Below are positions 1 to 41,573 of a stretch of 41,573 nucleotides of DNA, piece after piece. Position 1 is the stretch's first letter, and each line of letters starts with the position of its first letter. Source of the stretch: an uncultured eubacterium 1-6 (lineage in GTDB: Bacteria; Bacillota; Clostridia; Lachnospirales; Lachnospiraceae). Both the position numbers and the translations under genes were made by a program. The DNA is taken from positions 42,162 to 83,734 of the forward strand of contig CAIFEZ010000017.1 in the NCBI GenBank assembly GCA_903789595.1, read 5' to 3'. Below the pieces are notes generated by a model. It did no database searches, was not told the DNA's origin, and saw only the letters and a program-made list of their open reading frames with translations.

Positions 1-55
1 GGTCTCTTACGCGCGCTTCGCGTGCGTCGATCCCGTCTGCGTTTTCGAAGAGCTT
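1..55 (-). repeat. Partial copy of TIR-bearing intergenic repeat (family A, copy A0)
   Basis: Bases 1-55 are identical to bases 202-256, an exact 55-bp direct repeat offset by 201 bp. The shared block contains the near-palindrome ACGCGCGCTTCGCGTGCGT and ends in TTTTCGAAGAGCTT. The terminal TATACAG seen in copy A1 is scrambled here (TCAGTATAC follows instead). The element continues beyond the left edge, so its other end cannot be seen. Confidence 0.85.
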
Positions 56-90
56 TCAGTATACGCCATCATGATAGATTCTGTTCCAAT

Positions 91-262
91 CTGTATAAGC
101 TGCGGATTGCTTCGTGCTCCGCACTCCCGCAATCCTACAGGAATTCGGATTCCGCGCATACGCGCTTCATCCTCATTCCTGTTGCCTTCGAAATCGCTTC
201 CGGTCTCTTACGCGCGCTTCGCGTGCGTCGATCCCGTCTGCGTTTTCGAAGAGCTTATACAG
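91..262 (-). repeat. 172-bp MITE-like element with 10-bp terminal inverted repeats (family A, copy A1)
   Basis: The element starts CTGTATAAGC (91-100) and ends GCTTATACAG (253-262), a perfect 10-bp terminal inverted repeat. Inside are a stem GGATTGC...GCAATCC (104-132), the block CCTTCGAAATCGC, and the hairpin ACGCGCGC-TTC-GCGTGCGT. The right terminus overlaps the 3' end of hisS: the hisS stop codon (255-257 on plus, TAA on minus) lies inside the terminal repeat. No clear target-site duplication is visible. Related copies are at 13862-13914 and 21831-21950, with a fragment at 17134-17161. There is no transposase in the window, so mobilisation in trans is inference. Confidence 0.75.
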
Positions 263-1505
263 AAAAAACTTCCTCGATCTCTGTATAGCCTTCTGCCGCA
301 AGCTGCTCCTTCTGGAATTTCTTGTTTTTCTTCATGACAAGAAGATTCACCGTCTTGCCTTCTGCCCGCTCCTGCATCGCCCTGCGGACCGTCTCCTGAA
401 TCTTCTCGCCGGAGCACTTCTTCTCAATAAGATATGCCTTCTTCACAGCGGTTCCCGGAACCTGGTAGCCGCGCTCCAGGAGCAGCATAACGATGCGCTC
501 GAAACCGATGGAAAAACCGACTGCAGGTACCGGCTGGCCGATGAATTTCCCGACCATCTCGTCATACCTTCCACCGCCGCCGACAGAACCGCCGAATTCA
601 TCCATGGAAATCTCAAAGATCGGTCCTGTGTAGTAGGACATGCCCCGGACAAGCGTCGGGTCAAACTTCATGCAGAAATCCGCAGTCTTGACCGCATCGA
701 CGCTGTTCATGATGGTAATCAGTCCGTCTGCGTATTCCGGATCGAGGAATCCCGTCAGCTTCTCTTTTGCCGTCTGCACACCTGCGGCATCCGGAGTGAT
801 GATCCGGAACAGCTCCAGGTATTTCTCCACAGAGTCCTTCGCGTATCCGGATTCCAGGAGCTCCTTTTCCACGCCGTCCAGCCCGATCTTGTCCATCTTG
901 TCTAGGATGATGAAAACCTCGTCGTAGGATTCCTCGGGGAAACCGCTGTACGCGGCCATCGCCTTCAGAATGCGGCGGTCATTGATGCGGATGGTGAAAT
1001 TCCGGAAATCCAGCTTTCCCAGCAGCGTGGTCGTTGCAAGGATCAGCTCGATCTCCGCGAGGTTGGAGGATTCGCCGAGGATATCGATATCGCACTGCCT
1101 GAACTGGCGGAATCTTCCTCTCTGAGGGCGATCCGCACGGAATACATTCCCGGTCTGAAGCGCCTTGAAAGGACTGGGAAGATCATTCGCGTTATTGGCA
1201 TAAAAACGGGAAAGCGGGAGCGTGAGATCGTATCTGAGTCCGCTGTCGACAAGATCCGCCTCGGATTCCGCCTCTGTAAGCTTCAGCTTCTCGCCTCTCT
1301 TTAGAATCTTGAAGATCAGCTTCTCATTTTCTCCGCCCTGCTTGCTGTTCAGGTTCTCAATATGCTCCACACAGGGGGTTTCGATCGGCGTGAAGCCGAA
1401 TCTGGAATAGGTCTCGTTGATCAGGCCGATCACATAATTGCGGATTTCCATCTCCCGGGGGAGGATATCCTTCATTCCGGTCACGGGTTTTTTTGTAAGC
1501 TTCAT
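255..1505 (-). CDS. hisS: Histidyl-tRNA synthetase
   Basis: Class II aminoacyl-tRNA synthetase that charges tRNA-His with histidine in the cytoplasm (416 aa, usual length). The start region KPVTGMKDILPREM is the typical HisRS N-terminus. Class II motif 2 is seen at FRADRPQRGRFRQFRQCDID, the histidine-A motif at LVRGMSYYTG, and motif 3 at GFSIGFERIVMLL; the C-terminal anticodon-binding domain is short but complete. The ATG at 1503-1505 is chosen because it overlaps the TGA of the upstream HD-GYP gene as ATGA, a translational-coupling arrangement; an in-frame TTG 12 bases upstream has its Shine-Dalgarno too close. The last codons (..TCT GTA TAA) and the stop are contributed by the terminal repeat of element A1, so the natural 3' end may have been replaced. 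No terminator is visible before the repeats. Confidence 0.97.
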   Translation of the reverse strand: MKLTKKPVTGMKDILPREMEIRNYVIGLINETYSRFGFTPIETPCVEHIENLNSKQGGENEKLIFKILKRGEKLKLTEAESEADLVDSGLRYDLTLPLSRFYANNANDLPSPFKALQTGNVFRADRPQRGRFRQFRQCDIDILGESSNLAEIELILATTTLLGKLDFRNFTIRINDRRILKAMAAYSGFPEESYDEVFIILDKMDKIGLDGVEKELLESGYAKDSVEKYLELFRIITPDAAGVQTAKEKLTGFLDPEYADGLITIMNSVDAVKTADFCMKFDPTLVRGMSYYTGPIFEISMDEFGGSVGGGGRYDEMVGKFIGQPVPAVGFSIGFERIVMLLLERGYQVPGTAVKKAYLIEKKCSGEKIQETVRRAMQERAEGKTVNLLVMKKNKKFQKEQLAAEGYTEIEEVFSV

Positions 1506-2365
1506 AATTTCTTCCAAACTCCTCTCACTTCCGGCCGTACCTCAGGCAGAGCGATGCTGCCGTCCGGACTCCTGTGCAGAACCCGCTGGAATGCCAGAAA
1601 AACTTTCAGGTTGTATTTTTCCACTTCTTCGATCATCATTTTCACAGCGGTCTCAGGCGGAAACGCGCTCCGATAGGGACGATCCTGAATCAATGCACAG
1701 AATACATCACAGACGCGCAGAATGCAAGCCCCGAGCGGAATGTTGGCTCCCTCAAGATTCTCCGGATAACCGCTTCCATCCATGTTTTCATGGTGATACA
1801 GAACATCTCTGCAGATCTCCTCTGAGAATCCGTGGCGCTTCAGAATATCGTATCCCGCCTTCGGATGCTGCCGTACGGAATTCATCTCTTCCACCAGCAT
1901 GGAATCCCTGCCCTGCGCCTCACTGGAAATCTGAGCCTTTCCGATATCGTGAAAAAAGCCCGCAATGATCAGGTTCCTGCACTCCTCATCGGGCAGTCCC
2001 AGCTCGCGGCCGACCTCATATGCGAGACTGCTGACGTTTTCCCCATGCTCCAGCTGTTCTGACATGTTCGCCCCGAACAGGTGGCGGGTATTGTGATAGG
2101 AAACGCGGATATTCTTCTTCACGGAACCCTGGTGGGCTTTCTGCGCGCCGTGTATCTTCCGTTTGTCGCGCGCCTTCTGTCCACTCTGCGTTTTCGATTT
2201 GTCCCGCGTCTTCTGTCCGCTCTGCGTTTTCGATTTGTCCCGCGTCTTCTGTCCGCTCTCCGCCTTCGGTTTATCCTGCGTCTTCTGCTTCTTCTTCGGA
2301 TTCTTCTCTTTGCTCTTTTTCCCGTCCTTCACTTTACCGGATCTGCTGTCTTTTTTCTTCTTCAT
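1502..2365 (-). CDS. HD-GYP domain phosphodiesterase with basic tandem-repeat N-terminus
   Basis: The C-terminal two thirds (from about residue 95) is an HD-GYP domain. The metal-binding HD is in FHDIGK, followed by RQHPKAGYDIL, then the paired histidines and GYP signature in YHHENMDGSGYP, and DVFCALIQDRPYR. HD-GYP proteins commonly hydrolyse cyclic di-GMP; substrate is not shown here. The first 85 or so residues are Lys/Arg/Gln-rich and contain a 12-residue tandem repeat of the type RDKSKTQSGQKT (36-bp DNA unit, about three copies at 2160-2285). There is no receiver, PAS or membrane segment, so the basic segment may act as a nucleic-acid or membrane tether (inference). Only 9 bases separate it from hemZ upstream, and its TGA overlaps the hisS ATG. 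The Shine-Dalgarno before the ATG is weak, suggesting coupling to hemZ translation. Confidence 0.88.
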   Translation of the reverse strand: MKKKKDSRSGKVKDGKKSKEKNPKKKQKTQDKPKAESGQKTRDKSKTQSGQKTRDKSKTQSGQKARDKRKIHGAQKAHQGSVKKNIRVSYHNTRHLFGANMSEQLEHGENVSSLAYEVGRELGLPDEECRNLIIAGFFHDIGKAQISSEAQGRDSMLVEEMNSVRQHPKAGYDILKRHGFSEEICRDVLYHHENMDGSGYPENLEGANIPLGACILRVCDVFCALIQDRPYRSAFPPETAVKMMIEEVEKYNLKVFLAFQRVLHRSPDGSIALPEVRPEVRGVWKKL

Positions 2366-2374
2366 ATTCCGTAT

Positions 2375-3916
2375 TCACTGCCTTAGATAAGAATCAATTC
2401 CATTCTTCTTGCGCCGGCACATCTCCTCGATACGCTCCGTGTAATTCCTGAGATCCTTTACATTTTCGGCGCGCTCGATCCGTCTCCCGTTCTCAAAGAC
2501 AAACTTTGTAGAAGCTCCGGATCCCGCGGCGAGAATGCTCTGCTTTTCTTCCATGATCAGAACATTGTAAATTCCCGCCTTGCCGGGCTTCGCGTATCCG
2601 ACATTTTCGAAATTGCCCGCCATGTTCTTGTAACGGTACAGATAATAGGGGCTCATCCCCATCTCTTCCGCGCAGGCCTGTGTGCGGTCCATGATTTCCG
2701 CGGAATTGCGGAAGGAAATCGGCTCATATTCTTCCTTGAAGAGGTTCAGCCGTGTCGCCCGCTTTAACGCGAGCGAATGAATCGTGAGACTGTCCGGATC
2801 CAGCTTCCGGATCTCCTCCAGCGTGTGGCTCACCTCATCGGCGCCCTCTCCGGGAAGCCCCACAATCAGGTCCATGTTGATGTTGTCAAAGCCCATCGCG
2901 CGCGCAAGACGGAATTTTGTGACCGTCTCCTCCACCGTATGCTTTCTGCCGATCACGTCCAGGGTCTTCTGATTCATGGTCTGCGGGTTGATGGAAATCC
3001 GGCTCACCGGATATTTCTGAAGCACGCGGAGCTTTTCCTCCGTGATCGTATCCGGCCGTCCCGCCTCTACGGTGAATTCCGCCAGATGATCCAGATCGAA
3101 CTCCCGACTGAGAACAGAGAGCAGCTCATCCAGACGCCCTGCGGAGACAGCCGTCGGCGTTCCGCCGCCGATATAGACCGTATCCAGGGTGAAATCCTTC
3201 ATCTCACCGGCGATAAACGCAAGCTCCCGGTACATGGCATGAAAATACGGCTCTTCCATCTTCCGGCAGAGGTCCAGACGATGAGAGCCGAACGAACAAT
3301 ACAGACAGATGGTCGGACAGAACGGAATGCCCACATAAAGACTGTAGCCCTTCTCAAGGTGCATCCGGCCGAGAATTTCCTTCTCTCTGTGAATCACGGA
3401 AAGAGACAGGCGGATCTTGCTGTCCGACGTGAAGTAATTCTCCTTCATTTCCCGGCCAATCTCCTCATCGGACCGTCCTTCCTCCAGCAGCTTCATGGCG
3501 ATCTTGGTCGGACGTATGCCGGTAAGATCGCCCCATGGAAGCGTCAGCCCGGTCGCCTCCGACAGGTTCCGGTAGATCAGCTGCTTCAGCTCATTCTTTG
3601 TGCGGATTCTGTCGTCCGGATCAGAGAGAAGACACACTGCGGTGACCGGACCGGAAATCCCGAGCCTCCTGCTGTTCTCCAGAGCGTTCTCCCGCGCCTC
3701 GGGGCTGCTCCATTCCTCCTCCGCGGAGCCGAAGGAAAAGGAGATGCTCGTCCTGCCATACGTGACGGCGAAGTCCGCGTCAAAATCCCCGGCAGGCCGC
3801 TCCTCTCCCTCGTACCAGATCTCAATCTCAGACAGAGGAAAAAAAGCCCGGATCAGATTATAGACATCGTATTCATATTTCCTTTGATTGAACTGCAGCG
3901 CAAATCTGGCAGGCAC
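2375..3916 (-). CDS. hemZ: Oxygen-independent coproporphyrinogen dehydrogenase-like radical SAM protein HemZ
   Basis: Radical SAM protein of 513 aa, the usual HemZ length. The [4Fe-4S]/SAM cluster motif CX3CX2C is in IPFCPTICLYCSF (about residue 205), preceded by LYVGIPF, with GGGTPTA about 50 residues downstream and the HemN-type region INPQTMNQKTLDVIGRKHT. The roughly 160-residue N-terminal extension before the radical SAM core distinguishes HemZ from HemN/HemW. Family members are assigned to oxidative decarboxylation of coproporphyrinogen III, but the role of HemZ in anaerobes without a full haem pathway is unsettled. It starts with GTG (GAGGTGA upstream), 19 bases after the MBL hydrolase gene. 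This order (rel, MBL hydrolase, hemZ, hisS) is common in Clostridia. Confidence 0.93.
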   Translation of the reverse strand: MPARFALQFNQRKYEYDVYNLIRAFFPLSEIEIWYEGEERPAGDFDADFAVTYGRTSISFSFGSAEEEWSSPEARENALENSRRLGISGPVTAVCLLSDPDDRIRTKNELKQLIYRNLSEATGLTLPWGDLTGIRPTKIAMKLLEEGRSDEEIGREMKENYFTSDSKIRLSLSVIHREKEILGRMHLEKGYSLYVGIPFCPTICLYCSFGSHRLDLCRKMEEPYFHAMYRELAFIAGEMKDFTLDTVYIGGGTPTAVSAGRLDELLSVLSREFDLDHLAEFTVEAGRPDTITEEKLRVLQKYPVSRISINPQTMNQKTLDVIGRKHTVEETVTKFRLARAMGFDNINMDLIVGLPGEGADEVSHTLEEIRKLDPDSLTIHSLALKRATRLNLFKEEYEPISFRNSAEIMDRTQACAEEMGMSPYYLYRYKNMAGNFENVGYAKPGKAGIYNVLIMEEKQSILAAGSGASTKFVFENGRRIERAENVKDLRNYTERIEEMCRRKKNGIDSYLRQ

Positions 3917-3935
3917 CTCTTCACCTCATTTCCGG

Positions 3936-4568
3936 TCACCTTGCGAGCGGGTTGTACTTCCGCTCGCGGGCGATCGTCGTAAACATCTCATGACCGGTGT
4001 ACACCGCGGTCTCCGGCGGAATCTCCCTCAGAAGGCGGCGGACACTTTCCTCCATGTCCCGTCCGCTTCCTGTCGGAAGATCCGTTCTTCCGTAAGATTC
4101 GCAGAACAGCGTATCTCCGCTGAACAGCGCTTTTTCCTTCGGGAAATAATAGCAACAGCTCCCGACGGTATGTCCCGGCGTATGATATACATGAATCTCA
4201 AAGCCGGCAAGCGTAAGGACATCGCCGTCCTTCACATAATGATCAGCCTCGGCAGTGACCGGAGCGTCCCAGGATGCCGAGAGATTCTCCGATGAATTTT
4301 CCAGAACCTCCCTCTCATGCTCTTCTGCATAGACCCCGATTCCGTACTTGGTCCGAAGCGCCTCACACGCACCGATGTGATCAAAATGGCCGTGCGTCAG
4401 CAGTATGGCAGCCGGCCGGCCCGCCATCTCTCCGATTTTCCGGGAGATCCGATCCGGGCTGTCTGCCGGGTCCACAATCAGCAGTTCACCGGTTTCTCTG
4501 TTCTTTATCAGATATACATTGGTCCGGACCATGCCGAGGACCATGCTCTGAACTTCCATCTCAGACAT
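3936..4568 (-). CDS. MBL-fold metallohydrolase (glyoxalase II-like)
   Basis: Small metallo-beta-lactamase-fold hydrolase of 210 aa. The first metal motif THGHFDHIG (HxHxDH), the later ligand HTPGHTVGSCCYYF, SGDTLF with its bridging Asp, and YTGHEMFTT near the C-terminus are all present. This resembles the YqgX/GloB-like family, whose members act on thioesters such as S-lactoylglutathione analogues; the substrate is unknown. The start at the ATG of MSEMEVQ is favoured because AGGAG sits 7 bases upstream; another ATG 21 bases further out lacks a good site. It lies between rel (67 bases upstream) and hemZ (19 bases downstream), so it is probably cotranscribed with them. Confidence 0.9.
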   Translation of the reverse strand: MSEMEVQSMVLGMVRTNVYLIKNRETGELLIVDPADSPDRISRKIGEMAGRPAAILLTHGHFDHIGACEALRTKYGIGVYAEEHEREVLENSSENLSASWDAPVTAEADHYVKDGDVLTLAGFEIHVYHTPGHTVGSCCYYFPKEKALFSGDTLFCESYGRTDLPTGSGRDMEESVRRLLREIPPETAVYTGHEMFTTIARERKYNPLAR

Positions 4569-4635
4569 AAATCTACTCCTGATCTGCATAAAATCTCGTC
4601 ACAGACACATAACAGGCCGCCGTCTCAGCACGATT

Positions 4636-6990
4636 TCATCCCTTCTGCCGCTCGACATCGAGGACATTCGGAATCTGACGGAGCTTCTCTGTGAGATCGC
4701 GCAGCTCGCCGGTGCTTCTCACATGGAAGGTCATATCGATCGTCGCCGTGCCCTGCTTGCTTGTCCGCACATTCATCGCCGATACATCAATGTCGCGCTC
4801 CGTGAAGATCTTAGAGATATCCACCAGAAGTCCCGTGCGGTTGTTCGCGTAGAGCACGATGCTGACAGAGTAAGACTCTCCCTTGTCCTGCTCGGGCGCC
4901 CATTCCGCCTCGATCAGACGGCTTCGCTCCGATTCCGGGAGGTTCATGATATTGATGCAGTCCGTCCGGTGAATGGTGATTCCCCGGCCTCTTGTCACGA
5001 ATCCGACGATCTCATCTCCCGGAATGGGGCTGCAGCACTTGGAAAAACGAACGGCGACGTCATGAATGCCGCGTACCGTGATTCCTCCCTTATGCTTCAG
5101 AACCTCCGGGTCATTCATACCCGCCTTGTCCTGTGACTGTGCATTCGCAGCGGCAGCGTCCAGAACATCCTGATCCGTCATCTGCATTTTGCGGTCCCGC
5201 TCCATGCATTCGACCAGCTTGTTCATGACCTGGCCCTCTTTCAGGCCTCCGTGCCCGATCGCCGCGAGAACCGAATCCCAGTCCTGGAAGCCGTACTTGC
5301 GCATCACCTTTTCTGTGTAGGCGGGCTTCATAAGATCGCTGATCGTACGCCCCTTTGCATGGGCGTAATTCGTCAGAAGCTCTTTTCCGCGAAGAATGTT
5401 GTCTTCCTTCTTCTCTTCCCGGAACCACTTGTTAATGCGGTTCTTCGCCTGCGTACTCTTCACAACCTTCAGCCAGTCGCGGCTCGGTCCCTTGGAGTTC
5501 TGCGAGGTTATGATCTCGACGCGGTCGCCGTTGTGAAGCTCGGTCTCAATGGGAACAAGCTTGCCGTTCACTCTGGCGCCGACCATCCGGTTTCCGACCG
5601 CGGAATGGACCGAATAGGCGAAATCAATGGTGCAGGACCCGGCCGGCAGCGTCTTCACATCGCCCGCCGGTGAGAACACATAGACATTTTCGTTAAAAAG
5701 GTTCAGGTCGCTCTTCAGAAGGCTCATAAACTCTCTGTTGTCAGACAGATCCTGCTGCCACTCCAGGATCTGACGCAGCCAGTTCAGCTTCTCCTCTTCC
5801 TGCTCCGGGCCCGGCGTCCTGCCGTCCGAGGCCTCCTTGTATTTCCAGTGCGCGGCGATACCGTATTCCGCCACCCGGTGCATTTCAAACGTCCGGATCT
5901 GTATCTCGAACGGCGTTCCGTTCGGTCCGATCAGCGTTGTGTGAAGGGACTGATACATATTCGGCTTCGGCATGGCGATATAATCCTTGAATCTCCCCGG
6001 TACCGGCGTATACATCTCGTGAATAACCCCGAGAGCCGCATAGCAGTCCTTCACCGTCTCGACAATGATGCGGACCGCGAACAGATCATAGATCTGGTCC
6101 AGCGTCTTGTGCTGATTGACCATCTTCTTGTAGATGCTGAAGAAATGCTTGGCCCTTCCGTAAATCTGCGCCTCGATTCCGGCATCCTCGATCTGAACTC
6201 TTACCTCTTCGACAATCTCCTCGACAAAGGCCTCGCGCTCGGATTTCTTCTGATTGATCTGATGCACCAAGTCATAGTAGGCCTCCGGTTCCAGATATTT
6301 CAGGGACAGATCGTCCAGCTCATTCTTGATCTTCGCAAGTCCGAGCCGCTGCGCGATCGGAGAATAGATATCAATGGTCTCTCTGGCCTTCTCCAGCTGT
6401 TTTTCCGGCCGCATGTACTGCAGCGTCCGCATGTTGTGCAGACGGTCCGCAAGCTTGACCATGATGACACGGATATCCTTCGCCATGGCAAGGAACATCT
6501 TGCGCAGATTCTCCGCCTGTTCCTCCACCTTGTCCGCCGAATAGCTCAGCTGTCCCAGCTTCGTCACGCCGTCTACAATCAGTGCGACCTCGTCGCCGAA
6601 CTGCTCTGCGACCTGCTCCTTGGTCAGGACCGTATCCTCGACAACATCATGAAGCAGGCCTGCGGCAATGGATTCCTTGTCCAGCTCAAGATCCGCAAGA
6701 ATAATTCCGACGCACAGGGGATGGATGATGTAAGGCTCTCCGGACTTTCTCTTCTGATCCTTATGCGCATCCGACGCAACCTTATACGCCTTCTCAATCA
6801 TGGACAGATCCGTGGACGGATGGTATTTTCTGACGCTCCGAACCAGTTCCTCATAGAGCTTTTCCGGTGAGGAGAAGTCCTCCATTGTCTTGAGGCTTGC
6901 ATCGACCTCCGCCACGTCCTTCTTTAATTTTTCATCTTCCCTGCGCAGCTTTTCTCTGTCGATCGGGTTTAGTTTCTGCGTGTTCTCCAT
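4636..6990 (-). CDS. rel: Bifunctional (p)ppGpp synthetase/hydrolase Rel
   Basis: Long RelA/SpoT-family stringent-response enzyme (784 aa). The N-terminal hydrolase HD domain shows HPLCVGIILADLELD and LLHDVVEDT. The synthetase domain shows YGRAKHFFSIYKKM, YDLFAVRIIV and YQSLHTTLIGP. A TGS domain (VYVFSPAGDVKTLPAGS) and a C-terminal ACT domain (about the last 75 residues, SIVLYANNRTGLLVDISK) follow. The hydrolase HD is intact, so it should both make and degrade (p)ppGpp. The ATG at 6990 (MENTQKL) is chosen because GGAG lies 8 bases upstream; the open frame extends about 40 codons further, but that part has no family resemblance and no good ribosome binding site. It follows apt by about 220 bases. 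Confidence 0.97.
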   Translation of the reverse strand: MENTQKLNPIDREKLRREDEKLKKDVAEVDASLKTMEDFSSPEKLYEELVRSVRKYHPSTDLSMIEKAYKVASDAHKDQKRKSGEPYIIHPLCVGIILADLELDKESIAAGLLHDVVEDTVLTKEQVAEQFGDEVALIVDGVTKLGQLSYSADKVEEQAENLRKMFLAMAKDIRVIMVKLADRLHNMRTLQYMRPEKQLEKARETIDIYSPIAQRLGLAKIKNELDDLSLKYLEPEAYYDLVHQINQKKSEREAFVEEIVEEVRVQIEDAGIEAQIYGRAKHFFSIYKKMVNQHKTLDQIYDLFAVRIIVETVKDCYAALGVIHEMYTPVPGRFKDYIAMPKPNMYQSLHTTLIGPNGTPFEIQIRTFEMHRVAEYGIAAHWKYKEASDGRTPGPEQEEEKLNWLRQILEWQQDLSDNREFMSLLKSDLNLFNENVYVFSPAGDVKTLPAGSCTIDFAYSVHSAVGNRMVGARVNGKLVPIETELHNGDRVEIITSQNSKGPSRDWLKVVKSTQAKNRINKWFREEKKEDNILRGKELLTNYAHAKGRTISDLMKPAYTEKVMRKYGFQDWDSVLAAIGHGGLKEGQVMNKLVECMERDRKMQMTDQDVLDAAAANAQSQDKAGMNDPEVLKHKGGITVRGIHDVAVRFSKCCSPIPGDEIVGFVTRGRGITIHRTDCINIMNLPESERSRLIEAEWAPEQDKGESYSVSIVLYANNRTGLLVDISKIFTERDIDVSAMNVRTSKQGTATIDMTFHVRSTGELRDLTEKLRQIPNVLDVERQKG

Positions 6991-7145
6991 ACGATGTTCT
7001 CCAGACCCGGCATACCGGAAAAGCGAAATAAAACGCGTCTGGCGGAAAAATTCCGCTGCCGCGCCGCTCGCATAAACGACCACACTGCCGCATGCGCTTA
7101 TCAGCGTCACGCTTTGCCTGAAGACAGCAAAGCGCGGCTGACGGC

Positions 7146-7230
7146 ATCACCTGCGGGAATTATTTTTCTTCGCAAATACAGTATCACCTGAATACCATAT
7201 CACTGCGGGAATTATTTTCCTTCATAAATA
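7146..7230 (-). repeat. Imperfect direct duplication of the apt 3' end
   Basis: The stretch at 7199-7230, covering the apt stop codon and last codons, is repeated about 53 bp further downstream at 7146-7178. Both read TGCGGGAATTATTTT followed by CTTC and AAATA, with about four differences and one indel. It lies between apt and rel in the direction of transcription. Confidence 0.7.
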
Positions 7231-7736
7231 ATTGCGGAATCAATGTCATACTTTGACAGGCGCTCTCTGCCCTTCAGCCCCGCGAGCTCCATGACGAAGA
7301 TCATTTTGACCACTTCTCCGCCCAGTCTCTCGACCAGATGCGCTGCCGCCTCAATCGTGCCGCCTGTGGCGATCAGATCGTCGACAAGCACAACCTTCTG
7401 ACCCGGCTTGATGGAATCCTTGTGAATTTCAATCGTCGCCTGACCGTACTCAAGATCGTATGTCTCCGAAATCGTCTCCCTCGGAAGCTTGCCCTTCTTG
7501 CGAATAAGCACAAAAGGCTTGTGCAGATTGTACGCGATCGGCATACCGAAGATAAATCCTCTGGATTCCGTTCCGGCGATTACATCCACATCCAGTCCCT
7601 CCAGGAACTTCTGCAGCGTATTGATGGCGAGCTGCAGTCCGTCCGCGTCATCGAGGATACTGGTGATATCTCTGAACATGATACCGGGCTCCGGAAAATC
7701 CGGAATTGTAGTTACATAATCTTTTAATTCTTTCAT
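7212..7736 (-). CDS. apt: Adenine phosphoribosyltransferase
   Basis: Converts adenine and PRPP to AMP in purine salvage (174 aa, the usual size). The N-terminus has IPDFPEPGIMFRDITSIL, typical of APRT; the adenine/flap region has GTESRGFIFG; the PRPP-binding loop is VVLVDDLIATGGT. The ATG has AGGAG 10 bases upstream. Apt next to rel is a recurring arrangement in Firmicutes. A good minus-strand promoter lies 47-75 bases upstream, so apt probably heads the apt-rel-MBL-hemZ-HD-GYP-hisS transcript. Confidence 0.97.
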   Translation of the reverse strand: MKELKDYVTTIPDFPEPGIMFRDITSILDDADGLQLAINTLQKFLEGLDVDVIAGTESRGFIFGMPIAYNLHKPFVLIRKKGKLPRETISETYDLEYGQATIEIHKDSIKPGQKVVLVDDLIATGGTIEAAAHLVERLGGEVVKMIFVMELAGLKGRERLSKYDIDSAIIYEGK

Positions 7737-7782
7737 CCTGTTTTATCTCCTGTTCTGTCTTCTTCGGGTGACCGTAAACCTC

Positions 7783-7811
7783 AGTATAGCATCAAATTTC
7801 AGTACCCGCAA
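7783..7811 (-). promoter_or_regulatory. Sigma-A-type promoter for apt-rel operon
   Basis: On the minus strand the -35 is TTGCGG (7811-7806), with a 17-base spacer, and the -10 is TATACT (7788-7783) preceded by TGC, which makes an extended -10. It lies about 47 bases upstream of the apt ATG and downstream of recJ, so the apt operon need not depend on read-through from recJ. Confidence 0.7.
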
Positions 7812-7910
7812 TATTTCAGGGACACTCTGACGGCTTCCTTTGTCATCGTGCGCTGCTGTTCATCGCCCAGCTCATTACGGCAGCCCGCAGACGCCAGCCG
7901 TCATGCACCG

Positions 7911-9653
7911 TCAGCGATAAGAAAGTATGCGGACCTGAAGACGGTTTCTTCCCTGCCAGGTATCAATCTCCGGATAATAGGTGACCGAGATCGCCCGTCC
8001 GGAAGCACGGCGCACGAATTCATCTGCGTCGCCGAACCAGACGGCATCCATCCTGTACCCGTTCCGGTCTTCCAGCTTCATCTTGCACACATTCCGGTTT
8101 TTCCCGAATACTCTGGGCGACTGGATCCGCATCTGACTTTCCGCGAAAACGGGGCGGGTATTGCCCTTGCCGCACGGCTCAAGCAGCCGCATCTGACGGA
8201 TCAGATCCTCCCGTATGTAGGCGACCGGCATCGCCACGTCGATGACCGTTTTCGGCGTCAACTGCTCCGGCGTGAGCGTGCACACCTCATTGATTCTCCG
8301 CCGAAATTCCCCGACCTTTTCTGCCGCAAGAGACACCCCGGCGGCCATAGGGTGCCCGCCGAATTTTGTGAAGACGTCCCGGATCTTGCAGAGCTCGTCA
8401 TACATGGAATATGTCTCTATCGAGCGTCCGGATCCTTTGACCTCATCCGTTCCGGTGAGGACAAAAGCCGGCCTGTAGTAATGCTCCCGCAGCCTTCCGG
8501 CAATGATGCCCGCAAGGCTCTGATGGCATTCCGGAAGATACACGACGATAACTCTGTCTTTTTTCAGGTCAGAGTCTTCTACCATCCCGAGCGCCTGCTC
8601 CAGTCCTCTGGCAGTCATATCCTTCCGGCTCGCGTTCAGGCTCACCAGATCGGCCGCCAGATCTCCGGCCTCCTTCGGATCATCTGTCAGAACCATCCGA
8701 AGGGCGCGCTCCGCGGTATCCAGTCTGCCGCTCGCATTCAGGCATGGCCCGAGCACAAACCCGATGTGGTAGGTTCCGATGTCCTCCTTGTCGATTCCGC
8801 ATTGCTCCGCGAGTGCGCAGAGTCCCGGGTTCGCGGTCCGGTGCAGGCGCTTCAGACCCTCGCGTACCAGAATCCGGTTTTCGTCCTTCAGGTCCATCAC
8901 GTCGCCGACCGTTGCGATAGCTGTAAATTCCAGAAGTTTTTCCTTTTCCTGTTCACGGTCGGGAAGCTCTGCACAGTCATACATATAGCAGATCAGCTTG
9001 AAAGCGACTCCCGCTCCGCACAGGCCGTCAAAGGGATAGGAATCATCCGCGCGGTGCGGATTGATCACCGCCTCGGCCGGCGGGAGGAGATACTCCTTGT
9101 CTCCCTTCTCTGTCTCACGGAAAGGGATGGCGTGATGATCCGTGACGACGGCCTTCATTCCGAGTTCATGTGCCAGACGGATCTGCTCCGCAGCGGCGAT
9201 TCCGTTGTCGCAGGTGACGATCAGATCGACGCCGTCCTCGTAAGCGTCCCGCACCAGGCTTTCATTCAGGCCGTATCCGTTCCGGATCCGGTCCGGGATT
9301 TTCACGGATACATCTGCGCCGAGCCTTCTGAGGCCCCTGATCAGAATGCAGGACGACATGATTCCGTCGATGTCGTAGTCTCCGATGATTCGTATCTTCC
9401 GTTTTTCGCGGATGGCATCAAAAATAACGCCGCTTCCTTTCTCTATATCCTTCATGCCGGACGGATCATACAGATCCGAAAGTCCTCCGTCCAGATATTT
9501 CCGGATTTTTTTCTCTGCGGTTTCCGGATCATCCTTTTCCGTAAAGACATCACGATTCCGGATCAGGCGCACAATCACCGGGTCCAGATGAAGTCTCGCG
9601 CCGATTCCGCTGAAATCCGCGCGCTTCGCGGCGACTACCCATTTTTCTTCCAT
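7911..9653 (-). CDS. recJ: Single-stranded-DNA-specific exonuclease RecJ
   Basis: 5'-3' ssDNA exonuclease of recombination and mismatch repair; 580 aa, matching the short RecJ form. DHH-family motifs are present: IIGDYDIDGIMSS (motif I), VTCDNG, VVTDHHAIP (DHH motif), and CLNASGRLDTAERAL. The DHHA1 nucleic-acid-binding glycine motif is FGGHPMAAGVSL, and the C-terminal OB-fold is at about 460-580 (FAESQMRIQSPRVFGK). The ATG at 9653 (MEEKWVV) is preferred over one 13 codons upstream because the family begins near here and AAGGA precedes it. It is separated from secDF by a strong hairpin, so expression may depend on partial read-through or an unseen promoter. Confidence 0.95.
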   Translation of the reverse strand: MEEKWVVAAKRADFSGIGARLHLDPVIVRLIRNRDVFTEKDDPETAEKKIRKYLDGGLSDLYDPSGMKDIEKGSGVIFDAIREKRKIRIIGDYDIDGIMSSCILIRGLRRLGADVSVKIPDRIRNGYGLNESLVRDAYEDGVDLIVTCDNGIAAAEQIRLAHELGMKAVVTDHHAIPFRETEKGDKEYLLPPAEAVINPHRADDSYPFDGLCGAGVAFKLICYMYDCAELPDREQEKEKLLEFTAIATVGDVMDLKDENRILVREGLKRLHRTANPGLCALAEQCGIDKEDIGTYHIGFVLGPCLNASGRLDTAERALRMVLTDDPKEAGDLAADLVSLNASRKDMTARGLEQALGMVEDSDLKKDRVIVVYLPECHQSLAGIIAGRLREHYYRPAFVLTGTDEVKGSGRSIETYSMYDELCKIRDVFTKFGGHPMAAGVSLAAEKVGEFRRRINEVCTLTPEQLTPKTVIDVAMPVAYIREDLIRQMRLLEPCGKGNTRPVFAESQMRIQSPRVFGKNRNVCKMKLEDRNGYRMDAVWFGDADEFVRRASGRAISVTYYPEIDTWQGRNRLQVRILSYR

Positions 9654-9752
9654 CCCTTGTTTTCCTTTCTCTGATTTATTACGACCGTGCATCCTCTTCC
9701 GCCTTGATCATGCGGATATCAGAAGAAGCCGCCGGCAGTACGCGAACGGAAA

Positions 9753-9775
9753 CAGGCACCCGATCCGGGTGCCTG
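9753..9775 (-). terminator. Hairpin terminator after secDF
   Basis: CAGGCACCCG (9753-9762) pairs perfectly with CGGGTGCCTG (9766-9775) around a 3-base loop. On the minus strand the stem is followed by only a short U run (TTTCC), so it may be leaky. It starts 7 bases after the secDF stop. Confidence 0.7.
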
Positions 9776-9781
9776 CTCAAA

Positions 9782-12097
9782 TCAGAACTTTCTGTTTCTG
9801 CCTTTTTTCGGTTTTACGCTCGAAAGTTCACTTCTGTCTTTTTTCACATACTTTCTTCTGCCTGTCCCGGGTGCATTTGCGGAGCCCGCCGATGCCGGCT
9901 GATTTCCTCCGGCAGCCCGTGAACCCGCCGTGCCCTGCACAGACGGCACGAGATCGTTTTTCCCGTTCCGGGTCTTCATCATGTACCACAGCGGTCCGGT
10001 AATGAAGATCGAGGAGTACGCACCGGCAACCAGACCGATAATGATCGGGAGCGCAAACGAGCGCACAGAGCTTACGCCCATGATGAACAGCACCACAATG
10101 GTGATGAGGGTCGTGATGTTCGAATACAAGCTTCGTGTCAGCGTCTGTGTGATGGACGCGTTGACAATTTCCCGATAACTGCTGGTTCCCTTCATGATCG
10201 GAATATTCTCGCGAACACGGTCGAAGATGACGATGGTCGAGTTGATGGAATATCCGAGAATCGTAAGCATAACAGCGATGAAGGTACTTCCCACTGCAGC
10301 CCTTGACCATACATAAAAGGCAACCACCACCAGAATATCATGGCACAGCGCCAGAACCGCACTGGACGCGAATCGGAAATCACGGAAGCGGACGAAGATG
10401 TAGAAGAGCATGCAGATAACGGAAATAATTACTGCCAGGATCGCATTTCTTCTCATTTCTCCGGAAATCGTGGAGGAAATGTTCTCCGCTGTAATCTTCG
10501 ACTCGTCGATCGTGCTGAAGTTCTTGGCAAGCACGTCATTCAGCTCCTGTCTTTTATCCGCATCAAGCTCCGTGGTCTTGATCACGACCTGATTGCTTCC
10601 GGAAATCTTCTGGAACTGAATATCGCTGTTGCCGGTCACCTTGGAGACAACCGGAGCCACCTCATTGTCCAGATCCGTAAGGCTCATCTCCTGCCCGAAA
10701 TCAACCGTCGTGGCAGTTCCGCCGATGAAATCCAGACTGTAATTCATCGCGTGCTTTCCCTTTGCGCTGTACATAATCATGCCGACCGGAACCGAGATCA
10801 TCAGGATCAGACCGATCGCCATGGTAATGGCTCTCTTCTCGACGAAGCGGAAGTTCTTCTTGTGCGTCGTCGTTCCGTAGAAACGCACATTCCGGATCCC
10901 CACGCCGTAAAACGCATAGCTCAGCCATCTGGACACCGCCAGAGCGGTGAACATCGACAGGATCGTTCCGATCGCCAGCGTCGTGGCGAATCCGCGGATC
11001 GTTCCGGTTCCCATGATATAGAGCACGGCGGCCGCGATCAATGTGGTGATCTGACCATCAAAAATAGCGGAAAACGCCTTGTGAAAGCCTGCCTTCAATG
11101 CCCGATACAGGCTGACACCGGTGGCAAGCTCCTCCCTCACGCGGGTATAGATAATGACATTTGCGTCTACCGCCATACCGATTGTCAGAATCAGACCCGC
11201 GATGCCGGGCAGCGTCAGGGTCAGATCAAAGGCATTCATGAATCCGAGATCCAGGAATGTGAAGACGACAAGAGCCCAGGCCGCAGCCACTCCGGACATC
11301 CGGAAGATGATGATCATGAAAAGCGCCACAAGCAGAAGACCAATCGCACCGGCTGTAATACTTGTCGTCAGTGCCTCCTGTCCCAGAGACGCGCCCACTA
11401 CGTTTGAATAGATTTCCTTCAGTTCCAGGGACAGCGATCCGATACGAATGAAGGACGCAAGCTTCTGTGCCTCCTCCAAAGAGCTCATGCCGGTGATCTG
11501 AGCCTTTCCGCCGCTGATCTCATTCTGTACCGTCGGCGAGCTGACGGTCTGGCCGTCGTAGATGATGGAGATCTTCTTGCCGATATTTGCCGCGGTCGCC
11601 TCCTGAAATTTTTCCGCTCCGGCGCTTGTCATCGTCAGCTCAACCACGTATTCACGCGCACCCGTGCTGGAGTTTGTCGTAGATACGCCCTGCGCATCCG
11701 CGATATCCGTGCCCTCAAGCACCGTATTCCCGCTTTCATCCTGAAATGTCAGGGAACCCGGCGTTCCGAGTGCGTCGAGAATCTCATTGGCATTTGTAAC
11801 GCCCGGAATCTCAACATTCATTCGGTTCAGCCCCTGCTGATAGACATTCGCCTCCGTACTGTATGTGGTAACCCTCTGCTGGAGCTTATAGATGGTATCC
11901 GCCATGTCCTCCGCGGACGGGTTAGCTTCCGTCGCTTCATATGTAATGCTGACACCGCCGGAAAGGTCCAGCCCGGTCCGGATATTCTTCATTGCTCCTG
12001 TGTGATGGCTGCCCCAGCCGAATATTACCGTATAGCCGAGAAGTACGGTAAGAACGGCAGTGATAAGCAGCACCGCAATGCTCTGTTTCTTTTTCAT
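9782..12097 (-). CDS. secDF: Fused protein translocase subunit SecDF
   Basis: SecD and SecF fused in one polypeptide (771 aa), as in Bacillus and many Clostridia. It is an RND-type, proton-driven accessory complex that helps SecYEG release exported proteins. SecD part: an N-terminal membrane segment, the motif GLDLSGGVSITYEA, the periplasmic P1 region, then six transmembrane segments with GMAVDANVIIYTRVREEL. The SecF part begins near residue 425: another membrane segment, YSLDFIGGTATTVDF, and the second RND block SINSTIVIFDRVREN. The C-terminus is a basic Lys/Arg-rich tail. The ATG at 12097 has GAGGG 9 bases upstream; a TTG three codons earlier is too close to that site. It starts 24 bases after scfB. 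Confidence 0.96.
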   Translation of the reverse strand: MKKKQSIAVLLITAVLTVLLGYTVIFGWGSHHTGAMKNIRTGLDLSGGVSITYEATEANPSAEDMADTIYKLQQRVTTYSTEANVYQQGLNRMNVEIPGVTNANEILDALGTPGSLTFQDESGNTVLEGTDIADAQGVSTTNSSTGAREYVVELTMTSAGAEKFQEATAANIGKKISIIYDGQTVSSPTVQNEISGGKAQITGMSSLEEAQKLASFIRIGSLSLELKEIYSNVVGASLGQEALTTSITAGAIGLLLVALFMIIIFRMSGVAAAWALVVFTFLDLGFMNAFDLTLTLPGIAGLILTIGMAVDANVIIYTRVREELATGVSLYRALKAGFHKAFSAIFDGQITTLIAAAVLYIMGTGTIRGFATTLAIGTILSMFTALAVSRWLSYAFYGVGIRNVRFYGTTTHKKNFRFVEKRAITMAIGLILMISVPVGMIMYSAKGKHAMNYSLDFIGGTATTVDFGQEMSLTDLDNEVAPVVSKVTGNSDIQFQKISGSNQVVIKTTELDADKRQELNDVLAKNFSTIDESKITAENISSTISGEMRRNAILAVIISVICMLFYIFVRFRDFRFASSAVLALCHDILVVVAFYVWSRAAVGSTFIAVMLTILGYSINSTIVIFDRVRENIPIMKGTSSYREIVNASITQTLTRSLYSNITTLITIVVLFIMGVSSVRSFALPIIIGLVAGAYSSIFITGPLWYMMKTRNGKNDLVPSVQGTAGSRAAGGNQPASAGSANAPGTGRRKYVKKDRSELSSVKPKKGRNRKF

Positions 12098-12121
12098 CTC
12101 ATTCAACCCTCTTGTTACAAA

Positions 12122-13519
12122 TCATCCATTTGTTCCGTCAATTTTCATCTCGGTGTTGCCCTCATCATCCGCGAGCGCCGCCTTGATCATCAGTGCACAC
12201 TCCACTCTCTTTCGCTGAAGCTCACATCCGATCCGGTAAACGTCATTGATCCCGCCAGTGAAGTTATAGGAATTCGCTGCGCAACCGCCGGAGCAGTAGA
12301 ATCTCGAAAAGCATGATGTGCACTCCGGCTTGGAATAGACATTCACCTTCTTGAATTCCTGCACGAGGTCCGGACGGGTGATCCCCGCATCCACATTTCC
12401 CAGGATAAATTCCGGATTGCCGTCGAACTGATGACAGGGATAGAGTTCTCCCCACGGCGAAACCGCCAGATACTCTCCGCCTGAGCCACAGCCCGAGAGC
12501 CGCTTGTACACGCACGGGCCGCCAGAAAGATCAATCATGAAGTGGAAGAAATTGAAGCCTCTCCCTTCCTTCGCCCGCCGGATCATTTCCTTCGCGAGAA
12601 TGTCGTACTGCTCGCAGATCTTCGGAATATCTTCCTCTCGGATTGCGTAGTCCTCGGTCGGCGGTGCCACAACCGGCTCCATTGATATTTGCTTGAACCC
12701 CAGGTCAGCCAGTGAAAGTACGTCAGCGGCAAAATCCAGATTATAATGAGTAAAGGTTCCCCTCACGTAGTATTTGTCCTGATGTCTTCTCTCGGCCCAT
12801 TCCCGGAACTTCGGGATGACGAGGTCATAGCTTCCCTTTCCGCCGCGGAAAGGACGCATATAATCATGGACCGATTTTCTTCCGTCCACAGACATGACCA
12901 CATTTCCCATCTCACGGTCGCAGAAATCCATGATTTCATCATTGACAAGAACCCCATTGGTCGTCAGCGTGAAACGGAATTTCTTGTTGCACTCCTTTTC
13001 CCGTGATCTGCCATATGCCACGAGATCCTTCACCACCTGCCAGTTCATGGTCGGTTCTCCGCCGAAGAAGTCCACCTCGAGGTTGTGCCGGTTTCCCGAA
13101 TTACGGATCAAAAAATCCAACGCCTTGCGCCCGACCTCGTATGACATCAGCCCCCGCTTCCCGTGGTATTCTCCCTCATCTGCAAAGCAGTAGCGGCAAG
13201 CCAGGTTGCAGTCGTGCGCGATCTGAAGACATAGAGCCTTGACCACAGTCGGCCGTTCCGAGAAATGCTCGATGGCTCCCCGATAGGAATCCTCCGAAAA
13301 AAGCATTCCCTGACGCTTCAGCATATCGCACTCGCTGATTGCCTCTGAGATATCCGCCGTATCATATCTGCCGGAAAGTTCCTCCTGAATCTGATCGTCG
13401 CTCTTTCCCTGATCCATCCCCTGAAGGACGTCATAGGTAAGATCATCGATGACGTGAACCGATCCGCTATTCACATCCAGGCAGATATTGTATCCGTTGT
13501 TTTTATATAAATGTATCAA
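12122..13519 (-). CDS. scfB: SCIFF peptide maturase, radical SAM/SPASM thioether-forming enzyme
   Basis: Radical SAM enzyme that installs Cys-derived thioether cross-links in the SCIFF (six Cys in forty-five residues) ranthipeptide precursor. The cluster motif is CNLACRYCF (CX3CX2C, about residue 105). A SPASM domain with multiple cysteines for auxiliary clusters lies at the C-terminus (CTSCFSRFYCSGGCAANSY and GCELQRKRVECALMIK). The N-terminus is HLYKNNGYNICLDVNSGSVHV, a PqqD-like precursor-recognition region typical of this family. The start is TTG with AGGAG 9 bases upstream. It is 105 bases downstream of the precursor gene scfA, with a hairpin between them, and immediately upstream of secDF. 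Confidence 0.95.
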   Translation of the reverse strand: MIHLYKNNGYNICLDVNSGSVHVIDDLTYDVLQGMDQGKSDDQIQEELSGRYDTADISEAISECDMLKRQGMLFSEDSYRGAIEHFSERPTVVKALCLQIAHDCNLACRYCFADEGEYHGKRGLMSYEVGRKALDFLIRNSGNRHNLEVDFFGGEPTMNWQVVKDLVAYGRSREKECNKKFRFTLTTNGVLVNDEIMDFCDREMGNVVMSVDGRKSVHDYMRPFRGGKGSYDLVIPKFREWAERRHQDKYYVRGTFTHYNLDFAADVLSLADLGFKQISMEPVVAPPTEDYAIREEDIPKICEQYDILAKEMIRRAKEGRGFNFFHFMIDLSGGPCVYKRLSGCGSGGEYLAVSPWGELYPCHQFDGNPEFILGNVDAGITRPDLVQEFKKVNVYSKPECTSCFSRFYCSGGCAANSYNFTGGINDVYRIGCELQRKRVECALMIKAALADDEGNTEMKIDGTNG

Positions 13520-13560
13520 AAAAGTTCTCTCCTAACTTCCACTAAAGTCTTACAAGAAGA

Positions 13561-13594
13561 AGGTGTTCCCGATCCGGACGGAACAGGAACACCT
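13561..13594 (-). terminator. Leaky hairpin between scfA and scfB
   Basis: AGGTGTTCC (13561-13569) and GGAACACCT (13586-13594) form a perfect 9-bp stem with a 16-base loop. On the minus strand it is followed by TCTTCTTGT rather than a solid U run. This suggests partial termination that would keep the precursor transcript in excess over the maturase transcript (inference). Confidence 0.6.
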
Positions 13595-13624
13595 CATGAC
13601 TGTACTTGTTCGGTTATGCAAAAA

Positions 13625-13771
13625 TTACTTCGCTGCATGCTCGCAGGTCTGGTTGCCTACGGTGCAGGATGTCTTGCATGCGGACTGACAGGATGTCTGG
13701 CACTCACCGCATCCGCCGTCCTTGACTGAGTTCTGAAGATTTCTTGTATTTAATGTCTTAATATGCTTCAT
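13625..13771 (-). CDS. scfA: Six-cysteine ranthipeptide SCIFF precursor
   Basis: 48-residue peptide, substrate of the neighbouring radical SAM maturase. It begins MKHIKTLNTRNLQNSVKDGG, the recognisable SCIFF leader, and its core carries six cysteines in CGECQTSCQSACKTSC and GNQTCEH. This composition is nearly invariant across Clostridia (known family property). Its function in the cell is not established. The ATG at 13771 has a strong GGAGG 6 bases upstream; the 15 codons of open frame before it have no family resemblance. A promoter with a perfect TATAAT lies about 50 bases upstream. The 3' end is followed by the leaky hairpin described separately. Confidence 0.95.
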   Translation of the reverse strand: MKHIKTLNTRNLQNSVKDGGCGECQTSCQSACKTSCTVGNQTCEHAAK

Positions 13772-13818
13772 TTTAAGCCTCCTCGTTATACTGATACCTC
13801 TTCCGGCACTTCTCAATG

Positions 13819-13846
13819 ATTATACCATAGCGCAAACTGTTTTAAA
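13819..13846 (-). promoter_or_regulatory. Promoter for scfA-scfB
   Basis: On the minus strand the -10 is TATAAT (13824-13819), a perfect match, with a candidate -35 TTTAAA (13846-13841) at 16-base spacing. The predicted start is about 40 bases upstream of the scfA ATG. Confidence 0.65.
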
Positions 13847-13861
13847 AGTTTTTTTTCATGC

Positions 13862-13914
13862 GGCGGGCTTCCGCGTGCGACGAGCCTGTCTGCGTTTTCG
13901 AAGAGCTTATACAG
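13862..13914 (-). repeat. Partial copy of the TIR-bearing repeat (family A, copy A2)
   Basis: The right half matches copy A1: CGTGCGACGAGCCTGTCTGCG, then TTTTCGAAGAGCTTATACAG, ending with the intact terminal repeat GCTTATACAG at 13905-13914. The left half is missing. As with hisS, the stop codon of the upstream minus-strand gene (TAA, 13909-13907) lies within the terminal repeat. Confidence 0.8.
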
Positions 13915-15889
13915 TAAGGTATACATCTGAAATGAAGCAGTTTTCTTCGCAGCGGAATTCGGCATTGCCGTCGTACATTGTCGCGATGTTGGCGATACTG
14001 GTCAGCCCGATGCCGACCTCCTCCCGTTTGCTTGAGATGTAGAAATGGCCCCATTTTCTCGGCCTTCCGGTCATGCTGTTCTCCATGTGGATCACCAGAT
14101 GTCCCATGTGCATGACCGCAGACAGGTTCACCTTCTTTTCAACGTTCCTGCCGCTGTCCGCAATTCTTTCTTCCGCCTCTACGACGTTCTCCAGAAGATT
14201 TCCGAATACCACGCACAGATTCTGCTCGACGCTTCGGGAGAGTTCTCTGGGCAGTGAAATATTGATGTTTACGGATGCCCCGACATTTCCCGCGGCTCTC
14301 GCATAGTAGCCGACCACGGCGTTTACAACCGGATTTTCCGTGTACCGGATATCTTTTCCGGTCGGTATCGCTTCCCTGAGCTGTGACAGATACTCTTTGA
14401 TCTCCGGAAGCTTCCCGGCATCGGCGAATTCCTTCAGCACAGTCAGCTGATGTCTGTAGTCATGCCGCTGCCTGCGAAGCTCCTTTTCATGCTCCAGCAG
14501 CGTGTCCTGATATTTTTTCTGCTCATCAATTTCGCGGTTCAGCAGAGACAGGCGGTATTCCTGTTCCTTCTCTCTTCGTGACAGCTGAATGGATTTCCGG
14601 ATCTGAAAGCCTCCGATCATACACATAAAAAATCCGAAGACCATGACTCCGTACACGAAATACTGGGAGCTCGAATATACCACAGCGTCTTTGTACCGGA
14701 CCAGTTCAGCAACACTGGCTGCTGAAAGGATCAGCATCGGTCCTACCCAGAGCATGCCGGTTTTGTTTTTGTACCGGACCGCTTCCACAAGCACAGCAAA
14801 CGTGAATGTGAATATAGACAATGGTATCAGGATCTGATACAAACGCGCGCTCTGCGTGAACATGACTGTTCCCGTCATCTGAAGGACAACACACAGAAGC
14901 ATGGAAATCATCAGAAAGATTCTCAGGAGAAACAGCGGTTTTTTCCGATGAAACTTGACGCTGTTCTCCAGCGTAAGCTCCAGCGGCAGGACCAGGCTGA
15001 AAAAGCTGATATAGCTCAACATGTACCACAGATTCGGGTCGTTGATGAAGAAAAGCGCCATATCGCAGTTCGAAAATCCCCACATTCCTGTCAGTGCAAT
15101 GAAAGTTCCGAGCCAGAGAAAGATGTACCCGCCGGGATCCATGCGGATGATGATCAAGGATACAAACACAAGGATGACACCGGCAAGAAACATGATGGCA
15201 CTTGCCGCGAGAACGCCTCCCGTCGTCATCGTATGATAGCGGACAAGGCCGGACTGATTGGACACCAGCAGCTGAGGAATGGAGATGGTGCTTCGGGTCT
15301 TCGGGAAGGTATACTGAAGAACCACGGTAATCTCGCCGGTTTCCCTGACCGGCACCATGTAAAACGCCGTTCCGGGATCCTTCATAAAGGAAGGCCGCTC
15401 ATCCTCTGCGCCGAACGAGTACATCTTCGAACCGTTCACATACACCGTGAGCGGCGCAAATGCTGTCCGCACCTCCACATAACAGTCATTTCTCTCATTG
15501 GTAAAGTGAAATTCGGCCTGAAGTGCAGTTTCTGATCCCTCCCTGCTGATTTTCGCCGGAAGTTTTACCGTCTCCTTGGACCCGTTGACGGTCACCTCCG
15601 CAGTATTCACTTTTCTCAGAGGAGCGGCTCCTCCGGTATATGAATCCGAGACGTAATACGGAATAACCCGCCATATCAGAATAAGGCAGCAGACACAGAA
15701 GGCCGCGAACCAGCCCCACCTGATCCGTCCGCCGAACCTGTCCCACCATTCTTTCCAATCGTCCGTCTTTAACAATGCCTGTTTCTCCCTTGATAAAATA
15801 TTATCGAATCGTATGCCGGAAGTTTTCAACAACTGCCATTTTAACATATTCTTGATGAAACGAACACCGATATCTGACTCTATGAACAT
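13907..15889 (-). CDS. Multi-pass membrane GHKL sensor histidine kinase
   Basis: Sensor kinase of 660 aa. A first membrane segment (about 50-72, WGWFAAFCVCCLILIW) is followed by an extracytoplasmic region of about 130 residues, predicted beta-rich (PLTVYVNGSKMYSFG). Seven hydrophobic segments (about 205-430) come next, then a coiled coil and the phosphoacceptor region RQRHDYRHQL, of the HPK10 type found in AgrC-like kinases. The ATPase has an N box NLLENVVEA and a G box VGIGLTSIANIATMYDG. The extracytoplasmic-domain-plus-7TM layout resembles 7TMR-DISM receptors; the ligand is unknown. The ATG at 15889 is preferred (GAGGGG just upstream) over a TTG 8 codons earlier. The cognate response regulator is immediately upstream, but a terminator and repeat B1 intervene. 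The last codons and stop (ACT GTA TAA) come from repeat A2. Confidence 0.88.
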   Translation of the reverse strand: MFIESDIGVRFIKNMLKWQLLKTSGIRFDNILSREKQALLKTDDWKEWWDRFGGRIRWGWFAAFCVCCLILIWRVIPYYVSDSYTGGAAPLRKVNTAEVTVNGSKETVKLPAKISREGSETALQAEFHFTNERNDCYVEVRTAFAPLTVYVNGSKMYSFGAEDERPSFMKDPGTAFYMVPVRETGEITVVLQYTFPKTRSTISIPQLLVSNQSGLVRYHTMTTGGVLAASAIMFLAGVILVFVSLIIIRMDPGGYIFLWLGTFIALTGMWGFSNCDMALFFINDPNLWYMLSYISFFSLVLPLELTLENSVKFHRKKPLFLLRIFLMISMLLCVVLQMTGTVMFTQSARLYQILIPLSIFTFTFAVLVEAVRYKNKTGMLWVGPMLILSAASVAELVRYKDAVVYSSSQYFVYGVMVFGFFMCMIGGFQIRKSIQLSRREKEQEYRLSLLNREIDEQKKYQDTLLEHEKELRRQRHDYRHQLTVLKEFADAGKLPEIKEYLSQLREAIPTGKDIRYTENPVVNAVVGYYARAAGNVGASVNINISLPRELSRSVEQNLCVVFGNLLENVVEAEERIADSGRNVEKKVNLSAVMHMGHLVIHMENSMTGRPRKWGHFYISSKREEVGIGLTSIANIATMYDGNAEFRCEENCFISDVYLTV

Positions 15890-15931
15890 TTCCCCTCGAT
15901 TAAGTCTGCGCAAACAGAATATTTACTCCAA

Positions 15932-16026
15932 CGAGATAAAACACGCTGCGCGAGTTTTATCTCGCTATCGCGACGCTCGCCGCACACGAATACTTCGCAT
16001 TCGGCTGCGGCTCACTGTTCGCGTAA
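15932..16026 (-). repeat. Structured terminator-linked repeat (family B, copy B1)
   Basis: The core at 15945-16026 closely matches 29094-29176, with about six differences in 82 bases. The conserved fold on the minus strand is an outer stem GCCGCA/TGCGGC enclosing CGAATGC-GAA-GTATTCG. This copy also has an 11-bp stem, CGAGATAAAAC (15932-15942) with GTTTTATCTCG (15954-15964). It begins directly at the U run of the terminator following the response regulator gene, and lies in the gap before the kinase gene. Confidence 0.8.
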
Positions 16027-16030
16027 AAAA

Positions 16031-16059
16031 GCGGATGTCCGAACAATGCAGACATCCGC
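16031..16059 (-). terminator. Bidirectional rho-independent terminator after the response regulator gene
   Basis: GCGGATGTC (16031-16039) pairs with GACATCCGC (16051-16059), an 11-base loop, flanked by A6 on the left and T5 on the right, so it can work on either strand. On minus it ends the response regulator transcript before the kinase gene. Confidence 0.85.
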
Positions 16060-16181
16060 TTTTTACAATTTTCGCAGGCATTTGAGCCGAATCCGCCCGC
16101 ACAAGATGTGAAGCGGTGAGGCGGGAATGCCTCGGCGGTCGATGAAACCGTTTTCATGGTATCGGATACCGGTACCTCTGT

Positions 16182-16910
16182 CTACCTGTTTTTCCACCCC
16201 TCGGCAATAGAATACAGATATTGCTCATATGTGCGCTTCGCGTTGAAAAATCCCTGCCGGTGAATGTGAACGTTCTGACCGTCCTCCATCACAAAGGTGA
16301 GCAGCTCGCGGTCGATCCCCCGTATTTTCGACAGATTTACCAGGAAGCTCTTGTGGCAGCGCAGAAACTGGCCCGAAGGAAACTTCTGTTCTTCATCGTC
16401 CAGCCGTCCGCGGAACGGGATTTCCCGCTCATCGTCCATGTGGATCCAGAGCATTTTCCCTTTCTGCTCCACAAAAAGAATACGGTCGAAGGGGATCCGG
16501 ACCCGGCTGCCTTCCGACTCCACTTCCAGATGCGGTTCCGCTTCTTTCTTGCGGATCACCGACTGTATCAGCTCGCTGACATCCTCCATTTTCACGGGTT
16601 TCTCAAGATATCTTGCAGCGCGAAGTCTGTAGGATTCAAGCGCAAAATCCTGACTGGTCGTCTCAATAGCCGCTTCCACCCGGCTGTCCGTCTTCCGGAC
16701 GGTCTCCAGTGCCTCAATCCCCGACATTCCTTCCATATAGATGTCGAGAATGATCAAATCATACTTTCCCGGATAATAGCTTTTCAGAAACTCTTCCGCA
16801 CTGCTGAAAGCCTCGACGGTCACCTTCTCCGCCGCCTCTGTCACCATATCAAGAAGACGAACCCGTTCTTCCCTGTTGTCTTCACAGATGCCTACCATAA
16901 GCTGTTCCAT
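16182..16910 (-). CDS. LytTR-family response regulator
   Basis: Two-component response regulator of 242 aa. The receiver domain (1-125) has the acidic pocket CEDN near the start, the phosphoacceptor Asp in LIILDIYMEGMSG (about residue 56), TTS at about 85 and the conserved Lys in YLEKPV. The C-terminal LytTR DNA-binding domain (about 140-235) has RILFVEQKGKMLWIHM and FLRCHKSFLVNLSKI, the classic LytTR signature. LytTR regulators bind pairs of short direct repeats. The ATG has AGGAGG 9 bases upstream. The partner is the GHKL kinase gene downstream, the same pairing as AgrC/AgrA-type systems. Repeats matching the LytTR site pattern lie about 170-215 bases upstream and could mediate autoregulation (inference). 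Confidence 0.94.
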   Translation of the reverse strand: MEQLMVGICEDNREERVRLLDMVTEAAEKVTVEAFSSAEEFLKSYYPGKYDLIILDIYMEGMSGIEALETVRKTDSRVEAAIETTSQDFALESYRLRAARYLEKPVKMEDVSELIQSVIRKKEAEPHLEVESEGSRVRIPFDRILFVEQKGKMLWIHMDDEREIPFRGRLDDEEQKFPSGQFLRCHKSFLVNLSKIRGIDRELLTFVMEDGQNVHIHRQGFFNAKRTYEQYLYSIAEGWKNR

Positions 16911-17044
16911 TCACAGGCTCCTCCTTTTTCTTTTTCAGCTTCTGAAGGGGCAGTTCTTTACATCTCTACATAAGTGTGAAGCCGAGCGCAGCCCCTGAAA
17001 TTCAAATTGCAGCTGAACCTTACAGCAGAAAGCCACAATTACAT

Positions 17045-17130
17045 TGTATCATAAACAGCTGTGCAGTAAAACGCACCACAAACTGTATCATCCCCACTGT
17101 GCAGTAAAACGCACCGTAAACTGTATTATC
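17045..17130 (-). promoter_or_regulatory. 38-bp tandem repeat with LytTR-type motifs
   Basis: Two near-identical 38-bp units start at 17059 and 17097 (CTGTGCAGTAAAACGCACC, then AAACTGTATCATC or AAACTGTATTATC), with a partial unit to the left. On the minus strand each unit contains a nonamer, ACAGTTTGT (17086-17078) and ACAGTTTAC (17124-17116). Both fit the published LytTR half-site pattern [TA][AC][CA]GTTN[AG][TC]. The 38-bp spacing is not the classical 21-22 bp, so site function is inference. Confidence 0.45.
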
Positions 17131-17133
17131 ACC

Positions 17134-17161
17134 GGATTGCCCCGTGCTGCGCAGTCCCGCA
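17134..17161. repeat. Fragment of repeat family A
   Basis: GGATTGC-CCCGTGCT-GCGCAGTCCCGCA matches the stem region of copy A1 at 104-131 with about four differences. No terminal repeats are visible, so this is a decayed or partial copy. Confidence 0.5.
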
Positions 17162-17356
17162 CTTTCATTCGTAGAGATCTGAAATTTCGCTGCGGCGTTC
17201 TCTCTGATGCCTGCCAGCGGAAGAATCCAGATCTGCCTGAGATGAGATGAGCAGGATCCGTCCGATCCGCACTGCTCCCCTGTACAATCATATTTTCTCA
17301 GAAGAAGGCCCGGAAAAACAGTACGGAAAACCAGCCGTCTCAGGAAAAAAAGGCAC

Positions 17357-17385
17357 TTGAACCGAAATAAAAATCAGAATAAAAT
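17357..17385 (+). promoter_or_regulatory. Promoter for the rlmI-like gene
   Basis: TTGAAC (17357-17362), a 17-base spacer, then TAAAAT (17380-17385), in an A-rich stretch on the plus strand. It would give a leader of about 155 bases before the ATG at 17547. Confidence 0.5.
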
Positions 17386-17546
17386 AAAAAGTTACAGTAC
17401 AGGCTCATCGAACACCAGCATACCGTCTGCCGCAAAGCACATATCAGAAACCGAAGGCGGTTTCGAATACAGCAGACGCGCACAATAATCCGCGTGCCTG
17501 CACGTCACTTATATATATGGCTATTTTCGGAGTTACAGGAGGTTAC

Positions 17547-18830
17547 ATGAGCGAAATCAAAGAGGTTCAGCAGCTGGAAGATATCCTCGGAATGGAAGCA
17601 AATACAGACCCGGAACGTGATCTGGCAGAATCCGCATCCGTTACCCTGAAGAAGGGAACCGGCCGGACATTGAAAATGGGAGGTTTCTGGGTATTTGACA
17701 ATGAAGTCGCCGTCATCACCGGAAGCTTCACAAACGGAGGCATTGTTTCGGTTCAGGACTTCGACGGATATTTTATGGGATATGGATTCATCAACGAACG
17801 GTCACGGATTCGGATCCGCATGCTTACGCGGAAAAAAGATGAGAAGGTTACCCCCGCGCTTCTGAAGAAAAGAGTACAGGCGGCCTGGGATTACCGGAAG
17901 CAGGTGATTGACACCTCCAGCTGCCGGATCATTTTCGGGGATGCAGACGGCCTTCCCGGTCTGACCGTCGACAAATACGAGGATGTCCTCGTTGTGGAAT
18001 CCCTGGCGCTCGGCATCGACCGCCTGAAGGATCTGATCCTCAAGTCCCTGGTGGATGTTCTGGCCGCGGACGGGATCCGCATCCACGGCATCTTTGAGCG
18101 AAGCGACGCTAAGGTTCGTGAAAAAGAGGGGCTTCCCAGAATCAAGGGCTTCCTTTCCGCTCCCTTTAACACAGATGTCCGCATCACGGAAAACGGGATC
18201 CGCTACATCGTGGATGTCCGCGACGGTCAGAAAACCGGCTTCTTCCTGGATCAGAAGCTGAACCGGAAAGCCATATGGCCAATCTGCCGGAACGCCGAGG
18301 TTCTCGACTGCTTCACGCACACAGGCTCCTTCGGACTGAACGCGGCGTCCGCCGGCGCAAGGCATGTCATATCGGTGGACGCGTCTGATACAGCCATCGC
18401 ACAGGCGCGAAAAAACGCAGAAATCAACGGTTTATCCGACCGGATTGATTATCAGACGGCCGACGTCTTCGATCTTCTTCCGGATCTGGAAAACCAGGGC
18501 CGGCAGTTCGACGTTGTGATTCTGGATCCGCCCGCATTTACAAAGGCAAGAAGCTCCATCAAGGCCGCCGCGCGGGGCTATCGCGAGATTAATCTCCGGG
18601 GAATGCGCCTTGTCCGGGACGGGGGCTTCCTCGCGACCTGCTCCTGCTCCCACTTTATGGACCAGGATCTCTTCGCCAGGACCATCGCCCTGGCGGCGAA
18701 GGATGCGCACGTCCGTCTCCGTCAGGTAGAATTCCGCACACAGGCTCCGGATCATCCGATCCTGTTCGCGGCAGAGGACGACTCCTACTACCTGAAATTC
18801 TACATCTTCCAGATTCTTCGGGATTACTGA
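17547..18830 (+). CDS. rlmI: Class I SAM-dependent rRNA (cytosine-C5) methyltransferase, RlmI family
   Basis: Protein of 427 aa in the RlmI/YwbD family; E. coli RlmI makes m5C1962 in 23S rRNA. The N-terminal PUA domain (about 25-105) has GGFWVFDNEV. The Rossmann methyltransferase domain has motif I VLDCFTHTGSFGLNAA, the acidic SAM-ribose contact ISVDAS, motif IV VILDPPAF and the cysteine region ATCSCSHF. The ATG at 17547 has AGGAGG 4 bases upstream. The target base in this organism is inferred from the family. It is one of only two plus-strand genes here, convergent with the cobalt/nickel operon, with a shared bidirectional terminator. Confidence 0.9.
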   Translation: MSEIKEVQQLEDILGMEANTDPERDLAESASVTLKKGTGRTLKMGGFWVFDNEVAVITGSFTNGGIVSVQDFDGYFMGYGFINERSRIRIRMLTRKKDEKVTPALLKKRVQAAWDYRKQVIDTSSCRIIFGDADGLPGLTVDKYEDVLVVESLALGIDRLKDLILKSLVDVLAADGIRIHGIFERSDAKVREKEGLPRIKGFLSAPFNTDVRITENGIRYIVDVRDGQKTGFFLDQKLNRKAIWPICRNAEVLDCFTHTGSFGLNAASAGARHVISVDASDTAIAQARKNAEINGLSDRIDYQTADVFDLLPDLENQGRQFDVVILDPPAFTKARSSIKAAARGYREINLRGMRLVRDGGFLATCSCSHFMDQDLFARTIALAAKDAHVRLRQVEFRTQAPDHPILFAAEDDSYYLKFYIFQILRDY

Positions 18831-18917
18831 ACTCCCGAACTGCCCTGGATCGATACCGGGCATGAGGCTCCGGCCGGCTGCCTCCTGCCCGATGTGTATC
18901 CGCCAGGCGCATATCAG

Positions 18918-18963
18918 AAGAGGAGCTGCCAGGCAGATCAGTGATCTCCGGACAGCTCCTCTT
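18918..18963. terminator. Bidirectional terminator shared by rlmI and cbiO
   Basis: AAGAGGAGCTG (18918-18928) and CAGCTCCTCTT (18953-18963) form an 11-bp stem with a 24-base loop, followed on plus by TTG. The right arm lies inside the last codons of cbiO (KEELSGDH). Convergent genes thus share one hairpin that overlaps coding sequence. Confidence 0.75.
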
Positions 18964-19807
18964 TTGTATGCTCATGATGCTCAATGCCCGCACGATCATA
19001 TCCGCGCGAATCATCCAGCTCCTCTTCCGTATGCGTATGATGCTCGATTCCCTCCTCCACCAGCATCTCCTCCTCTTCTGACTTCGGATGAAGAACATGA
19101 CAGTGCCGGTGCGTGTGATAGAATACCTGAAGCTCCTCCGCCTCATGCTCTTCATTGAAGAAGATATGGCGGTCCGCAAGGTGTTCCGCAAGCTCCTCAT
19201 TGTGCGTCGCGATGATCATGGTTTTCCCCGCCTTCTTCAGTTTCAGCAGGAACGAAATCAGCCACTCCTGCGCGGCGCGGTCCAGTCCCGCCAGCGGTTC
19301 GTCCAGTACCAGAATCTCCGGATTCATAGAAAGGATGCAGGCGATCGCAACCTTCTTCTTCTCTCCCCCGCTCAGATGATAGGGCGCACGGTCTCTCAGC
19401 TTATCGATGTCCAGCAGCCGGATCACATCATCCACACGCCCTCTGACGGCAGCTTCATCCAGCCCCATCTGCAGGGGGCCGAACGCGATCTCCTCCTCGA
19501 CGTTGGAACAGAACAGCTGTACATCCGAATTCTGAAACACAAAGCCGATTTTCTGATGGAACCACTTTGCGAATTTATTGTTTTTCAGACTCTCCTCGGA
19601 GATTTCCTTTCCCTCAAAGAGATAGCTGCCCTCATTTGCAAAAACAAGGCCGTTGATCAGCTTCAGAAGCGTGGATTTTCCGCTTCCGTTCGCACCCTCC
19701 AGAATGACGGTCTCGCCTTTCCGGATCTCGAGGTTGATATACCGCAGCGCGATGTGATCCTCGTAAGCATAGCAGATATCCTTCAGCTGCAATATTGTGT
19801 CACTCAT
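18938..19807 (-). CDS. cbiO: ECF/CbiMNQO-type cobalt/nickel transporter ATPase with His-rich tail
   Basis: ABC ATPase that energises CbiMQ metal uptake. Walker A is LEGANGSGKSTLLKL (about residue 35), the Q loop FVFQNSDVQLFCSNVEEEIAFGP, the signature LSGGEKKKVAIACIL, Walker B EILVLDEPLAGLD, and the switch His IATHNEELAEH. The core is standard to about residue 215. It is followed by a roughly 75-residue extension rich in His and Glu with about 14 histidines, including FYHTHRHCHVLH and two copies of a 12-residue unit, GIEHHTHTEEEL and GIEHHEHTKEEL. Such tails often bind Ni(II) or Co(II) and may buffer or sense metal at the transporter (inference). AAGGA precedes the ATG by 7 bases. It is 15 bases after cbiQ. 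Confidence 0.94.
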   Translation of the reverse strand: MSDTILQLKDICYAYEDHIALRYINLEIRKGETVILEGANGSGKSTLLKLINGLVFANEGSYLFEGKEISEESLKNNKFAKWFHQKIGFVFQNSDVQLFCSNVEEEIAFGPLQMGLDEAAVRGRVDDVIRLLDIDKLRDRAPYHLSGGEKKKVAIACILSMNPEILVLDEPLAGLDRAAQEWLISFLLKLKKAGKTMIIATHNEELAEHLADRHIFFNEEHEAEELQVFYHTHRHCHVLHPKSEEEEMLVEEGIEHHTHTEEELDDSRGYDRAGIEHHEHTKEELSGDH

Positions 19808-19822
19808 TTATTCGTCCTTCAT

Positions 19823-20632
19823 TCAGGCTGCCTGCAGAAAGCAGAACAGCGCGGTCACCGCCGCCATCATCAGAACATATCCCGCGTCCCTTCCGGCGAA
19901 CAGCTTTTTCTTCATGGAGTAATACTCTCCCTCAAATCCTCTGCACTGCATGGCGCCGTACATTTCCTCCGCCATCTCTCTCGACCGCAGGAAGACATTG
20001 CCGAGGACGCCGGAAAGAGATCCGCTCTTGTCCTTGTTTTTCCCCACGGAACGAAGCTTCATTGCGGTCAGGATATTCACGCACATATCTCCGAGAATCA
20101 CGATGTATTTCAGCGTGATATCAAAGGTAAAGATAAAAATGTTCGGCACGCGGAAGACTCTGAGCGCGCTGGTCAGCCGGTTCCATGGCGTCGTCACCGA
20201 CAGAAATGTCAGCATGCTGACAGAGAGAAACACCTTCAGGGAAACCGTGAGCATGGCAGACGGCTGTCCGAGAAATACCGCAGGCAGGAGAATCAGCATA
20301 CTCAGCAGCGCAGCGGCTGCCGCGCTTCGGAGAATTCTTCCGAGATATTTTGCCGGGAGAAAGCAGTACCTGGCAAGGCAGAACGCCAGCATACAGTACA
20401 GAAAAAATGCGTTTGCGGAGACTGCCGTCAGGACGATAAAGTACAGAATATAAATAATCTTCACCGCCGGGCTCGCTCCCCCGGCCCGGATTCTGCCGTC
20501 CTCTCTCGCGTTGGACAGAACTCCCACCAGCTTCAGCATCGTTTTTGTGATAAAATTTTCCCGATCTGCCGGCGGATCATAGTCATCGTCGGCCGTAAGC
20601 CATTCGGGAATTTCATTTTCTGCAGTTGTCAT
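19823..20632 (-). CDS. cbiQ: ECF/CbiQ-type transmembrane component
   Basis: Integral membrane T component of the cobalt/nickel CbiMQO transporter (269 aa). Hydrophobic segments include IIYILYFIVLTAVSANAFFL and AAAAALLSMLILLPAVFLG. The CbiQ coupling region has LTSALRVFRVPNIF and the conserved Arg/Glu helices RSREMAEEMYGAMQCRGFEGEY near the C-terminus, which contact the ATPase. The cytoplasmic N-terminus of about 60 residues is acidic and longer than usual. The ATG at 20632 (MTTAENE) is chosen; an upstream ATG nine codons earlier has its SD too far away. It lies between cbiM (87 bases) and cbiO (15 bases). Confidence 0.9.
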   Translation of the reverse strand: MTTAENEIPEWLTADDDYDPPADRENFITKTMLKLVGVLSNAREDGRIRAGGASPAVKIIYILYFIVLTAVSANAFFLYCMLAFCLARYCFLPAKYLGRILRSAAAAALLSMLILLPAVFLGQPSAMLTVSLKVFLSVSMLTFLSVTTPWNRLTSALRVFRVPNIFIFTFDITLKYIVILGDMCVNILTAMKLRSVGKNKDKSGSLSGVLGNVFLRSREMAEEMYGAMQCRGFEGEYYSMKKKLFAGRDAGYVLMMAAVTALFCFLQAA

Positions 20633-20719
20633 ATCATGATCTACCTGTAAGAATATCATAACGGATTGTCCCGCGTTTCCTCTGCAGATGAAACCCGCAG
20701 GCTGCGGGAAGCGTTTTCC

Positions 20720-21769
20720 TTAATTTCCCTCTGCCGGGGCACCGGAACCTTCCTTCTTATGAAAATCCACATTATCTTTCATAGATGCCGCGATAATGCG
20801 GAAGATGATGATCAGCAGAAGCACTCCGATCACCGCGGAGAGAATATAGCCGACCGCCTCCGGAAGTCCTGCGATCGAGTAGTCCGGGAGCAGCGCCTCC
20901 AGGGAAAAACCCTGCGTCATCCCGGCCGGTGTATAGCCGAGCGCCTTTCCTCCGCTGACAACCGACGCAATCTCATCGGCGCCCCATTCACCCCAGGCAG
21001 TTCCCGCAGCGAGAAGGCCCAGCGGCACAGCGCAGATCAGCACAGCAAGAAGAATCGCCAGTGGCTTTATACCCGCCTTTTTCGCCGTCTGCTCCCGCGA
21101 AGCGTCCGGAAGAATTCCCGGCGAGGTGCGGAGAACATATGCCAGTACCGCGACGGTAAAAATAACTTCGACAGCGCCGGCAATCGTGAGATGTCCGAGC
21201 ATCATGGCCGGGATGGCGATATTCAGTCCGTACGGACAGTAGAGTGCCTGCCCGGAAGCGGTGTGAAACAGCGCAGGCTGAATGCCGAATTCAACGGCCG
21301 CACAGAATGCCGCGGCATTGATGCCGATATAGCTACCCGCTCCGGCAGCCGCAAGTCTGCCCTTGTCCGTTTTTGTTCTTCTGCGGATCAGGCTGTAGAC
21401 GCCATACCCGAGATACGGCAGAACAAACGCCATATTAAAGCAGTTTGCGCCGAACGCAAGGATGCCCCCGTCTCCGAACAGAAGAGCCTGTATCAGCAGG
21501 GCGATGGTTACCGAGATACAGGCCGCATTAGGGCCGAGCAGCAGTGCGATCAGCGTACCTCCCACCGCGTGTCCCGTAGTGCCTCCGGGAAGCGGAACAT
21601 TAAACATCATCGCGACAAATGAAAAAGCCGCGGCCACTCCCATCAGAGGCATTTTGGATTTCGGAATTTCCACCTTGATCCTTTTCACCGCATGTACCCA
21701 CACCGGAATCATAACCGCGGTCATTACAGCACAGGTCTGCGGGCTCAGATAATTCTCTGGAATGTGCAT
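20720..21769 (-). CDS. cbiM: Cobalt/nickel ECF transporter substrate-binding protein CbiM with fused PDGLE/CbiN-like C-terminus
   Basis: Membrane S component that binds Co(II) or Ni(II) (349 aa). The start is fixed at the ATG of MHIPENYLSPQTC because in this family Met1 and His2 take part in metal binding; GGGGGT lies 7 bases upstream. Here EN replaces the more common DG after MHIP. Further family features are PLPGGTTGHAVGGTLIALLLGP and LIQALLFGDGGILAFGANCFNM. The C-terminal third, after a hydrophobic segment, carries the PDGLE/CbiN-like module (GTAWGEWGADEI, then two more hydrophobic segments), so CbiM and CbiN functions appear fused. Whether nickel or cobalt is carried cannot be told from sequence. 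No cobalamin riboswitch was recognised upstream. Confidence 0.93.
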   Translation of the reverse strand: MHIPENYLSPQTCAVMTAVMIPVWVHAVKRIKVEIPKSKMPLMGVAAAFSFVAMMFNVPLPGGTTGHAVGGTLIALLLGPNAACISVTIALLIQALLFGDGGILAFGANCFNMAFVLPYLGYGVYSLIRRRTKTDKGRLAAAGAGSYIGINAAAFCAAVEFGIQPALFHTASGQALYCPYGLNIAIPAMMLGHLTIAGAVEVIFTVAVLAYVLRTSPGILPDASREQTAKKAGIKPLAILLAVLICAVPLGLLAAGTAWGEWGADEIASVVSGGKALGYTPAGMTQGFSLEALLPDYSIAGLPEAVGYILSAVIGVLLLIIIFRIIAASMKDNVDFHKKEGSGAPAEGN

Positions 21770-21806
21770 GACACATACCCCCATTTCATTTTTTGAATCG
21801 GCGCTC

Positions 21807-21827
21807 TTGCGGCAGATTGTGCCGCAA
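21807..21827 (-). promoter_or_regulatory. Perfect palindrome upstream of cbiM
   Basis: TTGCGGCA (21807-21814), a 5-base spacer, then TGCCGCAA (21820-21827): a perfect 8-bp inverted repeat centred about 48 bases before the cbiM ATG, with no U run. It could be an operator or an mRNA hairpin; the protein that would bind it is unknown. Confidence 0.45.
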
Positions 21828-21830
21828 ACG

Positions 21831-21950
21831 GTATAAGCCGCGGGCCGCTCCGCACTTCGTGCTCATACCTGCCGCCTTCGAGATCGCATCCATTCTTTTA
21901 CGCGCGCTTCGCGTGCGATGAGCCCGGATGCGTTTTCGAAGAGCCTATAC
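21831..21950 (-). repeat. TIR-bearing repeat (family A, copy A3)
   Basis: A 120-bp copy with termini GTATAAGC (21831-21838) and GCCTATAC (21943-21950), which pair with one mismatch. Internal blocks shared with A1 are CTCCGCAC near the left, CCTTCGAGATCGC, the hairpin block ACGCGCGCTTCGCGTGCG, and GTTTTCGAAGAGC. Its right end lies about 45 bases past the DUF3786 gene stop, the same orientation relative to the upstream gene as copies A1 and A2. Confidence 0.75.
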
Positions 21951-21979
21951 ATATGATAGCGCCTGTCATGATAAAAAAG

Positions 21980-21996
21980 AACCTGGGTGGGGGGTT
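21980..21996. promoter_or_regulatory. G-tract with flanking AACC/GGTT at the DUF3786 gene 3' end
   Basis: AACCTGGGTGGGGGGTT spans the DUF3786 gene stop. CsoR/RcnR-family repressors bind G-tracts flanked by short inverted repeats, and such a repressor gene lies just upstream, so this is a candidate operator for the cbiM side of the cluster. The assignment is weak: composition is the only evidence. Confidence 0.25.
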
Positions 21997-22654
21997 ATTT
22001 TTTCAGATAAGCAAGAACATTTTCAAAGACCTCCATGCAGGCGTCTATGATCTCTGCCAGATCATAGGTGCCGAAGGCCGCCGGAAAATTGCTGGAAAAG
22101 AGGATCTGCGCCGTCGGCTCGAATTCCTCATCTCCTCTCCAGAACAAAAAACGGATGGACAGCCCGTCCAGAAACTCAAGCTCCCACGCCTCGTCTGCCC
22201 CGTGGATGTGTTCCGCGCCGATGAATTCCATGATGCCGCCGAATTCATCGAGACGGTTTCCGAACCGTTCCGCGAGGTGTTTCCGGCATCTGTCCTCAAA
22301 CTGCCGGGCGTACACCTCGCCGGAAGGCAGCTCCCGGAATGCCATAAACTCCCCGTTCTGCGGGAAGACCGTCGCGTGAAGAAGATAGCGTCCGATCAGG
22401 ATTTTCCCGGAAGGAAGGCCCGCGAGACGGTACAGGTCCTCTCCGTCGGCAGCCTCGATCTGCATGCCCGGATGAGAGACATAGTACTCTCTCCCCATAA
22501 AGGAGACGCTGAAGCGCTCACAGATATAGTCAAAGGGAAGGCCCAGTCTGTTTGCAATATGCGTAGGCTCCGTCTCCGCGTACTGAGCCTGATAATGTCT
22601 GAACAGCTCTTCTGCGGGAACCGCCGCCCCGTCTTCTCTGTCAAATGTACTCAT
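21995..22654 (-). CDS. DUF3786 family protein
   Basis: Cytoplasmic protein of 219 aa recognised as DUF3786 from the C-terminal stretch FWRGDEEFEPTAQILFSSNF and the preceding LEFLDGLSIRF. No signal peptide or membrane segment. Function is unknown; members are found in anaerobes. Here the gene sits 13 bases after the CsoR-like repressor gene and upstream of cbiMQO, so a role in nickel or cobalt handling is a reasonable inference. It contains scattered His, Cys and acidic residues (GAEHIHGADEAWELE) but no clear cofactor motif. The ATG at 22654 has GAGGGG 9 bases upstream; an in-frame start 11 codons earlier would overlap the repressor gene and lacks as good a site. Confidence 0.8.
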   Translation of the reverse strand: MSTFDREDGAAVPAEELFRHYQAQYAETEPTHIANRLGLPFDYICERFSVSFMGREYYVSHPGMQIEAADGEDLYRLAGLPSGKILIGRYLLHATVFPQNGEFMAFRELPSGEVYARQFEDRCRKHLAERFGNRLDEFGGIMEFIGAEHIHGADEAWELEFLDGLSIRFLFWRGDEEFEPTAQILFSSNFPAAFGTYDLAEIIDACMEVFENVLAYLKK

Positions 22655-22667
22655 TTTCACATACCCC

Positions 22668-23033
22668 TCACTTGATAAACTGATCAATCGCCCTGTTCAG
22701 CTCTTCAATCTCCTTCATGTCTCCGCTCTCGATGGCATCGACCATGCAGTGCTCCAGATGATCCTTCAGAATCACCTTGCCCGTACTGTTCAGAGCGGAT
22801 TTGACTGCAGCCAGCTGAATCAGGACGTCACTGCAGTCCCTGCCCTCCTCTACCATCCTCTTAACCATGGTGAGATGACCGATGGCTCTGGAAAGCCGGT
22901 TGACCACTGCCTTCGTATTCTGATGCGTATGTGTGTGCGCATGTTCATGGGTGTGCGTGATCTCGGTTCCGTCTTCCAGCACATGGGTGTGCCGGACATT
23001 CGACAGAACCTCTTCCTTCTTCTGATCTATCAT
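22668..23033 (-). CDS. CsoR/RcnR-family metal-sensing repressor with His-rich N-terminus
   Basis: All-helical DNA-binding metalloregulator (121 aa). The core VNRLSRAIGHLTMVKRMVEEGRDC is followed by VLIQLAAVKSALN and KDHLEHCMVDAI. The metal ligands appear to be Cys in GRDC and His and Cys in HLEHC: the Cys-His-Cys set typical of copper-sensing CsoR, where RcnR has His at the last position. The N-terminal 35 residues add a His-rich segment (HTHVLEDGTEITHTHEHAHTHTHQN region, about nine His), which could supply the extra nitrogen ligands used by Ni/Co sensors. The neighbours cbiMQO favour Ni/Co sensing; the ligand set leaves copper open. The ATG at 23033 has AGGAGG at 4-bp spacing. Confidence 0.9.
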   Translation of the reverse strand: MIDQKKEEVLSNVRHTHVLEDGTEITHTHEHAHTHTHQNTKAVVNRLSRAIGHLTMVKRMVEEGRDCSDVLIQLAAVKSALNSTGKVILKDHLEHCMVDAIESGDMKEIEELNRAIDQFIK

Positions 23034-23055
23034 TTCTCCTCCTGAATATTTGATA

Positions 23056-23106
23056 TGCCGCCGCACACAAATACTTCAAAATCGGCTGCGGCTCACTGTT
23101 CGCGTA
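23056..23106 (-). repeat. Truncated structured repeat (family B, copy B2)
   Basis: CGCCGCACACAAATACTTC, then CGGCTGCGGCTCACTGTTCGCGTAA, aligns with the terminator-proximal half of copies B1 and B3. The distal half (GCGATAGCGAG region) is absent and is replaced by the leader of the CsoR-like gene. It again begins at the U run of a terminator. Confidence 0.75.
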
Positions 23107-23110
23107 AAAA

Positions 23111-23153
23111 ACGGGCCCGCCGCAAAATCCTCAGTTTCACGCGGCAGACCCGT
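23111..23153 (-). terminator. Rho-independent terminator after the low-complexity exported protein gene
   Basis: ACGGGCCCGCCGC (23111-23123) and GCGGCAGACCCGT (23141-23153) form a 13-bp stem that in minus-strand RNA has only two G-U pairs and no mismatch, followed by TTTTTT. It separates the exported protein gene from the CsoR-like gene. Confidence 0.88.
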
Positions 23154-23273
23154 CTCTCTGTTTCATTGCATGACTTCCTTTATCGAATCTCTTCTCACAG
23201 ATGATCACCACGCAGATGATCTTGTTCAGCACATAATCCCATATTAAGAGTAATAATGCCGTCGAGACCGATT

Positions 23274-23804
23274 TCAAATGGTAATAATGCTGCTGAGATC
23301 AATATCCTGACTCATGGTTCTCCGGAATTCCAGGTATTCTTCGTGATAGACTGCGTTTCTTCTCGCTCTGACGCGCCGGATCAGGGTGATCGTCAGTGCC
23401 CAGAACAGAAGGAATGTCCACACAAACAATACCATGAACGGGGTGATGATATCAATATATCCCGTCGCTGCATTTCCCGCAGCAACCGTTACCGCCGGGG
23501 CGGTGCTCTGTGTGCTGCCGCCGAATGAACCCGTACTCTGCCCTCCTGCGGAAGCCGCACTGCCGGAAGCCTGCTGCGCGCCGGCAGATGCCGAAGCTGC
23601 CGCACCTGCGCTGCCGGAGCCGGCAGACGCCGATGAGGTTCCGTTCCCGGAGGATACCGATGAATTGCGGACAACCGTTTTTGTCGTTCCGCCGCCTACC
23701 AGATCGCGACCCGCAGCGAAGACACTGGTTGCACATCCCAGCATGCTTAATGTAAGTGCAACAGTGATTAATATTTTTGTAATGTTCTTCTTGGCCCCTC
23801 TCAT
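23274..23804 (-). CDS. Exported/membrane protein of unknown function with Ser/Ala/Gly-rich linker
   Basis: 176-residue protein I do not recognise. Residues 1-31 form a signal peptide or first membrane anchor: basic MRGAKKN, a hydrophobic stretch (ILITVALTLSMLGC), and a plausible signal peptidase site after SVFA. Residues about 45-105 are a low-complexity Ser/Ala/Gly/Gln linker. A membrane segment follows (about 117-140, ITPFMVLFVWTFLLFWALTITLI), then basic RRVRARR and a cytoplasmic tail of about 30 residues. It is thus probably anchored by the C-terminal segment with the linker outside. GAGGGAG precedes the ATG by 7 bases. It is a single-gene unit with its own promoter and terminator, so it is likely a real gene. 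Cell-envelope function is all that can be suggested. Confidence 0.75.
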   Translation of the reverse strand: MRGAKKNITKILITVALTLSMLGCATSVFAAGRDLVGGGTTKTVVRNSSVSSGNGTSSASAGSGSAGAAASASAGAQQASGSAASAGGQSTGSFGGSTQSTAPAVTVAAGNAATGYIDIITPFMVLFVWTFLLFWALTITLIRRVRARRNAVYHEEYLEFRRTMSQDIDLSSIITI

Positions 23805-23869
23805 TGCAATACTCCCTCTTTTCCCAATAAGACCAGTCGGAAATCCCCTGTATTCTTTGACTGATACCG

Positions 23870-23875
23870 ATTATA
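23870..23875 (-). promoter_or_regulatory. Extended -10 promoter for the exported protein gene
   Basis: TGATATAAT on the minus strand: a perfect -10 hexamer (23875-23870) with the TGn extension. No good -35 at 16-18 bases, only a T-rich stretch. About 66 bases upstream of the ATG. Confidence 0.55.
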
Positions 23876-24020
23876 TCACAGTTCTTACTGCAAAAAAAGC
23901 TTTATTTAAAGGCCTTTTTTACTTTTTCCTTACACACAGCACAGATAGTGCCATCCACACACATGTACCACAAGATCTTGTGTGCAAATGTGTAAAATTC
24001 ATTAATATCTCTGTAACATA

Positions 24021-24047
24021 ATTCCCGGGCCGAACCGGCCCGGGAAT
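24021..24047 (-). terminator. Terminator at the end of hisH-hisF-ung-flippase
   Basis: ATTCCCGGGCCG (24021-24032) and CGGCCCGGGAAT (24036-24047) form a perfect 12-bp stem with a 3-base loop. The U tract on minus is poor (TATGTT), but the stem is very stable. Confidence 0.75.
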
Positions 24048-24099
24048 CCCTGATTGTAATATTCTTTTAACAATAATTCGATGTACGTCTCTCTGCATT

Positions 24100-25731
24100 T
24101 CAGCGGTAAATCCGGATCAGACGCAGGAATTTTACGATCTTTCCTCCCATCGGGAACCGGTACATCTCCTCCTCCGTCGTCTTCGAAATGACGACATAGG
24201 CAGCGAGATACACGACAATTGCCGCAAGAATCGCCACGAGCAGTCCGATAAACGGTCTCCTTGTGAGATGGAACAGCAGTGTGTAGACGAGCCACGCGGC
24301 AGCTCCCATGATCACAGACGATGCTAGCGGCTCCACATATGTCTTCCGGATCTCGTGTCTCGTTCTCAAATGCTTCTTCATGGACAGGATATTCAGGAAA
24401 CAGCAAACCAGCGAGAAAATGATATTTGAAATCATCACCGCATAAATATCCAGACCCGGTTTCGCGAACAGCATAACCGCGAGGGAGCCGAGGTTCACGG
24501 CGAGGGAGATCCCCGCGTTCACCAGTGCTACGTGCTGTTTACCGATTGCCTGCAGCACACCTCCCGTTACGATGGAGAAGGAATCGGTCACGACAAAGAC
24601 GGAACCGGCGAAAAGCAGCTTTTCTGCCAGTTCGCTCGCGGACGGGAAGAACACGCCCATGATCGGCTTCGCCAGAACGGTCAGTCCGATCATGCACGGA
24701 ATGCAGATAAACATCGTCAGCCGAAGCGTCTGGTTTACCTGTCTGTTCAGCTCGTCGAACTGGCCAAGCGCGTATTTTCCGGACACCTCCGGCATCATGG
24801 CAGAGGTGCTGGCGGAGGCCATCGCGAGCGGAATGGAGACAAGGGGCACATAGTAGTTGCTGTACTCTCCGTAGGCGGCAGATATAGAATCCGCGGACAT
24901 CCCGTTGAATCCCTGAATCGCGGAGTACAGGTAGCTGTCCGCGTACGCGCTGCAGTTATAGATAAACGACGTAAAGATGATCGGTGTGATCATCATGAGA
25001 AGCATCTTCAGGATATCCTGATAGCTCTGCTCCACAGACCTGCGGTCATGCGCCATTTTTCTCCGGAAATAGCCTCTGTTCAGCATATAGACGAAGATCA
25101 TAAACAGAAGCCCGATCAGAACGCCGGCGCCGGTTCCGATGGTTCCTCCCATGGCGCCGTAGATGGCCGCCCGCGTGCCGCCTTCCGGCGCAAGATTCCG
25201 GATCAGAATCCATGCAGCCAGAATACTGACGATCGCATTCATGATCTGCTCCAGAATCTGCGAAATGGACGTCGGCGTCATCGTCCGGTGCGCCTGAAAA
25301 TATCCCCTCAATACGCCGAGGATCGCGGAGAGAAACACAGTCGGGGCCAGCGCGCGAAGCGCGGGAAGTGCGTTCTGCTGGTTCTGCGGCAGCAGGATCG
25401 CTCCTCCGAAGAAGCAGATCAGCGCCGTGATTCCTCCGACAATGACCGCATAGAGCATGGCTCCCTTGAAGACCTTGTGTGCTCCCCGGTACTCCTTTCT
25501 GGCAAGCATCTCCGAGATGATCTTCGACGTCGCCATCGGAATGCTGTAGGAGGAGATCAGAAGAAGAATGGAATACAGGTTGCTTGCGTATCCATAATAC
25601 CCCAGTCCGACCGACCCCAGTATGCTTCCGAGAGGCCTTCGGTAGAGAAGACCGATGACACGCGAAATGATCGACGCGATCATCAGAACAGATGCGTTTT
25701 TTACGAGTGAATTTGAATTTTTCTCTGACAT
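24100..25731 (-). CDS. MOP-superfamily polysaccharide/lipid flippase (SpoVB/YtgP/MurJ-like)
   Basis: Polytopic membrane protein of 543 aa with 12-14 predicted membrane segments, of the MVF/oligosaccharide flippase group. The N-terminus SLVKNASVLMIASIISRVIGLLYRRPLG is typical of the SpoVB/YtgP subgroup, as is GYYGYASNLYSILLLISSYSIPMATSKIIS. Such proteins move lipid-linked cell-wall or polysaccharide precursors across the membrane; substrate here is unknown. The ATG at 25731 (MSEKNS) has AGGAG 10 bases upstream; an ATG three codons earlier lies only one base from that site. It follows ung by 61 bases and is closed by the terminator at 24021-24047. Confidence 0.88.
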   Translation of the reverse strand: MSEKNSNSLVKNASVLMIASIISRVIGLLYRRPLGSILGSVGLGYYGYASNLYSILLLISSYSIPMATSKIISEMLARKEYRGAHKVFKGAMLYAVIVGGITALICFFGGAILLPQNQQNALPALRALAPTVFLSAILGVLRGYFQAHRTMTPTSISQILEQIMNAIVSILAAWILIRNLAPEGGTRAAIYGAMGGTIGTGAGVLIGLLFMIFVYMLNRGYFRRKMAHDRRSVEQSYQDILKMLLMMITPIIFTSFIYNCSAYADSYLYSAIQGFNGMSADSISAAYGEYSNYYVPLVSIPLAMASASTSAMMPEVSGKYALGQFDELNRQVNQTLRLTMFICIPCMIGLTVLAKPIMGVFFPSASELAEKLLFAGSVFVVTDSFSIVTGGVLQAIGKQHVALVNAGISLAVNLGSLAVMLFAKPGLDIYAVMISNIIFSLVCCFLNILSMKKHLRTRHEIRKTYVEPLASSVIMGAAAWLVYTLLFHLTRRPFIGLLVAILAAIVVYLAAYVVISKTTEEEMYRFPMGGKIVKFLRLIRIYR

Positions 25732-25792
25732 GGTGTCCATGCTCCTGCTAGAATTTCCGAATTTCGGCCCCGGACCGGCCGGTCTGCTTCTC

Positions 25793-26476
25793 TCATTTCC
25801 CGGCTATGTTCTCAATCTGCCAGTCGATGGGCTCGATTCCGTTCTCCTCCAGATACCGGTTGGTCTTCGAAAAGGGTCTGCTCCCGAAAAAGCCCCGGTA
25901 CGCGGACAAAGGACTCGGATGCGGCGACTTCAGCACGAGATGCTTCGGATTGTAGATCATCTCCGCCTTTCTCTGCGCTGGTCTGCCCCACAGGATGAAC
26001 ACCATCGGCCTGTCCTGATCGGCGAGCACGCGGATCGCCGCGTCCGTAAACTCCTCCCAGCCGATATTCCGGTGGGAATTTGCCTGATGAGCGCGGACCG
26101 TCAAAACGGTGTTGAGCATCATGACGCCCTGTTTCGCCCATTTGACCAGATATCCGTTGTCCGGGATATAGCACCCGAGATCATCATGTAGCTCCTGATA
26201 GATATTCACCAGAGAAGGCGGAATTTCAATCCCCGGCTTCACGGAAAAGGACAGCCCGTGCGCCTGACCCGGCTCATGATAGGGATCCTGTCCCAGAATA
26301 ACGACCTTCACCTGGTCCAGAGGTGTAAAATGAAAGGCATTGAAAATATCCTCTGCCGGAGGATAAATCGTCCTTGTCCTATATTCCTGATTCACAGTCA
26401 GGAAAAGTTTTCTGTAATATGGCTTGGAAAATTCCGGTTTCATGGCACTTTCCCAGCTTCCGGTAAGACCTGCCAT
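25793..26476 (-). CDS. ung: Uracil-DNA glycosylase
   Basis: Removes uracil from DNA to start base-excision repair (227 aa, family A UDG). The catalytic water-activating motif VVILGQDPYHEPGQAHGLSFSV is complete, the uracil-binding region includes VMMLNTVLTVRAHQANSH, and the DNA-minor-groove loop is SPHPSPLSAYRGFFG. The ATG has AAAGGA 6 bases upstream. It is 14 bases after hisF, in an unrelated-function operon. Confidence 0.97.
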   Translation of the reverse strand: MAGLTGSWESAMKPEFSKPYYRKLFLTVNQEYRTRTIYPPAEDIFNAFHFTPLDQVKVVILGQDPYHEPGQAHGLSFSVKPGIEIPPSLVNIYQELHDDLGCYIPDNGYLVKWAKQGVMMLNTVLTVRAHQANSHRNIGWEEFTDAAIRVLADQDRPMVFILWGRPAQRKAEMIYNPKHLVLKSPHPSPLSAYRGFFGSRPFSKTNRYLEENGIEPIDWQIENIAGK

Positions 26477-26490
26477 CTTCTGTCCTTTCC

Positions 26491-27255
26491 TTATACCAGT
26501 CTCACAGGCACCCCGCGCTCCTGCAGATACTTCTTGACCTGCCGGATCTCCAGTTCCCTGTAATGAAACAGCGATGCGGCGAGCGCGGCGTCCGCGCCTC
26601 CCACCGTCAGTGCTTCATAGAAATCCTCCAGCGTTCCCGCGCCTCCGGAGGCAATGACGGGGATTCCGACCTCCCTGGATATTGCGCTGGTAAGCTCCAG
26701 GTCATATCCCGCCTTCGTGCCATCACAATCCATGCTGGTGAGAAGGATCTCACCGGCCCCGCGCCGTTCCGCTTCCGCAGCCCATTCGACGGCATCCAGC
26801 CCCACATCGATCCTGCCGCCGTGCTTATATACCGTCCATCCTTCTCCATCGGATCTTCTTCTGGCGTCAATCGCCACGACGACACACTGACTTCCGAACT
26901 TCATGGCAGCCTCACTGATCAGATCCGGGTTTTCAATAGCGGAGGAGTTGATGGAGATTTTATCCGCGCCCTCCCGAAGGAGCGCCTTGAAATCCTCTAC
27001 GGTCCGAATGCCTCCGCCCACCGTGAATGGTATAAAAACGTTCTCCGCGACCTTCCGAACCATGTCCGCAACGGTATTCCTGTGATCGCTGGAGGCGGTG
27101 ATGTCGAGGAAGACGACCTCATCCGCGCCTTCTCTGTCATATGCCTTCGCAACCTCCACCGGGTCACCGGCATCTCTGAGATTTACGAAGTTCACTCCTT
27201 TTACGACCCGCCCGTTCTTAATATCCAGGCAGGGAATAATTCTTTTGGTAAACAA
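26491..27255 (-). CDS. hisF: Imidazole glycerol phosphate synthase cyclase subunit
   Basis: TIM-barrel cyclase subunit that, with HisH, converts PRFAR and ammonia to IGP and AICAR in histidine synthesis (254 aa). Catalytic Asp in [15 protein letters not shown] and in VVAIDARR; phosphate-binding glycines in [12 protein letters not shown] and [13 protein letters not shown]. The start is TTG at 27255, with AGGAGG 9 bases upstream, giving the expected [10 protein letters not shown] beginning. It is 31 bases downstream of hisH. The other histidine-synthesis genes are not in the window. Confidence 0.97.
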
Positions 27256-27286
27256 TAGACGCTTCCTCCTGTGACAATGATCCGAA

Positions 27287-27904
27287 TTATGAAAGCTCTG
27301 CAAAATTTCGGAGAATCGCAAGCCCTGTGTCGGAGCTCTTCTCCGGATGGAACTGCGTGGCGAATACATTGTCCTTTTCGACGGATGCGTGGATCGTCAC
27401 GCCGTACTCGGCGGTTGCAGTGACAATGCTTTCATCTGCCGCTTTCAGATAATAGGAATGCACAAAATAGACATAGGACTGTTCGGGAATTCCGCGGAAC
27501 AGCCTGCCGGAACCGTTCTGCCGGATCAGATGGATGGAATTCCAGCCCATATGGGGAATTTTCCTGCCGCCGCCTTCCGGGATGCGAAGAATTCTTCCCT
27601 TCAGAATTCCGAGGCCCTTCACGCCCGGGGATTCTTCGCTCTCCTCAAACAAAAGCTGGAGACCGACACAGATTCCAAGGAAGGGCCTGCCGCCCGACGC
27701 GATTTCACGGATAACCGGAACCAGCCCGAACTTCTCCAGATTCTGCATACAGTCTCCGAAATTTCCGACCCCGGGGAGAACTACCTTGTCCGCGCTCCGG
27801 AGTACGCCTGCATCTCTGGTCACCGCAACCTCCTGTCCGAGTGAAACGAAAGCCTTTTCAACGCTCCGGATATTGCCCGCATCATAATCAATTATCGCTA
27901 TCAT
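27287..27904 (-). CDS. hisH: Imidazole glycerol phosphate synthase glutamine amidotransferase subunit
   Basis: Class I glutamine amidotransferase that supplies ammonia to HisF (205 aa). N-terminus [18 protein letters not shown]; oxyanion strand [11 protein letters not shown]; nucleophile Cys in [16 protein letters not shown]; catalytic His/Glu in [13 protein letters not shown]. The ATG start overlaps the region of a divergent promoter for the EamA transporter gene. It heads hisH-hisF-ung-flippase; a minus-strand promoter for it was not convincing. Confidence 0.97.
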
Positions 27905-27907
27905 TCC

Positions 27908-27936
27908 TTGAATTCTCCATTTTCAGATGCTATGAT
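27908..27936 (+). promoter_or_regulatory. Sigma-A-type promoter for the EamA transporter gene
   Basis: TTGAAT (27908-27913), a 17-base spacer, then TATGAT (27931-27936) preceded by TGC (extended -10), on plus. It starts 4 bases from the hisH start codon on the opposite strand. The leader contains a small hairpin, CGCGG...CCGCG, at 27953-27974. Confidence 0.65.
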
Positions 27937-28036
27937 GTTTAAATATGTCTGTCGCGGAGTCCTCTGACCCCGCGGCCTTCTTTCAGAACAAACTACATCG
28001 TAACTTATTTTTTTCATGAATACAAGAGGTTTTCAA

Positions 28037-29011
28037 ATGTCTGCAAGTACCCCGTCCACGAATACCGAAACCGACATGATCCGGTCTCAGAATTCCCTGA
28101 AAATACGCCATTCTCTTCTGCTTCTTCTGGCAGCGCTCATCTGGGGCACCACCTTTGTGGCCCAGAGCATTGCCGCCCGAAGCATTTCCCCCTTCACCTA
28201 TAATTTCTGCCGCTTCTACGTAGGTGCGATTGTCCTTCTTCCAGTCGCGGTTCTGGTGGGAAAAAGGGACCCTCTGGCTCCGAATTATACCGGCATACCG
28301 ATTCCCGGCATGCGGCCGAAGGAATCACGGCTCCGGGATGTGCGGACCTGCGGGATCGCGTGCGGCGTTCTTCTCTTCCTCGCAGGCGGCTTTCAGCAGG
28401 CGGGACTTGAATACACCACTGCCGGAAAGAGCGGTTTTATCACCGCGCTCTACATCATCCTCGTACCGGTCTTCGGACTGTTCCTCCACAAGAAATGTCC
28501 GCCTGTGGTCTGGATATCCGTGATCCTGGCCGTCATCGGCTTCTATCTTCTCAGTGTAAAGGAGGGTTTTTCGGTCAACCGCGGTGATCTTCTGACCCTG
28601 TGCTCTTCCTGCCTGTTCGCGATGCATATCCTGACGGTGGACCATTTCATTCCCCGCGTGAACGGCATTCAGCTGTCCTGTATACAGTTTATCGTGGCCG
28701 GCACGCTTTCGCTTTTCCCGGCCTTCCTTCTGGAGACGCCTTCTGTCTCCTCCATCGTGCAGTGCATCTGGCCGATCCTCTACGCGGGAATTCTTTCCTC
28801 GGGAGTAGCCTACACACTTCAGATCGTTGGGCAAAGGGGTCTCAATCCGACGCTTGCCTCGCTTCTGATGAGCCTGGAATCGGTCATCTCCGCCATATCC
28901 GCCTGGATCGTCCTCGGCGATTCCATGTCGCCGAAGGAGCTGTTCGGATGCGCACTCGTATTCTCCGGGGTTATTCTGGCACAGCTGCCCTCTATCCGGA
29001 AACTGAAATAA
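28037..29011 (+). CDS. EamA/DMT-family transporter
   Basis: Drug/metabolite transporter superfamily member of 324 aa with ten predicted membrane segments in two EamA halves. First half: HSLLLLLAALIWGTTFVAQS, then FTYNFCRFYVGAIVLLPVAV, GFQQAGLEYTTAGKSGFITALY and LVPVFGLF. Second half: GDLLTLCSSCLFAMHILTVD, YAGILSSGVAYTLQIVGQRG and LLMSLESVISAISAWIVLGD. These proteins export or import small metabolites such as amino acids; the substrate is not predictable. The ATG at 28037 (MSAST) is chosen because AGAGG sits 7 bases upstream; an earlier ATG lacks a site. Confidence 0.92.
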   Translation: MSASTPSTNTETDMIRSQNSLKIRHSLLLLLAALIWGTTFVAQSIAARSISPFTYNFCRFYVGAIVLLPVAVLVGKRDPLAPNYTGIPIPGMRPKESRLRDVRTCGIACGVLLFLAGGFQQAGLEYTTAGKSGFITALYIILVPVFGLFLHKKCPPVVWISVILAVIGFYLLSVKEGFSVNRGDLLTLCSSCLFAMHILTVDHFIPRVNGIQLSCIQFIVAGTLSLFPAFLLETPSVSSIVQCIWPILYAGILSSGVAYTLQIVGQRGLNPTLASLLMSLESVISAISAWIVLGDSMSPKELFGCALVFSGVILAQLPSIRKLK

Positions 29012-29093
29012 CGCTTTCGGTCACGGTATGCCTCACAGGCAACGGCCCTGTGAACATCCCGGCAGCAGGATTAAATGCGCTGGGACTAAATGC

Positions 29094-29176
29094 GCTGCGC
29101 GAGTTTTATCTCGCTATCGCGACACTCGCCGCACACGAATGCTTCGTATTCAGCTGCGGCTCACTGTTAGCCTAAG
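29094..29176 (-). repeat. Structured terminator-linked repeat (family B, copy B3)
   Basis: Closely matches B1 (15945-16026), with about six differences over 82 bases, including the block GAGTTTTATCTCGCTATCGCGAC and the stem GCCGCA...TGCGGC. It lies just downstream of the yerC terminator in minus-strand reading, as B1 and B2 follow other terminators. A short duplication, TAAATGCGCTG, abuts its distal end (29073-29097). Confidence 0.82.
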
Positions 29177-29185
29177 ATAAACAAC

Positions 29186-29225
29186 ACCGGGTATCGATCC
29201 CCCTCATCAGGGATCGGTACCCGGT
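29186..29225 (-). terminator. Rho-independent terminator after yerC
   Basis: ACCGGGTATCGATCC (29186-29200) pairs with GGATCGGTACCCGGT (29211-29225), a 15-bp stem with one imperfect pair, and a loop of 10. On minus it is followed by GTTGTTTATCTT. Confidence 0.8.
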
Positions 29226-29280
29226 ACCTCGCTGTACATCCTGCGGCGCAGGCATTACCCTGGCCTTTTCTTCCTTAAAA

Positions 29281-29607
29281 TCAATTCTCTGAGCCGTCTC
29301 CTTCTTCGTCCGCCGGCTTCTCTATCCCCATTCTCTTCAGGACCATTTCATAACCGTCATTCCCATAGATCAGGGAACGGTTTACCCGGCTGATCGTCGC
29401 CGTCGAAGCTCCGGTCTTTCTGGAGATATCAAGATAGGTCTTCTTCTCCCGCAGCATCTTTGCAACTTCAAAGCGCTGTGAGAGGGAAAGGATCTCATTG
29501 ATCGTGCACGCGTCCTCAAAGAAGGTGTAGCATTCATCCAGCGTATGCAGCGTCAGGATCGCCTGAAACAGCTGATCCACCTCTTCCGTATGAATATCTT
29601 TGCTCAT
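29281..29607 (-). CDS. YerC/YecD-family TrpR-like DNA-binding protein
   Basis: Small helix-turn-helix protein of 108 aa, related in fold to the Trp repressor. Features are LFQAILTLHTLDECYTFFED, CTINEILSLSQRFEVAKML and the recognition region YLDISRKTGASTATISRVNRSL. No tryptophan-binding role is known for this family; regulatory target unknown. The C-terminus is acidic (ADEEGDGSEN). The ATG at 29607 has GAGGAA just upstream. It has its own promoter (29700-29728) and terminator, so it is a single-gene unit downstream of ribF. Confidence 0.92.
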   Translation of the reverse strand: MSKDIHTEEVDQLFQAILTLHTLDECYTFFEDACTINEILSLSQRFEVAKMLREKKTYLDISRKTGASTATISRVNRSLIYGNDGYEMVLKRMGIEKPADEEGDGSEN

Positions 29608-29699
29608 TTCCTCTGCTCCCAAGATAATTATGAATTCACGAAACCGATGCCGCCTATGACACTTCACAATTTTACAGTATCAAAGCGACTGCTGAGACT

Positions 29700-29728
29700 A
29701 TGTTACCACTTTAGTGTATCGCAGTCAA
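29700..29728 (-). promoter_or_regulatory. Sigma-A-type promoter for yerC
   Basis: On minus: TTGACT (29728-29723), a 17-base spacer, then TAACAT (29705-29700). About 93 bases upstream of the yerC ATG and 30 bases past ribF. Confidence 0.65.
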
Positions 29729-29758
29729 GAACCGGTCCCGGCCTAAAAATCCGGGTAA

Positions 29759-30685
29759 TTATTCATCTCTGGAAAAATAATTGTCTGCCGCCTGAATGTC
29801 GCGGTCCATCTGCTCCTTCAGCTCATTGATGTCCGCGAATTTTTCCTCCGGCCTGCGGAAGGACAGGAGCTCTACCCTTGCCGTCTGCCCGTACAGATCC
29901 AGCGTGCAGTCAAACAGATAGGTCTCCAGTCCGACGGCGGTACCGCCCACGGTCGGTTTGATTCCGATATTTGAAATTCCCTGATACCATCTGCCCGCCA
30001 CCAGAGTTCTGGAATAGTAGACGCCCCAGGGAGGCGTCATCTTGACCGGATCCGGTATCTGATTGATGGTGGGAAATCCGAGGGAATGTCCGAGATGTCT
30101 GCCGTGCACAATTTCTCCCGTAATGAAATACGGCTGTCCGAGCAGCTCTGTGATCTTCTCCATGTGGCCCTGTGCCAGTTCCTCACGAATATAACTGCTG
30201 CTGATCTCCTTGCCGCGGTATTTCTCCTTTGGCAGAATCTCTACCAGAAATCCGTACTTCTCTCCCAGCTGCCTCATCACTTCCGAATCTCCCTTCCGGT
30301 CTTTTCCGAAATGGAAATCCGTTCCCATGACCACCGCCGAGATTCGAAGTCTGTCCAGCAGAATCTCACGGACAAAATCCTCCGGCTCCATGCTGCGGAT
30401 CTTTTCCGTGAATCTGCATTCAAACAGAAGATCCACATCCAGCTCCCGGAGGATCTCTCTTCGCTCCTCATTTGTCATCAGCATCTTCGGGCGGCGTGCC
30501 CCCATGCATACCTGAGGAGACACCTGAAAGGTAAAGACGGCTGTCTTCCAGCCGTGATCACGGGCAATTTCCTTTACCCGGCTGATCAGCTTCCGGTGGC
30601 CCTTATGTACGCCGTCAAATTTTCCCAGCGTGACGACGCAGCGCTCTGCGCCGGTATATTGTTCAACTTCCTGTATATATTCCAA
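29759..30685 (-). CDS. ribF: Bifunctional riboflavin kinase/FAD synthetase
   Basis: Makes FMN and then FAD from riboflavin (308 aa, usual size). The N-terminal nucleotidyltransferase domain has LGKFDGVHKGHRKLI (the GxFDGxHxGH motif) and ISSSYIREELAQG. The C-terminal kinase domain has ITGEIVHGRHLGHSLGFPTIN (flavokinase PTAN-like motif) and GISNIGIKPTVGG. It starts with TTG, with GAGGAG 8 bases upstream, 12 bases after truB. It is the last gene of the rimP operon. Confidence 0.97.
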   Translation of the reverse strand: MEYIQEVEQYTGAERCVVTLGKFDGVHKGHRKLISRVKEIARDHGWKTAVFTFQVSPQVCMGARRPKMLMTNEERREILRELDVDLLFECRFTEKIRSMEPEDFVREILLDRLRISAVVMGTDFHFGKDRKGDSEVMRQLGEKYGFLVEILPKEKYRGKEISSSYIREELAQGHMEKITELLGQPYFITGEIVHGRHLGHSLGFPTINQIPDPVKMTPPWGVYYSRTLVAGRWYQGISNIGIKPTVGGTAVGLETYLFDCTLDLYGQTARVELLSFRRPEEKFADINELKEQMDRDIQAADNYFSRDE

Positions 30686-30697
30686 TGCTGAAGCTCC

Positions 30698-31705
30698 TCA
30701 AATCCTCTCTCTGTTCTCGTCGTCCGGGTCATAGAACATCCTGACCGGCTTCAGAGCTCCGCCGGGCTCCGCCGCTTCATAGATCCCGATAAAGGCGCCT
30801 TCTGAATCAAAGAGCTTTACCCGGTATTTCTCCTCAGCAGCCTTTCCGGTGCGGTATCCGTTCTCCAAAGTCCCGGACGCATCCCCCGCAGCAGAAGATC
30901 CGTTCTGCGGAATCCGGACCGTTTCCTTTCTTACGTGATATTCCCCTTTCGGGATCCGGTTGCCGTTATGTGCCAGACGGTCCGCCTCCGGCGAGGTAGA
31001 TGCCGCGGGATCATCGAACAGCCGGGAAACCGGAACCAGAACATCACCGAGCTTTCCCTCCTCAGCCATCCGGGAAATCTCAGAAAGACGGAGAGAATCA
31101 TCGATGCGGAACTGTCCCACACGTACCCTGGTCAGTGCTTCCATGCAGCCGCCGCAGCCAAGCTTTTCTCCGATGTCATGGCACAGTGTCCGGATGTAGG
31201 TGCCCTTCGAGCACGTCACGCGGATCACCGCCCGCGGCATCCGGCACGACAGCAGCCGGATCTCATAGAAATGCACCGGACGCGCCTTCCTTTCCACCGT
31301 CTTTCCCTCTCTTGCAAGCTCGTACAGCTTCCTGCCGTTTACCTTCAGAGCGGAATACATCGGAGGAATCTGCATCTGCATTCCCTCGAATGATTTCAGA
31401 CAATCCGTCAGTTCCTTCTCACCGCATGTCACCGCATGCTCGGACAGAACCGCACCGCTGATATCCTGCGTGTCCGTGTCCCTTCCGAGCAGAAGCACAG
31501 CCTCATACGTCTTTGTCTCATCGGTCAGAAATTCCACCAGCCCGGTCGCCTTTCCCGCGCAGACCGGAAGAACACCTTCCGCGTCCGGATCCAGCGTACC
31601 CGTATGGCCGATCTTTCTCTGATGCAGAATGCCTCTCAGCTTCGCGACAACGTCAAAAGAGGTATATCCTTTTTCCTTGTATACGTTTATAACTCCGTTT
31701 TTCAT
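30698..31705 (-). CDS. truB: tRNA pseudouridine-55 synthase
   Basis: Forms the T-loop pseudouridine at position 55 of tRNAs (335 aa). Catalytic Asp in HTGTLDPDAEGVLPVCAGKAT; N-terminus GVINVYKEKGYTSFDVV; RNA-binding GMQMQIPPMYSALKVNGRKLYELAREG; CSKGTYIRTLCHDIG. The C-terminal PUA-like part has a low-complexity insertion of about 35 residues (QNGSSAAGDASGTLENGYRT), making the protein slightly longer than typical. The ATG at 31705 has GGGAG 4 bases upstream. Confidence 0.96.
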   Translation of the reverse strand: MKNGVINVYKEKGYTSFDVVAKLRGILHQRKIGHTGTLDPDAEGVLPVCAGKATGLVEFLTDETKTYEAVLLLGRDTDTQDISGAVLSEHAVTCGEKELTDCLKSFEGMQMQIPPMYSALKVNGRKLYELAREGKTVERKARPVHFYEIRLLSCRMPRAVIRVTCSKGTYIRTLCHDIGEKLGCGGCMEALTRVRVGQFRIDDSLRLSEISRMAEEGKLGDVLVPVSRLFDDPAASTSPEADRLAHNGNRIPKGEYHVRKETVRIPQNGSSAAGDASGTLENGYRTGKAAEEKYRVKLFDSEGAFIGIYEAAEPGGALKPVRMFYDPDDENRERI

Positions 31706-31790
31706 CTTTCTCCCTGCCGCGCCTTCAGCTGACCGCCTGGTAACGAACACTCTGCGGATTTCCGTCTTCCCAGACGCAGCGGCCCGATCG

Positions 31791-32741
31791 TCAGGCGAGT
31801 TCTTTTTCCAGATACAAAGTCAGATTGTTGACGACGTCGTAGCAGGATCCCTGCATCGTCACACCGGCCGCGCGCGCATGCCCGCCGCCGCCGTACATCT
31901 GCGCAACGACGCTCACATCCACCTTGTCGACGGAACGCAGAGAGACCTTCCATTTTCCGGTTTCCAGCTCATACATGAAGATGGAGACTTCCACTCCCGC
32001 AGTGTTCCTCATCTGGCTCACGATGCCGTCCATATCCGACGGCGCCGCATTGTAGAAGTCCATGTCTCTCTTCCGGATACAGGAGACGATCAGCTTTCCG
32101 TCGAACATCAGAAAGCTTTCCAGCAGCGCTCTTCCGAGAAGCTGGTTCTGGATAAATGTCTTCTGATAGTATGTGCTGTCCACGATTCTGCTGAACGGAA
32201 TTCCCTTTTCCATCAGTGAAGCGGCAATCCGCATCGTGCCGGGAGATGTGCAGGAATACTGGAAAACCCCCGTGTCATGAACGATCCCCATATACAATGC
32301 TTCCGCGCACTTCTCGCCGATCTTCTCCGGATCCAGAAAATTCCACACAACCTCACAGGTTGAACTCAGATCCGGATAGTTAAACAGCCATGTGTAGTGA
32401 TCCCGATTCGTCTTGTGATGGTCCAGGCAGAGAACGCGGTCTGCCGTCTCCAGCAGGCCTCCTGCCACACCGATTCTGTCATGGCTGCTGATATCCAGAA
32501 GAATCAGCAGGTCATATCGGATATCCGGGCAGTCCTGCTTCGCCTTTTCAAGATCCTCGATCATATCAAAGGAACTGCGAGGCTTTTCAAGATAAACGTC
32601 CGCGCTGATCTCCGGAAAATTATCCCGCAGATACAGGTACATGCCCATGCACGATCCGACGCAGTCGCCGTCCGGGTTGACATGTCCCGCGATCGCGACC
32701 GTTTTCACATCTGTTAAAAATTCGTCAATTTTCCTCTGCAT
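31791..32741 (-). CDS. nrnA: DHH-family bifunctional oligoribonuclease/pAp phosphatase
   Basis: DHH-DHHA1 phosphodiesterase of 316 aa (NrnA/YtqI family), which degrades nanoRNAs and dephosphorylates pAp. The metal motifs are AIAGHVNPDGDCVGS, LLILLDISS and CLDHHKTN; the DHHA1 substrate motif is MYGGGGHARAAG. The ATG at 32741 has GAGGA 4 bases upstream and overlaps the end of rbfA by 17 bases. This position between rbfA and truB is the usual one in Firmicutes. Confidence 0.94.
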   Translation of the reverse strand: MQRKIDEFLTDVKTVAIAGHVNPDGDCVGSCMGMYLYLRDNFPEISADVYLEKPRSSFDMIEDLEKAKQDCPDIRYDLLILLDISSHDRIGVAGGLLETADRVLCLDHHKTNRDHYTWLFNYPDLSSTCEVVWNFLDPEKIGEKCAEALYMGIVHDTGVFQYSCTSPGTMRIAASLMEKGIPFSRIVDSTYYQKTFIQNQLLGRALLESFLMFDGKLIVSCIRKRDMDFYNAAPSDMDGIVSQMRNTAGVEVSIFMYELETGKWKVSLRSVDKVDVSVVAQMYGGGGHARAAGVTMQGSCYDVVNNLTLYLEKELA

Positions 32742-33108
32742 GCTTTCCTCTTCGATCCTGTTCCATGACCTCATCAATTCGTTTGGACATCTGAACGCCA
32801 TATTCGATAGATTCGTCGAGCTTGAAATGAAGCTCAGGCGTATTTCTCAGATTCAGATTCACTGCGAGCATATGGCGGATAAACCCGGAGGAGCTTTTCA
32901 GCCCTTCCATCGTATCCTCCTTTGCCTTCTCATCTCCGAGAACGCTGATCATCACCTTGCAGGTTTTCAGATCTGTCGCTACGATTGCCTCCGTGACGGA
33001 GACAACCGGCGCGATCCGCGGATCCTTGACCTCATTGCGGATGATATTGCTCAATTCTTCCTTTACAGACTCATTGATTCTGATATTCTTGACACTGTTT
33101 TTTCTCAA
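32725..33108 (-). CDS. rbfA: 30S ribosome-binding factor A
   Basis: Small KH-like cold-shock ribosome maturation factor (127 aa). Features are [46 protein letters not shown] and [18 protein letters not shown], all standard. The start is TTG, overlapping the infB stop as TTGA (4 bases), with GAGG 7 bases upstream, so translation is coupled to infB. Confidence 0.96.
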
Positions 33109-36100
33109 CGCGGCACCTCAACCATAGCATATGCCTCAACCTGATCGCCTTCATTGACCTCGTTGAAGCCGTCAAACACCAGACCGCACTCATAGCCGGC
33201 CTTGACCTCCTTGACATCGTCCTTGAAGCGCTTCAGACTCGCGAGATCGCCCTCGAAAATCTGCTTGCCGCCGCGGCTGATGCGGACCTTGCATCCTCTC
33301 TGCACCATTCCGTCCAGAACATAGCTTCCGGCAATGGTGCCGACTCCGGACGCCTTGAAGAGCTGACGCACCTCGGCGTGGCCGATGACCTTCTCCTCGT
33401 AAATCGGCTCCAGCATTCCCTTCATGGCAGCCTCGATGTCATCAATTGCCTGATAGATGACCTTGTACAGGCGCACGTCAACCTTCTCCTGATCCGCCAG
33501 AGCCTTGGCATTTGCGTCCGGACGGACGTTGAATCCGATCACGATTGCGTTGGAAGCCGCTGCCAGCGTGACATCAGACTCGTTGATCGCGCCGACGCCG
33601 GCGTGGATGATCTTCACAACGACCTCATCATTGGAAAGCTTGAGCAGCGACTGACGGATTGCCTCTACCGAACCCTGCACATCTGCCTTGATGACAAGCT
33701 CGAGTTCCTTGACAGAGCCGTCCTGAATCTGGCTGAACAGATCGTCCAGAGACATTCTGGACTTGGTCTCCTCCAGAAGCTGATTCTTGTGCTCGGCCGT
33801 GAAGGTAGCCGCGAAGTTCTTCGCCTCCTTATCGGTTTCCATTGCCACTAGGGTCTCACCGGCGTCCGGAACACCGTCAAGTCCCTGTACCTCAACCGGA
33901 GTGGACGGTCCCGCCGTTTTCACGCGTTTTCCGTTTTCATCGGTCATCGCGCGGACCTTTCCGGAGCTTGCGCCGCAGGCAATATAATCGCCGACGTGAA
34001 GGGTTCCCTTCTGAACAAGGAGGTTTGCAACGGGTCCCTTGCCCTTGTCCAGCTTCGCCTCAAGGACGAGTCCTCTCGCGAGACGGTCCGGATTTGCCTT
34101 CAGCTCCATGATATCCGCCGTAAGCAGAATCGTCTCCAGAAGGTCGTCAAGACCGGCTCCGGTCTTCGCGGAAACCTCAACCATCTCCGTCTGTCCGCCC
34201 CAGTCGCTTGCGATCAGACCGTACTCCGTGAGCTCCTGCTTCACGCGGTCTACATTTGCGCCCGGTTTATCGATCTTGTTTATCGCAACGATGATCTCAA
34301 CACCGGCTGCCTTCGCATGGTTGATCGCCTCAATGGTCTGCGGCATTACGCCGTCATCCGCCGCAACGACAAGAACCGCGATATCCGTAGACTGGGCTCC
34401 CCGAAGCCTCATCGCAGTAAAGGCCTCATGACCCGGTGTATCGAGGAAGGTGATCTTCTTGTTGTTGATGTTGACGACATATGCGCCGATGTTCTGCGTG
34501 ATTCCGCCCGCCTCCTTGGAGGTTACATGTGCATGACGGATCGCGTCGAGAAGCGATGTCTTGCCGTGATCAACATGGCCCATTACGCAGACTACCGGAG
34601 GACGGGAAACCATCTTGCTCTCATCCTCTTCATCCTCCTTGAGCATCTCGGCAATGACATCCACTTTCTCTTCCGGCTCGCAGAGAATATCGTACGTCAT
34701 CGCAATCTCTTCTGCCTTTTCGTAATCAACCTCCTGGTTAACGGTGAACATCTCACCCTTCATGAAGAGATCCTTCACGATAACCGAGGGCTGCATCTTC
34801 ATCTTCTCCGCAAGCTCGCGGATGGTAACCTTCTCCGGAATCTTGATTTCTGTCACCTTTTCTTCCTTCTTATCCTCTTTCTTATGCACCGGTCTCTGCA
34901 GTGCCTTCGGAATCAGATGTCTGTTATTATGTCCGTTCCCTCTGTCGCTGGTGTATTTGTTGCCGCGAAGATCACTCTTGTTCTTGTCCTTGTCCTTATT
35001 GTGGCCGGCTCCCTCTCTTGAAGGTTTCTTCAGACCCATATCCATAGCCGCGCCCTGACCGCTCTTGTGGTCATTGTGCTGACCTCTGGAATGACTCTGG
35101 AACCGGTTTCCCTCATCGGCGTCCTTGCCGCCGAAGCCCGGTCTGTTTCCGCCGAAGCCCGGCCTGTTTCCGCCGAAACCGGGACGGCTTCCTCCGAATC
35201 CCGGACGGCTGTTGCGGTCGCCGAACGGCTTTCTGCCCTGGCCGCCGTTATTCCGGTCGCCATAGTTCCTGCTCTGACCATTGCCGCTGCGGTCGCCGTA
35301 GCTCCTGCCCTGGCCGCCGCTGTTCCGGTCGCCATAGCTTCTGCTCTGGCCATTGTTATTCCGGTCACCATAGCTCCTGCCCTGGCCGCTGTTATTCCGG
35401 TCGCCGTAGCTTCTGCCCTGACCGCCGTTATTCCGGTCGCCGTAGCTTCTGCCATGACTGCTTCCGACGCGGTCGCCGTAGCTTCTGCTCTGGCCGCCGT
35501 TATTCCGCTCGCCGTAGCTTCTGCCCTGACTGCTTCCAGCGCGGTCGCCGTAGCTCTTGCTCTGACCGTTCTGACTCTGATGCCCTGAAGTCTCGCCTGC
35601 AGAAGCAGACGCGGTATTCTTTTCTTCCGTCGCTTTCATCTCCGGCGCTTTTTCCGCTGAGGAATTTTGTTCCGCAGAACCTGCCACAGCAGTATTCGCC
35701 CTCGCCGGTTCTGCCGCTGCCGCCTTTACCGCAGCGGTTGCTGTCTCTGTCTCTGCGCTCGCCGCACCGGCAGCCGGCTTTGCAGCCTCTGTAACAGGTG
35801 TGTTCCTGACAGCGCTCTTTTTGATTTCATCTGCCGCCGGTTTCGGAGCCTCCTCCATCCGGATCACCGGATGCGGTCTCGGCACCTTCACAATCGGTGT
35901 TCCGACGGACGCGCGATTGCCTACGGGACGGCCGCCGCGGCTGCTCTCCTGAACGCCTCCGCGGCGCGAAACTTCTGTCCGTCCTGCGCTTCCGTCTGTT
36001 CTGGCAGTTTTCTCTCTGGTCTTTTTCTTTTTGTCCTTGTCCATGACCTGATGAAAATTCTTGCCCTCTTTACTGGACGCATTCTGCGGATGAAAAACGG

Positions 36101-36287
36101 CAATCAGCCTTTTCTTTTTCTTCACCGGCTTTGCATCCTTCGCTCCCCTGGCAGCCCCGTCTTCCTTTGCGGCTTTGGAATTCTCCGCCTTCGCTGCCTT
36201 TTCCATCTGGTCGTTTACATTCTTTCCTTCATTTTCATTATTATTCAATGTATCGATTACCTCTTTACTTCCATGAATCCTGATCAA
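33105..36287 (-). CDS. infB: Translation initiation factor IF-2 with long repetitive N-terminus
   Basis: GTPase that brings initiator tRNA to the 30S subunit. The core is typical: IF2-N domain (about 475-535, [20 protein letters not shown]), G1 [16 protein letters not shown] (about 565), switch [12 protein letters not shown]3 DTPGHEAF, G4 NKID, G5 [12 protein letters not shown], then domains II, III and IV. The N-terminal half (1-475) is predicted disordered: an Ala/Lys/Glu-rich part, about ten 12-residue units near [12 protein letters not shown] (about 240-357), then four RPGFGG units. The far N-terminus ([14 protein letters not shown]) looks like a shortened form of the usual first IF2-N subdomain. 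The TTG start at 36287 is tentative: AGGA lies 11 bases upstream and it overlaps the ylxQ stop region; another in-frame TTG 15 codons on, after GAGGT, is possible. Confidence 0.95.
35119..35570 (-). repeat. In-frame tandem repeats in infB (12-codon and 7-codon units)
   Basis: 36-bp units encoding variants of [12 protein letters not shown] span 35216-35570 (about ten units). They are followed by 21-bp units encoding RPGFGG plus N or S at about 35119-35215 (four units). All units stay in frame; differences are mostly N/S/G and Q/H substitutions, as in repeat arrays kept by selection on composition. Confidence 0.85.
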
Positions 36288-36294
36288 TCTGTGA

Positions 36295-36615
36295 TTATTC
36301 CTGTCCGTTCTCCACATCCAGAAGTGTCCGAATTTCCCGCGCAAGATTCGCGTCCGTGATTACAACCGAAGAACGGTCCCCTTTTCCGATCAGAGCGCCG
36401 AGCTCTGACTTCGGAAGAAATTCCGTATAAGGAACGCTCCGGTAGGCAGACATGTCGCGGAATTTTTTCTTTGTATTTGCCGACGCATCCTCCGATATAA
36501 TCACCAGCTCTGCGCTGCCGGCCCTGATCGCCTGCTCCGCGGCAAATTCCCCGGCGGCGACCTTTCCGGCCTTCATGGAGATGCTGATCATAAACCGTGC
36601 CTTTCTACTGTCCAA
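36295..36615 (-). CDS. ylxQ: L7Ae/L30e-family ribosome-associated protein YlxQ
   Basis: 106-residue protein of the ribosomal L7Ae/L30e/S12e/Gadd45 fold. Features are [40 protein letters not shown] and the kink-turn-binding-like middle; C-terminal [16 protein letters not shown]. YlxQ proteins are thought to bind kink-turn RNA; cellular role unclear. The start is TTG at 36615, with GGAGG 10 bases upstream, overlapping the ylxR stop by 11 bases. Confidence 0.9.
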
Positions 36616-36880
36616 TCTGTTTCATCTCCTCCTCCAGCCTGTCATATACCTCATCAGGAATCGCACATCCCAGGGATCTCTCAATGCCGTGATTTCTTCT
36701 CGCCCTGGCCAGACATTCAGGATCGGCGCAGATATACGCGCCTCTTCCGTTCTGTCTTCCCGTCGGATCCAGGCAGATCCCGCCTTCCGGCGTTTTCAGC
36801 ACGCGAATCAGTTCTTTCTTTGTCTTCTTTGCACGGCATCCGACACAGGTACGCATCGGTATTTTACGGGTTGTACTCAA
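36605..36880 (-). CDS. ylxR: YlxR/RnpM RNA-binding protein
   Basis: 91-residue protein with the YlxR signature: RTCVGCRAKKTKKELIRV, then DPTGRQNGRGAYICADPECL. The family binds RNA and has been reported to modulate RNase P. The start is TTG, with GGGAGG 7 bases upstream, 20 bases after nusA. Confidence 0.93.
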   Translation of the reverse strand: MSTTRKIPMRTCVGCRAKKTKKELIRVLKTPEGGICLDPTGRQNGRGAYICADPECLARARRNHGIERSLGCAIPDEVYDRLEEEMKQIGQ

Positions 36881-36900
36881 TGAACGCCTCCCTTGCGAAA

Positions 36901-38295
36901 TTATGCCTCAGGCTCGCCGTCTCCGTCCGTATTCGTGCCGGATTCTCCGTCCCGGGCAGCTTTTTCGTCTTCCGCGGTGCTGTCCGTTTCCGGATCAGCC
37001 GATGCAGCCTCTGTCTCCTCCTCCGGATCTGCAGCTTCCGCAGCTGTATTCCCTGCTTCCGTCTCCTCTGCAGGTTCGGAATCCTCAGCACCTGCTATAT
37101 CCGATTCTTCTGTATCTGCATCATCTGCGGAAACGCTGTCCGAATCAGACGATTCTGCGGTTCTTTCCTCGTCAGGTTCATCCTCATCGGATTCCTCGTC
37201 GTCATAATCATAATCCTCGTCATCCTCATCATCTTCCGCGTACTCGTCGAAGAGGCCTTCCTCGCGCGCCTGCGTCTCGCTCTTGATATCGATCTTGAAC
37301 TGCGTCAGGTGTGCCGCAAGACGGGCGTTCTGGCCTTCCTTGCCGATGGCCAGGGAGAGCTGATAGTCCGGAACGATGACAAGTGCCTGCTTCTCATCCG
37401 GATCCGCAAGCACGGAGATAACCTTCGCCGGTGAAAGCGCGTTCTCGATCAGATATGCCTGGTTCTCATCCCAGTTGATGATATCGATCTTCTCTCCGTC
37501 CAGCTCATCCACAATGGCATTGACACGGGATCCGTTTACGCCGACACAGGCTCCGACCGCATCCACGTTCGGCTCGTTGCTGTAAACCGCAATCTTCGTA
37601 CGAGATCCGGCTTCTCGCGCGATGGCCTTGATCTCGATAACCCCATCACGGATCTCTGCAACTTCTTCCTCGAAGAGCCTCTTCACCAGCTCCGGATGCG
37701 TGCGGGATACGAGAATCTTCGGCCCCTTCGGGGTGTCCCTCACCTCAAGCACATAGACCTTGACTCTTTCCGTCGGCTTGAATTTCTCGCCCTTCACCAT
37801 TTCCTTTGCCTTCAGAATCGCGTCAACCTTGCCGAGATTGATGCTGACGTCCCGTCCGATATATCGCTGAACGACGCCCGTGACTACCTCGTGTTCCTTC
37901 TCGAAGTACTCGTTGTACAGAGATTTTCTCTCTTCCTCCCGGATCTTCTGAAGAATGACGTTCTTCGCATTCATGGTAGCGATCCGTCCGAAGCTCTTGG
38001 ACTGAATCTCGACGTTCACCGTGTCGCCGATCTGCGCCCCGGAATCAATTTTGAACGCCTCCTGTTGTCCGATCTCCGTGACCGGATCTTCCACGTGCTC
38101 AACTACCGTCTTGGCGGAAAGGATATGGTAATCACAGGTCTCCGGGTCTATCGTGACCGTCACATTATCGGTCCGGTCATACTGATTCTTGTAAGCCTGC
38201 AGAAGAGACTGCTGAATGGCTTCCAGAAGAGTATCCTTGCTGATCCCCTTTTCCTTTTCGAGAGTATTCAGAGCTTCCAGTAACTCGCTGTTCAT
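36901..38295 (-). CDS. nusA: Transcription termination/antitermination factor NusA with long acidic tail
   Basis: RNA polymerase-binding elongation factor (464 aa). N-terminal domain (1-125, LLEALNTLEKEKGISKDTLLEAI); S1 domain (about 130-200, VVTGVVQRYIGRDVSINLG); KH1 and KH2 domains (about 205-345, VGACVGVNGSRVNAI and LSLAIGKEGQNARLAA). The core ends near residue 348. It is followed by about 115 residues dominated by Asp, Glu, Ser and Ala (DDEDDEDYDYDDEESDEDE), not present in shorter Bacillus-type NusA. The ATG has AGGAGG 10 bases upstream. It lies 67 bases after the rimP in-frame stop. Confidence 0.96.
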   Translation of the reverse strand: MNSELLEALNTLEKEKGISKDTLLEAIQQSLLQAYKNQYDRTDNVTVTIDPETCDYHILSAKTVVEHVEDPVTEIGQQEAFKIDSGAQIGDTVNVEIQSKSFGRIATMNAKNVILQKIREEERKSLYNEYFEKEHEVVTGVVQRYIGRDVSINLGKVDAILKAKEMVKGEKFKPTERVKVYVLEVRDTPKGPKILVSRTHPELVKRLFEEEVAEIRDGVIEIKAIAREAGSRTKIAVYSNEPNVDAVGACVGVNGSRVNAIVDELDGEKIDIINWDENQAYLIENALSPAKVISVLADPDEKQALVIVPDYQLSLAIGKEGQNARLAAHLTQFKIDIKSETQAREEGLFDEYAEDDEDDEDYDYDDEESDEDEPDEERTAESSDSDSVSADDADTEESDIAGAEDSEPAEETEAGNTAAEAADPEEETEAASADPETDSTAEDEKAARDGESGTNTDGDGEPEA

Positions 38296-38362
38296 TTTTT
38301 CATTATCCTCCTGGTCTTAAACCAACTTACATTCGTCCGTTAAAAATCAAACGCCATGCGGA

Positions 38363-38812
38363 TCAGGGCGATCTCTTTTTTTGAAAGGTCATCGGCTTTT
38401 CAGTTTCGTCCTCCGTGATGCTCACCGTATCCTTGTCATATGCGGTGAGTACCCCGGTAAACTCCTTTGCGTGATCAATAATCTTGAACGTGCGGATCTC
38501 GATTCGCTGCCCCATCGCGCGCTGATAATCCCGCTCCTTCTTCAGCGGTCTTCCGAGGCCAGGGGAGCTCACCTCCAGAATGTAGGAGTCGTCGATAAAA
38601 TCCTGCTCATCCAGCTTTTCGCCGAAGGCACGGCTGATCTCTTCACAATCGTCTACCGTGATTCCGCCTTCCTTGTCCGCATACGCTCTCAGATACCAGC
38701 ATCCGGCCTCTCGGACATATTCCAGATCCACAAATTCATAGTGCATCTCATCCAGAATCGGGATCAGAATCGCTTCCGCCTTCTTCTCGATTGCCTCTGT
38801 CTTACTGCTCAC
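38363..38812 (-). CDS. rimP: Ribosome maturation factor RimP, C-terminus out of frame
   Basis: 30S maturation factor. Family features are EFVDLEYVREAGCWYLRAYADK, ITVDDCEEISRAFGEKLDE and LEVSSPGLGRPLKKERDY. In the zero frame it ends ..FQKKRSP at TGA 38363-38365 (149 aa). The bases before this, CAA AAA AAG (7 A's on minus at 38382-38376), form the heptamer A_AAA_AAG. A -1 shift there, or one more A, gives ..FQKKEIALIRMAFDF ending at TAA 38340-38342 (157 aa), which is the usual RimP ending. So this is a programmed frameshift, a true one-base deletion, or an assembly error in a homopolymer. The start is GTG with AAAGGAG 7 bases upstream. Confidence 0.93.
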   Translation of the reverse strand: MSSKTEAIEKKAEAILIPILDEMHYEFVDLEYVREAGCWYLRAYADKEGGITVDDCEEISRAFGEKLDEQDFIDDSYILEVSSPGLGRPLKKERDYQRAMGQRIEIRTFKIIDHAKEFTGVLTAYDKDTVSITEDETEKPMTFQKKRSP

Positions 38813-38833
38813 GCAATCTCTCCTTTCACAAAA

Positions 38834-38863
38834 TAGGAGTGGGCTTTTGCTCGCCCACTCCTA
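38834..38863 (-). terminator. Hairpin with U run in the rimP leader
   Basis: TAGGAGTGGGC (38834-38844) and GCCCACTCCTA (38853-38863) make a perfect 11-bp stem with an 8-base loop; on minus it is followed by TTTTGTG and then the rimP ribosome binding site. It can end glgB transcripts. It also lies downstream of the rimP promoter, so it may act as an attenuator for the nusA-infB operon. Confidence 0.85.
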
Positions 38864-38887
38864 CCTTAGTCAACTATTAACATAAAC

Positions 38888-38916
38888 AAAATACCACGAA
38901 AGCCGCTTAAATGCAA
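38888..38916 (-). promoter_or_regulatory. Promoter for the rimP-ribF operon
   Basis: On minus: TTGCAT (38916-38911), a 17-base spacer, then TATTTT (38893-38888). It lies between the glgB stop and the leader hairpin; transcription from it would cross the hairpin before reaching rimP. Confidence 0.55.
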
Positions 38917-38929
38917 GCGTTTCCGGTGC

Positions 38930-41338
38930 TTACTTTCCGGGGTTCGCAGATTTTGCCAACACTCTCCCTGCCGTTTTTGCGGATTTCGCCGACACCCGCC
39001 TTGCCCGTTTCACCGGTTCTGCTGTGTCTTTCTTCAGCTCCGGAATGATACGTTCAAAGGTCTCCGTGAACCGGAAGACCGATACGCCGAGCGGCGGTAC
39101 CTTGATCTTGATGGAATCCTTCCGTTCATCCTGCTCCACCGCACGGCTGAGCTTCACCCTCGGATTGGTTACACCGCCGCCGCCGAATTTCACATCATCG
39201 CTGTTGAAGATTTCCTTATATTTTCCCGGATAAGGCACCCCGACCATAAAATTGTCGTACATGACATTAGAGAAATTTGCGACAACCAGCAGGGTGTCCT
39301 CCCTGGTCTCCGTCTTTCTCAGAAATACCAGAAGATTTCTCTCCCAGTCGAGATTGCTGATCCACTCGAAGCCGTCCGGATCGCTGTCAAGCCGGTACAG
39401 CGCAGGCTGTTCCCTGTAGAACCTCAGCAGTGCTCTGCTGAAGCTGCGCATATTCTTCTGATCCGCGTTCTCAAGCTCGCTCCAGGCAACGCCGTCCGAT
39501 GCGCTCCCCCTCGACTTCTGGCCGAAATCCTGTCCCTGGCTGATCAGCTTTTTGCCGGGATGCATCATCAGGTAGGCAAATGTCAGGCGGAGATTCGCAA
39601 GCTTCAGGGTGTCGTCCTTCCCCGGCATCATGCGAAGCAGCGGTCTTCCGTTCTCCAGAATGCTGTGGGGCAGTGCAAGCATGAACTTCTCCGTGTACAT
39701 ATAAACCATGCTGAACGTAAGGTCGTCCTGATGCGCGCCCCGGAAGAGAGGATCCAGCTGAATGTATTTGAGATAATCGTCAATACAGCCGTTGTTCCAT
39801 TTCAGACCGAATCCGAGGCCCTCCTCCTCTGTGTTTCCGGTAACCGCCGGATAACCGGTGGTCTCCTCCGCAATGGTGACTGCCCCGTGTCCGTTCGCCC
39901 GGATATCGTTGTTGAGATTGCGCAGGAACTCGATATTCTCGAGATTTTCGTTGCCACCGTACATATTCGCGATCCATTCGCCGTCCCGTCTCCCGTAGTT
40001 CAGATAGAGCATTCCGGAGAGATCCGGAATCCGCAGGCCGTCTGCGTGATAATCGGAAATCCAGAACATTGCGCTGGATTTCATGAAGCTCTCAACCTCT
40101 CCGCGCCCGTAATTGAAGATCAGCGCGTTGTTGGACGGGCAGACGCCCTTCCTCGGGTCCATATGCTCATAGAGGCAGGTCCCGTCAAAGGAAGCAAGAC
40201 CGTCATTGCCCCTTGCGAAATACCCCGGCACCCAGTCAAGAATCACGCCGATTCCATTCTGGTGCAGCGTGTCAACCAGATATTTAAAATCCGCGGGTGT
40301 TCCGTACCGGCTGGTCGGTGCAAAAAATCCGCTTGTTACATACCCCATGGAATCGTCATCCGGATACTCCATCACCGGCATGAATTCCACATGCGTATAC
40401 CCCATGTCCCTGAGGTACGCGGCGAGATCCTCCGCGATCCCCCGGTATACGGAAGGCACATCTCCGGTCTCAGCCTTCCGGTTCTCCGCAGCCGCTTCCC
40501 CATTCTCAGACTTTCGGTCCTCCGCAACCACTTCCCCGGTATCAGCCTTCTTTTTCCACGTCCCGATATTGCATTCATAAACCGCAATCGGCGAGCAGGA
40601 CGGGTCGAAATCCTCCCGTCTCTTCATCCAGTCCCCGTCCTTCCAGTCATAGCCGGTACTCGTAATCACCGAGGCGGCCTCCGGAAGCTGCTGGGCGCGG
40701 AAAGCAAACGGATCCGCCTTCAGGTAGACCAGGCCTGCCTTTGCCTTAATCTCATATTTATAGAAGCTTCCCGCCTTGATCCCCGGGACAAACAGCTCGA
40801 AGATCCCGCTCTCCAGGCGGTTCATCTGAAGTCTCCGCCCATCCCAGAGGTTAAAGTCGCCGACAACGGATACGCGAAGTGCGTTGGGCGCCCACACTGC
40901 GAAATACACACCCTCCGTCCCGTTGATGCTCATCGGATGCGCTCCCATTTTCTCCGAGGCCCGGTCCCATATTCCTTCCCGGAACCGGATTTCTTCCTTC
41001 TCTGTGATCTGGCACGGAAATGCATAGGGGTCCTTGTACTCCGATACCGTGCCGTCCTCGTGCAGAATGACATAGGTGTAATCGGGAATCTTCTTTCGGT
41101 CAAGCATGACCGCAAAATATCCCGCTTCGTCCTCCAGCACCATCGGAACGACATCGCCGGAAGCTGTCTTCACGCTGACATTTTCCTCTCCCGGAAAGAA
41201 TGCCCGGATCAGAACTCCCTCCGGCAGCACCTGCGGTCCCAGAACCTTTCTCGGTGAATCTTCCTCCGCGTATACAACAGCCTCAATCTCGGCCCAGTCC
41301 ATCAGGTCATAGATTCTGCTTTCCATACTTTCTTTCAT
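38930..41338 (-). CDS. GlgB-like 1,4-alpha-glucan branching enzyme homologue with degenerate active site
   Basis: Full-length GH13 branching-enzyme fold (802 aa): N-terminal domain and CBM48 (VYFAVWAPNALRVSVVGDFNLWDGR), catalytic barrel (about 260-620), C-terminal beta domain. Overall it aligns well with GlgB, but the key motifs differ. Region I is DWVPGYF (His to Tyr). Region II is DGLRIPDLSGMLY, where GlgB has LRVDAV, so the nucleophile Asp is Pro. Region III AEETT keeps the acid/base Glu. Region IV is LPHSILENG, where GlgB has LSHDEVVHG, so the transition-state Asp is Ser. Branching activity is therefore unlikely; glucan binding may remain. A Glu/Lys-rich insertion (about 262-294) and a basic Ala/Lys/Arg tail of about 30 residues are additional. 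The ATG at 41338 has AGGAGG 7 bases upstream. Confidence 0.92.
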   Translation of the reverse strand: MKESMESRIYDLMDWAEIEAVVYAEEDSPRKVLGPQVLPEGVLIRAFFPGEENVSVKTASGDVVPMVLEDEAGYFAVMLDRKKIPDYTYVILHEDGTVSEYKDPYAFPCQITEKEEIRFREGIWDRASEKMGAHPMSINGTEGVYFAVWAPNALRVSVVGDFNLWDGRRLQMNRLESGIFELFVPGIKAGSFYKYEIKAKAGLVYLKADPFAFRAQQLPEAASVITSTGYDWKDGDWMKRREDFDPSCSPIAVYECNIGTWKKKADTGEVVAEDRKSENGEAAAENRKAETGDVPSVYRGIAEDLAAYLRDMGYTHVEFMPVMEYPDDDSMGYVTSGFFAPTSRYGTPADFKYLVDTLHQNGIGVILDWVPGYFARGNDGLASFDGTCLYEHMDPRKGVCPSNNALIFNYGRGEVESFMKSSAMFWISDYHADGLRIPDLSGMLYLNYGRRDGEWIANMYGGNENLENIEFLRNLNNDIRANGHGAVTIAEETTGYPAVTGNTEEEGLGFGLKWNNGCIDDYLKYIQLDPLFRGAHQDDLTFSMVYMYTEKFMLALPHSILENGRPLLRMMPGKDDTLKLANLRLTFAYLMMHPGKKLISQGQDFGQKSRGSASDGVAWSELENADQKNMRSFSRALLRFYREQPALYRLDSDPDGFEWISNLDWERNLLVFLRKTETREDTLLVVANFSNVMYDNFMVGVPYPGKYKEIFNSDDVKFGGGGVTNPRVKLSRAVEQDERKDSIKIKVPPLGVSVFRFTETFERIIPELKKDTAEPVKRARRVSAKSAKTAGRVLAKSANPGK

Positions 41339-41386
41339 GCTCAATCCTCCTGAAAAAAAAGCTTCTCCCCATCCTGTAAGAAAACA

Positions 41387-41433
41387 GGAACCAAAGCGCT
41401 GCCGTTTCTGACAGAACTTTGGTTCCCATTATA
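41387..41433 (-). promoter_or_regulatory. Perfect -10 and hairpin upstream of the GlgB-like gene
   Basis: TATAAT on minus (41433-41428) lies directly before GGAACCAAAG...CTTTGGTTCC (41426-41417 pairing with 41396-41387, a 10-bp stem and 20-base loop), followed by TGTTTTCTT. The hairpin looks like a terminator and would lie at the very start of the transcript from this -10. No good -35 is seen at 16-18 bases (TGGAAA at 18). Confidence 0.5.
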
Positions 41434-41573
41434 CATCATTTCTCAGAATAATTTCCACAAATATACACTGTGTTCTGTACAGATTACAGCCCGGCAGGTT
41501 ACTGTTCAATGCCAATGCCATGCAGTTAAGGAGGAGAAAAACCACGATAAAAAAATACGATGTTAATCAGATG
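41434..41573. other. Right-edge intergenic sequence
   Basis: No gene can be supported. On plus, AAGGAGGAG at 41529-41537 resembles a strong ribosome binding site for a gene continuing beyond the window. The frame after it (reading KKYDVNQM) has no ATG, GTG or TTG at a suitable distance, so its start is unresolved. Confidence 0.35.

Follow-up and report, generated by a model that had tools for sequence, protein, structure and literature searches.

The RF01699 (Clostridiales-1) family of Lachnospiraceae is probably a non-autonomous mobile DNA hairpin rather than primarily an RNA gene

The short element found at the 3´ end of hisS in an uncultured member of the Lachnospiraceae belongs to RF01699 (Clostridiales-1), which is entered in Rfam as a candidate small RNA without function but here shows the behavior of a mobile DNA repeat. 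Mobility of the element is well supported, and we consider it probable that RF01699 is a non-autonomous mobile DNA hairpin and not primarily an RNA gene. In contrast to what the Rfam entry conveys, covariation in its stems is nearly Watson-Crick-only, its left end is fixed and its tandem arrays are mostly truncated.

The element at hisS (A1) occupies positions 91-262 on the minus strand of the window, the whole stretch of 41,573 nt that was analysed, and is a complete 172-bp unit. The perfect 10-bp terminal inverted repeats reported in the preliminary description were confirmed (CTGTATAAGC at 91-100 and GCTTATACAG at 253-262). A1 scores 91.3 bits against RF01699 (95-258, minus strand), above the gathering score of 48; both its sequence and its secondary structure follow the model along the full length. 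Its Rfam sense strand is co-directional with hisS (255-1505, minus strand; PF13393). The reported overlap with the 3´ end of hisS is also real: the last codons are TCT GTA TAA, of which GTA TAA (255-260, minus strand), the final codon and stop, lies inside the terminal repeat of the element, giving a protein that ends in EEVFSV*. Positions 1-55 (minus strand; 100% identical to 202-256) hold the head of another unit in the same tandem array; the window edge cuts this unit, and a linker at 56-90 (minus strand) lies between it and A1. This array (L149, G000:C17:39000-45400) extends beyond the window and contains an N gap within one unit. Folding of A1 gives a closed stem with three arms for either strand, as RNA (z of -9.8 and -9.7 for the two strands relative to shuffles) or as DNA (z of -8.4 and -8.5), with the RNA fold of the Rfam strand at -88.2 and that of the other strand at -81.8.

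Two more copies lie in the window, both close to where the preliminary description had placed them. A2, a truncated element (L150; model positions 1-48; 13865-13914, minus strand), ends a GHKL-type kinase gene (13907-15610, minus strand; PF14501; protein ending DVYLTV*) by supplying its GTA TAA, as A1 does for hisS. The orthologue comparison returned no match for the kinase at that site. A3 (L151; model positions 1-126; 21826-21951, minus strand) lies 43 nt past a DUF3786 gene on the same strand (21995-22654; PF12654).

The window also contains other repeats. A second dispersed family is represented by a pair with 91% identity at 15939-16026 and 29088-29175, the reverse complement of which begins TTACGCGAACAGTGAGCCGCAGCC; an exact 28-nt piece of this type is present in 14 of 413 loci, some of them overlapping, and a copy resembling it follows the terminator T-run TTTTTTTTAC in a related genome (G011, L226), at the place where the source genome carries RF01699 (L165). 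Two adjoining 37-nt repeats (CTGTGCAGTAAAACGCACC...; 89% identical) at 17059-17133 are intergenic by our gene calls. Eight overlapping copies of a repeat with a 36-bp period at 35197-35592, inside a long ORF (33105-36344), probably correspond to a repetitive protein segment, given that the period is a multiple of three.

The preliminary description of a dispersed short element with inverted ends was borne out. In the source genome (G000; 3.66 Mb, 66 contigs), BLAST returned 80 matches to the element, and 55 of the 79 RF01699 profile matches listed were over the cut-off. Of the 185 nhmmer hits, 50 were dropped because they were overlapping shadows of others. Among 78 element stretches, 60 have a callable left end and 18 do not; many copies are partial, and most are intergenic according to a gene finder of our own making. 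An RF01699 match over the cut-off is present in each of the 16 genus genomes searched, with 1 to 67 matches per genome, and a 20-nt pattern search of named genomes gave 53 stretches, of which 51 lie in hRUG896, a rumen Lachnospiraceae assembly, and in UBA4343. Some stretches (L132, L162, L125, L124 and L154) form a subtype with a different first arm (TGTATAAGTCCAGTCGCAATGACAGAGACGG...); L132 and L162 have 225 identical bases in common, and a TAAGTCCAG type that resembles this subtype is also present in G008 and G012 loci. A full-text literature search found no description of RF01699 or Clostridiales-1 as a mobile element. Its sole relevant match was the Clostridiales-1 row of a table (Weinberg 2010), where the motif is listed as "probably" RNA and probably not cis-regulatory.

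We looked for empty sites in relatives, as the preliminary description had suggested, and found them. hisS lacks the element in 13 of the 14 relatives with a hisS match, the insertion being common to G000 and G003. The earlier view that the terminal codons are element-derived stands at hisS, where the 13 element-free genes all end otherwise: EEVFAE (G011), EEIFAR (G009), EEVFARD (G015), EDVYAN (G004), VDVFAR (G008), IEVFNN (G002), VDIFAR (G006) and, in the remaining six, VFAN, VFAR, IFAR, FYAD, IYGD and IFEH. It does not carry over to L133 and L167, where the G003 orthologues end in GTA TAA without any element, and therefore part of the terminal codons at these two genes may be target sequence. 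The G000 and G011 HisS proteins are equally long; the insertion thus lies where the gene naturally ends and has not shortened the protein. In a comparison of five genes with stop-type sites, protein length shifted by 0-1 codon. The orthologue comparison covered 20 of the 78 stretches. The element was absent from the G011 sites orthologous to L142, L127 and L136, three empty sites that are a part of the 20, since at many of the others the relative has the element or a remnant too. L142 and L127 both follow -10 boxes in G000, and the native promoter is present where the relative lacks the element (TATAATCTTATC in G011 versus TATAATGTAC followed by the element in G000).

The placement of the left ends of the 60 callable stretches follows a pattern. 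A co-directional stop codon was found within -8 to +12 of 13 left ends (seven at exactly -7, and one, L139, being a loosely called, doubtful end); among 6000 randomly sampled intergenic positions the share was 4.3% (p = 1.3e-6; like all p-values for the three placement classes this is descriptive, as the classes were defined after inspection of the flanks). Seven genes end in an in-frame GTA TAA at exactly the same element position, and all seven proteins end in V. Seven left ends come after a -10/-35 pair scoring 9/12 matches or better, compared with 0.9% of random positions (p = 1.4e-6) and 1.4% of 1448 TAC-matched control positions (p = 1.9e-5). The element lies 3-4 nt from the box in all seven; in six of them the gap is 4 and the spacer 17 nt long, and each of the seven is followed by a co-directional gene. 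A stem and T-run typical of an intrinsic terminator precedes 10 left ends, compared with 0.58% of 4000 positions (p = 2e-12). The three classes (stop codons, -10 boxes and intrinsic terminators) together account for 30 of the 60. The junction prefers TTAC, with T at -4 in 43 of the 60 copies, T at -3 in 46, A at -2 in 45 and C at -1 in 35.

The preliminary description had proposed that the element targets gene 3´ ends. This is only part of the story: the stop-codon class is real, but other left ends lie at -10 boxes and terminators. A reading of the element as purely a 3´ UTR element is rejected, given the seven left ends that follow -10 boxes whose gene is downstream. The orientation bias that had been anticipated relative to neighboring genes is present as a mild skew and is weak; for the 78 stretches (E) and their neighbors we counted 34 +E+, 22 -E-, 10 -E+ and 6 +E- arrangements, as well as 6 stretches without a called gene on one side. 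The pattern could in principle arise by selection alone, with random insertion followed by survival at harmless places such as stops, terminators and leaders. The intergenic position of most copies and the small effect on protein length at stop-type sites agree with this account. However, it predicts neither the TTAC junction nor the abutment to T-runs, and because of the exact spacing at -10 boxes it is disfavored; we regard it as quite improbable.

The two ends of the element behave differently. The similarity of near-identical copies at different sites mostly stops at TGTATAAGC (left) and shortly after GCTTATACA (right). A tail past GCTTATACA (TTTGTGRCACAATRTATC...GTTTAC) is present in a number of copies. 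All 23 tandem arrays start with a left-complete unit, but only two finish with a unit that extends to the right limit of the model. Among the other 21, 17 are plainly truncated, three (L124, L128 and L149) keep the right terminus after internal loss and one (L110) meets an N gap. In the arrays inspected, linkers are alike within one array and unlike between arrays.

The element resembles miniature inverted-repeat transposable elements (MITEs) in being short and multi-copy, with inverted ends and absence at orthologous sites, and one branch of the family shares more with them. In G015, near-identical RF01699 copies in unlike flanks carry terminal inverted repeats (TIRs) of ~18 bp together with duplications of 5 bp, among them TATAA, TAAAA and TGTAA. 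For 14 G015 and G008 copies chosen because both ends were recognisable, 56 of 70 duplication positions match, compared with 44.2 in shuffles (reached by 0 of 20000); seven of the 14 are perfect, most commonly TATAA and TAAAA, and three match at no more than two of five positions. Given these TIRs and duplications, the G015/G008 subtype is a classical MITE. It is possible, though on balance unlikely, that the whole family is of this kind, namely an ordinary DDE MITE with TIRs and a 5-bp TWTAA-type duplication, the G000 type being old, degraded and internally duplicated. The duplication that follows insertion into TATAA would then regenerate a TAA stop or a -10 box, and the G003 orthologues of two genes that end in GTA TAA without an element are in keeping with such an origin. 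In G000, however, five of six tests for direct target duplication gave values within those of shuffles (for first units, 41/130 versus 36.0, reached by 497 of 5000). The sixth, at the ends of stretches with k=5, gave a weak excess that favors the DDE account (84/230 versus 69.3, reached by 22 of 5000) but no perfect 5-bp match. Also against it, flank similarity of G000 first units is inverted and not direct, the junction is a T-run or TTAC rather than TATAA, most arrays end truncated, and a TIR pattern search of G015 (assembly 82% complete) found no autonomous element sharing the TIRs. The differences between the G000 type and MITEs are thus its inverted flank copies, the lack of clear direct duplications, the one-sided truncation and the lack of a partner transposase among the candidates found.

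Other transposition systems were considered for comparison. Group IIC introns insert beside terminator T-runs, as RF01699 does, but RF01699 is also found at stop codons and -10 boxes. Members of the IS200/IS605 family typically have a junction fixed 3´ of a short target, produce no direct duplication and carry hairpins. RF01699 is similar in that its junction falls right after a TTAC-like target, in its hairpins and in its lack of a clear direct duplication; the TTAC columns and the boundaries of near-identical copies fit a junction of this type, and the direct-repeat tests are mixed. It differs in that its right end is variable and no Y1 transposase gene with matching ends was found in G000. 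The search of G000 for Y1_Tnp gave two matches, one IS605-type gene and one remnant, with flanks unlike the element ends, and derivation of the element via this Y1 gene is rejected on these grounds. The gene (L185, G000:C3:136039-136401) adjoins a divergent larger ORF. Y1_Tnp is present in 12 of the 16 genomes with no relation to copy number visible by eye. Y2_Tnp was detected in one of the 16 genomes (G009) and is absent from G000, G003 and G011; a rolling-circle, IS91-like element is accordingly not supported. REP and BIME sequences, according to one account (PMC3733652), are palindromic, intergenic and often downstream of genes, with a length of 20-40 bp and a GTAG or CGTC tag. RF01699 shares the palindromic character and the location with REP/BIME and their RAYT partners. 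However, it is a 172-bp multi-branched unit with the ends TGTATAAGC and GCTTATACA, and no Y1 transposase was found with these ends in G000; membership in the REP/RAYT system is rejected on the basis of its length and ends.

We then come to the question of which molecule is structured. An RNA reading would hold that RF01699 is a small RNA gene, or a structured leader or 3´ UTR, selected as RNA, and that copies have spread because they are useful. The 91.3-bit match to the Rfam model and the listed "probably" in the table row of Weinberg 2010 speak for it, as does the position of seven copies 3-4 nt after a -10/-35 pair, from which they would be transcribed. Among 29 full units, both sides have changed in 21 of 54 RNAalifold pairs. 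The kinds of pairs, however, are not those expected. These units have 1502 Watson-Crick, 17 G-U, 13 A-C and 31 other pairs. With the same method, a control of 14 sequences, picked by hand from 19 loci with a weak RF00011 match and which we take to be RNase P RNA from these hits and from features of the molecule, gave 1022 Watson-Crick, 163 G-U, 10 A-C and 28 other pairs, with 42 of the 163 G-U coming from three pairs that are G-U in all 14 sequences. The RF00011 (RNase P class B) search gave weak matches in 19 of 31 genomes and none over the cut-off. The far higher tolerance of G-U than of A-C seen in RNase P (163 versus 10) is thus not found in the RF01699 stems (17 versus 13).

Larger sets gave the same picture. 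Single-sequence folds of 43 distinct units had 2251 Watson-Crick, 38 G-U, 34 A-C and 170 other pairs, and 88 distinct rows of related loci (from the best 100 of 150 aligned rows) had 4174, 83, 58 and 121, respectively (4436 cells), where independence of the two sides would give 397 G-U and 390 A-C; the element copies are related, such that base changes in these counts are not independent. Copies at the same site differed by 16 double Watson-Crick changes, 2 G-U, 0 A-C and 5 other, or by 7, 1, 0 and 4 without L225, which contributes nine of the 16 double changes and is possibly a different copy; in this comparison nine of 15 site pairs were without a full-length match. G-U is slightly more frequent than A-C (17:13 and 83:58) and the Rfam strand folds slightly better, which both lean towards the RNA reading, and the G-U excess may reflect some RNA-level constraint. 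Overall, these counts favor DNA over RNA as the molecule that is structured, and the role as an mRNA 3´ structure that the preliminary description raised is at this point a conjecture.

The loop tips and flanks bear on the same question. Two of the three arm tips have the form cGNAg in 28 and 26 of the 29 units, and in a wider set cGNAg is found at the first tip in 36 of 73 (where CTTG is common) and at the third tip in 60 of 81. A published account describes GCGAAGC/GNA loops as extraordinarily stable DNA mini-hairpins with a Tm of 78 C (PMC4686876). In addition, the closing stem is prolonged by an inverted copy of the flank, by 2.35 nt in 26 G000 units compared with 1.03 in shuffles (reached by 0 of 2000), and by 5.25 versus 3.06 nt (0 of 5000) in a set of 16 loci from other species, where the extension beside one terminator T-run (L342) reached 10 nt. 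Template switching in replication is described as correcting and extending stems in this way (PMC8794818). Tips that suit DNA, a closing stem partly copied from local DNA and the many partial copies, together with G-U pairs nearly as rare as A-C, all weigh against the RNA reading, which we consider improbable.

Returning to the mobile DNA hairpin, we propose the following sequence of events, for which the transposition chemistry, the template switching and the neutrality to the host are inferred. In G000, the fixed end, TGTATAAGC... (5´ in the Rfam sense), would attach directly 3´ of a T-rich target resembling (T)TTAC. Such targets would frequently be terminator T-runs, sequence just past a -10 box or the final codons of genes, and in this last case the TGTATAA of the element can act as a stop. 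The other end would be variable, generating arrays in which element and linker alternate and a partial element comes last. The stems would be kept perfect at the DNA level, most simply via template switching across hairpin arms in replication, which would also add an inverted copy of the local flank to the other side of the closing stem. For the host, the consequences, whether for a stop codon, a 5´ leader or a 3´ UTR, would be by-products tolerated by selection. A more specific version is speculative and, in our estimate, rather doubtful: RF01699 would be a single-stranded-DNA mobile hairpin that enters at points of DNA melting by RNA polymerase, namely the -10 region, the T-run of terminators and gene ends. 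It would be laid down from its fixed end in a rolling-circle-like manner, with the repeats breaking off at any position, and would fold back to copy the flank, such that the stem is partly host DNA. On this version, a mobile DNA structure would have been misread as an Rfam small RNA family.

Compensatory changes in base pairs are commonly regarded as the strongest sign that an RNA is functional. In RF01699, G-U intermediates are few among such changes and flank DNA has been copied, which suggests a family of DNA hairpins that has been filed as RNA. Counting G-U against A-C pairs is a cheap test that can be applied to other orphan RNA families, and the fixed junction at stops, terminators and -10 boxes provides a natural record of the points at which such an element can enter a bacterial chromosome.
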